60,103 nt of DNA, from positions 1 to 60,103 of the forward strand of contig NZ_LUTR01000020.1 in NCBI RefSeq assembly GCF_001597725.1, read 5' to 3'. The notes beneath the pieces are model-generated. The model ran no database searches, was not told the DNA's origin, and saw only the letters and a list, made by a program, of their open reading frames with translations. Each line of letters starts with the position of its first letter. The stretch's first letter is position 1. This stretch comes from Neptuniibacter marinus. Lineage in GTDB: Bacteria; Pseudomonadota; Gammaproteobacteria; Pseudomonadales; Balneatricaceae. Of this stretch, positions 1 to 60,103 are shown piece after piece. Made by a program: the position numbers and the translations under genes.

Positions 1-60
1 AAGAGCGTTGCTTGGAACCAACCTAACGCTGCGAAGCGTTTCGTCTCAAGCGAGGCGCAT

Positions 61-88
61 ATTCTACTTTGCGCCGCCTTAAAGTCAA
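61..88 (-). promoter_or_regulatory. rRNA operon promoter, proximal (P2-like)
   Basis: Read on the minus strand there is TTGACT, a 16-base spacer and TAGAAT, followed by a GC-rich discriminator (ATGCGCC), the pattern of stringently controlled rRNA promoters. A/T-rich DNA lies upstream (positions 89-130) as a possible UP element. Transcription would run left off the window. The first bases of the window, read on the minus strand, end in CGCTCTT, which matches the start of the rrn boxA antitermination element, so 16S rRNA probably lies just outside. That location is an inference. Confidence 0.75.
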
Positions 89-258
89 CCGTTATTTTGT
101 GTTTTTCTGAATTAATTCTCAATCAATTCCAACACAACAATCAACTCTAAAACTTTCAAATCAAAACCAACAAAACCAAAGGTTTTCAAGGAGTTAATTC
201 AACCTTTACTTAGGTCATTCAGCGCTGTTTTGCAGGCCTCCCTTAGCAAGGACGGCGA

Positions 259-286
259 ATTATAGACTCTTCCCAAACAACGTCAA
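259..286 (-). promoter_or_regulatory. rRNA operon promoter, distal (P1-like)
   Basis: On the minus strand there is TTGACG, a 16-base spacer and a perfect TATAAT, then a GC-rich discriminator (TCGCCGTCC). The upstream flank at 287-330 is strongly A-rich on the plus strand, fitting an UP element. It points the same way as the second promoter about 200 bp downstream. Two tandem rRNA-type promoters fit the P1/P2 arrangement of gammaproteobacterial rrn operons. Confidence 0.75.
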
Positions 287-400
287 CAGGCAAAACTAAA
301 AAACTGTAAAATAAAGGCAAAAAAGTGGGATTAAGCAGAAATCGGGGCGAAATTGATTATTTAGCGATCAAAATAGAGCGCTACTCATCCCCAGACACAA

Positions 401-428
401 AAAAGCCGCTCTATATTGAGCGGCTTTT
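401..428 (-). terminator. Rho-independent terminator after tyrS
   Basis: An 11-bp perfect stem (AAAAGCCGCTC / GAGCGGCTTTT) with a 6-base loop is followed on the minus strand by a run of six T. It lies just downstream of the tyrS stop and separates tyrS from the rrn promoters, which point the same way. Confidence 0.9.
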
Positions 429-459
429 CCTTATAATCTTAACAATCAGGGCTTAACGC

Positions 460-1758
460 TTACACCAATTCGAATAGATGATGCTTTTTCTTACCTAACT
501 TCACCAAAAAGTATTTACCAAAAAGCGCCTTTTCAGCAGCAAACATACCTGCAGCATTCATATTATCTTCCATGCCATGAGCTATTCCATTAACAACAAC
601 CGCATTTCGCTGCAAAGCATCTTTTACCTGCTTACCTGAAGGCGCCATTCCCGCATCGGCCAAAATAGCCGTTACTGGCTGATCGGAAACTGCTGCCACA
701 TCCAAGGCAGATGAAGGAAGACCGTCTTGAGCCAACTGGGCATAATCCTGCTCACTTAAAGTAGATGTATCGCCTGAAAACAGAGCTTCAGTTATACGTT
801 TAGCTGCGACAAGCCCCTCTTCGCTATGAACTAGACGTGTTACTTCTTCAGCTAAGACTCTCTGCCCATCTGGGCGACCCTCGCGCGCTTCGTCCTCTTT
901 TTCTATCTGTTCAATTTGACCGACAGACAAAAAAGTAAAATAGCGGAGGAAACGGTATACATCAGCGTCTGCCGTTTGCAACCAAAATTGGTAAAACGCA
1001 TAAGGTGATGTTTTAGAAGAATCCAACCAGATCGTACCAGACTCTGTCTTACCAAACTTCGTGCCATCTGATTTGGTAATTAAAGGTAATGTTAAACCAA
1101 AAACTTGATTACCGTTCATGCGACGTGTCAATTCAGTACCGCCGGTGATATTACCCCACTGATCCGACCCACCAATCTGCAAGCTACAACCACGGGACTG
1201 GTTAAGCTGCTGGAAATCATAGGACTGAAGAATCATATAAGTAAACTCGGTAAACGAGATACCCTCACCTTCACGATCAATACGCTGCTTAACTGATTCT
1301 TTTGCAATCATCTGATTGACAGAAAAATGCTTACCTATATCACGCAGAAAGGTAAGGATATCGATGTTTTGCGTCCAATCTAAGTTGTTAACAACCTCAG
1401 CACTATTACTACCTGAATCAAAATCGATAAACGCACTCACTTGCGCTCTGATCTTTTCAACCCAGTTCGCCACGGTTGAATCATCATTTAACTTCCGCTC
1501 TTGTGCCTTAAAGCTTGGATCACCAATAAGGCCTGTCGCCCCACCCACAAGCGCTAACGGTTTATGTCCATACTCTTGAAAACGCTTGAGCGTTAATAGA
1601 GGTACCAAACTACCTATATGCAAGCTATCAGCAGTCGGATCAAAACCACAATAAAGCGTCACACTACCCTCAGATAGATGTTTTTCCAGCTCATCTTCGC
1701 TGGTCATCTGCGCAACCAAACCGCGCGCCTTTAGATCTTGTAATAGTGTTTCACTCAT
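460..1758 (-). CDS. tyrS: Tyrosyl-tRNA synthetase
   Basis: This class I aminoacyl-tRNA synthetase charges tRNA-Tyr with tyrosine in the cytoplasm. The 432 residues match the usual length. The HIGH-type motif appears as HIGS near residue 47 and the KMSKS-type motif as KFGKT near residue 235, both in the Rossmann-fold catalytic domain. The C-terminal ~70 residues form an S4-like RNA-binding domain ([17 protein letters not shown]). The gene is divergent from the murein endopeptidase gene, and its 3' end faces an rRNA operon. In Pseudomonas aeruginosa a tyrosyl-tRNA synthetase gene also sits beside a 16S gene and the mepM/anmK pair. The ATG start is preceded by a modest AAGG. Confidence 0.97.
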
Positions 1759-1965
1759 TGTTTTTGCTTAACCTTAAAGGTGGATATTAGAAAATAAGGA
1801 GGCTATTTTAACGGCAGCGAGCAAGCAAACAAATAGCTATAGACAATTATTTTTACTGGTTTAATTCAGCTAGGCTTAAGTTTTGACCGAAAAAGCCGAC
1901 ATTCTGTAATGAGAATGGCATAATACAGCGTTTATCTAATCAGACACCAACTAAAGGGGACTAGG

Positions 1966-3333
1966 GTGCCATATCGTTTGAAACAGTTACAAAAACAACT
2001 TCCTACGGTTCACCTAGTTGCGGTTAGTGCCTGTGTTTTTATTCTAGGCCTGACATTAATGTTACTTCCTTCGGAAAATGTTGAAGCTACGCGTGGCAGT
2101 ATTCCGGCAACACCACAAAGCATTGAAACAGTAGCACCTAGTGCAACTCAACTTGCTAATACAAATAACGCCCCAAACGATGCAGAAACAATCGAATCGC
2201 CAGTGATGCCCCTCCCCATTGAGGAAAACTGGGTTGATTACACGATTGGCAGTGGTGACAATCTTACTTCGATGTTCAAAAAGGCAGGCTTAACTGCTCG
2301 TGACGTATATAACGTCGCCTCTGCAGCAAAAGGCTCTAAATCATTCACTCGCTTATTCCCTGGTCAAACCTTATCTTTTGTTATAAAGGAAGGTGAACTA
2401 CATAAACTTCGCCACCGGGAATCAGAGCTTAAGCACACACTTGTCACGAAAACACCTACAGGGTTCAATATTGATATTATTGAACGTAAACCCGATATTG
2501 AGCACAAATATACTGCCGGTACTATTCAGGACTCTTTATTTCTAGCAGGCGAGGAAGCAGGGCTTTCCGGCAAAAAGATTATGGAGCTTGCCAGCATCTT
2601 CGGCTGGGATGTAGATTTTGTACTTGATATCCGAAAAGGTGATAGCTTTAGCTTAATTTACGAAGAGAAGTTTTTAGACGGAAAGAAAATAGGCGAAGGC
2701 CCCATTATTGCCGCTCAATTTATAAACAGAGGCAGCAAGTTCACTGCGCTACGCTATACCAATTCAGAAGGCGACAGTAGTTATTTTACGCCAGAAGGCT
2801 ACAGCATGCGCAAAGCATTTCTTAGAGCCCCCGTCGGCTTTGCTCGCATTAGCTCTAAATTCAGCTTAAACAGAAAACACCCTGTACTTAATCGCATAAG
2901 AGCCCACAAAGGTGTTGATTATGCTGCACGCACAGGAACACCTATAAAAGCTGCAGGCGATGGAAAAATAATATTCCGAGGGAAAAAAGGCGGTTTCGGT
3001 AATGTTGTTATCGTTCAACATGGCAGCAATATAACCACACTTTATGCACATATGAGTAAATTTAAGGGTGGACAAAAAACAGGAACTCGCATCAAACAAG
3101 GACAGGTTATCGGTTTCGTTGGCAAAACTGGATTAGCAAGTGGCCCCCACCTTCACTACGAATTCCGCGTTAATGGTGTCCATAAGAACCCATTAACCGT
3201 TAAGCTACCGCAAGCACTCCCAATAGCCGAGAACGAACGCACGACCTTTAAATCAACAGCTAGCGCCTTGCTTGCCCAGCTTGAAACTTATCAGGCAACA
3301 ACATTGGCAGCCCTTGATATGCAAAAACAGTAA
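1966..3333 (+). CDS. mepM: M23 family murein endopeptidase, OapA/LysM-like domain
   Basis: Likely an envelope peptidoglycan hydrolase that cuts D,D-cross-links during wall expansion. A single membrane anchor or uncleaved signal lies at residues ~16-36. An OapA/LysM-like carbohydrate-binding module follows at ~90-135 (VDYTIGSGDNLTSMFKKAG). The C-terminal peptidase domain keeps the zinc ligands HKGVD (HxxxD) and HLH (GPHLHYEF). Length (455 aa) and domain order match MepM/YebA proteins. The start is GTG, chosen because AAAGGGGA lies 6-13 bases upstream. The gene is followed after 5 bp by anmK, so the two probably form a wall-turnover and recycling operon. Activity of this protein is inferred from the family. 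Confidence 0.9.
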   Translation: MPYRLKQLQKQLPTVHLVAVSACVFILGLTLMLLPSENVEATRGSIPATPQSIETVAPSATQLANTNNAPNDAETIESPVMPLPIEENWVDYTIGSGDNLTSMFKKAGLTARDVYNVASAAKGSKSFTRLFPGQTLSFVIKEGELHKLRHRESELKHTLVTKTPTGFNIDIIERKPDIEHKYTAGTIQDSLFLAGEEAGLSGKKIMELASIFGWDVDFVLDIRKGDSFSLIYEEKFLDGKKIGEGPIIAAQFINRGSKFTALRYTNSEGDSSYFTPEGYSMRKAFLRAPVGFARISSKFSLNRKHPVLNRIRAHKGVDYAARTGTPIKAAGDGKIIFRGKKGGFGNVVIVQHGSNITTLYAHMSKFKGGQKTGTRIKQGQVIGFVGKTGLASGPHLHYEFRVNGVHKNPLTVKLPQALPIAENERTTFKSTASALLAQLETYQATTLAALDMQKQ

Positions 3334-3338
3334 CGGTT

Positions 3339-4445
3339 ATGGGTACTCCTGATATCTACATTGGCCTTATGTCAGGAACGAGCCTAGACGGCATTGATGT
3401 TGCTGCGGTTAGCTTCAACCCTAAATTGAAACTCATTGCCACTCACTCAGAAGCAATCCCTGAGCGACTTAAACAAAAGATCTTGCAGCTAACCCAACCC
3501 GGCGATAATGAAATCGATCTTATGGGCCTAGTTGATATTGAACTGGGCCAGCTATTCGCCAAAGCGACCAACTCACTTATCCACAACCAAGGCTTAGATA
3601 AAAAGCAGATCCACGCAATAGGTAGTCACGGTCAAACTATCAGACACCGTCCTGAATTTAGCTACACACTACAGATAGGTGATGCAAATATCATCGCTGA
3701 AAATACAGGCATAACCACCGTCAGTGATTTCAGGCGCAGAGATTTAGCCGCTGGCGGCCAAGGTGCTCCCTTAGTTCCAGCTTTTCATGACCAGATTTTC
3801 CGAACAACTAATCGCGACCGAATCCTGCTTAACATTGGCGGAATGGCAAATTTAACTTATCTACCAGCAATAGCCACAGAAGATGTACTCGGCTTTGATA
3901 CAGGCCCTGGCAATGTACTAATGGATGCTTGGATCACACAAGCTAAGGACTGCCCTTACGATAAGGATGGCGCATGGGCGCAGACTGGAAACTGTGATGA
4001 AAAATTGCTCAACGACCTGTTACAGCTACCTTATTTTCACGAAAAGCCACCCAAAAGCACAGGACGAGAGCAGTTTCATCTAAGCTGGCTAAGTCGCAAA
4101 TTGAAACCTTACTCAACAGCAGCCGCAGATGTACAAGCCACTCTCTTAGATCTGACGGCAAGAACAGTAACGGATTCGATCAACAAGTATATTCCCAGCA
4201 AAACATTTGAATTATTAGTCTGTGGCGGCGGAAGCAGAAACAAAACCCTTATGAATCGCTTACAAGAATTACTCCCCCACAACAAAGTCTGCACGACGGA
4301 TGATGCAGGAATCGATGCTGATTGGATGGAAGCGGCAGCTTTTGCTTGGCTTGCCAAGCAATGTATAGAAAGCAGTCCAGGAAATAAGCCCAGCGTAACC
4401 GGCGCAAAAGGAGAGCGAATTTTAGGTGCAATCTATCAAACTTAG
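3339..4445 (+). CDS. anmK: Anhydro-N-acetylmuramic acid kinase
   Basis: AnmK phosphorylates and hydrates 1,6-anhydro-MurNAc released by lytic transglycosylases, giving MurNAc-6-phosphate for wall recycling. The N-terminal signature GLMSGTSLDGID (residues ~9-20), the later GFDTGPGNVLMD phosphate-binding segment and GDANIIAE identify the family. The length of 368 aa is typical. It begins 5 bp after the murein endopeptidase stop, so it is almost certainly cotranscribed. Its 3' end converges on the DsrE-like gene with a gap of only 9 bp and no hairpin between them. Confidence 0.96.
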   Translation: MGTPDIYIGLMSGTSLDGIDVAAVSFNPKLKLIATHSEAIPERLKQKILQLTQPGDNEIDLMGLVDIELGQLFAKATNSLIHNQGLDKKQIHAIGSHGQTIRHRPEFSYTLQIGDANIIAENTGITTVSDFRRRDLAAGGQGAPLVPAFHDQIFRTTNRDRILLNIGGMANLTYLPAIATEDVLGFDTGPGNVLMDAWITQAKDCPYDKDGAWAQTGNCDEKLLNDLLQLPYFHEKPPKSTGREQFHLSWLSRKLKPYSTAAADVQATLLDLTARTVTDSINKYIPSKTFELLVCGGGSRNKTLMNRLQELLPHNKVCTTDDAGIDADWMEAAAFAWLAKQCIESSPGNKPSVTGAKGERILGAIYQT

Positions 4446-4454
4446 CTCGACCAA

Positions 4455-4907
4455 CTAAAAATAGATGTATCCTTCGCGACGAAGCCGCTCTTTTTCTGCA
4501 GGACCTAATGGCACGGTATCAACAAAATCTGGAAGCTCCGAACGATCCACATTATTCATTCGCATCCAACTTTCGCAAACACGAATATCAATAACATGCT
4601 TCTTCTCAAGCCGCTCAGCTAAATCTAGTAACTCTTTATATTGCTCCATATTACGATTTCGGAACGCGTGAGCCTCATCACCATGCAAGACAAAAACAAT
4701 AGGCTCATATGCATTCAAATTATCGACATCATCCGCAAGCATACTTGCCCGCTGAAAAAGCATCTCAACTTCACTTGGGGAGTTTGTTTTTATTAGCGCT
4801 AGATAATGTGGATTCGCAACCTCAGGAGCCACAGGAGATTGCGGCAGAGTATCAGCCGAACAAAAACTAGAGAACAGAAAAACAAAACTCGCAAATAAAA
4901 GACGCAT
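4455..4907 (-). CDS. Secreted DsrE/DsrF-like small protein
   Basis: A 150-residue protein with an N-terminal signal peptide ([18 protein letters not shown], cleavage expected after CSA). The mature part resembles the DsrE/DsrF/YchN sulfur-relay fold: an early strand (HYLALIKTN), a helix containing [13 protein letters not shown], then the strand [12 protein letters not shown]. One cysteine (VCESWM) lies near residue 110, the region where DsrE-type proteins often have a redox cysteine. Periplasmic members exist in many Pseudomonas-like bacteria without known function. It is probably monocistronic, with its own leader before erpA's downstream end. The family call is moderately secure; the role is unknown. 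Confidence 0.7.
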
Positions 4908-5001
4908 ACGCGCTCCTTAAAGAGATACTTATCTTTTATATCAGAGCAGAGAAGATATGAATAGGCTATGAATCAATCATCCATAGCCCTAATGATCAGG
5001 A

Positions 5002-5358
5002 TCAAATAGAGAAGGAAGAACCGCAACCACAAGTTGTTGTTGCATTTGGGTTATTAATAACGAACTGTGATCCCTGCAAACCCTCTTTAAAATCGACTTC
5101 GGAGCCCGCTAAGTATTGAAAACTCATAGGATCGACAACCATGGTAACACCATTACGCTCAATCACCGTGTCATCTTCCGCAGCCTGCTCATCAAAGGTA
5201 AAACCGTAAGAAAAACCAGCACAACCACCACCTGTGATAAACACACGTAGTTTCAAGTTATCGTTTTCCTCTTCATCAATTAGAGATTGTACTTTTGCAG
5301 CCGCAGCCTCAGTAAACAACATAGGAGACTCTAGGCTTGGATCGACAGTTTCTATCAT
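5002..5358 (-). CDS. erpA: Iron-sulfur cluster insertion protein, A-type carrier
   Basis: ErpA receives Fe-S clusters from the assembly scaffold and passes them to apo-proteins, including the isoprenoid enzyme IspG. The 118-residue protein has the three conserved cluster-ligand cysteines of A-type carriers: Cys46 in [11 protein letters not shown], and Cys110 and Cys112 in CGCGSSFSI at the C terminus. The short N-terminal extension before [10 protein letters not shown] is typical of ErpA rather than IscA. It lies downstream of argC in the same direction, but a gap of 162 bp with its own promoter-like and repeat elements suggests separate control. Confidence 0.95.
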
Positions 5359-5371
5359 AGATACTTCTTCT

Positions 5372-5400
5372 AGGTACTTTTTAGGTACTTTTAGGTACTT
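5372..5400. repeat. Three short direct repeats before erpA
   Basis: The octamer AGGTACTT occurs three times on the plus strand, starting at 5372, 5383 and 5393, so the spacings are 11 and 10 bp, about one helical turn. On the minus strand the copies lie between a TATACT -10-like hexamer (5401-5406) and the erpA start codon, and so fall at or in the 5' untranslated region. They may be a regulator-binding array or a slippage-generated repeat. Confidence 0.7.
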
Positions 5401-5423
5401 AGTATATGAGCACAGGGACTATT

Positions 5424-5451
5424 TCGGTATTTGATTCAGCACATATACCGA
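5424..5451. promoter_or_regulatory. Inverted repeat upstream of erpA
   Basis: TCGGTAT and ATACCGA form a perfect 7-bp inverted repeat separated by 14 bases, located about 70-95 bp upstream of the erpA start and upstream of its likely -10 element. No U-run follows, so it is more likely an operator or an mRNA hairpin from argC than a terminator. It does not resemble the IscR site patterns I know. Confidence 0.35.
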
Positions 5452-5461
5452 TCTTTTAATA

Positions 5462-5487
5462 TACACCCTACCCACAGGTAGAGTGTA
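5462..5487 (-). terminator. Possible hairpin terminator after argC
   Basis: An 11-bp stem (TACACCCTACC with GGTAGAGTGTA, one G-U type mismatch) with a 4-base loop lies between argC and erpA. No good T-run follows on the minus strand, so termination is uncertain. Confidence 0.35.
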
Positions 5488-5520
5488 ATTATCACCTTAA
5501 CCAACCAATTTAGTCAAGTA

Positions 5521-6555
5521 TTAAGGCATTAAGCCGACAACATTTAGTCCTGAAGCCTCATTAATACCGAACATAATATTCATATTCTGAATCGCCTGAC
5601 CTGCAGCACCTTTTACTAAGTTATCGATAACCGAAAGCACGACCACAGTATCGTCATTCTGTGGGCGATGAATACTAATACGACACATATTGCCGCCTTT
5701 AACACTCCGCGTTTGGGGATGGCTACCCGCAGGCATCACATCAACAAACGGCTCATCGGCGTAACGCTCTTCAAACAAACGCTGTAGATCATGCTCAACC
5801 GGATCTTTTAAAACTCCGTAGCACGTAGAGTGAATACCCCGAATCATCGGTGTTAAATGGGGGACAAAGGTCAGATTCACCGGTCTTTCAGCCACCAGCG
5901 CCAAGCCTTGCTTAATTTCAGGTAGATGACGGTGCCCATGAACACCATAGGCCATCATACTTTCACTAGCTTCACACATAAGCATGCCGACTTTGGCTCC
6001 GCGCCCGCCACCGCTCACACCGGATTTACAATCAGCAATAAGACGACGATGATCAATAAGTTTATTCTCCAGTAGCGGCAGAAAAGCAAGCTGCGTTGCT
6101 GTCGGATAACAGCCTGGACAGGCTATTAATTTAGCCTCTTTGATTTGCTCCCGATTCACTTCAGGTAAACCATAAACAGCCAGCTCAGCCATATCTGGAG
6201 ACGTATGCTCCATACCATACCATTGAGACCAAACATCAAGATCTTTAATACGGAAATCTGCACCTAAATCGATAACTTTGACACCATTATCTATAAGCTC
6301 TGCTGCCATCTTCATGGCAACCCCGTGAGGAGTAGCAAAAAACACGACATCACATGCACTTAGCGTTTTAACATCAGGCACTGAAAACTTAAGGTCATAA
6401 ATACCTCGGAGATTAGGATACATGTCAGCTATGCTAATTCCCTCTTCAGATCGAGAAGTGATTACCTCAACCACAGCTTCGGGATGATTTGCCAACAACC
6501 GTAGTAATTCTACGCCTGTATACCCTGTGCCACCGACAATACCTACCTTAATCAC
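5521..6555 (-). CDS. argC: N-acetyl-gamma-glutamyl-phosphate reductase
   Basis: ArgC reduces N-acetyl-glutamyl phosphate to the semialdehyde with NADPH, the third step of arginine synthesis. The Rossmann nucleotide-binding motif is [13 protein letters not shown] at the N terminus, and the catalytic cysteine lies in CPGCYPTA near residue 147-153. The downstream substrate-binding segment ([11 protein letters not shown]) is present. At 344 aa it matches the long-type family. The start is GTG, preceded by GAGAGG five bases upstream. Other arg genes are not in the window. In Pseudomonas argC also lies near erpA. Confidence 0.97.
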
Positions 6556-6875
6556 AATAACCTCTCATCGAGTTTAAAAAACGATTATATATATTACTAC
6601 AAAGCTATAATTCAATAACTACTAAATCGATAATTTGAAATAGATTCCCGCAGAAATACTTACATAAACAAAGATTACCGATGAAATACGCACCAAATCA
6701 AATGAAGCAACATTATTTTTTATATATGCCAAATTGAATCTAACCAGAATCTAAAAAATTATCTTTACAGAGAATAACTTAAGGGAAAAAGATGGGGAAC
6801 GAGTATCGTCTAACAAACACAGGAGAGAAAAATTCAACAGCTATACACCTTACAATCAAGGAGCTTTCAGCCCGC
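6556..6875. other. 320-bp A/T-rich intergenic region
   Basis: This region lies between argC and nsrR, both leftward. It is strongly A/T rich and should contain the argC promoter and the nsrR 3' end. I see no RNA gene, no convincing intrinsic terminator and no clear ArgR box. Confidence 0.5.
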
Positions 6876-7304
6876 TCAGCTCACAAGCAGCAACGGAATC
6901 AGCTCATTTTTATTTGCCGTTAAATCCTCCAACGTATATTTCCGCATGGTATCCGTAAAAGCCTTCATTCCTTCAACTAACGCTTTTTTCAACTCGCAAC
7001 AGGGAAGCAGCTGACAGTCAGTTGACAGGCAGTCCACACCATCTAGGTGGTTTTCCAGCTGCTCTATAACCTCGCCAATATTAATCATCTCTGGAGAAGC
7101 CCCTAATCGGATTCCACCATTTTTACCACGAATAGTTTGCACATAACCTAGCTTTGCCAACTGCCCGATCACTTTAACCATATGACTCTGAGATACCTGA
7201 TAAACAGCGGATACTTCCGCCACACTGCTTAATCGCTTCTCCTCTAGGCTGGCAAGATAAATCAAGGTTCGCAAACCAAAGTCGGTAAAAGCGCTTAATC
7301 TCAT
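6876..7304 (-). CDS. nsrR: NO-sensing Rrf2-family repressor NsrR
   Basis: NsrR is a [4Fe-4S] or [2Fe-2S] Rrf2 repressor that loses DNA binding when nitric oxide nitrosylates its cluster. The protein opens MRLSAFTDFGLRTLIYLA, very close to E. coli NsrR, and has the winged-helix segment with RGKNGGIRLG. Cluster cysteines are present with the NsrR spacing C-x4-C-x5-C (DCLSTDCQLLPCC), plus one extra adjacent Cys. The start was placed 75 bp inside the longest frame because AGGAGTG lies just upstream of this ATG and the protein then aligns with family N termini. It is downstream of hmp and the hemerythrin gene, consistent with feedback control of NO detoxification. Confidence 0.93.
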   Translation of the reverse strand: MRLSAFTDFGLRTLIYLASLEEKRLSSVAEVSAVYQVSQSHMVKVIGQLAKLGYVQTIRGKNGGIRLGASPEMINIGEVIEQLENHLDGVDCLSTDCQLLPCCELKKALVEGMKAFTDTMRKYTLEDLTANKNELIPLLLVS

Positions 7305-7340
7305 AGACACTCCTGAAACGATTAATATCTCTAATAAATA

Positions 7341-7370
7341 AAACGGGATATAGGCAACTATACCCCGTTT
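7341..7370 (-). terminator. Intrinsic terminator between hmp and nsrR
   Basis: Thirteen-base arms (AAACGGGATATAG / CTATACCCCGTTT, one G-U type position) enclose a GCAA-complement tetraloop. On the minus strand the stem is followed by TTTTATTTATT. It lies 36 bp before the nsrR start codon, so nsrR is reached by read-through or has a promoter overlapping this hairpin. Confidence 0.7.
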
Positions 7371-7459
7371 AATTGTCACGCAATAGCAGAAGTGCTCATA
7401 ATATCCATATCAAAAAAACGCAGTAGCTTCTAACGACACTCGACCTGTATCTATGATAA

Positions 7460-8665
7460 TTAATTCAGACTTTCACTTGGCCCGAAAACTTCATAATGAA
7501 GTCGATTATCATCGATTTTCTGCGCCTTTAATTGACGATAAATGACTTTCATAAAGGGCAGAGGCCCACAAAAATAATATTCAGCATCAATCGGACAGCA
7601 ACGCTCAATCCAATCAGACGTAATATAACCCTGACTATCGTAATCAACCCCCTCTTGGGCCCCCGCAACATCCTCATAAAAAGTGAGTGCCGTTAATCCA
7701 GGAACGTCCCGTTTCAATTTCGCTATATGCTGCCCAAACGCATGGGTATGACGATTACGGGTTCCATGAAGCCAGACAATGTCGCGCGTATCCTGACTCT
7801 TCACCAGCTCATTTAACATACTCAGCATCGGCGTAATACCAACACCACCACTAATCAATACAACAGGCCGGCTATTGTCTTTCAAAAACAGATCACCCCC
7901 TGGCATATGAATAGCTAAATGGCTACCTATCTCAAGCTGCGTATGCAGGTAGTTAGACACCCGCCCTTCTGGTATCTCAGCCGTCGGCGCTGGTTCCCGC
8001 TTAACAGATATACGATATTCATCAGGGGAGCAGCTGTCAGAAAGACTATATTGACGAATCTCTTCATGCTCCCACTCTGAGTTAACTATCTTAACGCTGA
8101 GAAATTGCCCAGCACGATAAGAAGGGAGCGGTTCACCATCTACCGGTTTCAGGTAGATTGAACGAATCTCGTCACTTTCCTCAACTATATTACTCACACT
8201 AAATGCCTTAAACCCAATCCAGCCTTCAGCTTCAGCATTTGCATAAAGTTGCTGCTCCCGCCCGATCAAAATCTTCGCTAACTGCTGATAAGCCTCCTCC
8301 CAAGCCTTTAATACACTCTCAGTAGCCACTTCTTTACCAAGCACATCTCGAATCGCTTTAAGCAAATTTCGTCCGACGATCTCATATTGAGCAGGGGAAA
8401 TATCAAGACTAAAATGTTTAGTCGCAATTTTTTCGACCGTCCCGCCTAATGCCCCAAGATTATCAATATTCGCGGCATAGCCTAATATAGCCGCCGCTAA
8501 GGTTGATTGCTGACGCCCACTGGCCTGACTGGCCATATTAAAAACATGCTGCAGTTCTGGATTTTCTGCAAATAGCAGCTCATAAAAATGCTTTGTGATA
8601 GCTTCACCTGATGCCTGAATAACAGGCACAGTCGATTTTACAATGGTCATTGTTTCAGTTTGCAT
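7460..8665 (-). CDS. hmp: Flavohemoglobin, nitric oxide dioxygenase
   Basis: Hmp converts NO and O2 to nitrate using NAD(P)H, with electrons passing through FAD to haem. The N-terminal ~140 residues are a globin with the proximal-histidine region EKIATKHFSLDI. The FAD domain has RQYSLSD, the NAD domain has GGVGITPMLSML, and the C terminus ends YEVFGPSE, all diagnostic. The ATG start was chosen over a GTG six bases upstream because TAAGG lies six bases before the ATG and abuts the GTG. It sits between the hemerythrin gene and nsrR, all on the minus strand, as an NO-defence cluster. Confidence 0.96.
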   Translation of the reverse strand: MQTETMTIVKSTVPVIQASGEAITKHFYELLFAENPELQHVFNMASQASGRQQSTLAAAILGYAANIDNLGALGGTVEKIATKHFSLDISPAQYEIVGRNLLKAIRDVLGKEVATESVLKAWEEAYQQLAKILIGREQQLYANAEAEGWIGFKAFSVSNIVEESDEIRSIYLKPVDGEPLPSYRAGQFLSVKIVNSEWEHEEIRQYSLSDSCSPDEYRISVKREPAPTAEIPEGRVSNYLHTQLEIGSHLAIHMPGGDLFLKDNSRPVVLISGGVGITPMLSMLNELVKSQDTRDIVWLHGTRNRHTHAFGQHIAKLKRDVPGLTALTFYEDVAGAQEGVDYDSQGYITSDWIERCCPIDAEYYFCGPLPFMKVIYRQLKAQKIDDNRLHYEVFGPSESLN

Positions 8666-8741
8666 AATCACCCTTACTGATCTATAAAATTTGAGGTTTT
8701 ATTTCATTTAGATAGAAATAGAGGAGCACTAAAATTAAATG

Positions 8742-9125
8742 TTAACCCTCTCTATTTCGACATAGTCTGGCGTAATGAACGCTTTCCAAACACGGAAACA
8801 GTTCCCGTTCTTCAAAACGTATATGATCAGTCAGCAGCATCGCAAAGATCCTCAGCTGCTTAACATTATCGGCGTGCATCAGTGTTCGTAATTGTCGATG
8901 TTCATCATAAAAACGGGCCAACAATGGCTCATTAACATCCTGAACTAAGCACTCTTCCTCTTCGAAGTGACGATTAAGATCAGCAAGCACGACTGTTTTC
9001 ACTTCGCACCAATAATCCAGCATCGCTTTAGCCTCTTGATCAGAAAACGCTAACAGCCGTTTTGCATGAACCAATGCCATATGATGCTCTCGACTTAAAG
9101 GCTTAAGAATTTCTGATCTTTTCAC
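8742..9125 (-). CDS. Hemerythrin HHE-domain protein, NO regulon
   Basis: A 127-residue protein made almost entirely of one hemerythrin-like four-helix bundle. Putative di-iron ligands are in SREHHMALVHAKRL (helix 1), NRHFEEEE (helix 2), YDEHRQL (helix 3) and DHIRFEERELFP (helix 4). It lacks the cysteine-containing N-terminal ScdA domain of YtfE/RIC, so it is not a full-length di-iron repair protein, although it occupies the usual place of ytfE beside hmp and nsrR. It probably binds or senses NO/O2, or assists iron-centre repair. It is the first gene downstream of a promoter overlapped by two NsrR-type operators. Confidence 0.85.
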   Translation of the reverse strand: MKRSEILKPLSREHHMALVHAKRLLAFSDQEAKAMLDYWCEVKTVVLADLNRHFEEEECLVQDVNEPLLARFYDEHRQLRTLMHADNVKQLRIFAMLLTDHIRFEERELFPCLESVHYARLCRNREG

Positions 9126-9157
9126 AACCTAGCTCCACCCCAAAACACAAAAACCAT

Positions 9158-9180
9158 AACATTCATTTGAAATACATGTT
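9158..9180. promoter_or_regulatory. NsrR-type operator 1
   Basis: An 11-1-11 inverted repeat: AACATTCATTT, G, AAATACATGTT. Each half resembles the NsrR half-site AANATGCATTT, and the two halves agree at 9 of 11 positions. It covers the -10 hexamer of the leftward hemerythrin promoter and the -35 hexamer of the rightward promoter. Confidence 0.75.
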
Positions 9181-9204
9181 ATTTGGATGTAATATTCATG
9201 TCAA
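9167..9204. promoter_or_regulatory. Divergent sigma70 promoters of the NO cluster
   Basis: Rightward: TTGAAA (9167-9172), 17-base spacer, TAATAT (9190-9195). Leftward: TTGACA (minus strand, 9204-9199), 17-base spacer, TAACAT (9181-9176). The two promoters interleave, and each is covered by the two NsrR-like operators, so a bound repressor should shut both. Confidence 0.75.
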
Positions 9205-9213
9205 ATGAATATT
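9191..9213. promoter_or_regulatory. NsrR-type operator 2
   Basis: An 11-1-11 inverted repeat: AATATTCATGT, C, AAATGAATATT, with halves matching at 10 of 11 positions. It lies 33 bp centre-to-centre from operator 1, about three helical turns. It overlaps the -35 of the leftward promoter and the -10/start region of the rightward one. Confidence 0.78.
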
Positions 9214-9228
9214 ATTAGGAAGTACACT

Positions 9229-9429
9229 ATGGTCATCTGGTCTACAGGGGAAATTTTTGTCTTTTTTGCAGTAATAGGAATGATTGTTTTTAAACTTTGG
9301 AGCGTATGGCACGTATCACTTAAGGCAGGAGCGAATAGAGAAGGACGCGTTATTTTTTTAGGCTTAATAACGGGCCTAACACTTTTCGGTATAACAGCAA
9401 AAATCTATATTTCCCATGTATTGAGTTAA
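9229..9429 (+). CDS. Small two-helix membrane protein, probable NO-regulon member
   Basis: A 66-residue protein with two predicted membrane helices (around residues 7-24, IFVFFAVIGMIVF, and 41-61, VIFLGLITGLTLFG) joined by a basic loop (HVSLKAGANREGR). I do not recognise the family. The ATG was chosen because TAGGAAG lies six bases upstream; a longer frame would begin inside the operator. It is transcribed divergently from the hemerythrin-hmp genes from a promoter overlapped by the same two NsrR-like sites, so it should be induced by nitric oxide. Its role is unknown; a partner of a membrane oxidase or NO-related complex is only a guess. Confidence 0.78.
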   Translation: MVIWSTGEIFVFFAVIGMIVFKLWSVWHVSLKAGANREGRVIFLGLITGLTLFGITAKIYISHVLS

Positions 9430-9697
9430 ATCCATAAGGTAGGCACTTCAATAAAAAATACCTCATATTTTTTATCTATCAGTTGAGGCATACAAAAACC
9501 TTAGAATAAGCTGCCCTAATTACAGGCGATTTTTACACCTCAACCCCCTCCTTATTTAACATATACATACTATTTTGATGGCTATAATAGTTCCACATCA
9601 AAAAAACCACATCACAAGCACTTAGCGTTGATGTACTGTTAACGTATACTAAGATCTAGCCGCCAAGCCAAGGCCTCTCAATTAAGTAATAAATATA

Positions 9698-11422
9698 ATG
9701 TTTCGAAACACATTTTCCATGAAGCAGTTTCGCCATCGTCTAGCATACGGTGAAGCGCTCCCACAAATGGTAATATTAGGTATCCTATGCGGCCTCATTT
9801 GCGGCTTAGTATTAGGCTCATTCCGAACACTACTTGAAACACCGTTAGAGCACCTATTACCTAATCAAGACAGTGAAAACTTTGAAGGCCTACCCACTTG
9901 GCTTCATTTTCTTCTGCCCATTATCGGCAGCCTAGTACTGATCGCTATTCTATCGAGGGTCACACCCCTCAATCGAAAGGTTGGTATTACTCACCTCCTT
10001 GAACGCATGGCTTACCATCAGGGCTATCTACCTATAACTAACGCAATAATACAGTTTTTTGTGGCAGCCCTCGCTTTACTATTTGGGCACTCAGTTGGTA
10101 AAGAGGGGCCAGCTATACATTTAGGTGCGGCCTGCGGAAGCCAGCTTGGCCAACGCTTGAACTTACCCAATAACACCTTAAGGATTTTAGTGGGTTGCGG
10201 TGCAGCCGCGGGGATTTCCGCGACATTTAACACCCCCCTCGCAGGGGTTGTTTTTGCTATGGAGGTGGTACTTCTCGAGTATACGGTAATCGGCTTTATG
10301 CCGGTTATGGTCTCCGCAGCGACCGGTGCATTAGTCGTGCAGTTTATGTTTGGCAATGCTTGGGCACTTACCGTACCTACTATGCAGATAGAATCGTTGC
10401 AGGAGATACCTTATGTGGCGTTTCTTGGCGGTATCATTGGTTTACTTGCTGTAATTTTTATTGCGCTAATGAAAGCAGCAATGCAATGGTCTAATCATTC
10501 TTCGTTTGGTTATAAATCTAGACTTCTGCTGGCAGGCGTACTCACAGGTAGCGTAGCTGTTTTCTATCCTCAAGTTATGGGGATGGGATATGACACTGTA
10601 ACCTCCGCACTACAGGGGGAGATAGGACTGGGTTTACTCTTTGGTATACTTATAGCTAAGTGTTTATTAACTCCTATCGTCTTGGGACTTGGCATGCCGG
10701 CAGGCTTAATCGGCCCCACCTTTTTTATTGGAGCTATAGCCGGTGGTTTATTAGGCATTTTAGGCAGCAGTGCAGTTAATCAAACCGTTGCGCATCCTGG
10801 TTTTTATGCCCTTCTAGGCATGGGGAGCATGATGGGAGCCGTCGCTAACGCGCCTATGGCCGCATTAGTCGCTATTTTAGAATTAACCGGCAATCCAAAC
10901 ATTATCTTTCCAGCGATGATATCAATTGTTGTCTCCAACCTTATTGCTAGATATGTATTCAGGATGCCCTCCATTTTTGTCATCAGTATGCATCTCCAAG
11001 GAATGGATTATCGCTACCGGCCTCTCACCCAAATGCTGAATTCTTCATCAGCACAAAGCTTGATGAATCGTAATTTTATTAATAGCGATCCAACCATCTC
11101 CACTCAAGGCGCGAGTAAAATACTCGAAAGCTCTCCAAGCTGGCTGCTAATAATAGAAGAGAGTAAGTACATACTACTCTCTCCTGGCGATTTACATACG
11201 GCAGTACAACAAGCACTATCACCAGAAGAGCAGATTGATTTACTTAGAATTCCTGCCCTCAGACTTGATACGAGTATGATTGACAGCAAAGCAACACTAC
11301 AGCAAGCACTAGAGCAGATGGCTAGAGATGGGGTCGAAGCTTTATGCATTGTGACAGATCGCAACGAGATTCTTGGCCTTCTTACTCGCGATCAAATTGA
11401 AGCGTTTTACCGCGAAAACTAA
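9698..11422 (+). CDS. ClC-family chloride channel/antiporter with CBS domains
   Basis: An integral membrane protein with about ten helices in residues 20-430, followed by a cytosolic CBS-type region (residues ~450-570, ending EALCIVTDRNEILGLLTRDQIE). The ClC anion-selectivity motif G-K/R-E-G-P is present as GKEGPAIHLG near residue 134, and a second filter-like segment is GMPAGLIGPTFFIGA. The family moves chloride in exchange for protons or as a channel. The C-terminal CBS pair probably binds adenine nucleotides. The start used is ATG; a second ATG eight codons later (MKQFRHRL) is possible. It is followed 20 bp later by thiE. Confidence 0.92.
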   Translation: MFRNTFSMKQFRHRLAYGEALPQMVILGILCGLICGLVLGSFRTLLETPLEHLLPNQDSENFEGLPTWLHFLLPIIGSLVLIAILSRVTPLNRKVGITHLLERMAYHQGYLPITNAIIQFFVAALALLFGHSVGKEGPAIHLGAACGSQLGQRLNLPNNTLRILVGCGAAAGISATFNTPLAGVVFAMEVVLLEYTVIGFMPVMVSAATGALVVQFMFGNAWALTVPTMQIESLQEIPYVAFLGGIIGLLAVIFIALMKAAMQWSNHSSFGYKSRLLLAGVLTGSVAVFYPQVMGMGYDTVTSALQGEIGLGLLFGILIAKCLLTPIVLGLGMPAGLIGPTFFIGAIAGGLLGILGSSAVNQTVAHPGFYALLGMGSMMGAVANAPMAALVAILELTGNPNIIFPAMISIVVSNLIARYVFRMPSIFVISMHLQGMDYRYRPLTQMLNSSSAQSLMNRNFINSDPTISTQGASKILESSPSWLLIIEESKYILLSPGDLHTAVQQALSPEEQIDLLRIPALRLDTSMIDSKATLQQALEQMARDGVEALCIVTDRNEILGLLTRDQIEAFYREN

Positions 11423-11442
11423 TTTTACCGGCAATATTACAT

Positions 11443-12072
11443 ATGCGAACAACCTTATCCGGATTATACGGCATTACAGACTCTGTACTTATGCCTACAC
11501 TTGATCAAATGTTGATCCAAGTTGAACTTAGTATTTTAGGTGGCGCCCGCCTCATTCAGTATAGAGACAAATCCTCTGACTCTGTAAAAAGACAGAATGA
11601 AGCAAGCGCTCTGAATAACCTATGCCAAAGCTATAACGTCGCACTTATCATTAATGATGATATTGAGCTGGCATTAAGCACTGGCGCAGCGGGGGTTCAT
11701 TTAGGACAAAGTGATGGCGAGCTAAAAGAGGCCAGAGACAAGCTAGGTAATGACGCAATTATAGGTATAACCTGTCACGACTCACTCACTCTTGCAGAAA
11801 AAGCAGAACAGCAAGGCGCTGATTATGTAGCCTTCGGCGCTTTTTTTCAGTCCAAGACAAAACCCCACGCAAAACCGGCTCCCTTTGAGCTAATCCACTT
11901 AGCCAAAGAAAAACTTAACTTACCAGTAGTGGCGATTGGAGGCATTAGCGTGGATAATGCAAGCAAAATTATCGCTGCCGGTGCGGATATGGTTGCTGTG
12001 ATTCACGCGCTTTATGCCCAAAACGACATAAAAGCAGCCGCCCAACAATTCCACCAGCAATTTAATAACTGA
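11443..12072 (+). CDS. thiE: Thiamine-phosphate synthase
   Basis: ThiE joins HMP-pyrophosphate and the thiazole phosphate to give thiamine phosphate. The TIM-barrel motifs are present: LYGITDS at the start, [35 protein letters not shown], and the phosphate-binding [12 protein letters not shown] near residue 165. Length is 209 aa. It is followed closely by hemL, the same pairing as in Pseudomonas. Confidence 0.95.
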
Positions 12073-12092
12073 ATTTTAGAGAGTATAGACAG

Positions 12093-13373
12093 ATGTCCCG
12101 TTCCGAAGAACTCTTTCAAGCCGCACAAATCCATATCCCTGGCGGAGTAAACTCTCCTGTACGCGCATTTAAAGGCGTCGGCGGCACACCTATTTTCTTC
12201 AACCGCGGTAAAGGTGCCTACCTGTTTGACGAAGATGACAATAAATATATAGATTATGTCGGTTCATGGGGCCCTATGATCTTAGGCCACTGCAATACAG
12301 CCGTGATCGACGCAGTCAAAAACTCTTTAGATAACGGCCTTGGTTTCGGCGCACCAACACAGATCGAAATCGAGATGGCTGATAAAGTTTGCGACATCAT
12401 GCCTTCTATGGATATGGTTCGCATGGTCAGCTCCGGAACAGAAGCAACGATGAGTGCGATTAGACTAGCGCGAGGATTCACCAAACGCGATAAAATCGTC
12501 AAATTCGAAGGCTGCTACCATGGCCATTCAGATTCGCTATTGGTAAAAGCAGGCTCAGGCATGCTGACCTTAGGCGAACCAAGCTCTCCCGGTGTACCAG
12601 CCTCACTAGCCGAGCACACAATCACCCTAACTTATAACGACGTCGACAATGTACGCAAAGCCTTTGCCGACTGCGGTGATCAGATCGCTTGCATTATCGT
12701 TGAACCTGTTGCCGGTAACATGAACTGCATCCCTCCTTCTCCTGGATTTTTAGAAGGGTTGCGTGAAGTTTGTGATGAATATGGCACTGTACTTATTTTT
12801 GATGAAGTCATGACCGGTTTCCGTGTTGCCTTGGGCGGTGCTCAAGCGGTTTATAGCATCAAACCTGATCTAACGACTTTAGGCAAAGTCATTGGCGGTG
12901 GTTTACCGGTCGGTGCCTTTGGTGGCAAAAAAGAGATCATGTCCCATATCGCACCTTTAGGCCCCGTTTACCAAGCGGGTACACTTTCAGGTAACCCGCT
13001 CGCCATGGCTGCAGGCCTCACTATGTTGAATGCTATTTCAGAGCCTGGCTTTTACGAACAGTTAAGCGCAAAGGTGGAACTTTTAACCGAAGGATTAGAA
13101 GCCGTAGCGATGGCCAATGGTGTTCCATTCACAACGAGTCGCGTAGGTGGGATGTTTGGTCTATTCTTTACCGATCAAAAGCAAGTGACAAGCTTCTCAG
13201 AAACAATGCTTTGTGATGCTGATAAGTTCTCTGCATTTTTCCATGGTATGTTGGAACAAGGGATTTACTTAGCTCCATCGGCATTTGAAGCAGGCTTTAT
13301 TTCAGCGGCTCATACCCAAGAAGATATTGAGGCAACTATTGCTGCCGCAGATAAAGTATTTGCGACGCTCTAA
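12093..13373 (+). CDS. hemL: Glutamate-1-semialdehyde 2,1-aminomutase
   Basis: HemL moves the amino group of glutamate-1-semialdehyde to make 5-aminolevulinate, the tetrapyrrole precursor of the C5 pathway. It is a PLP class III aminotransferase fold of 426 aa. The [13 protein letters not shown] opening is diagnostic, [16 protein letters not shown] forms part of the PLP phosphate site, and the Schiff-base lysine lies in [17 protein letters not shown] near residue 265. Its stop codon overlaps the start of the next gene (TAATG). Confidence 0.98.
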
Positions 13374-13972
13374 TGACTATTTTCTTCTTACTTATTGACC
13401 TATTTTTATTTGTAGGCGCCCTGCTTTTGGCACGGCGCAGCTATAATCTTAGTGAACAAAAAGATCAGCGCGCTTGCATGGTTATTAGCCTAGCATCGGT
13501 GTTTATTGCTTGTTCTGCTGCTGGTTCACTGCTCATATATCTGCCAGCACAAGAGGTACAGACACTAAAACTGATGCTAGACAATCTTGCTTTTTTCGCC
13601 GGCATTCCCTTCATTGCCAGCGCATTTGTCGACCTGGCGTGGAATTTAAAGTGGTCAAAACCTGCGTGGGGACGCTGGCTTCTAGCATTATTCGCCCTAT
13701 TCGAAGTCACTCGACGGGCTGATTTCGGAGCTCAATATAGTCAAATAATGGCGGTGTTAACAGTAATAGCCCTCGTTGTTAGTCTGTTAAAAACCCCATC
13801 TCCATTAGCCCGCATACCCGGTATAACTGCCGCTATTTTTTTTGCTGTGAGCTTATTAGTGTTCAGCCAAGGCTCTCTGATACCTTCTCTACAAAACAGT
13901 ATCGGTAGTCATTTTTTCTTAGGCATCTCTTTATTTATGCTCTCCGCAACACTGCGCAAAAGTAGAATTTAA
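13373..13972 (+). CDS. Uncharacterised six-helix inner-membrane protein
   Basis: A 199-residue hydrophobic protein with about six predicted membrane helices (first at 2-21, FFLLIDLFLFVGALLLA; last at ~180-195, FFLGISLFMLSATL). No catalytic motif was recognised. The start overlaps the hemL stop by one base, indicating translational coupling, and a strong terminator follows, so it closes the thiE-hemL operon. A link to haem or thiamine metabolism is suggested only by position. Confidence 0.8.
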   Translation: MTIFFLLIDLFLFVGALLLARRSYNLSEQKDQRACMVISLASVFIACSAAGSLLIYLPAQEVQTLKLMLDNLAFFAGIPFIASAFVDLAWNLKWSKPAWGRWLLALFALFEVTRRADFGAQYSQIMAVLTVIALVVSLLKTPSPLARIPGITAAIFFAVSLLVFSQGSLIPSLQNSIGSHFFLGISLFMLSATLRKSRI

Positions 13973-14003
13973 TAGTAGATAACCTCCGCTATAACAACCA
14001 TAA

Positions 14004-14029
14004 AAAAGGGACGCTAATACGTCCCTTTT
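14004..14029. terminator. Bidirectional intrinsic terminator
   Basis: AAAAGGGACG and CGTCCCTTTT form a perfect 10-bp stem with a 6-base loop, flanked by A-runs and T-runs on the two sides. It serves both the rightward hemL operon and the leftward mrcB-lipoprotein pair. Confidence 0.9.
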
Positions 14030-14052
14030 TATATGAGATCCAGCTTTATGAC

Positions 14053-14646
14053 TTAGTAACTGTACGCTTTATTTTTCGCTTGTTTCGCGCCTGCACTATC
14101 ACCCACAGCCGATCGAATGTCCGCAATCAATAACCATAACCGACGTAACATAATTACATCCCCTATCGCCATATTCGTGCCTTTAAGCGCTAATTGTTCT
14201 GCTTGGGACCACTGCCCTTCAAGCCGTCGAATATCGGCCCACTGATAATAAATCTCTGGATCTCTTGGCGCGATCCGTTGAGCCCGCTCTAGACTACTTT
14301 CCGCTGCTTGCATCGAGCCGCTTCGTTTCTGCTGATCTGCACTTTTCAATAAAGCAATCACAGCAGGGTTCTGCGGCCTTGATGTCATTTGAGTCGGTAC
14401 AGGCACAGATACTTGCTGCTCTGTTCGACTCTCACTAACAACCGCAGGTTTTACAATAACACCTGTTGACCCTGACTCTACTGGCTGAATAACACCGCCT
14501 TGCTCAGTTCTATCCTCAACCGGCGGGCGATAGCCTCCTGTTCCACTTACACATCCAGCCAACCCTAATATAGCGAAGCTGACACACCCCGCTTTAACAG
14601 CCGTACTCATACGTGATTTTTTTGTCTTAACTGCTGTCTGCAACAT
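14053..14646 (-). CDS. TPR-containing outer-membrane-type lipoprotein
   Basis: A lipoprotein signal with lipobox LAGC lies after a hydrophobic stretch (VSFAILGLAGC). The mature protein has a low-complexity linker, then TPR-like helices (NPAVIALLKSADQQKRSG, ESSLERAQRIAPRDPEIYYQWADIRR). The start was set at the ATG 15 bases inside the longest frame because CAGG precedes it; an ATG at 14661 is possible. The coding region touches or overlaps the mrcB stop, so the pair is coupled. Adjacency to PBP1B suggests a helper role similar to LpoB or a TPR scaffold, but the sequence does not show an LpoB fold. Confidence 0.75.
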   Translation of the reverse strand: MLQTAVKTKKSRMSTAVKAGCVSFAILGLAGCVSGTGGYRPPVEDRTEQGGVIQPVESGSTGVIVKPAVVSESRTEQQVSVPVPTQMTSRPQNPAVIALLKSADQQKRSGSMQAAESSLERAQRIAPRDPEIYYQWADIRRLEGQWSQAEQLALKGTNMAIGDVIMLRRLWLLIADIRSAVGDSAGAKQAKNKAYSY

Positions 14647-14648
14647 TG

Positions 14649-16979
14649 CTACCTGAACCATCTTTTAAACCAATCCAAAGATTCATTCTTTTGATTATCA
14701 GCACACACAGCATACTCTTGCGGAGCTGTACCTTTTATGAACGGTAATTGTCTCACACCTTCACACTGTTCGGCAGACAATAACCCTGTACTTTCTTCAA
14801 TCCAATGATACTCAATACCTTCAGGTTGTACTGACATAAAAGAATGCGGTTGCTCTTTAACCATTAATTCGGTCCATACTTTTAAAGCACCACCGGAGCC
14901 CGTAAAAGGTAACTTACCGTTATTATCTAATCCCAACCACACCACTGCCATGCGATCACCGGCAAAACCAGCAAACCAACTATCACGTTGATCATTACTC
15001 GTCCCAGTTTTACCGGCCACATTTAAAGCCGCAGGTAGGCGGTTGTACACAGCCCGTCCGGTCCCTTCCCTCGTTACGGCTTGCAAGGCATATTGGATCA
15101 AGTGCATATTCTCTGCTGAAACCACTTGTTTTACATCAAAGGGATAACGTGACAACTCCACGCCTTCTGAATCCGTCACTAAACGTATCGCTCTCATTGG
15201 CGCTCTAAAGCCATTAGCTGCAATGGTTTGGTAGACCGTTGCAATTTCAAATGGACTCATTGATTCTGCACCTAACAGCAGCGAAGGGTAAGGTTTCGGT
15301 TTGCGACTAATGCCTAAACGCTGCAACATATCGATAACACGGTCTAAACCTATCGCCATCCCTAATTGTGCTGTACTTTGATTGTAGGACTTTGCTAATG
15401 CGCGAAAATAAGGGACCTTGCCATGACTCACATGGTCAAAGTTCTGGGGCACCCAACTTTTACCATTGGGCAACGGCACACTAACCGGTTGATCATCAAG
15501 TAAGGTTGCAAGCGTATAGCCCTCCTCTAGCCCCGCCAAATAAACCGCAGGCTTAACTAATGACCCGATTGAACGCTGCGCATCAAGCGCCCGATTAAAT
15601 CCCTGATAGCGAGCATTACGCCCTCCCACCAGCGCGAGTACTTCCCCAGTTTGAGGATCAGTCACAACCATGCCACCTTGAAGCTCTTTAACCGGCTTAC
15701 CGTAACGTTTCTGCAACGCTGTCACGGTTGTTGCTAATGCAGATTCACTATGTGCTTGTACAGTTGGGTTAAGACTTGTGAAAACTCTCAATCCTTCTGA
15801 GTTGAGAACCTCTTCAGGGTATTCTTCTCTCAACTGACGTTTAACCAGATCTAAATATGCAGGGTATGCCCCTTTATGTAAGCTGCGCTGTTTGACTATA
15901 CCTAATGGACGTTTCTCTGCATCCAAGCGTTCTTTCATGCTAATAACGTCCTGCTCTTGCAAGACCTTTAACACGAGATCCCGACGTGCTTTAGCTCTTT
16001 CTGGATGTCGTCTCGGATCATAATAAGAAGGCCCTTTGACAAGACCGGCCAATAGAGCAACTTGATGAAGTTTAAGTTCATCAATAGGCTGCGCAAAATA
16101 GTACTGGCTCGCTAATCCAAAGCCATGAACCGCACGAGAACCCGCCTGACCTAAATAGACCTCATTAAGATATGCCTCAAGAATCTCATCTTTGCTGTAG
16201 TGCAGATCCAGTAACACAGCCATAGGAAGCTCCATCAACTTCCTTGCCAGCGTACGATCAGAGGTTAGATAGAAATTTTTAATCAACTGCTGGGTTAAGG
16301 TACTGCCACCTTGAATAAATCGACCTGCTTTGACATTCACCACCATAGCCCTAGCTATGCCTTTGAGTGAGATACCAAAATGGTTGTAATAATCCCTATC
16401 CTCTATTTGAATAAGAGCAGAGAGCAAGGCCTCAGGCGCTTGATCTAACCGAATCAGATCACGATCTTCGTTATCTTTTGGATAAATACCGCCAATAAGA
16501 ATCGGTTCTAACCGGCTTAGGGAAATGTTTTTACCTCGGTCATCTCTAATCGAATTTAACTGCTTCCCGCTGAAGTTAAGCATCATCCTTCTAGCAGGTT
16601 CATCACTATCAGGAAAACTAAAACCTCGCGTATAAACCCGTGCCCGACTGGACGCCCACTCAACCATGCCCGGACGGTCTGCTCGGTTCACAAAACGATA
16701 GCCCAGACCTTTTAGTTCCTGTTTTAACGCTGCACGATCCAATACTTGTCCTGCGTACAGTTCTAACGGTCGCGCATAGACTTTTGCCGGTAACGCCCAA
16801 CGCTTTCCTTCAAATTTATTTTTTACCTGGACGTCCAGATAAATCAATCCAATACCGCCTAGAACAAAGCCTAGCAGCGAAAGTTTTAACAATAAAAACA
16901 GTGTCTTTTTTAAGAAACTGCGAGGTTTTTTTGATGCTCTACCTCGACTTGATGATTTTGGTGCTCTCTTTTTTGCCAT
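14649..16979 (-). CDS. mrcB: Penicillin-binding protein 1B, bifunctional
   Basis: A class A PBP that polymerises lipid II and cross-links peptidoglycan. It has a short basic cytoplasmic tail, one membrane helix (~25-48), a UB2H-like domain (~60-150), and a GT51 glycosyltransferase with catalytic Glu193 in EDRDYYNHFG plus GGSTLTQQLIKN. The transpeptidase has the catalytic serine in SIGSLVKP (SxxK), the SYN motif in KSYNQST, and KTGTSND. At 776 aa it is a typical PBP1B size. It is cotranscribed with the downstream lipoprotein and divergent from the APH/kinase gene. Confidence 0.96.
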   Translation of the reverse strand: MAKKRAPKSSSRGRASKKPRSFLKKTLFLLLKLSLLGFVLGGIGLIYLDVQVKNKFEGKRWALPAKVYARPLELYAGQVLDRAALKQELKGLGYRFVNRADRPGMVEWASSRARVYTRGFSFPDSDEPARRMMLNFSGKQLNSIRDDRGKNISLSRLEPILIGGIYPKDNEDRDLIRLDQAPEALLSALIQIEDRDYYNHFGISLKGIARAMVVNVKAGRFIQGGSTLTQQLIKNFYLTSDRTLARKLMELPMAVLLDLHYSKDEILEAYLNEVYLGQAGSRAVHGFGLASQYYFAQPIDELKLHQVALLAGLVKGPSYYDPRRHPERAKARRDLVLKVLQEQDVISMKERLDAEKRPLGIVKQRSLHKGAYPAYLDLVKRQLREEYPEEVLNSEGLRVFTSLNPTVQAHSESALATTVTALQKRYGKPVKELQGGMVVTDPQTGEVLALVGGRNARYQGFNRALDAQRSIGSLVKPAVYLAGLEEGYTLATLLDDQPVSVPLPNGKSWVPQNFDHVSHGKVPYFRALAKSYNQSTAQLGMAIGLDRVIDMLQRLGISRKPKPYPSLLLGAESMSPFEIATVYQTIAANGFRAPMRAIRLVTDSEGVELSRYPFDVKQVVSAENMHLIQYALQAVTREGTGRAVYNRLPAALNVAGKTGTSNDQRDSWFAGFAGDRMAVVWLGLDNNGKLPFTGSGGALKVWTELMVKEQPHSFMSVQPEGIEYHWIEESTGLLSAEQCEGVRQLPFIKGTAPQEYAVCADNQKNESLDWFKRWFR

Positions 16980-17055
16980 TCGCTAAGTATAATGCCTGTC
17001 CTTGGGGCTAGCGAAAAAGCAGCTAACCCGACCTAATAAATTAATTAGAACCTTT

Positions 17056-18591
17056 ATGACGCTGTTAGATTCTCTACAAAAAGCAGACTTCTATCCTCAT
17101 CCGGTTGATAAGATCGAGTTGATAGAAACCCATATCTCCTGGCTAATCTTAACGGGTAAGTATGCCTATAAGATTAAAAAGCCAGTAAACTTTGGTTTTC
17201 TGGATTTTACCACGCTCCTTAAGCGACAGCACTTTTGTGAAGAAGAACTACGTCTTAACCAGCGCCTAGCACCTGACATCTATCAACGGGTCATCGCTAT
17301 TGGCGGCACTGAAGAGCAGCCGATCTTTGATATTGAAGACAACGACTCAGCTATCGAATACGCAGTACAGATGCATCAATTCGATACAGAACAACGCCTT
17401 GACCTACTTTTAGCAAACCAACGCTTTGAAGCCAGCTGGATTGACACACTGGCTGAACAAGTTGCCGAATTCCATAGTGTAGTCCCTATTGTTGCTCAAG
17501 ACAGTCCCTGGGGGGAGCCCGATACTATTTGGGACGTTGTAGCAGACAACTTCACACATATACTCGACACTTTAGAGCACACAACAAACTTAGATGATTG
17601 CGATAAAGTTCAACAGCTATCAATGTACATTGCTCAGCGTTTTCGCAAATTAACGCCTCTCATGCAACAGCGAAAACTTGAAGGTCATGTACGAGAGTGT
17701 CATGGCGATCTTCACCTTTCCAACATCACGCTTTATAACAACGAGCTGCGTCTATTTGACTGCATAGAGTTTAATTTACAGTTCCGTTGGATAGATACAA
17801 TCAGTGATATTGCTTTTCTACTGATGGACTTAGAAGCAAATGGAGAATTCCGCTGGGCTAACCGTTGCCTCAATAGATATTTAGAGATTAGTGGTGACTA
17901 CCAAGCCCTACCGCTTTTGAATTTCTACAAAGCCTACCGTTCAATGGTGCGCGCTAAGGTTTCCGTATTAGGTGATATGCATGATATGAACAGCCTGCGG
18001 CGATACCTCCGCCTCACCGATTATTATGTACATAAACCTAAACCCACCCTGTTTTTAATGCATGGTGTATCAGGTAGCGGAAAAAGTCATTTAAGTCAGC
18101 AGCTTGTTGATACTACAGACACTATTAGGATTCGATCCGATGTTGAGCGTAAACGTCTCTTTAGGGAACTGAGTCTAAAAGGCGAAAAACTTGAGCTTTA
18201 TAGCCCTAAGATGAACGCTCATACTTTCAATTTACTGTTTGATACAAGCTCCAATCTACTGCATAACGGCTATTCCGTTATTGTTGATGCCACCTTTATT
18301 CGCCAGCGCACCCGACAGAGCTATATTGATCTCGCTAAAAAACGCGGCATCCCGATCAGAATCATTAGCTGTCAATGCGAACAAAAACTAATAGAAGCTC
18401 GCCTAAAACGCCGAGAAAGTGAAGGAAGTGATGCCTCAGACGCTGACATTTCGGTAATGCAAGAGCAAAAACAGCATGAGCAGCCATTAACACCTGAAGA
18501 AGAGAAGATCACCGTTATCGTTGAAACCGATGATGATGATGCAATCAACCGATTATTAGAGCAACTTAGAATCCAGGAAGTTATTTTTTAA
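17056..18591 (+). CDS. Fused APH-fold kinase and P-loop kinase protein
   Basis: A two-domain protein of 511 residues. The N-terminal ~330 residues have an aminoglycoside-phosphotransferase-like fold with the catalytic segment HGDLHLSNITL and the metal-binding LFDCIEFN. The C-terminal part is an AAA/zeta-toxin-like P-loop NTPase with Walker A GVSGSGKSHLS. The fusion is common in proteobacteria, but its substrate is unknown. The start was moved to an ATG 54 bp inside a TTG-initiated frame, because family members begin with a MTLLDSLQ-like segment. The stop overlaps the Rieske gene start (TAATG). Confidence 0.87.
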   Translation: MTLLDSLQKADFYPHPVDKIELIETHISWLILTGKYAYKIKKPVNFGFLDFTTLLKRQHFCEEELRLNQRLAPDIYQRVIAIGGTEEQPIFDIEDNDSAIEYAVQMHQFDTEQRLDLLLANQRFEASWIDTLAEQVAEFHSVVPIVAQDSPWGEPDTIWDVVADNFTHILDTLEHTTNLDDCDKVQQLSMYIAQRFRKLTPLMQQRKLEGHVRECHGDLHLSNITLYNNELRLFDCIEFNLQFRWIDTISDIAFLLMDLEANGEFRWANRCLNRYLEISGDYQALPLLNFYKAYRSMVRAKVSVLGDMHDMNSLRRYLRLTDYYVHKPKPTLFLMHGVSGSGKSHLSQQLVDTTDTIRIRSDVERKRLFRELSLKGEKLELYSPKMNAHTFNLLFDTSSNLLHNGYSVIVDATFIRQRTRQSYIDLAKKRGIPIRIISCQCEQKLIEARLKRRESEGSDASDADISVMQEQKQHEQPLTPEEEKITVIVETDDDDAINRLLEQLRIQEVIF

Positions 18592-18908
18592 TGATCAAAT
18601 TATGCTCCTATTCAGATATTCCCGAAGGGGATGCTAAAGGATTTGAGATCCAAGGCAAAAAGCTAGTCGCTTTAAATTATCGAAATGAGATCTACATATA
18701 CGAAAACAGCTGCCCCCACCGCAGCATTCCACTGGAATGGCAGCCCGATCAGTTTTTAGATTATGAAAAAACCTTTATTCAATGTGCAACGCACGGGGCC
18801 TTATTTAAAATCGATACAGGCGAATGTATCGCAGGGCCTTGCGTGGAAGATCAACTTAATAAAATTGCATTTATCCGCCAAGGCGATGACATACTGATTG
18901 ATCTTTAA
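18591..18908 (+). CDS. Rieske-type [2Fe-2S] protein
   Basis: A 105-residue soluble ferredoxin-like protein with the two Rieske ligand pairs Cys41-x-His43 (CPHR) and Cys65-x2-His68 (CATHG), spaced as in the small NirD/biphenyl-ferredoxin type. No oxygenase subunit lies nearby. Translation is coupled to the fused kinase gene through a TAATG overlap. It likely acts as an electron carrier; its partner is unknown. It converges on sfsA with an 8-bp gap and no terminator. Confidence 0.9.
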   Translation: MIKLCSYSDIPEGDAKGFEIQGKKLVALNYRNEIYIYENSCPHRSIPLEWQPDQFLDYEKTFIQCATHGALFKIDTGECIAGPCVEDQLNKIAFIRQGDDILIDL

Positions 18909-18916
18909 AAGGATAT

Positions 18917-19618
18917 TTAAAGCACGACCGGTAATTCACGTACAAGACTAATCTGTGTTTCACTGATATCAGCACCATAGGCAATCACCTCAACTCCCGC
19001 CGCTTTAGCTTCTCGGAGCAAACGCCCATATTCAGGGTCTATATGATCTGCAGGTCTGACACGCTCAATACCTGTATGGGGCACACAAAATAACATAACT
19101 GCACGGTCCCCCTGCCCGACCATCGCCATCAGCTCACGTAGATGTTTCGCACCCCGCACCGTAACAGCATCAGGAAAACTACCTAGATTATCCTCTTCGA
19201 GCAGCGTGACATTCTTAACTTCAACCCAGACTCGTCCTTTTTCCTGATCTTCTAGCAATAGATCGATACGACTATTTTCCCCATACTTAACCTCTTGTCG
19301 TATGGACTCATAGCCTTGCAAGGTTTTAATCGTACCGTTCTCTATCGCCTCCTTAACCAGTTTATTGGCCCGTCCAGTGTTGATGCAGGCAAGGTATCGA
19401 CCTTCAACCTCAACAAGCTCCCAACCAAGGGGATACTTTCGCTTTTCATTTTGGCTATCAAGCACCCAAACCTGACTACCTTCATCCGCGCAATTTTTCA
19501 TTGAACCTGTGTTAGGGCAGTGAGCGGTAACCTCAGCCCCATTATCAAGGACTATATCTGCAAGAAACCGCTTATAACGTTTAACTAGTCGGCCTTGAAT
19601 TAAATTATCTAGCTTCAT
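18917..19618 (-). CDS. sfsA: SfsA family DNA-binding/nuclease protein
   Basis: The 233 residues match SfsA throughout: the N-terminal OB-like part ([26 protein letters not shown]) and the restriction-endonuclease-like core with SRIDLLL and [10 protein letters not shown], the D...ExK nuclease motif. Described first as a sugar-fermentation stimulator in E. coli, the family is now seen as nuclease-like. Its ATG overlaps the stop of the upstream aminotransferase (ATGA), so the two are translationally coupled. Confidence 0.95.
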
Positions 19619-20781
19619 AAACCTTTAATCCTTTTCTCTAAACGTTCAAGTGCCAACTCTATTCGGTCCAAGCCCGTAGTGTACGAAAAACGTATATATT
19701 CATTACAGCGATGGCGGCCAAAATCTAATCCAGGGGTGGCAGCAATATGATTCTCTTCTAATAACGACCAACAGTAATCAAAGGTATTATCGGTTAGATG
19801 TTGCGCCCCCGCATAAACATAAAAGGCTCCTTCTGGCATAACAGGTATAGAAAAACCTAATTCCCTCAACCCTTTAACAAGCAGATTTCGACGTAACCTA
19901 AACTGATCTTTACGTTCTTCAAAAAGAGCAATAGTGTCAGGTTCAAATGCAGCTAATGCCGCATATTGGGAGATCGTATGAGGAGAGATCATTAAGTTTT
20001 GTGCGAGTTTTTCTAATTCTGGCGCTACCTCAGCAGGAGCTACCAGCCAACCTAACCGCCAGCCGGTCATACCAAAATATTTAGAAAAACTATTAATAAC
20101 AAAAGCATCGGGATCAATTGCTAATACCGAAGGCGTATCCGCCTCGTAGGTCAAACCGTGATAAAGCTCATCCACTACAAGCGAACCATGTTGCCGCTTA
20201 ACCTCGGCAGCAATAGCAACTAGCTCGTCATAAGGTACAACAGCCCCCGTTGGGTTCGCAGGAGAGGCGAGTAACACACCTGCGGTTTCTGTTCGCCAAT
20301 ACTGTTTAACTAATTCGGCATTCAGTTGGAAATTCTGTTCCGCATCTACAGGTACAAGCTGAGACTTAGCTTCTAAGAAGCGTAAAAATTGACGATTACA
20401 GGGATAACCTGGATCAGCCATCATAAAACTATCGCCCGCATCGGTAAGCAATGAAAAAATCATTAACAATGCGCTAGACGCACCCGTTGTAACAATAATT
20501 CGCTCCGCTGACATATCTAGATTATATTTATGCTGATACCACTGACTGATCGCTTCACGTAACTCAGGAATACCCGCCGCAGGTGTATATTGGGTAAAGC
20601 CTTTATCGATCGCTGCTTTTGCGGCTTCAGCTATCGCAGGAGCGGCAGCGAAATCAGGTTCGCCGGCCTCCATATGCACTACATCAAATCCAGCCGCATC
20701 TAATTGCTTAGCTCTCTTTAAGAGGTCCATTACTTTAAAGGTTTCGATCTCAGCAACACGCTTAGAAGGCTGAAAACTCAT
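19615..20781 (-). CDS. PLP-dependent class I/II aminotransferase
   Basis: A fold-type I aminotransferase of about 388 residues. The PLP lysine is in [27 protein letters not shown] holds the cofactor-binding Asn, and the substrate-binding Arg is near the C terminus in YIRFSYTTG. The start was set 90 bp inside the longest frame: CAGGA lies six to eleven bases upstream, and the protein then begins [20 protein letters not shown] as related proteins do. Pseudomonas has a homologous aminotransferase beside dksA. The exact substrate is not evident; aspartate- or alanine-type are the main options. Confidence 0.88.
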
Positions 20782-21059
20782 ATTGATTCCTGATTCCACA
20801 ACAAATAAGTTAAGTATACCTAGATTCAACACAGTAATAATCAAAACAACGCCGCAAGCCTCTACTTTCAAGGGCTAAAGCAAAAATCAAGCCTGATTTA
20901 TTACTCTTAGGTGTCTATTGAACAAATTTAGGGCTAGCACAACGGCAGCGCATCTGGTAATTTGCCTGCCTTTCATGCTAAATGCATTTCTTGCATTAAT
21001 AACACGGGCAAGTGAAGTCATCCTAATGATGGCTTACGCAAAAGAGTGAGGCAGCGCTT

Positions 21060-21488
21060 ATGCCAAACAAGAGCGAATCTTTCACACATTTTGATCCTTA
21101 CCAGATTACTGAAGGTGAGGAGTACATGAATGAAAAGCACAAAGAGCACTTCCGCAATATTCTTGGGGCTTGGAAACAAGAACTCATGGAAGAGGTGGAC
21201 AGCACTATTCACCATTTACGGGAAGAGCCATCCAACTTTGCAGACCCAAGTGACCGAGCCAGTCAGGAAGAGGAATTTAGCCTCGAACTTCGAACTCGTG
21301 ACCGTGAACGCAAGTTGATTAAAAAAATCAATGAATCATTGGATCTTATCGATGAGGATGAATATGGGTACTGCGATGCTTGTGGCATTGAAATAGGTGT
21401 CCGCCGTCTTGAAGCTCGTCCAACAGCGTCACTTTGCATCGATTGCAAAACGTTGGCTGAGATTAAAGAAAAACAACTCGGTCGCTAG
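21060..21488 (+). CDS. dksA: RNA polymerase-binding transcription factor DksA
   Basis: DksA enters the RNA polymerase secondary channel and, with ppGpp, represses rRNA and activates amino-acid promoters. The coiled coil spans about residues 30-105 and carries the tip aspartates Asp62 and Asp65 (ADPSDRASQ). The C-terminal zinc finger has CDAC and CIDC. Length is 142 aa. The likely ribosome-binding site is GTGAGG. The gene begins the conserved block dksA-gluQ-cbrA-cbrB-pcnB. The tandem rrn promoters in this same window are the kind of target it controls. Confidence 0.97.
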   Translation: MPNKSESFTHFDPYQITEGEEYMNEKHKEHFRNILGAWKQELMEEVDSTIHHLREEPSNFADPSDRASQEEEFSLELRTRDRERKLIKKINESLDLIDEDEYGYCDACGIEIGVRRLEARPTASLCIDCKTLAEIKEKQLGR

Positions 21489-21497
21489 TCCGATATA

Positions 21498-21521
21498 GAG
21501 CCAGCCCAAGGCTGGCTCTTT
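21498..21521 (+). terminator. Terminator between dksA and gluQ
   Basis: A perfect 9-bp stem (GAGCCAGCC / GGCTGGCTC), 3-base loop and a short TTT tail. It ends 12 bases before the gluQ start. The weak U-run should allow read-through; a terminator at this junction is also known in enterobacteria. Confidence 0.75.
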
Positions 21522-21533
21522 AGGATAAACCTT

Positions 21534-22418
21534 GTGACCTATATCGGTCGATTTGCCCCATCCCCAACAGGGCCTCTTCATTTTGGCTCGCTAATCGCCG
21601 CGTTTGCCAGCTTCCTTGACGCTCGAGCTAACGACGGCAAATGGCTACTTCGCATTGAAGATCTTGACCCACCCCGCGAACAAACGGGTGCAAAAGAGCA
21701 ATTCCCAAAAATTCTCGATGCTTTTGGCCTCTATTGGGATGAAGAAATAAGCTTTCAAAGTCAGCGCCACAACTACTACCAAGATGTTCTAGATACCCTA
21801 TTATCAGAACACTATGCCTACCGCTGCGATTGTTCACGAAAAGAGATTTTAGCGCGCAGTAACAGCACAGTTTATGACCGTCACTGCTTGTTAAATCCCC
21901 CTAACAGCGACGCACAATGTGCCATTCGTATTAAATGTAAAAACATCTCGATCAGTTTCAATGACCAAATCCAAGGCCCATACCTTAGCTCCCTAAGTCA
22001 GAGCGGTGATTTCGTTGTTTATCGGCGTGATAATCTATACGCTTATCTACTCGCAGTCGTTGTTGATGACTATCTACAAGGAGTGACTCACGTGGTTAGA
22101 GGCTCAGATCTACTCAATGAAACTCCGCGACAGATCCACCTACAACAACTACTCGATTATCCAACACCAGCCTATGCCCATATCCCTGTCGCGAGTAACA
22201 CACAGGGCCAAAAGCTCAGTAAACAAACATTTGCACCCGCGCTGAAGTTAGATAATCTCGTTCCCTCCCTATTCAACGTGCTTGTATTTCTAGACCAACA
22301 ACCACCGAGCGAATTACTCGATGCAAGTAGAGATGAAATTATTCGTTGGGGAATTGAAAACTGGGATCTAGAAAAGATTAGCCAAACGCTAGCCAAACCG
22401 GTCGATAGGAGCGAATAA
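21534..22418 (+). CDS. gluQ: Glutamyl-Q tRNA(Asp) synthetase
   Basis: A truncated glutamyl-tRNA synthetase paralogue that attaches glutamate to queuosine at the wobble base of tRNA-Asp. The HIGH-like motif is HFGS at residues 16-19 (FAPSPTGPLHFGSL), the KMSKS-like motif is KLSKQ, and zinc-binding cysteines lie in YRCDCS. The anticodon-binding domain is absent, giving 294 residues. The start is GTG. It follows dksA through a read-through terminator, the standard arrangement. Confidence 0.94.
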   Translation: MTYIGRFAPSPTGPLHFGSLIAAFASFLDARANDGKWLLRIEDLDPPREQTGAKEQFPKILDAFGLYWDEEISFQSQRHNYYQDVLDTLLSEHYAYRCDCSRKEILARSNSTVYDRHCLLNPPNSDAQCAIRIKCKNISISFNDQIQGPYLSSLSQSGDFVVYRRDNLYAYLLAVVVDDYLQGVTHVVRGSDLLNETPRQIHLQQLLDYPTPAYAHIPVASNTQGQKLSKQTFAPALKLDNLVPSLFNVLVFLDQQPPSELLDASRDEIIRWGIENWDLEKISQTLAKPVDRSE

Positions 22419-22421
22419 TTT

Positions 22422-22592
22422 ATGTATTTTCATCGCTTACTTATCCTGTTAGTAATTATGCTTTATTTAGTGGTTCCTCTTGTTATTGATAGCTGGCAAA
22501 GCATGGATACACCTTGGTTTTTACCTTATATCATTTGGCTGGCGGTTATTGCCATCGCCTTCCTAATTGATAGGAAACGCTCCGATGTTTAG
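22422..22592 (+). CDS. cbrX: Small membrane protein coupled to cbrA (CbrX-like)
   Basis: A 56-residue frame with two hydrophobic helices (HRLLILLVIMLYLVVPLVI and LPYIIWLAVIAIAFLI) and a basic tail (DRKRSDV). Its last bases (ATGTTTAG) overlap the start of cbrA by eight, and the cbrA ribosome-binding site lies inside it, so translation of the two should be coupled. It begins three bases after the gluQ stop. Pseudomonas has a short frame in exactly this position, which I recall being called cbrX. The name rests on position and size, not on an alignment I could run. Its function is unknown. Confidence 0.75.
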   Translation: MYFHRLLILLVIMLYLVVPLVIDSWQSMDTPWFLPYIIWLAVIAIAFLIDRKRSDV

Positions 22593-25518
22593 TTTGCCCT
22601 CCCTAATATTAATTGGCGTTGCCTACCTATTATTCCTCTTTGGGACCGCTTACCTAACTGAACGAGGAGCTCTACCCAAACAGATCGTCCGCCACCCTTT
22701 AACCCATGTGCTTTCTATTGGTGTTTATGCCAGTGTTTGGACCTTCTATGGTGCCTTCAGCCTAGCCAAGGAATCTGGCTATAACTTTTTTGGATCCTAT
22801 TTTGGCCCAGTACTCACATTCCTATTAGCCCCAGCATTACTTATCCCGATCTTACGCATAACCCGTACTTATCAACTAAGCTCCCTACCCGACCTATTTG
22901 CTTTTAGGTTTAGAAGCGGGGCAATAGGTACTTTAACTGCACTCATATCCGTATTCGCCACGCTGCCCATGCTATCGATTCAGATACAGGCAGTTTCCGA
23001 TACGCTTTATATACTGAACGATCAATTTAGCGCGAATCAGATCAGTATAGGGTTCTGTTTTATTATTGCGCTATTTTCGATTCTATTTGGGGCGAGACAC
23101 GCTTCATTAAGAACCAATCACCACGGTTTGATGGTCGCGATGGCAGTGGAATCCGTCATTAAGCTAAGTGCGTTATTGGTCATAGCAGGCTTCGCCATTT
23201 TTGGCATATTAGGCGGTATAGGTGGTACCGAGAGTTTCATCACAAACCACCCTGAGGTACTAGAACAACTAAAAACCCCCGTTAACAGCGAATCTTGGCG
23301 TACGCTTATATTAGCCTTTTTCACCGCCACGATTGTAATGCCCCACACTTTTCACATGCTGTTTACCGAAAACGCCTCGGATGAAACACTCTACAAAGCC
23401 ACTTGGGCCATGCCCCTTTTCCTACTTTTACTCGCTTGTTCAGTTCCCCCTATCATTTGGGCCGGACAATCCTTAAACGTCGGTGGTGATCCACAATTTA
23501 TTATCCTAAATATAGGACTACTATTAGATTCTTCATGGTTAACCGTTTTAGCTTTTATCGGTGGGCTATCAGCAGCCAGTGGTATTATGATCGTTGCCAC
23601 GGTAGCACTTGCCTCCATGCTACAAAACCATGTGATCTTACCCCTTATACCAAAACCTAAAACATCTCGTTTTTACGCACGTCTACTTTGGCTTAGACGT
23701 ATACTAATCATGGCGATGATATTAGGTAGTTATCTGTTCTACCGTTTAATAGGTAACCACTTCGACCTCCATCAAATGGGAATTGTCGCTATAGTTGCCT
23801 TTCTGCAATTTCTACCGGGGTTACTTGTTACCCTTTTTTGGCAACACGCTAATCGCTGGGGATTACTACTAGGCTTGCTATCAGGTATGGGAATCTGGCT
23901 ATTCAGCATGCTTATCCCCGTATTGAGTGCATCACCTACAGAAACACTACCCTTCAATATTAACGATAGTAATTGGGATCATATTGCGATCCTTTCACTG
24001 TTGGTGAACACAGCGGTTATGAGTATTGTTTCGCTTTTTACTCATCAATCGACGGAGGAATCCCAAGCCGCTCAAGCGTGTTTAATGAATGCACTCCAAA
24101 AAACAAACACAACCAACTTACGAGCCTCCCGTATCAGCGATTTTACGGAGATGCTAGCCTCTAGGCTGGGGCGAAAAGCAGCGGAAAGAGAAGTTCAGCA
24201 AGCCTTAGAGAGTATGAATATCCACCCAGACAGTATTCGTCCGGTTGATCTACTTCGACTACGGGCCATGCTAGAAAACAACCTTTCTGGATTATTAGGC
24301 CCAGTAGAAGCCGCCGCTTTACTCGAACCTATTGACCGTCCAGCTGACCCCATGGGAATCGGTTTCAAAGCCAGTAATGTGCACTTAATTGAAAACCAAT
24401 TAGAAGACTATCAATTACAACTAACCGGCCTTGCCGCTGAACTTGACGAAATGCGACGCTACCACCGTCTAACCCTACAAAAACTACCTATAGGCGTATG
24501 CACTTTAGATACAGAAGGTCAGGTACTGTTTTGGAATCATGAGATGGAGCGTTTAACGCATATACGCAACGAAGAGGTGATCGGCAGCGCTCTAAGTAGT
24601 AACAGCAACCCTTGGAGCCAAGTACTAGAACAGTTCGTAGATGCGCCCATTGCCCACCAGCTAGGGCAAAAGCTTATTATTGACGGACACACGCACTGGT
24701 TTAGCCTACATAAGTCGATTCTTAAAGAACGCAGAGATATTGGCATGGTTATCCTATTGGAAAATGATACAGATACAAAAACCATGCAGGACAAACTGGC
24801 ACACAATGAGCGTTTAGCCTCCATTGGTCGCTTTGCAGCAGGGGTTGCTCACGAAATAGGTAATCCAGTGACTGGCATCGCCTGTTTAGCACAAAACCTT
24901 AAACTTGAAACAGAAAACCCTTACATCCTTGAAACCGGCGATCAAATCGTTGATCAAACCAAACGTATTAGTCGGATAGTACAATCATTAGTCCGATTTG
25001 CTCATGCCGGAAGACCGGAAGCTGATCGTGAACAATTGCCCGTCTCTCTCGCTCAATGCGCAGAAGAAGCAATACATCTCCTATCATTAGATAGCCACGG
25101 CAAACATTTAAAATATATTAATCATATCCCGAATAATTTAAGGGTCATGGGTGATCCACAACAGATGCATCAGGTGTTTGTGAACTTATTACAAAACGCC
25201 AGCGATGCCTCAAAAAACCAAGACACTATATGGCTCGAAGCAGAAGAAACAAACGAAGTTGTAATTTTGCGTGTAACCGATGAAGGCAGCGGTATAACAG
25301 CAGAATCTCAAGACCGGCTCTTTGAACCCTTCTTTACAACAAAAGATCCAGGTCAAGGTACCGGCTTAGGACTATCATTAGTCTATAACATAATCGAAGA
25401 GCATTATGGTAGTATTGAGATACTAAGCCCGGCCAACAAAAAACAGAAGAAAGGCACTCAAGTGGCAATAACGCTCCCGCGTCTGAGATGGACAGAAGAT
25501 CCTGACCGCGCGAGATAG
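22585..25518 (+). CDS. cbrA: Sensor histidine kinase CbrA with SLC5 transporter domain
   Basis: A 977-residue hybrid of a sodium/solute-symporter-like membrane domain (about 12-13 helices, residues 1-~480), a linker, a PAS domain (~630-720, LPIGVCTLDTEGQVLFWNHEMERLT), a HisKA domain with phospho-acceptor His756 (GVAHEIGNPVTG), and an HATPase with N-box VNLLQNASDAS and G-box GTGLGLSLVYNI. This is the architecture of CbrA, the carbon/nitrogen balance sensor of Pseudomonas. The start was moved 18 bases downstream of a TTG because AGGAAA precedes this ATG. It is directly followed by cbrB. Confidence 0.94.
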   Translation: MFSLPSLILIGVAYLLFLFGTAYLTERGALPKQIVRHPLTHVLSIGVYASVWTFYGAFSLAKESGYNFFGSYFGPVLTFLLAPALLIPILRITRTYQLSSLPDLFAFRFRSGAIGTLTALISVFATLPMLSIQIQAVSDTLYILNDQFSANQISIGFCFIIALFSILFGARHASLRTNHHGLMVAMAVESVIKLSALLVIAGFAIFGILGGIGGTESFITNHPEVLEQLKTPVNSESWRTLILAFFTATIVMPHTFHMLFTENASDETLYKATWAMPLFLLLLACSVPPIIWAGQSLNVGGDPQFIILNIGLLLDSSWLTVLAFIGGLSAASGIMIVATVALASMLQNHVILPLIPKPKTSRFYARLLWLRRILIMAMILGSYLFYRLIGNHFDLHQMGIVAIVAFLQFLPGLLVTLFWQHANRWGLLLGLLSGMGIWLFSMLIPVLSASPTETLPFNINDSNWDHIAILSLLVNTAVMSIVSLFTHQSTEESQAAQACLMNALQKTNTTNLRASRISDFTEMLASRLGRKAAEREVQQALESMNIHPDSIRPVDLLRLRAMLENNLSGLLGPVEAAALLEPIDRPADPMGIGFKASNVHLIENQLEDYQLQLTGLAAELDEMRRYHRLTLQKLPIGVCTLDTEGQVLFWNHEMERLTHIRNEEVIGSALSSNSNPWSQVLEQFVDAPIAHQLGQKLIIDGHTHWFSLHKSILKERRDIGMVILLENDTDTKTMQDKLAHNERLASIGRFAAGVAHEIGNPVTGIACLAQNLKLETENPYILETGDQIVDQTKRISRIVQSLVRFAHAGRPEADREQLPVSLAQCAEEAIHLLSLDSHGKHLKYINHIPNNLRVMGDPQQMHQVFVNLLQNASDASKNQDTIWLEAEETNEVVILRVTDEGSGITAESQDRLFEPFFTTKDPGQGTGLGLSLVYNIIEEHYGSIEILSPANKKQKKGTQVAITLPRLRWTEDPDRAR

Positions 25519-25540
25519 TGGGATGTAAGGTAGAGAGCCT

Positions 25541-26926
25541 ATGAGCCGTATTCTGATTGTAGAAGATGAAACAATTATTCGAGCTGCGTTACGCAGGTTA
25601 CTCGAAAAGAACGATTTTAATGTTGATGATGCCGCATCAGTTGATGAAGCAACCAGTCGTTTCAAATTAGACGATTTCAATCTAATCATCAGCGACCTGC
25701 GCCTGCCAGGCGCTCCCGGCACAGACCTTATCTCTTTAGCTAAATCCGTTCCCGTACTCATTATGACCAGCTACGCTAGCCTTCGCTCAGCAGTTGATGC
25801 GATGAAACTCGGCGCAGTAGATTACATTGCAAAGCCATTTGATCATGATGAAATGCTGCACTCTGTAAGAAAAATAATTGAAAACAATATAGCTAACGAA
25901 TCTCAAGCCCCTTTAGTAGAAAGCGATAATGGTTCTACAGATCAAACTCAGATTTTTGGTTCTTGCCCACCTATGCAAGAACTTGCAAAACGCATCACAA
26001 AAGTGGCTCGCACCAATGCAACGGTCCTTATTCAAGGGGAATCGGGAACAGGTAAAGAGCTAGCCGCTCGCTCTATTCATGAACAAAGCACACGTGCCCA
26101 TATACCAATGGTATCGGTTAACTGTGCCGCTATACCTGAAAGCTTAATAGAATCAGAACTTTTTGGTCATGAAAAAGGCGCGTTTACCGGTGCAAATACA
26201 GGTCGCAGTGGACTTTTAGAAGCGGCTGATGGCGGCACATTATTCCTAGATGAGATTGGAGAACTCCCCCTCGAAGCTCAAGCAAGGCTCCTGCGCTTTT
26301 TACAAGAGGGTGAAATTCGCCGCGTCGGCTCAGTCCACTCAAAGAAAGTAGATGTGCGACTTATAGCAGCAACTCATCGAAATTTAAAAGAGCTCGCCAA
26401 GCAAAATAATTTCCGCGAAGATCTCTATTACCGGCTTTATGTAATGGAGTTACGTATCCCACCGTTAAGAGAACGCGGTTCAGATATCCTTGAAATTGCA
26501 GATAAAATGCTTACCAATGCTTGCCAACGAATGAACTCAGCTGAGTCACATTTTTCTCATGAAGCAAGACAAGCTATGCGCACCTATCGTTGGCCAGGTA
26601 ATGTCCGAGAACTAGAAAATGCAATTGAACGTGCTGTAATTCTTGCAGAAGGCACTGTAATTAGTTTAGAAGACTTAGGTCTGGACATACCTAAAACCTC
26701 TTTGGATGAGCTAGAAACTCAGTTTGCAGCAAGAACACAACCCGACCTTTCCTTAAGTACTAAAGAACAATCCAACTTATCCCTTGATGATTACTTCCAA
26801 CGTTTTGTTATAGAAAACCAAGATAAATTGAGTGAAACAGAACTAGCAAAAAAACTAGGGGTGAGTCGAAAGTGTTTATGGGAACGCCGCCAAAAATTAG
26901 GCATTCCTCGTAAAGCACGAAAATAA
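25541..26926 (+). CDS. cbrB: NtrC-family response regulator CbrB
   Basis: A sigma54-dependent activator of 461 residues. The receiver domain has phospho-acceptor Asp52 (IISDLRLPG). The AAA+ domain has Walker A GESGTGKE, the sigma54-contacting EKGAFTGA loop and the [11 protein letters not shown] Walker B region. A Fis-type helix-turn-helix closes the protein ([21 protein letters not shown]). In Pseudomonas CbrB activates the sRNA crcZ immediately downstream. Here a 624-bp gap with a sigma54-type promoter follows in the same place. Confidence 0.95.
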
Positions 26927-26978
26927 ACAAATACATTATAATTCAATTAGATAAAGGTATAACACCTCACCCGCAACG

Positions 26979-27040
26979 GTAACAAAGCAGGTGTTACCTT
27001 ACTACCCACGCAGCATAACTTAGCGTAACAACTAGTAACA
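26979..27040 (+). promoter_or_regulatory. Cluster of CbrB-like half-sites
   Basis: GTAACA occurs at 26979-26984, 27025-27030 and 27035-27040, and TGTTAC at 26992-26997, the half-sites reported for Pseudomonas CbrB (TGTTAC...GTAACA). The cluster is centred about 130-140 bp upstream of the predicted RNA start, a normal distance for an enhancer-type sigma54 activator. The left copies also form part of a larger imperfect inverted repeat (26954-27000) that could instead be a cbrB 3' hairpin. Spacing differs from the published 14-base arrangement. Confidence 0.6.
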
Positions 27041-27113
27041 AAATAAGTACCAAAGTAGATGACGCAATAACAACAAAATAATAACACCATGTTTTAAAAG
27101 GACTTTTAAAAGC

Positions 27114-27129
27114 TGGCATATGTCATGCA
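27114..27129 (+). promoter_or_regulatory. Sigma54-type promoter of CrcZ-like RNA
   Basis: TGGCATATGTCATGCA has the invariant GG (27115-27116) and GC (27127-27128) exactly ten bases apart, as in -24/-12 promoters (consensus TGGCAC-N5-TTGCA). It lies downstream of a gene for a sigma54 activator and of its half-sites. The predicted start is near 27139-27141. Confidence 0.7.
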
Positions 27130-27139
27130 CTCTATTAGT

Positions 27140-27445
27140 TCGAAAACAAAAAGAAGCACGCTTTAAAATCTAGACCACCAATAAAAATAAAAACTGGAAT
27201 TAGAATTTAAAAGCATCCGCCTCGAATAAAAATAATAATGAGGTTTAGTAAAGCTGATCGTAGCGAAGTTGTAACGATCTAGAAGGCTCTTAGAAAAAAT
27301 AACAACAAGCTAAGAAACATATATAGCAGTTGTTACCTGAGATGCGGTCAGCTATTCCATCCCCCTCTTTCCGAATAATAATTGAAACCAGCTAGCACTC
27401 CCATTACACCCTCTATCAATGGTATGATTGCGCACCCGATTTTTT
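27140..27445 (+). ncRNA. Candidate CrcZ-like Hfq/Crc-sequestering sRNA
   Basis: This stretch between cbrB and pcnB has no plausible reading frame but contains five separated A-rich runs of the Hfq/Crc (AANAANAA) type: AAAACAAAAAGAA at ~27143, AATAAAAATAAAAAC at ~27180, AATAAAAATAATAATG at ~27225, AAAAAATAACAACAAG at ~27294 and AATAATAATTG at ~27375. Pseudomonas CrcZ is encoded in the same place, is made from a CbrB-activated sigma54 promoter, and carries several such motifs that titrate Hfq-Crc and lift catabolite repression. The 3' end is uncertain; T6 at 27440-27445 follows only a weak hairpin. The call is inferred from position, promoter and motif content. Confidence 0.65.
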
Positions 27446-27550
27446 ATAAGGGAACGGCTAAAAGGATCATTACCACTTAAAATCCTTCTAAGACACCTAG
27501 CCTACAAACCCTCATACTAGATATTAAATTTGTATTAAATAGGCACTAAA

Positions 27551-28972
27551 TTGCTTAAAACCATTAGCAAAGCGCTGGGTAAAGTATTCCGCGGCAACCC
27601 ACAAACAAAAAATGATGATGGCTCAATGCCGACTTCTGCAATAATAACCGAAGCTAAAAAGCACCGGATAACAGAAGAAGAGCATAAAATTCCCCGTCGA
27701 CTTTTAGATGACAACGCTCTTAAAGTAGCCTATCGCCTGCAGGATGCAGGCTATGACGGTTTACTAGTCGGGGGCTGTATTCGTGATTTATTACTGAATA
27801 AAAAACCTAAAGACTTCGACGTTACAACTAACGCTCACCCAGAAGAAGCGGCTGAGCTATTCCGCCGCGGTCGCCTGATTGGCCGTCGTTTTAAACTTGT
27901 TCATGTCCGTTTTGGTCGTGACTTAATAGAAGTTGCAACCTTTAGAGCGAGCCATGATAGCCAGCCAGAAGATGGCTCCGGTGAACAATGCGATAGCGGA
28001 ATGATCCTGCGTGATAATGTTTATGGCACTATAGAAGATGATGCCCTACGCAGAGATTTTACAGTTAACGCGTTATATTACTGTCCGAAAGACCATTGCG
28101 TATACGATTTCACCAACGGCTTCGAAGATTTACAAAAAGGCGTGCTGCGCATGATCGGCGATCCAGAAGATCGCTATAAAGAAGACCCTGTTCGCATGCT
28201 AAGGGCTGCTCGCTTTGCTGCTAAACTTGATTTCACGATTGATCCCGCATCGGAAAGCCCTATTCGACCTTTAGCGCCCATGCTAAAGCATATAGCTCCG
28301 GCTCGTTTATTTGATGAGACATTAAAGTTATTTCAGTCTGGGCATGCACTTAAATCCTACCAGCAACTTCGACGTCTTGAGCTATTTGAACCTCTTTTCT
28401 CTCAAGTCCAAGTCTTACTGGACGATCCTCAATTAGATGTCCCTATGGAAAGGCTTATTGAGAATGCATTAAAAAATACAGACCGACGCTTAGCACAAAG
28501 AAAAAGTGTAACCCCTGCTTTTCTGTTCGCAGCAATCCTCTGGTATCCCACACAGAAACGTATGCAAAAGTTAATGCGTGAGAAAAAAATGCCTCCACTG
28601 CCCGCTTTGCATGAAGCAGCAAATCAGGTCATTGCGGAACAGGTGCGTTCTACAGCCATTCCTCGCCGCTTTTCGACTCCAATCCGAGAGATCTGGGAGA
28701 TGCAGTTGCGCTTGCCTCGCCGTCAAGGTCATCGCGCTCATCGTCTAATGGAAATGCCAAGATTCAGAGCCGCTTACGACCTACTTCTCCTGCGGGAAAA
28801 TAGCGGGGAACAACTTGATGGGTTAAGTCAATGGTGGACAGATTTCCAAAATGTGAATAGCGAAGCACAAGCCGAAATGCTGAATGGCTTAGATAAAATA
28901 GATAAGCCTCGCCGTACACGCCGAAAAAAAACATATAAACCAAAAAACGAACGCTCAGGCAATGAAAGCTAA
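27551..28972 (+). CDS. pcnB: Poly(A) polymerase I
   Basis: PcnB adds 3' poly(A) tails that speed RNA decay. The nucleotidyltransferase motif is LLVGGCIRDLLLNKKPKDFDV (first ten residues LLVGGCIRDL), with catalytic Asp pair DFDV, then RRFKLVHVRFG, RRDFTVNALYY and EDPVRMLRAARFAAKL. The C terminus is basic (RRTRRKKTYKPK), as in the PcnB group rather than CCA-adding enzymes. The start is TTG with a short AGG eight bases upstream; E. coli pcnB also uses a rare start codon. The 3' end overlaps folK by 11 bases. Confidence 0.95.
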   Translation: MLKTISKALGKVFRGNPQTKNDDGSMPTSAIITEAKKHRITEEEHKIPRRLLDDNALKVAYRLQDAGYDGLLVGGCIRDLLLNKKPKDFDVTTNAHPEEAAELFRRGRLIGRRFKLVHVRFGRDLIEVATFRASHDSQPEDGSGEQCDSGMILRDNVYGTIEDDALRRDFTVNALYYCPKDHCVYDFTNGFEDLQKGVLRMIGDPEDRYKEDPVRMLRAARFAAKLDFTIDPASESPIRPLAPMLKHIAPARLFDETLKLFQSGHALKSYQQLRRLELFEPLFSQVQVLLDDPQLDVPMERLIENALKNTDRRLAQRKSVTPAFLFAAILWYPTQKRMQKLMREKKMPPLPALHEAANQVIAEQVRSTAIPRRFSTPIREIWEMQLRLPRRQGHRAHRLMEMPRFRAAYDLLLLRENSGEQLDGLSQWWTDFQNVNSEAQAEMLNGLDKIDKPRRTRRKKTYKPKNERSGNES

Positions 28973-29447
28973 GTTCCGTTGTTTTATTGGTTTAGGTAGT
29001 AATTTAGACGATCCAATACAGCAAGTATCAAGTGCGTTAAACGAGCTAGCATTACTAGACAAGTGCGAACTAATTAACGCATCGTCTTTATACGCCTCAG
29101 CACCCGTCGGCCCACAAGACCAGCCAGACTTTATTAATGCAGTAGCAGAGATAGAAACAGAGCTCTCCCCTGAAGCTTTACTAGATCAGCTACAGCTTTT
29201 AGAGCAAAAGCACCAACGCATCAGGGAAAAACATTGGGGCCCAAGAACACTCGATCTTGATATCTTGCTCTACGGTCATCAGATCATAGAAACCGAGCGC
29301 CTTATTATTCCCCATCCCTATATGTATGAACGTAGCTTTGTTCTATACCCCTTAGCGGAAATTAATCCGAACCTTTCTATGCCAAAAGGCTTACCTTTAT
29401 CTGAACTATTAACAGCATGTCCTATGGGCAGCCTGCTAAAGATATAG
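28962..29447 (+). CDS. folK: 6-hydroxymethyl-7,8-dihydropterin pyrophosphokinase
   Basis: FolK pyrophosphorylates hydroxymethyl-dihydropterin in folate synthesis. GLGSNLDDP at the N terminus and WGPRTLDLDILLYG near residue 87-100 carry the HPPK signature, with the magnesium-binding DLD. Length is 161 aa. It overlaps the pcnB end and precedes panB, as in Pseudomonas. The partner enzyme folP lies elsewhere in this window, about 20 kb to the right. Confidence 0.96.
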   Translation: MKAKFRCFIGLGSNLDDPIQQVSSALNELALLDKCELINASSLYASAPVGPQDQPDFINAVAEIETELSPEALLDQLQLLEQKHQRIREKHWGPRTLDLDILLYGHQIIETERLIIPHPYMYERSFVLYPLAEINPNLSMPKGLPLSELLTACPMGSLLKI

Positions 29448-29487
29448 GTATAATCGCGCCAACGCGTAATATTAGGAAGCTAATTCC

Positions 29488-30282
29488 ATGAGCAAAATAA
29501 CTCTGCACACGTTGTCATCAATGAAAAAAGCAGGCGAGAAGTTCGCAGTTCTAACTGCCTACGATGCTTGTTTCTCTCACCTGATCAGTTCTGCTGGTAC
29601 CGAAGTTATTCTGGTAGGCGACTCTTTAGGTATGGTACTTCAGGGAAACGACAGCACACTCCCTGTGACCGTTGAAGAGATGGCTTATCACACCCAGTCG
29701 GTTGCCCGAGGCAATCAGGGTAGTTTAATCATGGCTGACCTCCCGTTTATGAGCTATTCAACACCTGAACAGGCGATGGACAGTTCCGCGGCACTTATGC
29801 AAGCCGGTGCAAACATGGTGAAGCTAGAAGGTGGCGCATGGCTTTCTGATACAGTATCTATGCTGGCAGAACGCGGTATTCCCGTCTGCGCTCATTTAGG
29901 CCTAACACCACAAACCGTAAACAAGCTCGGCGGCTATCGCGTTCAAGGGCGCGATACAGAAAGCGCCAAGCAGATGCTGAATGATGCCGTCTTATTACAA
30001 GATGCTGGCGCAAGCATTATCTTATTAGAGTGCGTACCTTCACTTTTAGCAGAAGAGATCACTTTAGCGCTCGATATTCCTGTTATTGGTATCGGTGCTG
30101 GGTCAGATACCGATGCACAGGTATTGGTTATGCACGATATGCTAGGCCTCACACCCGGCCGAAGCCCTAAGTTTGTTAAAAACTTTATGCAAAATGCCGA
30201 CAGTATTGAAGCTGCTATATCCCTCTATATTAAAGAGGTTAAAGATGGCACTTTCCCCGCACAGGAACACGGATTCGAATAA
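29488..30282 (+). CDS. panB: 3-methyl-2-oxobutanoate hydroxymethyltransferase
   Basis: PanB makes ketopantoate from alpha-ketoisovalerate and methylene-THF, the first committed pantothenate step. Metal and substrate motifs are [33 protein letters not shown] and [16 protein letters not shown]. Length is 264 aa. TTAGGAAG lies before the ATG. It is followed two bases later by panC, so the two form an operon. Confidence 0.97.
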
Positions 30283-30284
30283 GC

Positions 30285-31133
30285 ATGCAAACTATACACT
30301 CGATTGCCGAATTACGAGCTGCTCTCAAACAGGAGCGTTTGCAAGGTCGGCGCATAGGTTTTGTTCCTACTATGGGCAACCTACATGAAGGTCATCTACA
30401 ACTAATAGACCAAGCAAAGTCCACTAGCGATATTGTTGTCTCCTCTATTTTCGTTAATCCGCTACAATTTGGCGCAGGTGAAGATTTAGACAGCTATCCT
30501 AGGACACTTAAGCAGGATCAGGAAAAGCTATCCTCCCGAGGTTGTGATTACCTATTTGCGCCTACAGATGCAGAGGTCTATCCCCACGGTCGAGAAGCCC
30601 AGACACAAGTTGAAGTGCCCGTTATCTCAGACATGTACTGTGGTACAACACGCCCAGGGCATTTCCGTGGAGTCGCTACCGTTGTTTGTAAGCTTTTCGG
30701 TATGGTACAACCTGATGTTGCTATCTTTGGCGAAAAAGATTTTCAGCAATTGATGGTCATTCGTCGAATGACCGAAGATCTTAGTCTGCCTGTTGAGATC
30801 CAAGGTGCCCCCATTGCTCGTAATGATAAGGGACTCGCTTTAAGTTCCCGTAACGGCTATCTAACACCATCAGAACTTGAGACTGCCCCTCTACTTAACC
30901 AAACACTGCAAACAGCTAAGACAGCGATTGTGAGTGGCAATAAAGCCTTTAACGAAATAGAAGAGCAATCTCAAGCTACTCTAGAAGCTGCTGGTTTTAA
31001 AAGAGATTATTATAAGATCTGCCGCCGAAGTGATTTACAACCAGCAACCGACACAGATCATCAAATTATTATTTTAGCTGCAGCTTATATAGGGGCAGCT
31101 CGTCTTATTGATAACCTTCAAATCGATCTATAA
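30285..31133 (+). CDS. panC: Pantothenate synthetase
   Basis: PanC condenses pantoate and beta-alanine with ATP. The HIGH-type nucleotidyltransferase motif is PTMGNLHEGHL (residues ~28-38); PGHFRGVATVV, GEKDFQQL and LALSSRNGYL are also present. Length is 282 aa. It is the last gene of the panBC operon; a perfect hairpin follows eight bases after the stop. Confidence 0.97.
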   Translation: MQTIHSIAELRAALKQERLQGRRIGFVPTMGNLHEGHLQLIDQAKSTSDIVVSSIFVNPLQFGAGEDLDSYPRTLKQDQEKLSSRGCDYLFAPTDAEVYPHGREAQTQVEVPVISDMYCGTTRPGHFRGVATVVCKLFGMVQPDVAIFGEKDFQQLMVIRRMTEDLSLPVEIQGAPIARNDKGLALSSRNGYLTPSELETAPLLNQTLQTAKTAIVSGNKAFNEIEEQSQATLEAAGFKRDYYKICRRSDLQPATDTDHQIIILAAAYIGAARLIDNLQIDL

Positions 31134-31140
31134 ATCACAT

Positions 31141-31165
31141 CCCGAGCGAGGAAGCCTCGCTCGGG
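31141..31165 (+). terminator. Hairpin after panC
   Basis: A perfect 11-bp GC-rich stem (CCCGAGCGAGG / CCTCGCTCGGG) with a 3-base loop directly follows panC. There is no T-run, so it may protect the 3' end or act with Rho rather than as a classical intrinsic terminator. Confidence 0.55.
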
Positions 31166-31219
31166 ACCTGCTGAATTAGCTTAGTTTTCATATTTCTTAA
31201 CTCTACCCTCCTCGCTTTT

Positions 31220-31236
31220 ATTTTGCAGCGCAAAAT
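31220..31236. promoter_or_regulatory. Palindrome upstream of thiolase gene
   Basis: ATTTTGC-AGC-GCAAAAT is a perfect 7-3-7 palindrome about 290 bp before the thiolase start. It resembles the PhaR operator pattern (TGCRNYGCASMA) used by polyhydroxyalkanoate genes, with one mismatch. The rest of this 390-bp gap holds another dyad (31311-31333, TGCAAGAAC / GTTCCTGCA, one mismatch) and A/T-rich promoter-like DNA but no supported gene. Confidence 0.4.
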
Positions 31237-31523
31237 ATCTAATCATCAACGTAAGTCTTATAAGCCCCCTACTTTCGTGGCTTGACAAGCAGGGCTCTGG
31301 TCGCGCAGACTGCAAGAACGATGAGTTCCTGCAATGCAATAAAAACTATATGAATAATATTGCTGCACAGAAAAACGGTTTTTAAACCAGTCATGCAAGA
31401 TGGAATGACATATAAAGGTTTTTGTATAAATGCCGCTTTTCACCTGAAACAATCAAGTCATCTATATGGCTTATGATCATCGTGAATGAATTTTGTACAT
31501 AGCTAAGCTAAGAGGCATTTCGA

Positions 31524-32705
31524 ATGCGTGACGTTGTAATTGTTGCTGCGGGCCGTACCGCAGTTGGTACGTTTGGTGGTTCCCTTTCTAAAATCGCTGC
31601 ATCTGATCTAGGTGCGACAGTAATCAAAGGCTTAATCGAGAAGGTTAACTTAAACCCTAATCAAGTAGACGAAGTTATTTTAGGTCAAGTTTTAACAGCA
31701 GGTTGCGGTCAAAATCCAGCACGCCAAGCAACTCTAAATGCGGGGCTACCTAACTCAGTATCCGCGCTAACGATCAATAAAGTATGCGGCTCAGGTCTAA
31801 AAGCCATTCAAATGGCAACACAAGCGATTCGCTGTGGTGATGCAGACATTATCATTGCGGGCGGTCAAGAAAACATGAGTGCGTCACCACACGTTGTACC
31901 TAATTCACGTAATGGTGCACGCATGGGCGACTGGAAAATGGTCGACTCCATGATTAAGGATGGCCTATGGGATGCTTTCAACGATTACCATATGGGTATC
32001 ACGACTGAAAACATCGTAGATAAATATGGCTTTACTCGCGAAGAGCAAGATGCCTTCGCATCAGCATCTCAAAACAAAGCAGAAGCTGCAGTAACAGCTG
32101 GTCGTTTTAAGGATGAGATCATCCCTGTAACGATCCCACAACGTAAAGGCGACCCTATCGTATTTGATACGGATGAACAACCACGTTTTGGCTGCACACC
32201 CGAAGCACTGGCTAAACTACGCCCTGCCTTCAAAAAAGATGGCTCGGTAACTGCTGGTAACTCATCAACTATCAATGACGGCGCTGCGGCCGTGATCGTT
32301 TGTTCTGCTGAGAAAGCAGTTGAATTGGGCCTTCCAGTTCTTGTGACAATCAAAGCTTACGCTTCTGCAGGGATTGATCCAGCCATCATGGGTACAGGCC
32401 CTATCTGCGCAACTCAAAAAGCACTAGAAAAGGCAGGATGGAATGTTGATGACCTTGATCTAATCGAGGCTAACGAAGCCTTTGCTGCTCAAGCAATGTC
32501 AGTCAACAAAGACCTAGGCTGGGATACTGACAAGGTTAACGTTAACGGCGGCGCCATTGCTCTTGGCCACCCAATTGGTGCTTCAGGCTGTCGCATCTTT
32601 GTAAGTCTTCTACATGAGATGGCTCGACGCGATGCTAAGAAAGGCCTAGCGACACTCTGTATTGGTGGCGGTATGGGTACAGCATTAGCCGTTGAACGTA
32701 GCTAA
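31524..32705 (+). CDS. Acetyl-CoA C-acetyltransferase (biosynthetic thiolase)
   Basis: Condenses two acetyl-CoA to acetoacetyl-CoA, or the reverse. The catalytic cysteine is in [10 protein letters not shown] near residue 88, the His motif in [14 protein letters not shown], and the second Cys in [15 protein letters not shown], as in PhaA/AtoB thiolases of 393 aa. No phaB, phaC or beta-oxidation partner is adjacent. It stands alone with a long leader and its own terminator, so polyhydroxybutyrate or ketone-body roles are both possible. Confidence 0.93.
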
Positions 32706-32745
32706 TAGCGATAAGAGGGGTTAATTAACGCCCCTCCCTTACATA

Positions 32746-32773
32746 AAAAAACCGCAGTTCTCTGCGGTTTTTT
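32746..32773. terminator. Bidirectional intrinsic terminator
   Basis: AAAAAACCGCAG and CTGCGGTTTTTT form a perfect 12-bp stem with a 4-base loop, between the convergent thiolase and PTPS-like genes. Confidence 0.92.
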
Positions 32774-32799
32774 ATTTAATTCACACTGATAGGCAATAG

Positions 32800-33636
32800 C
32801 TACGCCTCTGCGATTGCTCCCTTACCAACCCCTTCATACGCTTTAACCATCACCCGGTCATTGGGGTAACTTAACTTGATCTGCTTCGCCAAATGGGAGG
32901 CAATCAATTCCACCGTAGAATCCGTATCGATTATGTAACAAACCCGAGCAGGCAAACTAATTTCAAACCGGCCCTGCGGGGCTTGGTAAGCATAGTTATG
33001 CTCATCATCACTCTGGGATGTTACATGGGACTCTGAGCCTATGTATATATCCTTAAACCGCTCCGCCCATTCCGCTTCTAAAGATCTATCCCGCTGTCCA
33101 TTGATGAACAACTCAATTTTAGAACGATGGCCATGAGCGATGCGCTGACAATTACCATCATGCTTCTGCAAGCCATGACTGTAATGATAAAAAGCCCCAT
33201 CAATTTTTTCCGGTACAAAGCGAATGGTTAAACCCTTAACTTCGCCGGGAAACAACTCAAGCAATTTTCCCTGACACCAATCAGCCAGTGTAGCTTCGTT
33301 AATCTCAGCCATATCCACTAAACAGATAGCCGCTTCAGGCGAGCAACAAGAAAAGCGTTCGCCATTAGGATAAGCCCACTCAACCGCTGTATAACCGGCA
33401 TCAACCCTATACGCCAACTCTGGCAACCCCGTTGGCACAACCAACGCATGATCAATCCAAAGATCAAACCACTTTTTAACTTCTTTTTTAACAATACCAA
33501 AATCACAAATCATCCCTTGATCATTCAAGCTGCCATCAAGCTCCAGCTGGACAAGCCACGACTCTCCCAATAACCCTCTTTGAGGGTGCAAATAGGAAAA
33601 ATCTACATTGGTAAGGTTATCTACAAACAATTTCAC
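32800..33636 (-). CDS. Tandem 6-pyruvoyl-tetrahydropterin synthase/QueD-like protein
   Basis: A 278-residue protein, about twice the QueD/PTPS length. The C-terminal half has the zinc and nucleophile motif CQRIAHGHR (Cys163, His168, His170, with HYSH at 151-154). The N-terminal half lacks that site (GLLGESW in its place) but keeps the later PTPS segments GMICDF (41-46) and DHALVVP (62-68). The end resembles the PTPS C terminus (STVELIASHLAKQIK, then VMVKAYEGVGKGA). This looks like a duplicated T-fold with motifs divided between halves. It may act in pterin or queuosine chemistry; the substrate is unknown. It is monocistronic. Confidence 0.78.
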   Translation of the reverse strand: MKLFVDNLTNVDFSYLHPQRGLLGESWLVQLELDGSLNDQGMICDFGIVKKEVKKWFDLWIDHALVVPTGLPELAYRVDAGYTAVEWAYPNGERFSCCSPEAAICLVDMAEINEATLADWCQGKLLELFPGEVKGLTIRFVPEKIDGAFYHYSHGLQKHDGNCQRIAHGHRSKIELFINGQRDRSLEAEWAERFKDIYIGSESHVTSQSDDEHNYAYQAPQGRFEISLPARVCYIIDTDSTVELIASHLAKQIKLSYPNDRVMVKAYEGVGKGAIAEA

Positions 33637-33779
33637 AAGCGGGCTCCACGGTTAAGGCGCGTATATTAGCCTAAAATGCGCAGCTAAAAAACGCCGCAGG
33701 CTGTAGGGGATAAGCTCCTTCAGATATAATAGCTGCTTTATTCCATACTTCACTCACCGAGTTACTAAAAAGTACTTAC

Positions 33780-34475
33780 ATGCGCCTAGATAAATACCTT
33801 TCCCAGTCTTCTGGTTTTTCTCGTAAAGAGGTTCGCCGTTTTCTTAAAATAGGCGAAGTCACACTCAATGGCGAAGAGGTATCCAATCCAGCCTTACACA
33901 TAGATGAGATTGAAGATGAGGTCTACCTCAGTGGCTATCCACTAGAAGCCCCAGGGGAAAAATACCTGATGTTGAATAAACCTATAGGCTGCGTCTGCTC
34001 CAATGATGACGGAACACACCCTAGTGTTTTAAGTTTTATCGATCTACCTAGAGCTAACGAGCTTACGATATGCGGCCGATTAGATGTAGACACCACGGGG
34101 CTTGTGCTTATTACAACCGATGGCCAATGGGCACATAGAATCACCTCACCAAAACATAAAACCGGCAAGCTCTATCAAGTCATCACTGCTGACCCTATCC
34201 CTGAAGATGCGATAGAAAAGTTTGCGAAAGGGCTGACTCTTATCAATGACAAAGTTCGCACTAAACCAGCAGAATTAACCATTGTTAGTAGCCACGAAGC
34301 CGAAGTCATTTTAACTGAGGGGCGCTATCATCAAGTTAAGCGCATGTTTGCTGCTATTGGTAACAAAGTAGAAGAGCTACATAGAGCTAAAATAGGCCAA
34401 ATTGAACTTGATGAAGAACTAGAGCTTGGTGAATATCGCTTTTTAACTGACGAAGAGATCAACAGCATCCGATGA
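33780..34475 (+). CDS. rsuA: 16S rRNA pseudouridine(516) synthase
   Basis: RsuA makes pseudouridine 516 in 16S rRNA. An S4 domain (MRLDKYLSQSSGFSRKEVRRFLK) precedes the catalytic domain with GRLDVDTTGLVLITTDG (the catalytic Asp is in GRLDxxTxG), and EGRYHQVKRMFAA follows. The length of 231 aa equals that of E. coli RsuA. Its stop overlaps the start of rsmC by four bases (ATGA), pairing two 16S modification genes. Confidence 0.93.
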   Translation: MRLDKYLSQSSGFSRKEVRRFLKIGEVTLNGEEVSNPALHIDEIEDEVYLSGYPLEAPGEKYLMLNKPIGCVCSNDDGTHPSVLSFIDLPRANELTICGRLDVDTTGLVLITTDGQWAHRITSPKHKTGKLYQVITADPIPEDAIEKFAKGLTLINDKVRTKPAELTIVSSHEAEVILTEGRYHQVKRMFAAIGNKVEELHRAKIGQIELDEELELGEYRFLTDEEINSIR

Positions 34476-35512
34476 GTGATTCAGCTTTTCCTCTACTCGC
34501 TCCCTATATTAAGAGCGCAAAAACAAAAAGTCTGTGGCTAGCGGATGAAAATTTACTTGCCGCCAACCTTCAGCCTAACGATGCTGTCACCTGCATTACT
34601 AATCGTTTAGACCTTCAAGCTCAATTACAACGACAAGGGTGGACAACATTTTTCTCCGACTATGACCTCTCCATTATTGAAGATAATAGCTTGGAGCGTG
34701 TCATTTATAGAGTATCTAAAGAGAAACTAGTTGCCCACCATCTGATTAATGAAGCCTATCGCTGCCTAAAAGTTGGTGGCGAACTAATTCTTGCCGGTAA
34801 TAAAAACGAAGGCATAAAAACCTATTTCACAAAAGCTAAAAAGCTTTTTGGTATGGGGGAAAGCAGTAAAAAAGACAAAGACACATGGCTCGCCCAACTC
34901 ATAAAAACCAACGAACACAGCGACGACATCCTAGATGATAAAAACTATCACCAACTGCGCACAGGTTGTACCGATGATAAATTTGAGTACCAGAGCAAAC
35001 CGGGGATCTTTGGCTGGGATAAAATAGATAAAGGCAGCGCTTACCTAATAGAACATTTAGATAGCTTTTTGATGACCCTACCTGAACCTCCTAAAAGTGC
35101 GCTAGATCTCGGCTGCGGTTATGGTTACTTATCCCTCAATCTTACACACTTAGACATCCCCGTAACGGCCACAGACAACAACGCTGCAGCTATTATTGCT
35201 TGTGAATGTAACTTTGCCCGCTACCCCATCAATGCGAAGGTCATCGCCGCTAACTGTGCACAAGGCATTAGTGAAAAGTTTGATCTAATTGTCTGCAATC
35301 CGCCCTTCCATGCAGGCTTTGCTGTAGATGGCGACTTGACCGATCGCTTCCTTAAAGCTGCCCATGATCACCTCAATGAACAAGGGATTGCTTGTTTTGT
35401 TACAAACATGCATATCCCATTAGAACGCAAAGCCCTCAAATACTTCCATCAAGCTGAATGTATTATGTCTAATGGTAACTTCAAGCTGATCCGTCTAACT
35501 CACAAGATGTAA
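34472..35512 (+). CDS. rsmC: 16S rRNA m2G1207 methyltransferase
   Basis: RsmC methylates guanine 1207 of 16S rRNA in the small subunit. It has a degenerate N-terminal methyltransferase-like domain and an active C-terminal one with SAM-binding ALDLGCGYGYLSL and catalytic NPPFHAG. The conserved KPGIFGWDKIDKGS lies between them. Length is 346 aa. Translation is coupled to rsuA by an ATGA overlap, and a terminator follows immediately. Confidence 0.93.
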   Translation: MSDSAFPLLAPYIKSAKTKSLWLADENLLAANLQPNDAVTCITNRLDLQAQLQRQGWTTFFSDYDLSIIEDNSLERVIYRVSKEKLVAHHLINEAYRCLKVGGELILAGNKNEGIKTYFTKAKKLFGMGESSKKDKDTWLAQLIKTNEHSDDILDDKNYHQLRTGCTDDKFEYQSKPGIFGWDKIDKGSAYLIEHLDSFLMTLPEPPKSALDLGCGYGYLSLNLTHLDIPVTATDNNAAAIIACECNFARYPINAKVIAANCAQGISEKFDLIVCNPPFHAGFAVDGDLTDRFLKAAHDHLNEQGIACFVTNMHIPLERKALKYFHQAECIMSNGNFKLIRLTHKM

Positions 35513-35519
35513 GCTATCC

Positions 35520-35546
35520 ACAGGCTAGCAAACACTAGCCTGTTTT
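35520..35546. terminator. Bidirectional intrinsic terminator
   Basis: ACAGGCTAG and CTAGCCTGT form a perfect 9-bp stem with a 6-base loop, followed by TTTT on the plus strand, between the convergent rsmC and EamA genes. Confidence 0.85.
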
Positions 35547-35549
35547 AAT

Positions 35550-36428
35550 CTATACCCTACGCTTAACCGTCAGATAGACACCCGCTACAGTAACGCCTAT
35601 ACCGCATAGCGCATAAATATTCAGTGTTTCATCAAAAAGAAGCCAAGCTTCCAGTGCAGTCAATGGCGGCACTAAATAAAAGTAACTAACAACCTTACTC
35701 GCTTCCCCCTCACGGATCATGACAAGAAACAGTAAAATAGCTGTCACAGATAAAGCTAACACCATCCATAAAACAGCACCTAATAAGGGCCAACTCCAAG
35801 TCACTTCACCCGAATCAAACTGCCAAGCCAGCAATGCCATCACAATAGCTGTCACTAAATATTGATAGAAAGCGCCAACCATCAAGTCTACACCGCCGCC
35901 AAAACGTTTCTGATAGAGCGTACCAATAGAGATCGCCAACAAAGCAACAATCGCCGCGGTCCATGCATCCCAACCGGCAGCATCAGAATTTTGAGCACCG
36001 TTCTGACTCACCACGAGCAATACACCCAAAAAGCCAAGCACCAGACCTAACCACTGAGCTTTGTGTAAGCGCTCACTTATCCACAACCAACCGATTAACG
36101 CAGTCAATAGAGGCTGAACCCCCATAATTAATGAAGTAATACCCGCCGGTAGCGCCCAATCAATAGCAACAAAAACGCCACCTAAATAACAGGCATGTAC
36201 CAACAACCCAACCACCATCTGGTGACCCGCTTGCTTAGGAGAACACCATTGAGGCTTGCGCCAAAACATAAGAGCAGCAAAGACGATCAAGGTGAGAAAC
36301 ATACGCAAAAATAAAACACTAAACGGCTCCATATAAGGCACAGCATACTTAGCACCAATAAAACCTGTGCTCCAAATACCGACAAAAGCCCAAGGTACTA
36401 ATGTTAATTTTTGCTGCCGACTCAGCAT
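35550..36428 (-). CDS. EamA/DMT family transporter
   Basis: About ten predicted membrane helices in two EamA repeats (first helix PWAFVGIWSTGFIGAKY; last LYALCGIGVTVAGVYL-like), 292 residues. These drug/metabolite exporters often carry amino acids or related compounds. The start was moved 72 bp inside the longest frame because GGGGA lies nine bases upstream and family members begin with the first helix there. It is divergent from a MocR-type regulator, which suggests a substrate connected with amino acid or PLP metabolism. Confidence 0.9.
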   Translation of the reverse strand: MLSRQQKLTLVPWAFVGIWSTGFIGAKYAVPYMEPFSVLFLRMFLTLIVFAALMFWRKPQWCSPKQAGHQMVVGLLVHACYLGGVFVAIDWALPAGITSLIMGVQPLLTALIGWLWISERLHKAQWLGLVLGFLGVLLVVSQNGAQNSDAAGWDAWTAAIVALLAISIGTLYQKRFGGGVDLMVGAFYQYLVTAIVMALLAWQFDSGEVTWSWPLLGAVLWMVLALSVTAILLFLVMIREGEASKVVSYFYLVPPLTALEAWLLFDETLNIYALCGIGVTVAGVYLTVKRRV

Positions 36429-36516
36429 TAGCTTAATCCCCACATATCTATTACAAAAAAGCACACTGTAGAGGCTAGAGTCCAAGCAGAAAAGGGACAC
36501 AAAACATCGAACTTTT

Positions 36517-36571
36517 GGGGTACAGAGAAGCTATATATGAATTTATCAATAAATTAAAGTAAGCTGTACCC
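36517..36571. promoter_or_regulatory. Inverted repeat between EamA and MocR genes
   Basis: GGGTACAG (36518-36525) and CTGTACCC (36564-36571) form a perfect 8-bp inverted repeat 38 bp apart; the second arm abuts the mocR start codon. Between them is AATTTA-TCAA-TAAATT (36540-36555), another palindrome, and a TATATAT stretch. This is a plausible operator region for the divergent regulator and for autoregulation. Confidence 0.55.
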
Positions 36572-37972
36572 ATGAAAAAATATGAACACTTAGTGCAGAA
36601 ACTTCAATTACGTATAGAACAAGGTGATCTTCCACCAGGCTCCCGCCTACCCTCAATAAGAGCACTCAGCCAGCAATATCAACTAAGTAAAAACACCATC
36701 ATTCGAGCACTAACTGAGCTGGAAAATCTAAAACAACTCCAAGTAAAAGATAGACAGGGCTTTTTTGTTTCGGCACAACTAAAAAACAGCCCTCCCCTGA
36801 AACCAAGAAAAGTCACTATGGGTGCAACCGCCTTTAGTGTATTAGGCTCAGCCAACCAACCTGGAAACCTAGCCCTTGGTTCTGCTTATCCTGATTCACG
36901 CTGGCCAACAGTTAGCTGGTATTATCAACAACTTGCTAAAACCGCTCGTCGATGGGCACTAGAGAGCAGCCGACGCAGAAGTCATTACAGCACACCCCCC
37001 GGTGACCCAAGGCTCCGAAAAACTCTAGCTGGCCACCTTAACTCCACTTCTATCGCCTGCAATAGTGAAGATATTGTCATCACCCAAGGGGGACAGGAAG
37101 CGGTCTCACTCTGCCTACGTGCTGTTGCCGAAGTAGGGGATACCATTGCCGTCGAGTCTCCTTGCTACTACGGGACACTGCAATGCATAGAGGCGTTAGG
37201 CTTAAAGGTGATTGAACTTCCCTCCGACCCAATACTAGGAACTAACTTAGATGCTTTAGAAAGTGCACTAGAACGCTGGCCGATTAAAGCCGTGCTCACT
37301 AATCCAAGTTTTAATAATCCACTCGGTTTCAACTTAGATCTATCGACCAGAAAACGGCTTATAGGTCTAGCTAATCGCTGGGATATAGCCTTAATTGAAG
37401 ATGATGTTTTTGCAGAACTCAGCTATAACCAGCAACGCCCAACCCCATTAAAAGCTTTAGATACGGAGCAAAGAGTGCTCCACTGCGGCTCTTTTTCAAA
37501 AACCATGGATGTAGACATACGACTCGGCTGGGTGCTTCCTGGACGCTATTATGACAAAATTAATTACTATAAATTTGTCACAAATATCGCGTGTCCGGCC
37601 ATTACACAGCAAGCTGTTAGCGAACTACTCATTGGCCGTCGTTACCGTCGCCACCTAGCGCAAGTGAGCCGAATCTATAGTGAACGTGTTGATATGCTAA
37701 CAGAAGATGTAAGGCGCTTTTGGCCCAAAGAAACCATGTTTATAAAACCGCAAGGGGGTATTTTACAGTGGTTTAATCTACCTGAGCGAGTCGCCAGTGA
37801 TCAGTTATTTCAACAAGCGTTAACCGCAGGAATCGGTATATCCCCAGGCAATCTTTTTTGTGCAGATAACCGCTTCAATCACCATATCCGACTCTGCTAT
37901 GCCCATTACACGCAAAGTAATGAACAGATCACAGCAATCGCAACATTAGGCGAAATGATGGATAGATTTTAA
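36572..37972 (+). CDS. MocR-type GntR/aminotransferase-fold regulator
   Basis: A PLP-dependent transcription regulator of 466 residues. The N-terminal GntR winged helix (residues ~8-75, LPPGSRLPSIRALSQQYQLSKNTIIRAL) is fused to a class I aminotransferase-like domain with the PLP lysine in HCGSFSKTMDVDIRLGW. No ribosome-binding site is visible, because the repeat arm CTGTACCC occupies the usual place, so the mRNA may be leaderless. It probably controls the divergent EamA exporter and itself. Confidence 0.92.
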   Translation: MKKYEHLVQKLQLRIEQGDLPPGSRLPSIRALSQQYQLSKNTIIRALTELENLKQLQVKDRQGFFVSAQLKNSPPLKPRKVTMGATAFSVLGSANQPGNLALGSAYPDSRWPTVSWYYQQLAKTARRWALESSRRRSHYSTPPGDPRLRKTLAGHLNSTSIACNSEDIVITQGGQEAVSLCLRAVAEVGDTIAVESPCYYGTLQCIEALGLKVIELPSDPILGTNLDALESALERWPIKAVLTNPSFNNPLGFNLDLSTRKRLIGLANRWDIALIEDDVFAELSYNQQRPTPLKALDTEQRVLHCGSFSKTMDVDIRLGWVLPGRYYDKINYYKFVTNIACPAITQQAVSELLIGRRYRRHLAQVSRIYSERVDMLTEDVRRFWPKETMFIKPQGGILQWFNLPERVASDQLFQQALTAGIGISPGNLFCADNRFNHHIRLCYAHYTQSNEQITAIATLGEMMDRF

Positions 37973-38158
37973 GCGTTTTCCACCGCTGATAAGAATATAA
38001 CCAATTCTCGGCACCCTTTACTATTAGTGGCTCCCAGCGATCAGCACTCAGACTACTAACGAAGTTATCCACAGATTTATGGGATAAGTTATCAACCCCT
38101 AAAACCTATAATAAACAAACTGCTTTGACTTATCCTCTGTTTGTAAAAAAACAGCACA

Positions 38159-38192
38159 AAAAAACCGCCATTGTTACCAAAGGCGGTTTTTT
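38159..38192 (-). terminator. Terminator after pnp (bidirectional)
   Basis: A-run plus CCGCC pairs with GGCGG plus T-run, with an inner TTG/CAA pairing around a short loop. It lies about 40 bp past the pnp stop on the minus strand and could also end the rightward mocR transcript. Confidence 0.85.
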
Positions 38193-38231
38193 AATCCATC
38201 TTAGCCGAAGCTAAGTGTTATGCAGCAATGC

Positions 38232-40337
38232 TTAGCTTACTTCATTGTCAGCAATTAGATCTTTCATAGATAGTTTAATACGGCCGCGCTGGTCTACGTC
38301 CAGAACTTTAACCTTAACCATCTGATCCATCTGGATGTAATCAGTTACTTTCTCAACACGTTTGTTATCGATCTGAGAAATATGAACTAGACCATCTTTG
38401 CCTGGTAAGATATTAACGAAAGCACCGAAGTCTTCAATACGAACAACTTTACCTTCGTAAACTTTGCCGATCTCAGCTTCTGCAGTGATCTCTAGGATCT
38501 TATCAGTAGCGGCTTTTGCTGCTGCTTTATCAGCGGCATAAACACGGACCGTACCGTCATCTTCGATATCAATAGATGCGCCAGTCTCTTCAGTCAGTGC
38601 ACGGATAGTTGCACCACCTTTACCGATAACATCACGGATCTTCTCAGGGTTGATCTTAAGCTGAGTCAACGCTGGTGCATTATCTGGAAGCTCTGGACGA
38701 GCGTAACCGATAACTTTAGCCATCTCTTTAAGGATATGAACACGTGCTTCATATGCCTGTTCAAGCGCTATATCCATGATCTCTTCAGTGATACCTGTAA
38801 TTTTGATATCCATCTGAAGTGCAGTAATACCGGTTTCAGTACCTGCCACTTTAAAGTCCATGTCACCTAAATGATCTTCATCACCTAGAATATCAGTTAG
38901 GACAGCAAAGCCGTTCTCTTCTTTAACAAGACCCATTGCGATACCCGCAACTGGTGCCTTAAGAGGAACACCCGCATCCATCATAGATAGAGATGCACCA
39001 CATACCGATGCCATAGAGCTTGAACCGTTTGATTCAGTGATCTCAGATACGATACGGATTGTGTATGGGAACTCTTCTTGTGTTGGTAGAACCGCAGCAA
39101 CACCACGACGGGCTAGACGACCATGACCGATTTCACGACGACCAGCACCCATCATACGACCACATTCACCTACAGAGTATGGAGGGAAATTGTAGTGCAA
39201 CATGAACGGGTCTTTACGTTCGCCTTCGATAGCATCAATGATCTGCTGATCACGCGCAGTACCTAATGTACAAGTAGCGATCGCCTGCGTTTCACCACGT
39301 GTAAACAGTGCAGAACCGTGAGTACCTTGTAGCACATCCACTTGCACATCAATACCACGAACTGTTTTATTATCACGGCCATCGATACGTGGTTCACCAC
39401 TTACGATACGACCACGTACAATCTCTTTCTCTAGTGAACTGACGATACCAGACACGTCGCTAGCAGAAGGCAGGCCTTCTTCTTCACCACAAAGCGCTTC
39501 CACTGCTTTAGCACGCAGTTCAGCCAATGCGTTTTGACGCTGTAATTTGTCAGCAACTTGGTAAGCTGCAGCAATACCTTCAGCGACTTCAGCACGAACT
39601 TTAGCAATAAGATCTTCATCTTTTGCTTTAGGCGTCCAAACCCAAGCTTCTTTACCTGCTTCTGCCGCTAACGCGTTCACTGCAGTAATAATAACTTGCA
39701 TCTCTTGGTGCGCGAAAAGAACAGCACCTAGCATTTCATCTTCAGATAGTTCTTGTGCTTCAGACTCAACCATCAATACCGCATCAGCAGTACCAGCAAC
39801 AACCATGTCTAGCTCAGACGTTGCTAACTGCTCGTAGCTTGGGTTAAGAATATAGCCATCCTGTTCAGTGAAACCTACACGTGCAGCACCGATTGGACCT
39901 TGGAATGGAATACCAGAGATTGCAAGCGCAGCGGATGTACCGATCATTGCAGCGATATCCGGATCATTCTTTTTATCCGCAGACATAACCGTACAAACAA
40001 CCTGTACTTCGTTCATGTAGCCTTTCGGAAACAATGGACGAATTGGACGGTCGATTAGACGCGATGTCAGAGTCTCTTTCTCAGATGGGCGCGCTTCACG
40101 CTTAAAGAAGCCACCTGGGATACGACCAACAGAGTAATATTTCTCTTGGTAATGAACCGATAGCGGGAAGAAACCTTGACCTGGTTTTTCCTCTTTTGCA
40201 CCAACAACCGTACAAAGTACTTCGTTACCGCCCATTTTGACCAGAACAGCACCTGTCGCCTGGCGCGCAACGCGACCAGTTTCGATAGTTACTTCCTGAC
40301 CACCAAACTGAAATGTTTTAGTAGTTACTTGAAACAC
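38232..40337 (-). CDS. pnp: Polynucleotide phosphorylase
   Basis: PNPase degrades RNA 3' to 5' with phosphate and is part of the degradosome. It has two RNase PH-like domains (residues ~10-230 and ~310-545, with the [12 protein letters not shown] and [13 protein letters not shown] signatures), a linking alpha domain, then KH ([20 protein letters not shown]) and S1 ([23 protein letters not shown]). The 701 aa are full length. It follows rpsO, with a terminator and a long leader hairpin between them that fits RNase III-dependent autoregulation. Confidence 0.98.
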
Positions 40338-40396
40338 AATAATTTCCTTAAAATTGGATGAGGCCGCAACGAGTTAACATCCATACCTAAGTAGTG

Positions 40397-40451
40397 CCAG
40401 TACTTCAATAAACTCTTCATGTTCACAACAAAAATTTATTGAAGTACAGGC
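40397..40451 (-). promoter_or_regulatory. pnp leader hairpin, probable RNase III target
   Basis: GTACTTCAATAAA (40400-40412) and TTTATTGAAGTAC (40435-40447) pair perfectly. A further GCC/GGC extends the stem to about 16 bp past one A-A mismatch, and the loop is 22 bases. It lies about 60-110 bases before the pnp start. In E. coli a comparable hairpin is cut by RNase III so that PNPase can repress its own mRNA. Function here is inferred. Confidence 0.7.
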
Positions 40452-40490
40452 GGGATGAAATTGTTAACTATTTTACTGCCTCAGATAAAA

Positions 40491-40517
40491 TCAGGGCCAT
40501 ACATTGTATGGCCCTGA
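40491..40517 (-). terminator. Terminator between rpsO and pnp
   Basis: A perfect 12-bp stem (TCAGGGCCATAC / GTATGGCCCTGA) with a 3-base loop and a short TTTTAT tail on the minus strand, 16 bp after rpsO. Partial read-through into pnp is expected, as in E. coli. Confidence 0.88.
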
Positions 40518-40532
40518 GGAATTCACACTAAC

Positions 40533-40802
40533 TTAGCGACGTAGACCAAGACGTTTGATCAAGTCTAGGTAACGATCTGCATCTTTACCTTTTAAGTAAT
40601 CCAGCAATTTACGACGCTGGTTTACCATGCGGATTAGACCACGACGTGAGTGATGGTCATGTTTGTTCACTTTGAAGTGACCCTGTAAACCTTCGATGTT
40701 AGCAGTTAGCAAAGCTACCTGAACTTCTGGGGAACCAGTATCGCCTTCAGCGCGAGCGAAATCTGCAACGATTGCCGCTTTATTTTCAGCAGTTAATGCC
40801 AT
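40533..40802 (-). CDS. rpsO: 30S ribosomal protein S15
   Basis: S15 binds the central domain of 16S rRNA and nucleates the platform. The 89-residue form beginning MALTAENK matches the universal length; [24 protein letters not shown] is the family core (for example DHHSRRGL). The second of two in-frame ATGs was chosen because TAGGAGA then lies six bases upstream, whereas it abuts the first. Confidence 0.97.
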
Positions 40803-40942
40803 TTTCATTCTCCTAAAAAAATATGCACACGACTATTATTAGTCGCTGGATTTGAAAGAAACGATGCACCGAGCATATTTTCAGTACAACGCCACATTAT
40901 TTAGGCCTCTTTAGACACCTAAAAAATTCTATTTAATCAGTA

Positions 40943-41926
40943 CTATTGATCGTTTGCAGTGCAGATAAGCCGCTTAGGCTTAAAGGCCCCTTCTTCATTC
41001 ACTTCTGCAACACCTAAAAATCGTTCGGGGGTTGCGTCACTTACCGCTGCAAACAATCTAACCAAGCAGCCTACTTCATATTCCTGTGCGTCATTAAATG
41101 ACACATTATGTCCATGAAGAACAAGTTTCGCCTGCGTTTGATCTAGCTGAACAGCTGGTAAATCAGCCACTGCTGCCCACGCTGGCAATAATAGCTTATC
41201 TAGCTCAAATTGTATGCCCTTTAGGGCCTCTTCATCGGCATTTTCCGGTACATTTTGACGCAGCTCATCCAATGTCATCATCTGGTCCGCTGTAAATGCG
41301 CCGACATCTTTTCGATGCAGCATTTTCACATGGGCTCCACAGCCTATAAGGTGGCCTAGATCTTCGACAATTGAACGGATGTAAGTCCCTTTTGAGCAGT
41401 AAACCTCAAGATCAATTTCATCACCGCGAAAAGCCGTCATTTTTATCTCGTGGATAATGACTTTTCGTGGTTTAACCTCTACCTTGATCCCTTGACGTGC
41501 CAATTTATATAAAGGCTGACCTTGATGCTTTAGCGCAGAAAACATGGACGGCACTTGTTCAATCTCGCCGCTAAAATTCTCAACGAGAAACTGTTCAATC
41601 TGTGCTTCGGTTAGATTTTCTGGTACTGGCTTTTCTTCAACAACCACACCATCAGCGTCACTAGAGTCCGTTCTAACACCTAGCTTTGCGGTGGTTATGT
41701 AGCGTTTATCAGAATCTAACAGATGCTGTGAAAACTTTGTCGCTTCACCTAAGCAGATAGGCAACATGCCGGTTGCCAAAGGATCTAGAGCGCCTGTATG
41801 TCCGCCTTTAGCTGCACCATAAAGACGACGCACTTGTTGAAGAGCAAAATTAGAAGAGATACCTGGCGGTTTATTTAACAGAAATACACCATCGACCGCC
41901 CGGCCTCGGTTTCTACGACGACCCAC
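40943..41926 (-). CDS. truB: tRNA pseudouridine(55) synthase
   Basis: TruB makes pseudouridine 55 in the T-arm of most tRNAs. The catalytic motif GGHTGALDPLATGMLPICLGEATK (catalytic Asp in GALDPLAT) is near residues 37-60, and the TKLGVRTDSSDADG and PSMFSALKHQG segments follow. A C-terminal PUA-like domain is present. Length is 327 aa. It is part of the nusA-infB operon, three bases after rbfA. Confidence 0.96.
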   Translation of the reverse strand: MGRRRNRGRAVDGVFLLNKPPGISSNFALQQVRRLYGAAKGGHTGALDPLATGMLPICLGEATKFSQHLLDSDKRYITTAKLGVRTDSSDADGVVVEEKPVPENLTEAQIEQFLVENFSGEIEQVPSMFSALKHQGQPLYKLARQGIKVEVKPRKVIIHEIKMTAFRGDEIDLEVYCSKGTYIRSIVEDLGHLIGCGAHVKMLHRKDVGAFTADQMMTLDELRQNVPENADEEALKGIQFELDKLLLPAWAAVADLPAVQLDQTQAKLVLHGHNVSFNDAQEYEVGCLVRLFAAVSDATPERFLGVAEVNEEGAFKPKRLICTANDQ

Positions 41927-41929
41927 GCA

Positions 41930-42331
41930 TTACTCTCCGTCGGTGTCGTTATTTGAATTCTGATTTTCTTGGCGCACTGCGGCCTCAATCAGATGATGCA
42001 GGTGACGACCACGCTCGATAGTTTCATCGAAATGGAAACGCAACTGCGGCATCACTCGTAACTTAACTTGTTTAGCCAGCGCCCCTCTTAGGAAACCGGC
42101 TGCATTATTAAGCACTTTTAGTGAATCAACTATTGCTTCATCTTCATCTTTACCATTAAGCGGTAAAACAGTGATGTAAACATCAGCGTAGCCAAGATCT
42201 TTACTCACTTTGGCATAGCTTACTGTCACCATACCAAGACGAGGATCTTTAATTTCTAACTGGATAAGCTGGGCCAGCTCACGTTGGAGCTGGTCCGCAA
42301 TCCTTGATGTACGACTATAATCGCGTGCCAT
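41930..42331 (-). CDS. rbfA: Ribosome-binding factor A
   Basis: RbfA binds 30S subunits and helps mature the 16S 5' end, especially in the cold. The KH-like protein of 133 residues has SRTSRIADQLQRELAQLIQ, ITVLPLNG and a C-terminal RMMPQLRFHFDETIERG-like segment (here RVMPQLRFHFDETIERG). It lies between infB and truB in the conserved order. Confidence 0.96.
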   Translation of the reverse strand: MARDYSRTSRIADQLQRELAQLIQLEIKDPRLGMVTVSYAKVSKDLGYADVYITVLPLNGKDEDEAIVDSLKVLNNAAGFLRGALAKQVKLRVMPQLRFHFDETIERGRHLHHLIEAAVRQENQNSNNDTDGE

Positions 42332-42348
42332 AAAGGTTATCTATTACC

Positions 42349-44913
42349 TTAAAGTGTACGTTGAACTTCGACTGTGTCGAAGACCTCAATCTGGTCTCCT
42401 ACTTTAACGTCGTTATAGTTCTTAACGCCGATACCACATTCCATACCCTGACGAACTTCGTTTACGTTATCTTTAAAGCGACGTAGAGATTCTAATTCGC
42501 CCTCATAGATAACCACGTTGTCACGCAGTACACGGATACGCTTGTTACGGAAAACTGTACCTTCAGTAACCATACAACCAGCCACAAGACCAATCTTAGG
42601 TGCTTTAAATACATCACGTACTTCAGCAATACCAACGATCTCTTCACGGTATTCAGGAGAAAGAAGACCACCCATCGCCTGCTTAACGTCATCGATAATA
42701 TCGTAGATTACGCTGTAGTAACGAAGTTCGATGCCTTCACGTTCCATTACCTGACGAGCCTGCTGATCAGCACGGACGTTGAAACCAACCATCAATGCAG
42801 ATGCTGTAACCGCAAGGTTAGCATCAGTCTCAGCAATACCACCAACACCGCCAGAAACAATATTCACTTTTACTTCATCGGTAGATAGATCTTCCAATGC
42901 GTGAGTTAGTGCTTCCAATGAACCACGTACGTCTGTTTTAAGGACAATATTGAAGGTTTTAACATCACCGGCTTGCATGTTAGCAAACAAGTTTTCTAGT
43001 TTAGATTTCTGCTGACGGGCCAATTTCACATCACGGTATTTACCTTGACGGAACAAAGCAATTTCTCGTGCTTTTTTCTCGCTACTAACAACAGTGAATT
43101 CATCACCGGCATTAGGCGTACCATCTAGGCCTTGAATCTCAACCGGGATAGCAGGACCTGCACCCTGAATAGGCTTACCATTTTCATCCAGCATCGCACG
43201 AATACGACCATAATGTAGACCGGCAAGAACGATATCACCTTTTTCCAAGGTTCCGTTTTGAATCAGTACAGTTGCAACAGGGCCACGGCCTTTATCAAGA
43301 CGAGATTCAACAACTACACCTTGTGCTGGTGCCTTAGGCACTGCAGTTAGCTCAAGAATTTCAGATTGCAGCAATACTGCATCTAATAATTCATCAATGC
43401 CTTGGCCTGTTTTAGCCGATACACTTACAAACTGATTTTCACCACCCCACTCTTCAGGGATAACATCTAGTGCTGCAAGTTCATTTTTAACACGATCAGG
43501 ATCAGCTTGCTCTTTATCAATCTTGTTGACCGCAACAACGAGAGGTACACCCGCAGCTTTAGCATGCTGTACCGCTTCTTCAGTCTGAGGCATTACACCA
43601 TCATCAGCGGCAACAACAAGTATAACGATATCAGTTACAGAAGCACCGCGCGCACGCATCGCTGTAAAAGCAGCATGCCCAGGTGTATCCAAGAAAGTAA
43701 CCATGCCATTATCTGTTTCTACGTGATAAGCACCAATGTGCTGCGTAATACCACCGGACTCACCGGAAGCTACGCGTGATGAACGTATATAGTCCAACAA
43801 TGATGTTTTACCATGGTCAACATGACCCATAACAGTAACAACCGGTGCGCGACTTTCCTGCTCACCCTGCATTGCTTGAATACTTTCCATCAACGCTTCT
43901 TCAACCGCATTCTCTTGAAGTGCGATTGGCGTATGACCCATCTCTTCTACAACAAGCATGCCTGTTTCTTGATCAATCACTTGGTTAATAGTCGCCATAG
44001 CGCCCATACCAAACATAACCTTGATCACTTCTGCTGCTTTAACGTTCATTTTCTTCGCTAATTCTGCAACAGTAATACTTTCAGGAATAGTTACATCAAT
44101 TACTTGCTGGGTTGTTGGCTCTTTAAAGCCATGTTCGTTTGGCTTATTAGAAAGAGGACGACCATTTTTGCCGCGATTACGGCTAATCTTGCCACCACGA
44201 CGGTTATCATTACGATTATCACCGCGGTTATTTTTACCTTTACCTCGACGATTATTATCTTTTGACGCTGGATCTTTTTTCTTAGCTTGTTCTTGCGCTT
44301 TAAAACGTGCTTCAGATTCCGCTTCAGCCTTACGGCGACGAGCTTCTTCTTCCTCTTCACGTTTCAAACGAGCCGCTTCTTCAGCTTCTTTCTGCTTGCG
44401 CTGAACATCAACTTCTTCTTGCTCTCGGCTCTGTTCTTGCTTAGCTTCACGTTTTTTAGCTGCTTCTGCTTCAGCCGCTTCGCGAGCAGCTTGTTCTTTC
44501 GCTTCCTGCTGCTTACGCTCTTCTTCTAAACGCAACTCTTCAGCTTTCTGAGCTTCTAATGCCGCTTCGTCAACTGTTTCAGTTGGTTCATCACCACCTT
44601 CAACTTCTGAACGTTTAACATAGGTACGCTTTTTACGCACTTCTACATTAACGGTTTTCTTCTTACCCGATGAACCTGACACTTTAAGCTGAGATGTAGT
44701 TTTACGCTTTAAAGTAATTTTCTTTGGTTCACCATCTGCTGCATCTTCACCGTGACTACGCTTAAGATGATTCAGCAATGTTTGGCGCTCTGATTCAGAG
44801 ACTTCAGCGCCATCATTCTTACCAGATATACCTGCTTCCTTCATTTGCTCGAGCAAACGATCAACGGAAACACCAACCATTTCGGCGAGTTGTTTTACTG
44901 TTACTTCGGCCAT
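42349..44913 (-). CDS. infB: Translation initiation factor IF-2
   Basis: IF-2 is the GTPase that places fMet-tRNA in the P site. The N-terminal IF2_N motif ([15 protein letters not shown]) is followed by a long charged Glu/Ala/Lys/Arg-rich linker (residues ~100-270) and a second IF2_N near 285. The G domain has [14 protein letters not shown], the DTPGHAAF switch and [10 protein letters not shown], then the fMet-tRNA-binding C-terminal domains. The start was set at ATG six bases inside a TTG frame; GGAG lies upstream. The repetitive linker creates long spurious frames on other strands. Confidence 0.98.
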
Positions 44914-44940
44914 TATCAAGGGGCTCCTCTTCCGTTAACC

Positions 44941-46431
44941 TTACTCTTCTTCTGCAAACCATGGAGCACGAGCAGTCATGATTAACGATGCGGCTCGTTC
45001 TTCGTCCAGGTCTTCTATATCTATCAAATCATCAATAGATTGTTCCGCCAAATCTTCCATCGTAATGATGCCTTGAGCAGCAAGAATGAAAGCCAAATGC
45101 TTATCCATCCCCTCCATCTCAAGGAGATCTGCAGCGGGTTCTGCTTTATCCAGTTGCTCTTCATTGGCTATCGCCAAGTTAAGCAGCGCGTCTTTAGCTC
45201 GTTTGCGCAGCTCATTGACGATATCTTCATCGAATCCATCAATTTCAAGCATCTCATCAACTGGAACATAAGCAACTTCTTCCAGTGTAGTGAACCCTTC
45301 GCCAACTAATACTTCTGCAACGTCTTCGTCCACATCAAGATGATCAACAAACTGACCGATAACTGAACCAACTTCAGTTTGATGCTTATTCTGTGCATCT
45401 TCTTCAGTCATCACGTTAAGTTCCCAGCCTGTCAGCTCGGAGGCTAAACGCACATTTTGTCCATTACGACCGATCGCCATTGCAAGATTTTCACTAGCAA
45501 CCGCAACATCCATCGAGTGAGTTTCCTCATCTAAAACGATCGATGCAACTTCAGCCGGTGCCATTGCATTAATAACAAGCTGTGCTGGGTTGTCATCCCA
45601 CAATACAATATCAACACGCTCACCGTTCAACTCATTTGATACAGCCTGTACACGAGAACCTCGCATACCTACACAAGCACCAACGGGGTCGATACGACCA
45701 TCATTCGTTTTTACCGCGATTTTCGCGCGGGAACCTAAATCACGGGACGCAGCTCGAATCTCGATAACCTCTTCCGAAATTTCAGGTACTTCTATACGGA
45801 ACAGCTCGATCAGCATTTCATTACAAGCACGGCTCATAATTAGCTGAGGTCCGCGACCTTCAGAACGAACTTCAAGCAGAACAGCACGAACACGATCGCC
45901 CATACGGAACGTTTCACGCTGAATCAATTGGTCACGAGGCAGCAACGCTTCAGCGTTGTTACCTAAGTCCACTATAATATTATCGCGTGTAACTTTTTTG
46001 ACACTGCCCGAGATTAATTCACCTTGGCGATCACGATAGAGTTCAACCACTTTTGCTCTTTCAGCTTCACGTACTTTCTGTACGATAACTTGTTTAGCTG
46101 TCTGTGCCGCAATACGACCAAACTTAACCGATTCAACCTGTTCTTCGTGGATATCATCTGGCTGCAGCGCTGTATCAATCTCTTCAGCTTCCTGCATTGT
46201 TAACTCTGTACCTAGTGCAGGTACAACCTCGTTGGTTACCACTAACCAACGACGGAATGTTTCGTAATCGCCTGTTGCGCGATCAATTACTACGCGAATA
46301 TCAGCTTCTTCGTCATAACGTTTTTTTGTCGCCGTTGCCAATGCAACTTCGATAGCTTCGAAAATAACTTCTTTCGGAACTTCTTTTTCGTTAGAAACTG
46401 CTTCTGCTACCAACAGAATCTCTTTATTCAT
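44941..46431 (-). CDS. nusA: Transcription termination/antitermination factor
   Basis: NusA binds RNA polymerase and RNA, affecting pausing, termination and rrn antitermination. Domains in order: an N-terminal polymerase-binding domain, S1 (~135-200, [21 protein letters not shown]), two KH domains (~230-345, [18 protein letters not shown] and [20 protein letters not shown]), and two acidic C-terminal repeats (~365-490). Length is 496 aa. It lies between rimP and infB, the conserved order. Confidence 0.98.
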
Positions 46432-46464
46432 GCCTCTGCCTCACCCAAGACCCCAATTCTATAT

Positions 46465-46920
46465 TTAGAACTGAGGGATAATGTTTGCCCGATCGATATA
46501 CTCAATCGGCAGCATATATTCTTCATCATCAACAACGACAAGTATGTCATCGCCTTCAATACCATTTAAAATACCTTTGAACTTACGACGCCCTTCATAT
46601 GCTATGCGCAAGCGCAATTGGATATGAGAACCGGCATAGGCCGCAAATTGTTCTAAAGTAAATAACGGACGATCCACACCAGGAGACGATACCTCTAAGG
46701 TATAATTCCCTGCTATCGGATCTTCAACATCCATAATTCCACTGATCTGATGACTTACCTTTGCGCAATCATCTACGCTAATGCCATTTTCAGAATCAAT
46801 GTACACCCTTAAGGTGCTGTGTTTTCCCTGTGAGAGAAACTCAATACCCCAGAGTTCAACCCCCAATGCAATTACTGACGGTTCAATTAACTCTTGCAAC
46901 AGTTTCATTTTCGCTGACAC
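46465..46920 (-). CDS. rimP: Ribosome maturation factor RimP
   Basis: RimP helps assemble the 30S subunit. The 151-residue protein has [23 protein letters not shown], the central [12 protein letters not shown] motif and the C-terminal SH3-like domain. The start is GTG with AGGTGG about eight bases upstream; an ATG four codons later lacks good spacing. It begins the nusA-infB operon after the tRNA-fMet gene and terminators. Confidence 0.94.
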
Positions 46921-47000
46921 GAATAACCCACCTGTACTAGCACTTAAACGCCTATTTCTTATATTTCAATAAGTTAGCTAAAGCATTTACAAATTTCACA

Positions 47001-47027
47001 AACAAAAAATGGGTCTAATGACCCATT
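47001..47027 (-). terminator. Intrinsic terminator before rimP
   Basis: AATGGGTC and GACCCATT form a perfect 8-bp stem with a 4-base loop, followed on the minus strand by TTTTTTGTTTG. It lies in the rimP leader, about 80 bases before the start codon, so it limits read-through from the tRNA genes. Confidence 0.85.
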
Positions 47028-47034
47028 CCCGACC

Positions 47035-47060
47035 TACAGTATAGATATTCATATACTGTA
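47035..47060 (-). promoter_or_regulatory. Dyad in tRNA-rimP spacer
   Basis: TACAGTATA and TATACTGTA form a perfect 9-bp inverted repeat with an 8-base loop, sitting between two terminators. It is A/T rich and contains -10-like sequence, so it may be an operator or promoter for rimP, or just a third hairpin. Confidence 0.4.
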
Positions 47061-47072
47061 ATTCACTGACGA

Positions 47073-47095
47073 AAAAGCCCCTAAAAAGGGGCCTT
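47073..47095 (-). terminator. Terminator after tRNA-fMet
   Basis: On the minus strand GCCCC, TTTTTA loop, GGGGC, then TTTTT, 15 bp past the CCA end of the tRNA. It should end the secG-tRNA transcript. Confidence 0.8.
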
Positions 47096-47109
47096 ACGTT
47101 AAATAAGGT

Positions 47110-47186
<77 letters not shown>

Positions 47187-47236
47187 TCAAAACTGGTGCA
47201 AATTGTATATGTACCAGCGACCTTAATCAAGATTAA

Positions 47237-47323
47237 TGGTGCCCAAGGCCGGACTTGAACCGGCACGGCCTGACGGCCACTACCCCCTCAAGATAGCGTG
47301 TCTACCAATTCCACCACTTGGGC
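47237..47323 (-). tRNA. tRNA-Leu (GAG)
   Basis: An 87-base class II tRNA with encoded CCA. The acceptor stem GCCCAAG/CTTGGGC is perfect, the anticodon loop TTGAGGG reads GAG, and a long variable arm (TGGCCGTCAGGCCG) is present. It follows secG, as leuU does in E. coli. Confidence 0.97.
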
Positions 47324-47342
47324 ATCAAACCTTTACTACCCT

Positions 47343-47723
47343 TTAGTCAGCTTTTGGAATATCTGACTCAACAGGCGCGACAACCTTTCCTTCCTCTTCC
47401 AAAGCAGGAAGCTGAGGCTCAACAGGTAACGCAGGGGCTTGACTCTCAACAGCAGTAGCTGCTGGGATTCCCGCGTCACCAATAGATTCTGCCTTCTCTT
47501 TAGCATAAACAGCTAAGATGAAGCTCGTTACAAAAATACCGGCAGCGACAATGCCTGTCATGCGGGACAGAAAGTTACCACTCCCTGTACTACCGAAAAC
47601 AGTCTGGGAAGCACCTGCACCGAAAGAGGCACCTGCTTCAGCGCCTTTGCCCTGTTGCAGCAAAATCAGACCAATTACAGCCGCTGCTAACAACACATGA
47701 ATAATCAGAACTACTGTTTCCAT
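47343..47723 (-). CDS. secG: Preprotein translocase subunit SecG
   Basis: SecG is a two-helix inner-membrane subunit of SecYEG. Helices are at residues ~3-21 (VVLIIHVLLAAAVIGLILL) and ~54-72. The central GKGAEAGASFGAGASQTVFGS is the family signature (for example QGKGAEAGASFG). The C-terminal tail after residue 85 is Pro/Glu/Val-rich and poorly conserved. Length is 126 aa. The tRNA-Leu and tRNA-fMet genes follow. Confidence 0.96.
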   Translation of the reverse strand: METVVLIIHVLLAAAVIGLILLQQGKGAEAGASFGAGASQTVFGSTGSGNFLSRMTGIVAAGIFVTSFILAVYAKEKAESIGDAGIPAATAVESQAPALPVEPQLPALEEEGKVVAPVESDIPKAD

Positions 47724-47738
47724 TGTTTAACCGTCTAT

Positions 47739-48488
47739 TTATGCATCTGCCGCGTGGCAGATGGCAATAAAATCATTTGCTTTAAGAGAGGCTCCACCTA
47801 CTAGCCCTCCATCAACGTCATCGTTTGCGAACAACTCTGCAGCATTTCTCGCATTGACACTACCACCGTATAGTATACGAGTAGCTAATGCAGTTTTTGC
47901 ATCATACTCTGCGATCATTGCGCGAATTGCAGCATGTACATCTTGCGCTTGTTCAGATGTCGCGGTTTTACCTGTACCTATTGCCCATACAGGCTCATAG
48001 GCAATAACAGCATCCGCAAACTTATCAATTCCAGCAGCATCAATTACTGCCTTTAACTGACGTCCAACAACATCAAGTGTCTTACCTTGCTCTCGTTCTT
48101 CAAGAGTTTCACCTACACAAAGAATAGGTTTTAACCCTGCAGCCACTGTTGCGATAAACTTATCAGCAACCACTAAATCAGTTTCTGCATAAAGACTGCG
48201 ACGTTCTGAATGTCCTAGGATTACATACTCACATCCTAAATCTCTCAACATCGGCAGTGAAATCTCGCCCGTGAATGCCCCGTCTGGGTTTTCGCTTACA
48301 TTCTGTGCACCCACAGCAATGAACGAACCTGACATCGACTTCACTTGGGATAGGTATATCGCAGGCGGACACACTAGCACATCAACGGCTGAAGCTTGAA
48401 TACCAGAAACTAACTCATTCATTAATTCATTAATGAAGTCAGTTCGACCATTCATCTTCCAATTTCCGGCAACTAAAGCTCTGCGCAT
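47739..48488 (-). CDS. tpiA: Triose-phosphate isomerase
   Basis: TpiA interconverts dihydroxyacetone phosphate and glyceraldehyde-3-phosphate. AGNWKMNG at the start, catalytic His in ILGHSERR, catalytic Glu in VIAYEPVWAIGTGKTA, and phosphate-binding YGGSVN and GGLVGGASL are all present in 249 residues. It lies 15 bp upstream of secG, the conserved pair. Confidence 0.98.
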   Translation of the reverse strand: MRRALVAGNWKMNGRTDFINELMNELVSGIQASAVDVLVCPPAIYLSQVKSMSGSFIAVGAQNVSENPDGAFTGEISLPMLRDLGCEYVILGHSERRSLYAETDLVVADKFIATVAAGLKPILCVGETLEEREQGKTLDVVGRQLKAVIDAAGIDKFADAVIAYEPVWAIGTGKTATSEQAQDVHAAIRAMIAEYDAKTALATRILYGGSVNARNAAELFANDDVDGGLVGGASLKANDFIAICHAADA

Positions 48489-48533
48489 TAATACCCCCTA
48501 TTTCAAGAGGCGCAAATATTAACTGGCTTACAC

Positions 48534-49880
48534 TTAAGTTTCAAGCTCCATCAAGGCTTTTTCAACATCGGTTGCAAGCTGCTGACAAAGATTAGCCACT
48601 TCATCGGCATCTTCGCCCTCAACCATAACTCGAACCAAAGGCTCCGTCCCAGAAGGCCGCAATAAAACACGCCCCCGTTTGCCGAGCTGTTTCTCTGTAT
48701 TGACAACAGCCTGTTGAATACTGTCAATCTCATTAATATTCACTTTCTGAGCTACACGCACGTTAATCATCACTTGCGGCATTTTAGTCATACCATGACG
48801 CAGCTCAGCCAGAGTATTACCGGTTTCAACAATTGCTTTTAATACTTGTAGCGCAGCAACCGTTCCATCTCCAGTCGTTGTCAGGTGACGGCACACAATA
48901 TGTCCAGAGCTTTCCCCACCTAAAATCCAGTCATTCAGGTACAACTGCTCCATGACATAACGATCGCCTACACTTGCTCTGATAAATGGAATATTCTCAC
49001 GCGCGAACGCCTGCTCGAGCCCAAAATTACTCATCAATGTCCCGACAACGCCACCAGTGAATACACCTTCGCGACGCATCTGGGCAGCGATAATAAATAA
49101 CAGTTCATCGCCATCAACCTCCTGCCCATTCTGATCCACCATGATGACGCGATCACCATCGCCATCCAATGCTATGCCTAAATCTGCTTTTTCAGCTAAT
49201 ACAACGGTACGCAAACGTTCCGTTTCTGTAGCACCGCAGTTTTCATTTATATTCAAGCCATCGGGAGAGGATGCGATCTCAATAACCTTTGCACCTAATT
49301 CAGTAAATACTGAAGGGGCCACATGATAAGTTGCGCCATTTGCACAGTCTAAAATGATTTTCAATCCTTTTAGCGAGATACCTCCCGCTGTAGCTTTACA
49401 AAATTCAATATAGCGTCCAGCGGCATCAACAATCCTTTTCGCTTTACCCAACTCAGACGAATCCACTGTCGTCATCGCTATATCCATTTGCGCTTCTATC
49501 GCTTGCTCAACATCATCGGGTAGCTTTGTCCCTTCAGAGGAGAAGAATTTAATGCCGTTATCATAAAAAGGATTATGAGACGCACTAATCACAATCCCCG
49601 CATCCGCACGAAAGGTTCTAGCTAAGTAAGCGACGGCCGGTGTCGGCATTGGGCCTGTTAGCAGCACATCCACACCCGCCGCAGACAAACCTGCCTCTAA
49701 AGCAGATTCAAACATATAACCGGAAATACGCGTATCTTTACCGATCAAAATTTTACTATAACCCTCTCGAGCAAAGACCTTACCTGCCGCCCAACCCAAC
49801 TTCAGAACAAAGTCTGGCGTCACTGGAAACTGCCCAACCCTACCGCGAATACCGTCAGTCCCAAAATAGCGCTTTGTCAT
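48534..49880 (-). CDS. glmM: Phosphoglucosamine mutase
   Basis: GlmM converts glucosamine-6-phosphate to glucosamine-1-phosphate for UDP-GlcNAc. The phosphoserine is in [15 protein letters not shown] near residue 100, the magnesium loop is [13 protein letters not shown], the sugar-binding loop is GGESSGHIV, and the phosphate-binding [15 protein letters not shown] is C-terminal. Length is 448 aa. It follows folP by 10 bp, as in most gammaproteobacteria. Confidence 0.98.
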
Positions 49881-49890
49881 CTTCTTCCCT

Positions 49891-50748
49891 CTATTTAATA
49901 ACCGCTTCAGCCATAACGGCGCGGGTCATTTTTACTGCATCCGCAGTTTCTTTAACATCATGCACTCGAACAATGGCGGCACCTTGCATCACCGACATAA
50001 CTACAGTCGCCAAACCACCGGCCAAACGTTGATCTACTTCTCGATTTAACACTGCACCCAGCATTGATTTGCGCGAAGTACCGATCAACAAAGGCAACCC
50101 AAATGCATGCAATTGAGATATATTATTCATCAGCCTTAGATTATGCTCCACGGTTTTACCAAAACCAAAACCTGGATCAAGAATAAGACGTTCTTTAGCT
50201 ATACCTGAAGCTTCACAGGCCAAAACACGCTTGGCAAAGAAATCGCTGACATCATCCAAAACATCATCATACTCTGGACGATCCTGCATAGTTGCAGGAC
50301 TTCCCAACATATGCATTAAGCAAACAGGCAGCCCTGTAATAGAGGCCGCCTCTAACGCACCCTCTCGACCTAAAGCACGAACATCGTTAAGCAGCCCTAC
50401 ACCTAATTTGGCCGCCTCTGTAATGAGCTCAGGAGCGCTAGTATCAATGGAGATAACCACATCAAACTCCTGAGCTATCTTCTCGATGACCGGTAATACA
50501 CGCTCCTTTTCCTCCTGAAGCGATACAGGTACAGCACCAGGCCTTGTTGATTCACCACCAATATCTAAAATAGTGGCACCATCACCAATCATTTTCTCAG
50601 CTTGAATTAGAATTTTATCTAACTGAGCTGAGCCGCCGTTATGTAACATACCACCATCGGAAAACGAATCAGGTGTGACATTAAGAATACCCATCACATG
50701 CGTGTATGATAAATCTAAGGTACGCGTGCCAAACTGAAATTCACGCAT
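49891..50748 (-). CDS. folP: Dihydropteroate synthase
   Basis: FolP joins p-aminobenzoate to the pterin pyrophosphate made by FolK and is the sulfonamide target. [30 protein letters not shown] and [12 protein letters not shown] are the family motifs. The start was set ten codons inside the longest frame: TAAGG lies eight bases before this ATG, while the upstream ATG directly follows the ftsH terminator and lacks a binding site. It is grouped with ftsH and glmM. Confidence 0.95.
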
Positions 50749-50783
50749 AGTATCTGCCTTATTCTGATTGTTTAACATATTAA

Positions 50784-50816
50784 AAAAGGCCAGCTTCGTT
50801 ACAAAGCTAGCCTTTT
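50784..50816 (-). terminator. Terminator between ftsH and folP
   Basis: On the minus strand AAAAGGCTAGCTT pairs with AAGCTGGCCTTTT (one U-G), loop of about 6 bases, then a T-run. It lies between the ftsH stop and the folP start. Confidence 0.85.
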
Positions 50817-50837
50817 ATCTTTCAATCCACCTGATAA

Positions 50838-52802
50838 TTAGTGGATATTTTTATCTGAAGAATCAGGCACATCTGGATCAACGCCCTCATCACCTTCATT
50901 CATATCCACTTCATCGTTGGACGTGTTAGTCGATTCATCGACCGATGCAGAAGGCGTATCATCTTCACTATCATCACCCCAACCTTCAGGCGAAGAAACA
51001 GGCTTACGTTCCATCAACTCATCGATCTGACTGCTATCAATAGTCTCATACTTCATAAGTGCAGCACACATAGACTCAAGAATATCTCGATTATCTACGA
51101 GGATAGTTTCAGCACGCTTGTAGCATTCATCGATAATTTTACGGGTTTCCATATCGATTTTACGTTGAGTTTCCTCAGCAAGCGGTTTAGCGCCTTGACC
51201 ATAGCCACGGTTAAACGGATCAGATTCCTCCTCATCATATAGCAGAGGCCCCATCTCATCAGTTAAACCCCACTTCGCAACCATACTCCGAGCAAAAGAG
51301 GTCGCTCTCTGTATATCGTTAGATGCGCCTGTAGTCACACCATCTTTACCTAAAGTCATCTCTTCAGCGATTCGACCACCGTATAACGAACAGATGTTGG
51401 ACAGAATCGACTGGCGGCTATGACTATAGCGATCTTCCAAAGGGAGAAACATGGTCACACCTAACGCGCGACCACGAGGAATAATGGAAACTTTATATAC
51501 AGGGTCATGCTCAGGCATTAAACGACCAACAATCGCGTGCCCTGCTTCATGATACGCTGTATTCAAGCGTTCCTTCTCGGACATCACCATCGACTTACGC
51601 TCAGCGCCCATCATGATTTTGTCTTTTGCTTTTTCAAACTGTTCCATTCTAACGGTACGTTTACCACTTCGTGCGGCAAAAAGAGCAGCTTCGTTGACCA
51701 AATTAGCCAAATCAGCACCAGAGAAACCAGGCGTACCACGCGCAATCAACTCCGGCTTTACATCATCTCCTAAAGGCACTTTTCTCATATGCACTTTAAG
51801 AATTTTCTCTCTACCACGTATATCTGGAAGGCCAACATGTACCTGTCTATCAAAACGCCCTGGACGTAGTAATGCTGGATCCAACACATCAGGTCGGTTA
51901 GTTGCCGCGATAACAATAATGCCCTCATTACCTTCAAAGCCATCCATTTCAACCAACAACTGGTTTAATGTTTGCTCTCGCTCATCATTACCACCACCCA
52001 TGCCGACACCACGATGACGGCCTACCGCATCGATCTCATCGATAAAGATAATACAAGGCGCGTTCTTTTTAGCTTGTTCAAACATATCACGAACACGGGA
52101 TGCACCTACACCTACAAACATCTCAACAAAATCAGAACCTGAGATGGTAAAGAAAGGTACTTTCGCTTCACCGGCAATTGCTTTCGCCAATAACGTCTTA
52201 CCTGTACCAGGACTACCCGACATCAATACGCCGCGAGGGATATGCCCACCAAGGCGCTGAAATTTACCAGGATCACGAAGAAAATCCACCAATTCTCGGA
52301 CATCTTCTTTCGCTTCTTCAACACCCGCCACATCATCAAATGTAGTCTGAATCTGATCTTCCCCCATCATGCGTGCTTTGGATTTACCAAAGGACATTGG
52401 GCCGCCTTTGCCTCCTCCACCTTGCATCTGGCGCATGAAGAACATAAATACAGCGATAATGACTAATATAGGAAAAGAGGCAACTAGCAGTTGAGTCCAA
52501 ATACTCTGCTGTTCAGGCTGCTTACCTTCAATAATTACATTATTCGCAAACAGGTCATCAACAAGTTTAGGATCCTGCAACGCAGGACGCGTTGTTTCAA
52601 AAGTCTCACCATTACGACGGTGGCCTTGGATTGTATAACCGTCAATAATGACTTTATCTACACTGCCATCTTTTACTTCTGAAACAAATTCAGAATAGCT
52701 AAGGCGTTTAGATTCTGCACTTTCATTAAAGTTATTAAATACTGTCAGCAATACCGCTGCGATCACTAGCCACAAAACCAGATTTTTCGCCATATCATTC
52801 AA
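50838..52802 (-). CDS. ftsH: ATP-dependent zinc metalloprotease FtsH
   Basis: FtsH is a membrane AAA+ protease that removes misfolded membrane proteins and regulators such as LpxC. Two membrane helices (~7-25 and ~110-128) flank a periplasmic region. Walker A is GSPGTGKT, Walker B IIFIDEID, and the zinc site HEAGH. The tail is acidic. The TTG start gives MNDMAKNL and has GAGGG seven bases upstream; the ATG three codons later is the alternative annotated in many relatives. It follows rlmE, the usual pair. Confidence 0.97.
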
Positions 52803-52896
52803 TGGAATACCCTCAATTTGCTGATTAAGCTTGGCGCTCTACTTGGAGACGCTAAACACTATACTATGCGGCCACACTTGACCACTAAAACACAGC

Positions 52897-53517
52897 CTAC
52901 CCTTTAAAACCTTTACCTAACAAATACACTTCTCGTGACCGAGCACGAGAAGAATCAGGTTTACGGGTGACCACTTTATTAAAACTTGTACGCATATCTT
53001 GCAAATACTGATCAAAACCTTCGCCTTGAAATACTTTAGCGACAAAATTTCCGCCGGGCTTAAGTACCTCTCGCGCCATATCTAAGGCTAACTCCACCAA
53101 ATACATAGCCGCAGGCTGATCAACTGCTGACATACCACTCATATTGGGGGCCATATCTGAAATTACAAGGTCTGCAGGTTCATCTCCTAGGGCAGAGAGT
53201 ATCTGTCGCAAAACAGCTTCCTCTGTAAAATCACCCTGAACAAACTCAACCCCCGACATTCCATCCATAGGCAATATATCAGATGCAACCACTCGCCCCC
53301 GATCACCAACACGCTCTGCCGCCACTTGAGACCAACCACCTGGGGCTGCACCTAAATCCACGACAGTCATACCGGGTTTGAATAATTTGTCTTTTGTATC
53401 AAGCTCAATAAGCTTGAAACTCGCACGGGAGCGATAACCATGCTCTTTCGCTTGTTTCACATAGTGATCATCAAAATGCTCTTTTAGCCAACGTTCACTG
53501 CTTGCTGATTTCGCCAC
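52897..53517 (-). CDS. rlmE: 23S rRNA 2'-O-methyltransferase (U2552)
   Basis: RlmE (FtsJ) methylates U2552 in the 23S A-loop late in 50S assembly. SAM-binding [24 protein letters not shown] and the catalytic Lys in [13 protein letters not shown] are present in 206 residues. It lies upstream of ftsH and is divergent from yhbY, the conserved arrangement. Confidence 0.97.
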
Positions 53518-53642
53518 TAACCACTTGCTCTCTGATTTAAGCGTTGTACGCTACTAAGCTGCGAACAACTGTTGTAAAATTGTTATATTATCTTTTCTGA
53601 GCTCTAAGCTCATCAAAACACTTTAAGGCAGCGTATTTTAAT

Positions 53643-53945
53643 ATGAGCTTGAATCCTGAGCAAAAGAAGCATTATCGCACTCTTGGTCACAAACTAAACC
53701 CTGTTGTTACTGTAGCAGGTAAAGGATTAACTGAAGCAGTTCAACTTGAGGTCGATCGCGCTCTAGAAGATCACGAATTAATTAAAGTAAAGTTTGCTGT
53801 TGGTGATCGAGATACAAAGAAACTCATTATACGCGAACTTTGCTCAATCGTTGAAGCAGAACTAATACAAGAAATTGGACATATAGCGCTCATCTACAGA
53901 AAAGCGTTAGAACCTAATCCTAAACTATCTAATCTTCTTCGTTAA
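53643..53945 (+). CDS. yhbY: CRM-domain ribosome assembly RNA-binding protein
   Basis: YhbY is a 50S-associated CRS1/YhbY RNA-binding protein. The 100-residue protein has LGHKLNPVVTVAGKGLTEAV with the GKGLT loop, and the following basic strand (LIKVKFAVGDRDTKK). It is divergent from rlmE and convergent with greA, with a terminator between. Confidence 0.94.
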   Translation: MSLNPEQKKHYRTLGHKLNPVVTVAGKGLTEAVQLEVDRALEDHELIKVKFAVGDRDTKKLIIRELCSIVEAELIQEIGHIALIYRKALEPNPKLSNLLR

Positions 53946-53962
53946 GAATTATCTATATACAA

Positions 53963-53990
53963 AAAAGGGGCGCCAACTGGCACCCCTTTT
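53963..53990. terminator. Bidirectional intrinsic terminator
   Basis: AAAAGGGG and CCCCTTTT enclose an inner GCC/GGC pair and a 4-base loop, one C-A mismatch. It lies between convergent yhbY and greA. Confidence 0.88.
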
Positions 53991-54001
53991 TATTTATTGC
54001 T

Positions 54002-54478
54002 TTAGATGTGAGCAACTTCGTCAATTTCAAATTCATTCGCACCACCTGGCGTCTGAATATTAACGACATCACCCTCTTCCTTACCAACTAAACCTCGTGC
54101 TATCGGGGAATTTACAGATATTTTACCCGCCTTGATATCAGCTTCATCATCCCCAACAATCTGATAAGTTTTAGACTCTTCAGTATCGAGATTAATGATC
54201 GTCACTGTTGTACCAAAAATAACCTTTCCGCTCGGCGGTATTGTGGCAATATCGATGACTTGGCAGTTTGATAATTTAGATTCTAATTCCTGAATCCGCC
54301 CCTCAATAAAACCCTGTTGTTCACGCGCAGCGTGATATTCAGCATTTTCTTTTAGATCTCCGTGCTCCCGCGCTTCTGCAATATCAGCAATAACACGTGG
54401 GCGATCAACTGTTTTTAGCTGCTCAAGCTCAGCACGAAGCGCTTTCTCGCCAGCGGCCGTCATCGGTACTCTAATCAT
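54002..54478 (-). CDS. greA: Transcript cleavage factor GreA
   Basis: GreA enters the RNA polymerase secondary channel and triggers cleavage of backtracked RNA. The N-terminal coiled coil (residues ~1-75) carries acidic tip residues in [15 protein letters not shown]. The C-terminal FKBP-like domain follows. Length is 158 aa. It begins one base after the carB stop, so the two are in one operon. Confidence 0.97.
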
Positions 54479-54479
54479 A

Positions 54480-57400
54480 TTAGGCTCCTATGTCTTGGAC
54501 ACGACGAACTTCTTTCTCTTCGCCATATTGCAATGCCATGGTAATCGCTTCAGCACCCGCCAAGGTCGTTGTATAAGGAACTTTATGCTGAAGTGCACTA
54601 CGACGAATATCAGCAGAGTCTTCAATTGCCTTACGACCTTCTGTCGTATTTATAATATAAGCAATTTCGTCATTTTTGATCATATCCACTATATTTGGAC
54701 GACCTTCCATGACTTTATTGACAATTTTCGCCTCTAAACCATGTTTTTCTATTAATGCGGCAGTACCTCGTGTAGCTACAAGCGAAAAGCCAAGCTCAAC
54801 AAGGTCTTTGGCAACCTGCATAGATGCTTCTTTATCGACTTCACGTACAGAGATAAATGCCTGACCCGCTTGCGGCATAGTTTCACCGGCACCAATCTGA
54901 GCCTTCATGAAAGCCTCACCAAAGGTACCACCTACACCCATCACTTCACCCGTAGACTTCATCTCTGGAGACAAAATGGGGTCAACGCCCTGGAATTTAT
55001 TGAAGGGAAAAACAGCTTCCTTGACATTAAATAGTTTAGGCACGATCTCTTCAGTAAAACCAAGCTCTTTCAGCGATTTACCGGTCATCACTTGTGCGCC
55101 AATTTTAGCTAACGATACACCAATACATTTAGACACAAATGGCACAGTCCGCGATGCACGAGGGTTAACCTCAATCACATAAATTTCGCCATCTTGGTAA
55201 GCTAACTGCGCATTCATCAAGCCAACAACACCCAGTTCTAATGCCATCTTGCGCATCATCTCACGCATCTCATCCTGCACATCAGCCGGAAGACTGTATG
55301 GAGGGAAAGAACATGCAGAATCCCCTGAGTGAACACCCGCTTGCTCTATATGCTGCATGATAGCGCCAATAACGACAGTTTCACCATCACATACAGCATC
55401 AATATCAATTTCGATAGCCGCATTAAGGAAATGATCCAATAGTACAGGCGCGTCATTAGAAACCTGAACCGCAGTTGTCATATAACGGCGCAGCTCTTCC
55501 TCTTTGTATACTATTTCCATTGCACGACCACCTAAAACATAAGATGGACGAACAACCAGAGGATAACCTAGTTTACCCGCTTCGATAATGGCTTCTTCTA
55601 AAGAGCGAACTGTCGCGTTTTCAGGCTGTTTAAGCCCCAAACGCTTAAGCATCTGTTGGAACTGTTCACGGTCTTCTGCACGGTCAATCGCTTCTGGTGA
55701 CGTACCAATAACTGGCACACCAGCCTGCTCAAGAGCAACAGCGAGTTTCAATGGTGTTTGACCGCCATACTGAACAATTACACCTTTAGGTTTCTCAACG
55801 TGCACAATTTCCAAAACATCCTCAAGTGTGATTGGCTCAAAGAACAGGCGATCAGATGTATCATAATCCGTTGAAACAGTCTCAGGGTTACAATTAACCA
55901 TAATTGTTTCAAAGCCATCATCACGAGCAGCAAGCGCAGCGTGAACACAGCAGTAATCGAACTCGATACCTTGACCTATACGGTTAGGGCCGCCACCGAT
56001 AACCATGATTTTCTCACGATCTGTCGGGTTAGCTTCGCACTCTTCCTCATATGAGGAATACATATAGGCAGTATCGGATGCAAACTCAGCAGCACAAGTA
56101 TCTACACGTTTATAAACAGGACGCACATCTAGATTATGACGATGTTTACGGAACTGCTTTTCTGATACGCCAAGCAGCTTAGCCAAACGCTCATCAGAGA
56201 AACCTTTACGCTTCAGTTTAAAGACCGCATCTTTATCTAGATCAGTCATCGCGATTTCAGATACACGTAGCTCATCTTTGATAATATCTTCGACTTGAAC
56301 TAGGAACCACGGATCAATACCGCTAATTTCATACAATTCTTCGACGGTCATCCCTGAGCGGAAAGCATCGCCTAGATACCAAATACGCTCAGCGCCGGGC
56401 TCTTTCATCTCACGCACAATTGCAGCGCGAGCATCATCGCCTTCAATATCAATAATAGAGTCGAAACCAGTCGCACCAACCTCTAAGCCACGCAACGCTT
56501 TCTGCAGTGATTCCTGCAGTGTACGGCCAATCGCCATAACTTCACCTACCGACTTCATTTGAGTCGTTAGGCGATCATTAGCTTGTGGGAATTTTTCAAA
56601 GGTAAAACGCGGTATCTTAGTAACAACATAATCAATCGAAGGTTCGAAAGATGCAGGTGTACGACCACCGGTAATATCATTCTGTAGTTCATCCAATGTG
56701 TAACCAATAGCCAGCTTCGCGGCCACTTTTGCAATTGGGAAGCCGGTTGCTTTAGACGCTAAAGCTGATGAACGAGAAACACGCGGATTCATCTCTATAA
56801 CGACCATACGGCCATCAACTGGGTTTACCCCGAACTGAACGTTAGAACCACCCGTCTCAACACCAATTTCACGCAATACCGCCAAAGAAGCGTTACGCAT
56901 GATTTGGTATTCTTTATCCGTCAATGTTTGTGCTGGCGCAACGGTGATAGAGTCACCTGTATGTACACCCATTGCATCGAAGTTTTCAATTGCACAAACA
57001 ATAATGCAGTTGTCGTTTTTATCACGAACAACTTCCATCTCATATTCTTTCCAACCAATCAGAGACTCATCGATCAATAGCTCTGTTGTTGGAGATAGAT
57101 CTAAGCCTCGCTCACAGATTTCAATAAACTCTTCTTTATTATAAGCGATACCGCCACCGGTACCCCCCATCGTAAAAGAAGGTCGAATAATACATGGAAA
57201 ACCAAGCTGGGCCTGAACCTGAAGCGCTTCTTCCATGCTATGAGCAATAGCTGCACGAGGACACTCAAGACCTATAGCTTTCATCGCTTTATCAAAGCGG
57301 TTGCGGTCTTCAGCTTTATCGATAGTATCTGCATTAGCGCCGATCATCTCAACGCCATATTTTTCCAATACCCCTTCACGCTCAAGATCAAGCGCACAGT

Positions 57401-57689
57401 TCAGAGCCGTCTGCCCACCCATTGTAGGCAACAGTGCTTCAGGGCGTTCTTTCGCTATGATTTTTTCAACTGTTTTCCAATTGATAGGCTCGATATAAGT
57501 AGAATCAGCCATCGCAGGGTCAGTCATAATAGTAGCGGGATTAGAGTTAACAAGAATAACTCGATAACCCTCTTCACGTAGCGCTTTACACGCTTGCGCG
57601 CCAGAATAATCAAATTCACATGCTTGCCCAATTACAATCGGACCTGCACCAAGAATCAAAATACTTTTTATATCAGTACGTTTTGGCAT
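54480..57689 (-). CDS. carB: Carbamoyl-phosphate synthase large subunit
   Basis: CarB uses ammonia from CarA, bicarbonate and two ATP to make carbamoyl phosphate for arginine and pyrimidines. Two homologous ATP-grasp halves are visible: [20 protein letters not shown] near residue 10 and [19 protein letters not shown] near 560, each followed by its ATP-grasp core. The C-terminal allosteric MGS-like domain (~940-1069, [17 protein letters not shown]) binds effectors. The 1069 residues are full length. Confidence 0.98.
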
Positions 57690-57790
57690 CGGTATTAAAC
57701 CAGTCGTATCAGTTAGAAGCTGAGGAAGGTGGACAATTCACACCCTCCCTGTATCGTTTCAAACAACCTAATTTTTAGGTTATAGATGAC

Positions 57791-58924
57791 TTACGCTTTA
57801 GCTGCTTTCATATCAGCAATGAAGCGATCAAACAGAGGTGCTACATCATGCGGACCTGGGCTCGCCTCAGGGTGCCCCTGAAAACTAAAAGCTGCACGGT
57901 CAGTACGTTCAATACCTTGCAATGAGCCATCAAACAGTGACTTATGCGTTGCACGTAACGTCGCAGGTAGAGCATCCTCATCAACCGCAAAACCATGATT
58001 CTGAGAAGTGATCATTACCTGCTTACCATCCAAATCTTGGACTGGATGGTTAGCGCCATGATGACCAAATTTCATTTTCACCGTTTTAGCGCCAGATGCC
58101 AATGCTAACAGCTGATGACCTAAGCAGATCCCAAAAACAGGTAGATCTGTTTTGCAGATCTCGGAAATTGCAGCAATAGCGTAGTCACATGGCTCTGGAT
58201 CGCCCGGACCATTTGACAAAAAAACACCATCAGGTTTCATCGCTAAGACATCAGCAGCTGGAGTTTTTGCTGGCACTACGGTTAAACGACAACCACGCTC
58301 GACCAACATACGCAAAATATTACGTTTGACCCCGTAATCATAAGCAACAACATGAAAAGGCTGAGACTTTGGATCAAGATCAGCATGACCAGAACCTAGC
58401 TTCCAAGTTGACGAGCTCCACTCATAAGCTTTTTCAGTCGTAACAGCCTGAGCAAGATCCATCCCCTTTAAGCCAGGAAAAGATTTAGCATCAGAAAGCG
58501 CCTTAGCTTCATCAATATCACCTGCCATAATACAACCACTTAACGAACCTTTCTCACGAAGTATTCGAGTTAAGCGACGCGTATCAATGTCTGCAATACC
58601 TACAATATTGTTATCTTTCAGATAATCATCTAGGTTTTTTTCGTTACGAAAGTTACTCGCAACCAAAGGGAGATCACGGATAACTAAACCCGCAGCCCAA
58701 GTACGAGACGACTCTTCATCCTCAGTATTGGTACCAGTGTTACCTATGTGAGGATAAGTAAGGGTTACTATCTGACGACAATAAGAAGGGTCTGTCAGAA
58801 TTTCCTGATAACCCGTCATAGAGGTATTAAATACAACCTCGCCGCTAGACTGCCCGTCTGCGCCAATGGCTACGCCCTTGAATATACTTCCGTCTTCAAG
58901 AGCAAGAATGGCTGGTCTCGCCAA
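57791..58924 (-). CDS. carA: Carbamoyl-phosphate synthase small subunit
   Basis: CarA hydrolyses glutamine to feed ammonia to CarB. The N-terminal CPSase domain ([20 protein letters not shown]) precedes a class I amidotransferase domain with catalytic Cys in [19 protein letters not shown] and the His/Glu pair in [12 protein letters not shown]. The start was moved to a TTG 51 bases inside the longest frame: a full AGGAGG lies five bases upstream and the N terminus then matches relatives. It is followed by carB after 101 bp. Confidence 0.95.
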
Positions 58925-58977
58925 TTGAACCTCCTCGCAAAATGTGCACAACAAAATCAGAAACGATACGTGCAAAA

Positions 58978-59051
58978 AAGCGAGGCAAACCGAAATTCAG
59001 CCTCGCTTCCTTGTTAAGAAACTTGTACAAAAGGTTTGCTATAGGCAAACC
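58978..59051 (-). promoter_or_regulatory. carA leader with competing hairpins (candidate attenuator)
   Basis: On the minus strand the leader first forms GGTTTGC/GCAAACC (59051-59045 with 59039-59033). Then AAGCGAGGC pairs with GCCTCGCTT (59008-59000 with 58986-58978), a 9-bp stem followed by TTTTTT, which looks like an intrinsic terminator. A second GGTTTGC (58991-58985) lies in the terminator loop and 3' arm and can pair with the GCAAACC of the first hairpin. The structures therefore compete. The controlling signal is unknown. Confidence 0.6.
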
Positions 59052-59057
59052 GGCTGT

Positions 59058-59087
59058 ATTTTATGCTATAAAGGCGCTTTCTGTCTA
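59058..59087 (-). promoter_or_regulatory. Probable carA promoter
   Basis: On the minus strand TAGACA, 18-base spacer, TAAAAT (one mismatch each from consensus). Transcription would begin near the first leader hairpin. A weaker TTGCGG-N19-TATAGC overlaps it. Confidence 0.5.
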
Positions 59088-59122
59088 TTCCGCAATTGCG
59101 AAAAGACTATAATTAAACAAAA

Positions 59123-59914
59123 TTAATCCAAAAAGATACGCCAACTTTCAAAACCTTCAGATAACGCCTGATCCATAAAACCCTCAGCTTGCATATCGGC
59201 TATCACCACAGCCAAGCGATTTCTCAGGGCAAGCGTATTACATTTTGATTTTTTGGATACGGCTAAATAAAGACCCTCGGTACTAAGTGACGGATCCAGA
59301 ATATCAAAGCGCCCCTTATAACCGAGCAACTCGGCATAAGCTAGACCGGGGTTCTTCTCATAAAGAACATAATCAGCGCGACCTCGATCAAGCATTAAAA
59401 ATGCCTGCGCTAAAGAGGGGACATAAGTTAGGTCAAGCTTCTCTTTAGCATATTCATCAAAATCCTGGCCAAAACTATTGTTGATGACAGTCACACCATG
59501 CAAACCAATCAAATCATCACGAGAATCATAGGAGCCTTGTGTATTCGATTTCCGCCAAACCACACTGGCTGTCTTAAAGAAAGCAGGAGAAATATAATTC
59601 ATATATATAGCCCGAGACTCTGTATAGAAAACACCCGCCATCAGATCTACCCTCCCGCGCTTCAGCATCTCCTGCGCACGCGCCCAAGACCCAACATCTA
59701 ATACCTGAATAGTAATATCTAAGCGTCTAGCTATTTCATCCATCACCAGACGATTAGCGCCAACAACTTCTTCGCTAGGTTCGTGTTGGCGCCATAAATA
59801 AGGAGAATACTCCACATTACCTGCTGCGGTTAAAACAGTGCATTCATTCGCCCTTAGAGCAGACAAAGGCAACAATAAAAGACAAAGAGATAAAAGCACA
59901 AAACAGCGACTCAA
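59123..59914 (-). CDS. Periplasmic solute-binding protein (family 3-like)
   Basis: A secreted protein resembling amino-acid ABC transporter binding proteins (SBP_bac_3), about 263 residues. The signal peptide is RCFVLLSLCLLLLPLSALRAN, and the domain includes RLDITIQVLDVGSWARAQEML, LMAGVFYTESRA and FMLDRGRADYVLYE-like segments. The TTG start was chosen because GAGG lies eight bases upstream and it begins the signal sequence; an ATG 54 bases further upstream is the alternative. No permease or ATPase gene is adjacent, so it may be an orphan sensor-type binding protein. It lies between carA and an rRNA operon. Confidence 0.8.
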   Translation of the reverse strand: MSRCFVLLSLCLLLLPLSALRANECTVLTAAGNVEYSPYLWRQHEPSEEVVGANRLVMDEIARRLDITIQVLDVGSWARAQEMLKRGRVDLMAGVFYTESRAIYMNYISPAFFKTASVVWRKSNTQGSYDSRDDLIGLHGVTVINNSFGQDFDEYAKEKLDLTYVPSLAQAFLMLDRGRADYVLYEKNPGLAYAELLGYKGRFDILDPSLSTEGLYLAVSKKSKCNTLALRNRLAVVIADMQAEGFMDQALSEGFESWRIFLD

Positions 59915-60033
59915 ACTGATAACCTCAAAACTAAGCAATTTATAATTGAGTATAAGCAGCAACAGCAAACACTCACAACTACTAAAAGGTAGCAGTACTT
60001 CCTAAGCCCTAACACCAAAGCCCCAGACGCAAA

Positions 60034-60062
60034 AAACCCCGGCTACGTAGTAACCGGGGTTT
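60034..60062 (-). terminator. rRNA operon terminator
   Basis: AAACCCCGG and CCGGGGTTT form a perfect 9-bp stem around an 11-base loop, followed on the minus strand by TTTTTTG. It lies 11 bp past the 5S rRNA 3' end. Confidence 0.92.
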
Positions 60063-60073
60063 CTCTAAATAAA

Positions 60074-60103
60074 TGCTTGGCGATGACCTACTCTCACATG
60101 AGG
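60074..60103 (-). rRNA. rrf: 5S rRNA, 3' end (partial)
   Basis: Read on the minus strand the window end is CATGTGAGAGTAGGTCATCG then CCAAGCA, matching the conserved 3' end of bacterial 5S rRNA (GAGAGTAGG...CCAGGCA type). Only about 30 bases are inside the window; the operon continues to the right. The exact mature 3' end is uncertain by a base or two. Confidence 0.9.

Follow-up and report, generated by a model that had tools for sequence, protein, structure and literature searches.

The window (the whole stretch of DNA analysed, 60,103 nucleotides from Neptuniibacter marinus) carries the gene order cbrA-cbrB-X-pcnB, in which X, the candidate RNA, lies 3' of cbrB. Unless another strand is named, all features are on the forward (+) strand. 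The cbrA gene (22567-25518) was recognised by similarity and Pfam as encoding a sensor kinase with a long N-terminal part and PAS, HisKA and HATPase domains. Its product was 48% identical to CbrA of Pseudomonas fildesensis over residues 6-972 and gave the same main Pfam hits, and a symporter domain was absent from both the window CbrA and the Pseudomonas control CbrA (Pfam, E ≤ 1). The cbrB gene (25541-26926) encodes a sigma54-type response regulator, 65% identical to P. fildesensis CbrB, with an intact GAFTGA motif. Genes for a histidine kinase and an NtrC-class regulator thus precede the gap, and NCBIfam labelled those downstream of it as pcnB (poly(A) polymerase, 27551-28972) and folK. With full-length similarity for CbrA, and with receiver domain, AAA+ domain and GAFTGA in CbrB, the upstream pair is classed by its sequence as CbrAB.

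The stop codon of cbrB ends at 26926 and pcnB starts with TTG at 27551, which leaves a spacer of 624 bp. The initial annotation had described a gap of this size without a gene, and we agree, the largest ORF having 59 aa (ORFs of at least 20 aa overlapping 26930-27545). Towards pcnB, TATGAT at 27423-27428, which appears as TAT[GC]AT in the genus alignment, is a possible -10 element of a separate pcnB promoter; a consensus promoter scan did not report it.

Promoter, CbrB-type boxes and predicted RNA

A sigma54-type promoter of the form GG-N10-GC had been proposed for the gap, and TGGCATATGTCATGCA indeed matches at 27114-27129. From its sequence and conservation this element, TGGCAT-N6-TGCA, is a predicted sigma54 promoter, although the motif is weak by itself, with 78 TGGCA-N7-TGCW matches across the genome and 31 for the reversed pattern. 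Upstream of it we found four CbrB-type boxes (GTAACA or TGTTAC) that the initial annotation did not contain. A reverse-type GTAACA subsite lies at 26979-26984 (-135 from the promoter start), a forward-type TGTTAC subsite at 26992-26997 (-122, a position common to many relatives), and two further GTAACA boxes at 27025-27030 (-89, a position common within the genus) and 27035-27040 (-79, common to many relatives). In P. putida the CbrB subsite reads TGTTAC, and the available text of that study describes one forward and two reverse subsites with neighbours 20-25 bp apart (PMC6296734). In the window, distances of 33 and 43 bp separate the exact GTAACA boxes at -89 and -79 from the forward one, as against the 20-25 bp neighbour spacing in P. 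putida. The spacing of 43 bp is compatible with an absent middle subsite, and many relatives also carry GTAACA near -101. Across the loci compared, TGTTAC started at -125 to -120 in 46 of 100 hits (36/89 outside the genus) and GTAACA at -82 to -78 in 52 of 152 (42/114 outside the genus), with more peaks near -89 and -101. When the own genome was scanned with the combined box-promoter pattern, the cbrB-pcnB locus was the sole match and no second copy appeared; the pattern alone is weak, because its reversed control matched four times in the same genome.

The conserved core of the predicted CrcZ-like RNA spans 27140-27354, its start being set 12 nt after the C of the -12 element and its extent taken from the promoter position and the alignments. 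The end at 27445 given in the initial annotation was arbitrary, as conservation within the genus fades past about 27354. The five A-rich runs claimed downstream of the promoter were confirmed: five AANAANAA were counted against a mean of 1.17 in 2000 dinucleotide shuffles (p 0.0005), and three runs had at least five A-R-N triplets, where 0.18 were expected from such shuffles. Run 1 (27145-27155, four ARN) begins some 6 nt into the predicted RNA. Two or three base pairs close the loop that holds run 2 (27180-27193, five ARN), within a larger predicted stem at 27160-27214. Runs 3 (27225-27238) and 4 (27295-27308) are both placed in hairpin loops, and only the closest relative shares the short run 5 (27374-27381). 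One other A-R-N cluster, the only one found in the 60-kb window, was located at 44200-44720 (-) and was rejected as a Lys/Glu-rich coding part, read as infB (initiation factor IF2).

By fold and alignment, run 3 is displayed by a hairpin with the stem GCCTC/GAGGT (27219-27244) and run 4 by one with TCTTAG/CTAAGA (27288-27315), and both hairpins were found in all ten genus members (10/10). In the predicted fold the latter belongs to a 3' domain at 27252-27353, closed by AGCTGATCGTA and TGCGGTCAGCT. The consensus fold of 13 RNAs from the window's family had 36 pairs, of which 14 were changed on both sides, a count that is flattered because the consensus structure came from the same alignment; shuffled alignments gave a mean of 5.5 (none of 500 as high) and slid versions gave 2-9. 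Most of these changes fell in the longer helices, with 1, 1 and 2 in the stems closing the loops of runs 2, 3 and 4. The single-sequence fold of 27140-27445 was not unusually stable (z -1.08, 16 of 100 shuffles equally good).

Hairpin display was also assessed in 69 loci, comprising one per genus in f1 (families of the sample are numbered) and every promoter-bearing locus elsewhere. The flanks of 98 out of 280 runs scored at least 11 for pairing, against a mean of 37.6 and a highest value of 54 in 500 reshuffles of the flanks. Compared with random non-motif places in the same RNAs the figures were 35.0% vs 25.7%, and 24.3% vs 9.4% with a stricter score; with this small margin, display of the runs is clear only at the stricter score and in some families. 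Many families of the 69-locus set showed none.

Comparison across the order

The window CbrB, used as query, matched in 34 of 38 close genomes (E ≤ 1e-100) and in 160 of 194 genomes of the order (E ≤ 1e-120), the own genome included. We took 95 downstream regions, namely 30 of the 34 close matches, 60 picked by hand among the order matches listed (one to three per family) and five from named genomes, using up to 900 nt where pcnB was not found. One locus (L172) was dropped at a contig end, and the remaining 94, which are not independent because 21 come from the window's family and 10 of those from its genus, represent 41 numbered families and, in addition, the five named genomes; f27 and f39 were left out.

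Conservation of the promoter and of the A-rich runs in relatives had been named as a check in the initial annotation, and both were conserved. TGGCAY-N6-YGC was present on the sense strand in 78/94 loci and on the antisense strand in 0/94; outside the genus of the window the promoter occurred in 68/84 loci, and the looser TGGCA-N7-TGC matched the antisense strand once in 94. The full signature, defined as the promoter together with one or more boxes within 200 nt and two or more AANAAYAA runs within 400 nt, was found in 74/94 loci and in 35 of the 41 numbered families, compared with 0/94 on the antisense strand and 1/1880 in mononucleotide shuffles. The first strict run began 26-34 nt past the promoter start in 56 of the 88 promoter instances that had one (89 in total), which puts it close to the 5' end predicted for the RNA; the Pseudomonas control shows this placement too. 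The same layout was seen in P. fildesensis, the positive control, and in Gilvimarinus gilvus and Dasania sp., whose genera belong to Cellvibrionales in the NCBI taxonomy.

The full signature was missing from families f8, f10, f13, f18, f42 and f43 and from two of the five named loci (L068 and L069). The promoter and boxes were present in f13 with one strict run, and in f42 the similarity to pcnB begins 148 bp past cbrB, leaving little room. In the named genomes five of the 80 loci listed resembled CbrB (60-65% identity), and among the other 75 listed, none of the seven tested was followed by pcnB. In one genus of the window's family (L019) the similarity to pcnB starts after 303 nt; this spacer had no promoter, boxes or strict runs, and its CbrB kept GAFTGA.

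Two promoter matches were present in the region of eleven loci. In the examples from Dasania, f1, f6, f38 and f47 each match had its own boxes or runs, and in other double-match loci the second match may be due to chance. Two successive sigma54 promoters with runs 3' of cbrB were seen in L015, L017, L033, L071, L153, L186, L199 and L200, an arrangement that suggests tandem RNA copies. Among the 229 genomes of a further search, 18 outside the order had CbrB-like proteins (E ≤ 1e-140), and the promoter was found in 0/9 of the loci examined there. These nine (L219-L221 and L223-L228, CbrB-like at 58-62% identity) had no pcnB next to the gene in the stretch covered and no CrcZ-like promoter.

It had been anticipated that sequence-based RNA families may miss the element, and the Rfam CrcZ model (RF01675) does fail at the locus: its best score in the gap was 10.4 bits, with a cut-off of 95. 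No RF01675 match was obtained at E ≤ 0.001 in the own genome, nor in the seven members of the window's family among the 194 genomes sampled. The model passed its cut-off in 9 of the 194 genomes, all of them from f21 or f2; from scores above 300 bits, f21 is probably Pseudomonadaceae. Matches at E ≤ 0.001 were present in 41/194 genomes, under stricter filters by which some weak matches were lost, and several sub-threshold matches, such as those in f35 and f20, lay just 3' of cbrB. Three f8 genomes had sub-threshold CrcZ matches (45-49 bits) far from cbrB, at G031:C154:54748-54996, G183:C54:17387-17598 and G204:C1:6775215-6775451, so in this family the RNA may have moved. In the window, an Rfam match above cut-off was given by a ribosomal S15 leader at 40746-40863 (-).

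Crc, Hfq and the reading of the element

The own genome encodes Crc, Hfq and RpoN. Absence of crc had been named as a point against a CrcZ-like RNA; the gene is present, between ORFs that we read as rph-like and pyrE-like. Its product shares 119 of 254 residues with Crc of P. aeruginosa and keeps R138, K139, R140, E142, W161 and R229. Lysine replaces R196 and R230, glutamine replaces E193, threonine replaces K155 and valine replaces M156. The RKRRE block is conserved, and the available text of PMC6422490 assigns roles to these residues and describes this block as contacting RNA. Among the 194 genomes CbrB and Crc occurred together in 140, CbrB only in 20, Crc only in 12 and neither in 22 (CbrB E ≤ 1e-120, Crc E ≤ 1e-50; thresholds or contig ends may account for part of the absences), an association with a Fisher p of 1.2e-9 when kinship is ignored. 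For 73 loci of the order sample, 52 had the signature and Crc, 4 the signature only, 13 Crc only (one of these, L027, is cut by a contig end) and 4 neither, and at this level the association is not strong by itself. Possible targets were approximated crudely by counting A-rich runs that closely precede an ATG in the own genome. These were hardly enriched (263 vs 227 for the reversed pattern), and in six of the 30 such loci listed the ATG opened an ORF of 80 aa or more.

From the features computed here (gene order, the sequences of promoter and boxes, the excess of A-rich runs, conservation, covariation and the presence of crc, hfq and rpoN) we infer transcription, CbrB binding, Hfq/Crc binding and a response to carbon. 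With promoter and runs conserved and crc present, the comparison supports the functional CrcZ equivalent that had been proposed. It is very likely, in our judgement, that the gap encodes a small RNA of about 215-300 nt that works like CrcZ, without being a member of RF01675 as defined. The points that tell against this reading are the failure of the Rfam model, the ordinary stability of the window fold, the scant enrichment before ATG, the search for an intrinsic terminator that found none, the loci at which signature and Crc do not coincide, and the box spacing, which lowered our confidence slightly. Binding of ARN runs by Hfq and its titration by CrcZ are described in the available text of three studies (PMC9890229, PMC4063720, PMC6422490). 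On exhaustion of the preferred carbon source, CbrA/CbrB would activate sigma54 RNA polymerase at 27114-27129, with CbrB acting through the boxes at -135 to -79. The RNA would then titrate Hfq and Crc off catabolic mRNAs, and this would relieve catabolite repression.

The candidate resembles CrcZ of Pseudomonas and Azotobacter in its place between cbrB and pcnB, its sigma54 promoter and its CbrB-type boxes, and in having several A-rich motifs of the Hfq-binding type (here predicted from sequence), the first of them near the 5' end. It differs in its core of about 215 nt, compared with about 400 nt, and in two runs set in hairpin loops that are kept by the family. Decoys of the CsrB/RsmZ type also carry repeated protein-binding motifs in hairpin loops and titrate a translational repressor, but their motifs are GGA for CsrA/RsmA, whereas those seen here are of the A-rich Hfq/Crc type. 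CrcY and CrcX are encoded away from cbrB. In the available text of PMC8871633 they are additional decoy RNAs related to CbrB and of the CrcZ type, to which the candidate would also belong; in the own genome the box-promoter pattern gave no second copy of the candidate, and tandem copies are present in some relatives.

We think it unlikely that Crc plays no part and that the RNA acts as a sponge only for Hfq, or for some other protein that binds A-rich sequence. In favour of this, four of the 56 signature loci in the order sample are in genomes without a Crc hit (E ≤ 1e-50), no Crc was detected in f43, where boxes and runs persist, and according to the available text of PMC4063720 it is Hfq itself that binds the A-rich stretches in P. 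aeruginosa. Against this, Crc is encoded in the own genome with its RKRRE block conserved, and it co-occurs with CbrB. The sigma54 transcript could also be a long A-rich 5' leader of the pcnB mRNA, which would put poly(A) polymerase under the control of CbrB and Hfq and leave no free decoy. The same-strand position of pcnB downstream in 78/94 loci is in line with a leader, and no intrinsic terminator was found in the cbrB-pcnB gap, which makes read-through into pcnB possible. We consider such a leader quite improbable, given that several genomes carry two tandem sets of promoter, boxes and runs before pcnB, that the three f8 genomes have their sub-threshold CrcZ matches away from cbrB, that the TAT[GC]AT element near pcnB is kept in the genus and that Pseudomonas crcZ is a separate transcription unit in the available text of PMC8871633.

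Still less probable is a decaying relic in the window species. It is true that nine of nine other genus members have TGGCAC where the window has TGGCAT, but the TGGCAT form also occurs at loci in other families and the genus retains the hairpins of runs 3 and 4 throughout. Run 1 fails the stricter AANAAYAA form in the window and likewise across the genus, which is not decay of one species. That the runs, simple as they are, reflect chance A-richness of an AT-rich spacer can practically be dismissed in view of the dinucleotide shuffles, the conservation across families and the covariation.

CbrB, sigma54 and proposed carbon control in the order

In five of five genomes of family f43 (L213-L217) the GAFTGA motif of CbrB was deleted (three) or altered (two), whereas G[AS]FTGA was kept in 35/35 other CbrB proteins compared. 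The f43 spacers (L193-L195) kept boxes and three or four strict runs, and the sigma54 promoter was missing in 3/3. RpoN was encoded in 4/4 f43 genomes tested, and Crc was not detected in any of the six CbrB-bearing f43 genomes of the sample (E ≤ 1e-50). The joint loss of GAFTGA and promoter fits with CbrB acting via sigma54 at this promoter in the other families.

In the available text of the literature, CbrAB is confined to Pseudomonas and Azotobacter (PMC8871633, PMC6296734), and the order cbrA-cbrB-crcZ is likewise restricted to these two genera (PMC8871633). Crc-based repression outside Pseudomonadaceae is described for Acinetobacter in the text available from PMC8312277; that of PMC6456745 cites Crc repression in Acinetobacter baylyi and gives the RNAs for Pseudomonas only. 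Transcripts of cbrA and cbrB are reported from seawater communities in the available part of PMC5073097. In open-access titles and abstracts, a scope that leaves out most subscription journals, we recognised no description of CrcZ outside Pseudomonadaceae. As far as these searches go, the presence and conservation of the RNA outside Pseudomonadaceae and the hairpin display in the window's family are new.

Taken jointly, three propositions appear probable to us. The CbrB-sigma54-CrcZ switch would be an ancient, order-wide module of carbon control and not an invention of Pseudomonadaceae. The body of the RNA would have been turned over beyond recognition, with selection keeping the promoter geometry and the A-rich runs, the latter loop-set in some families. 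In f43, where CbrB has lost the motif that contacts sigma54, the decoy RNA would be produced by some other form of transcription. This GAFTGA-less family offers a natural experiment on how the RNA is turned on. The set of loci provides a large comparative sample of what an Hfq/Crc decoy must contain. If the reading is true, catabolite control by Crc and Hfq with an RNA switch runs in many further families of Gammaproteobacteria in which the RNA escapes Rfam, and in the bacterium of the window the decoy RNA would soak up the proteins that silence the use of second-choice foods.
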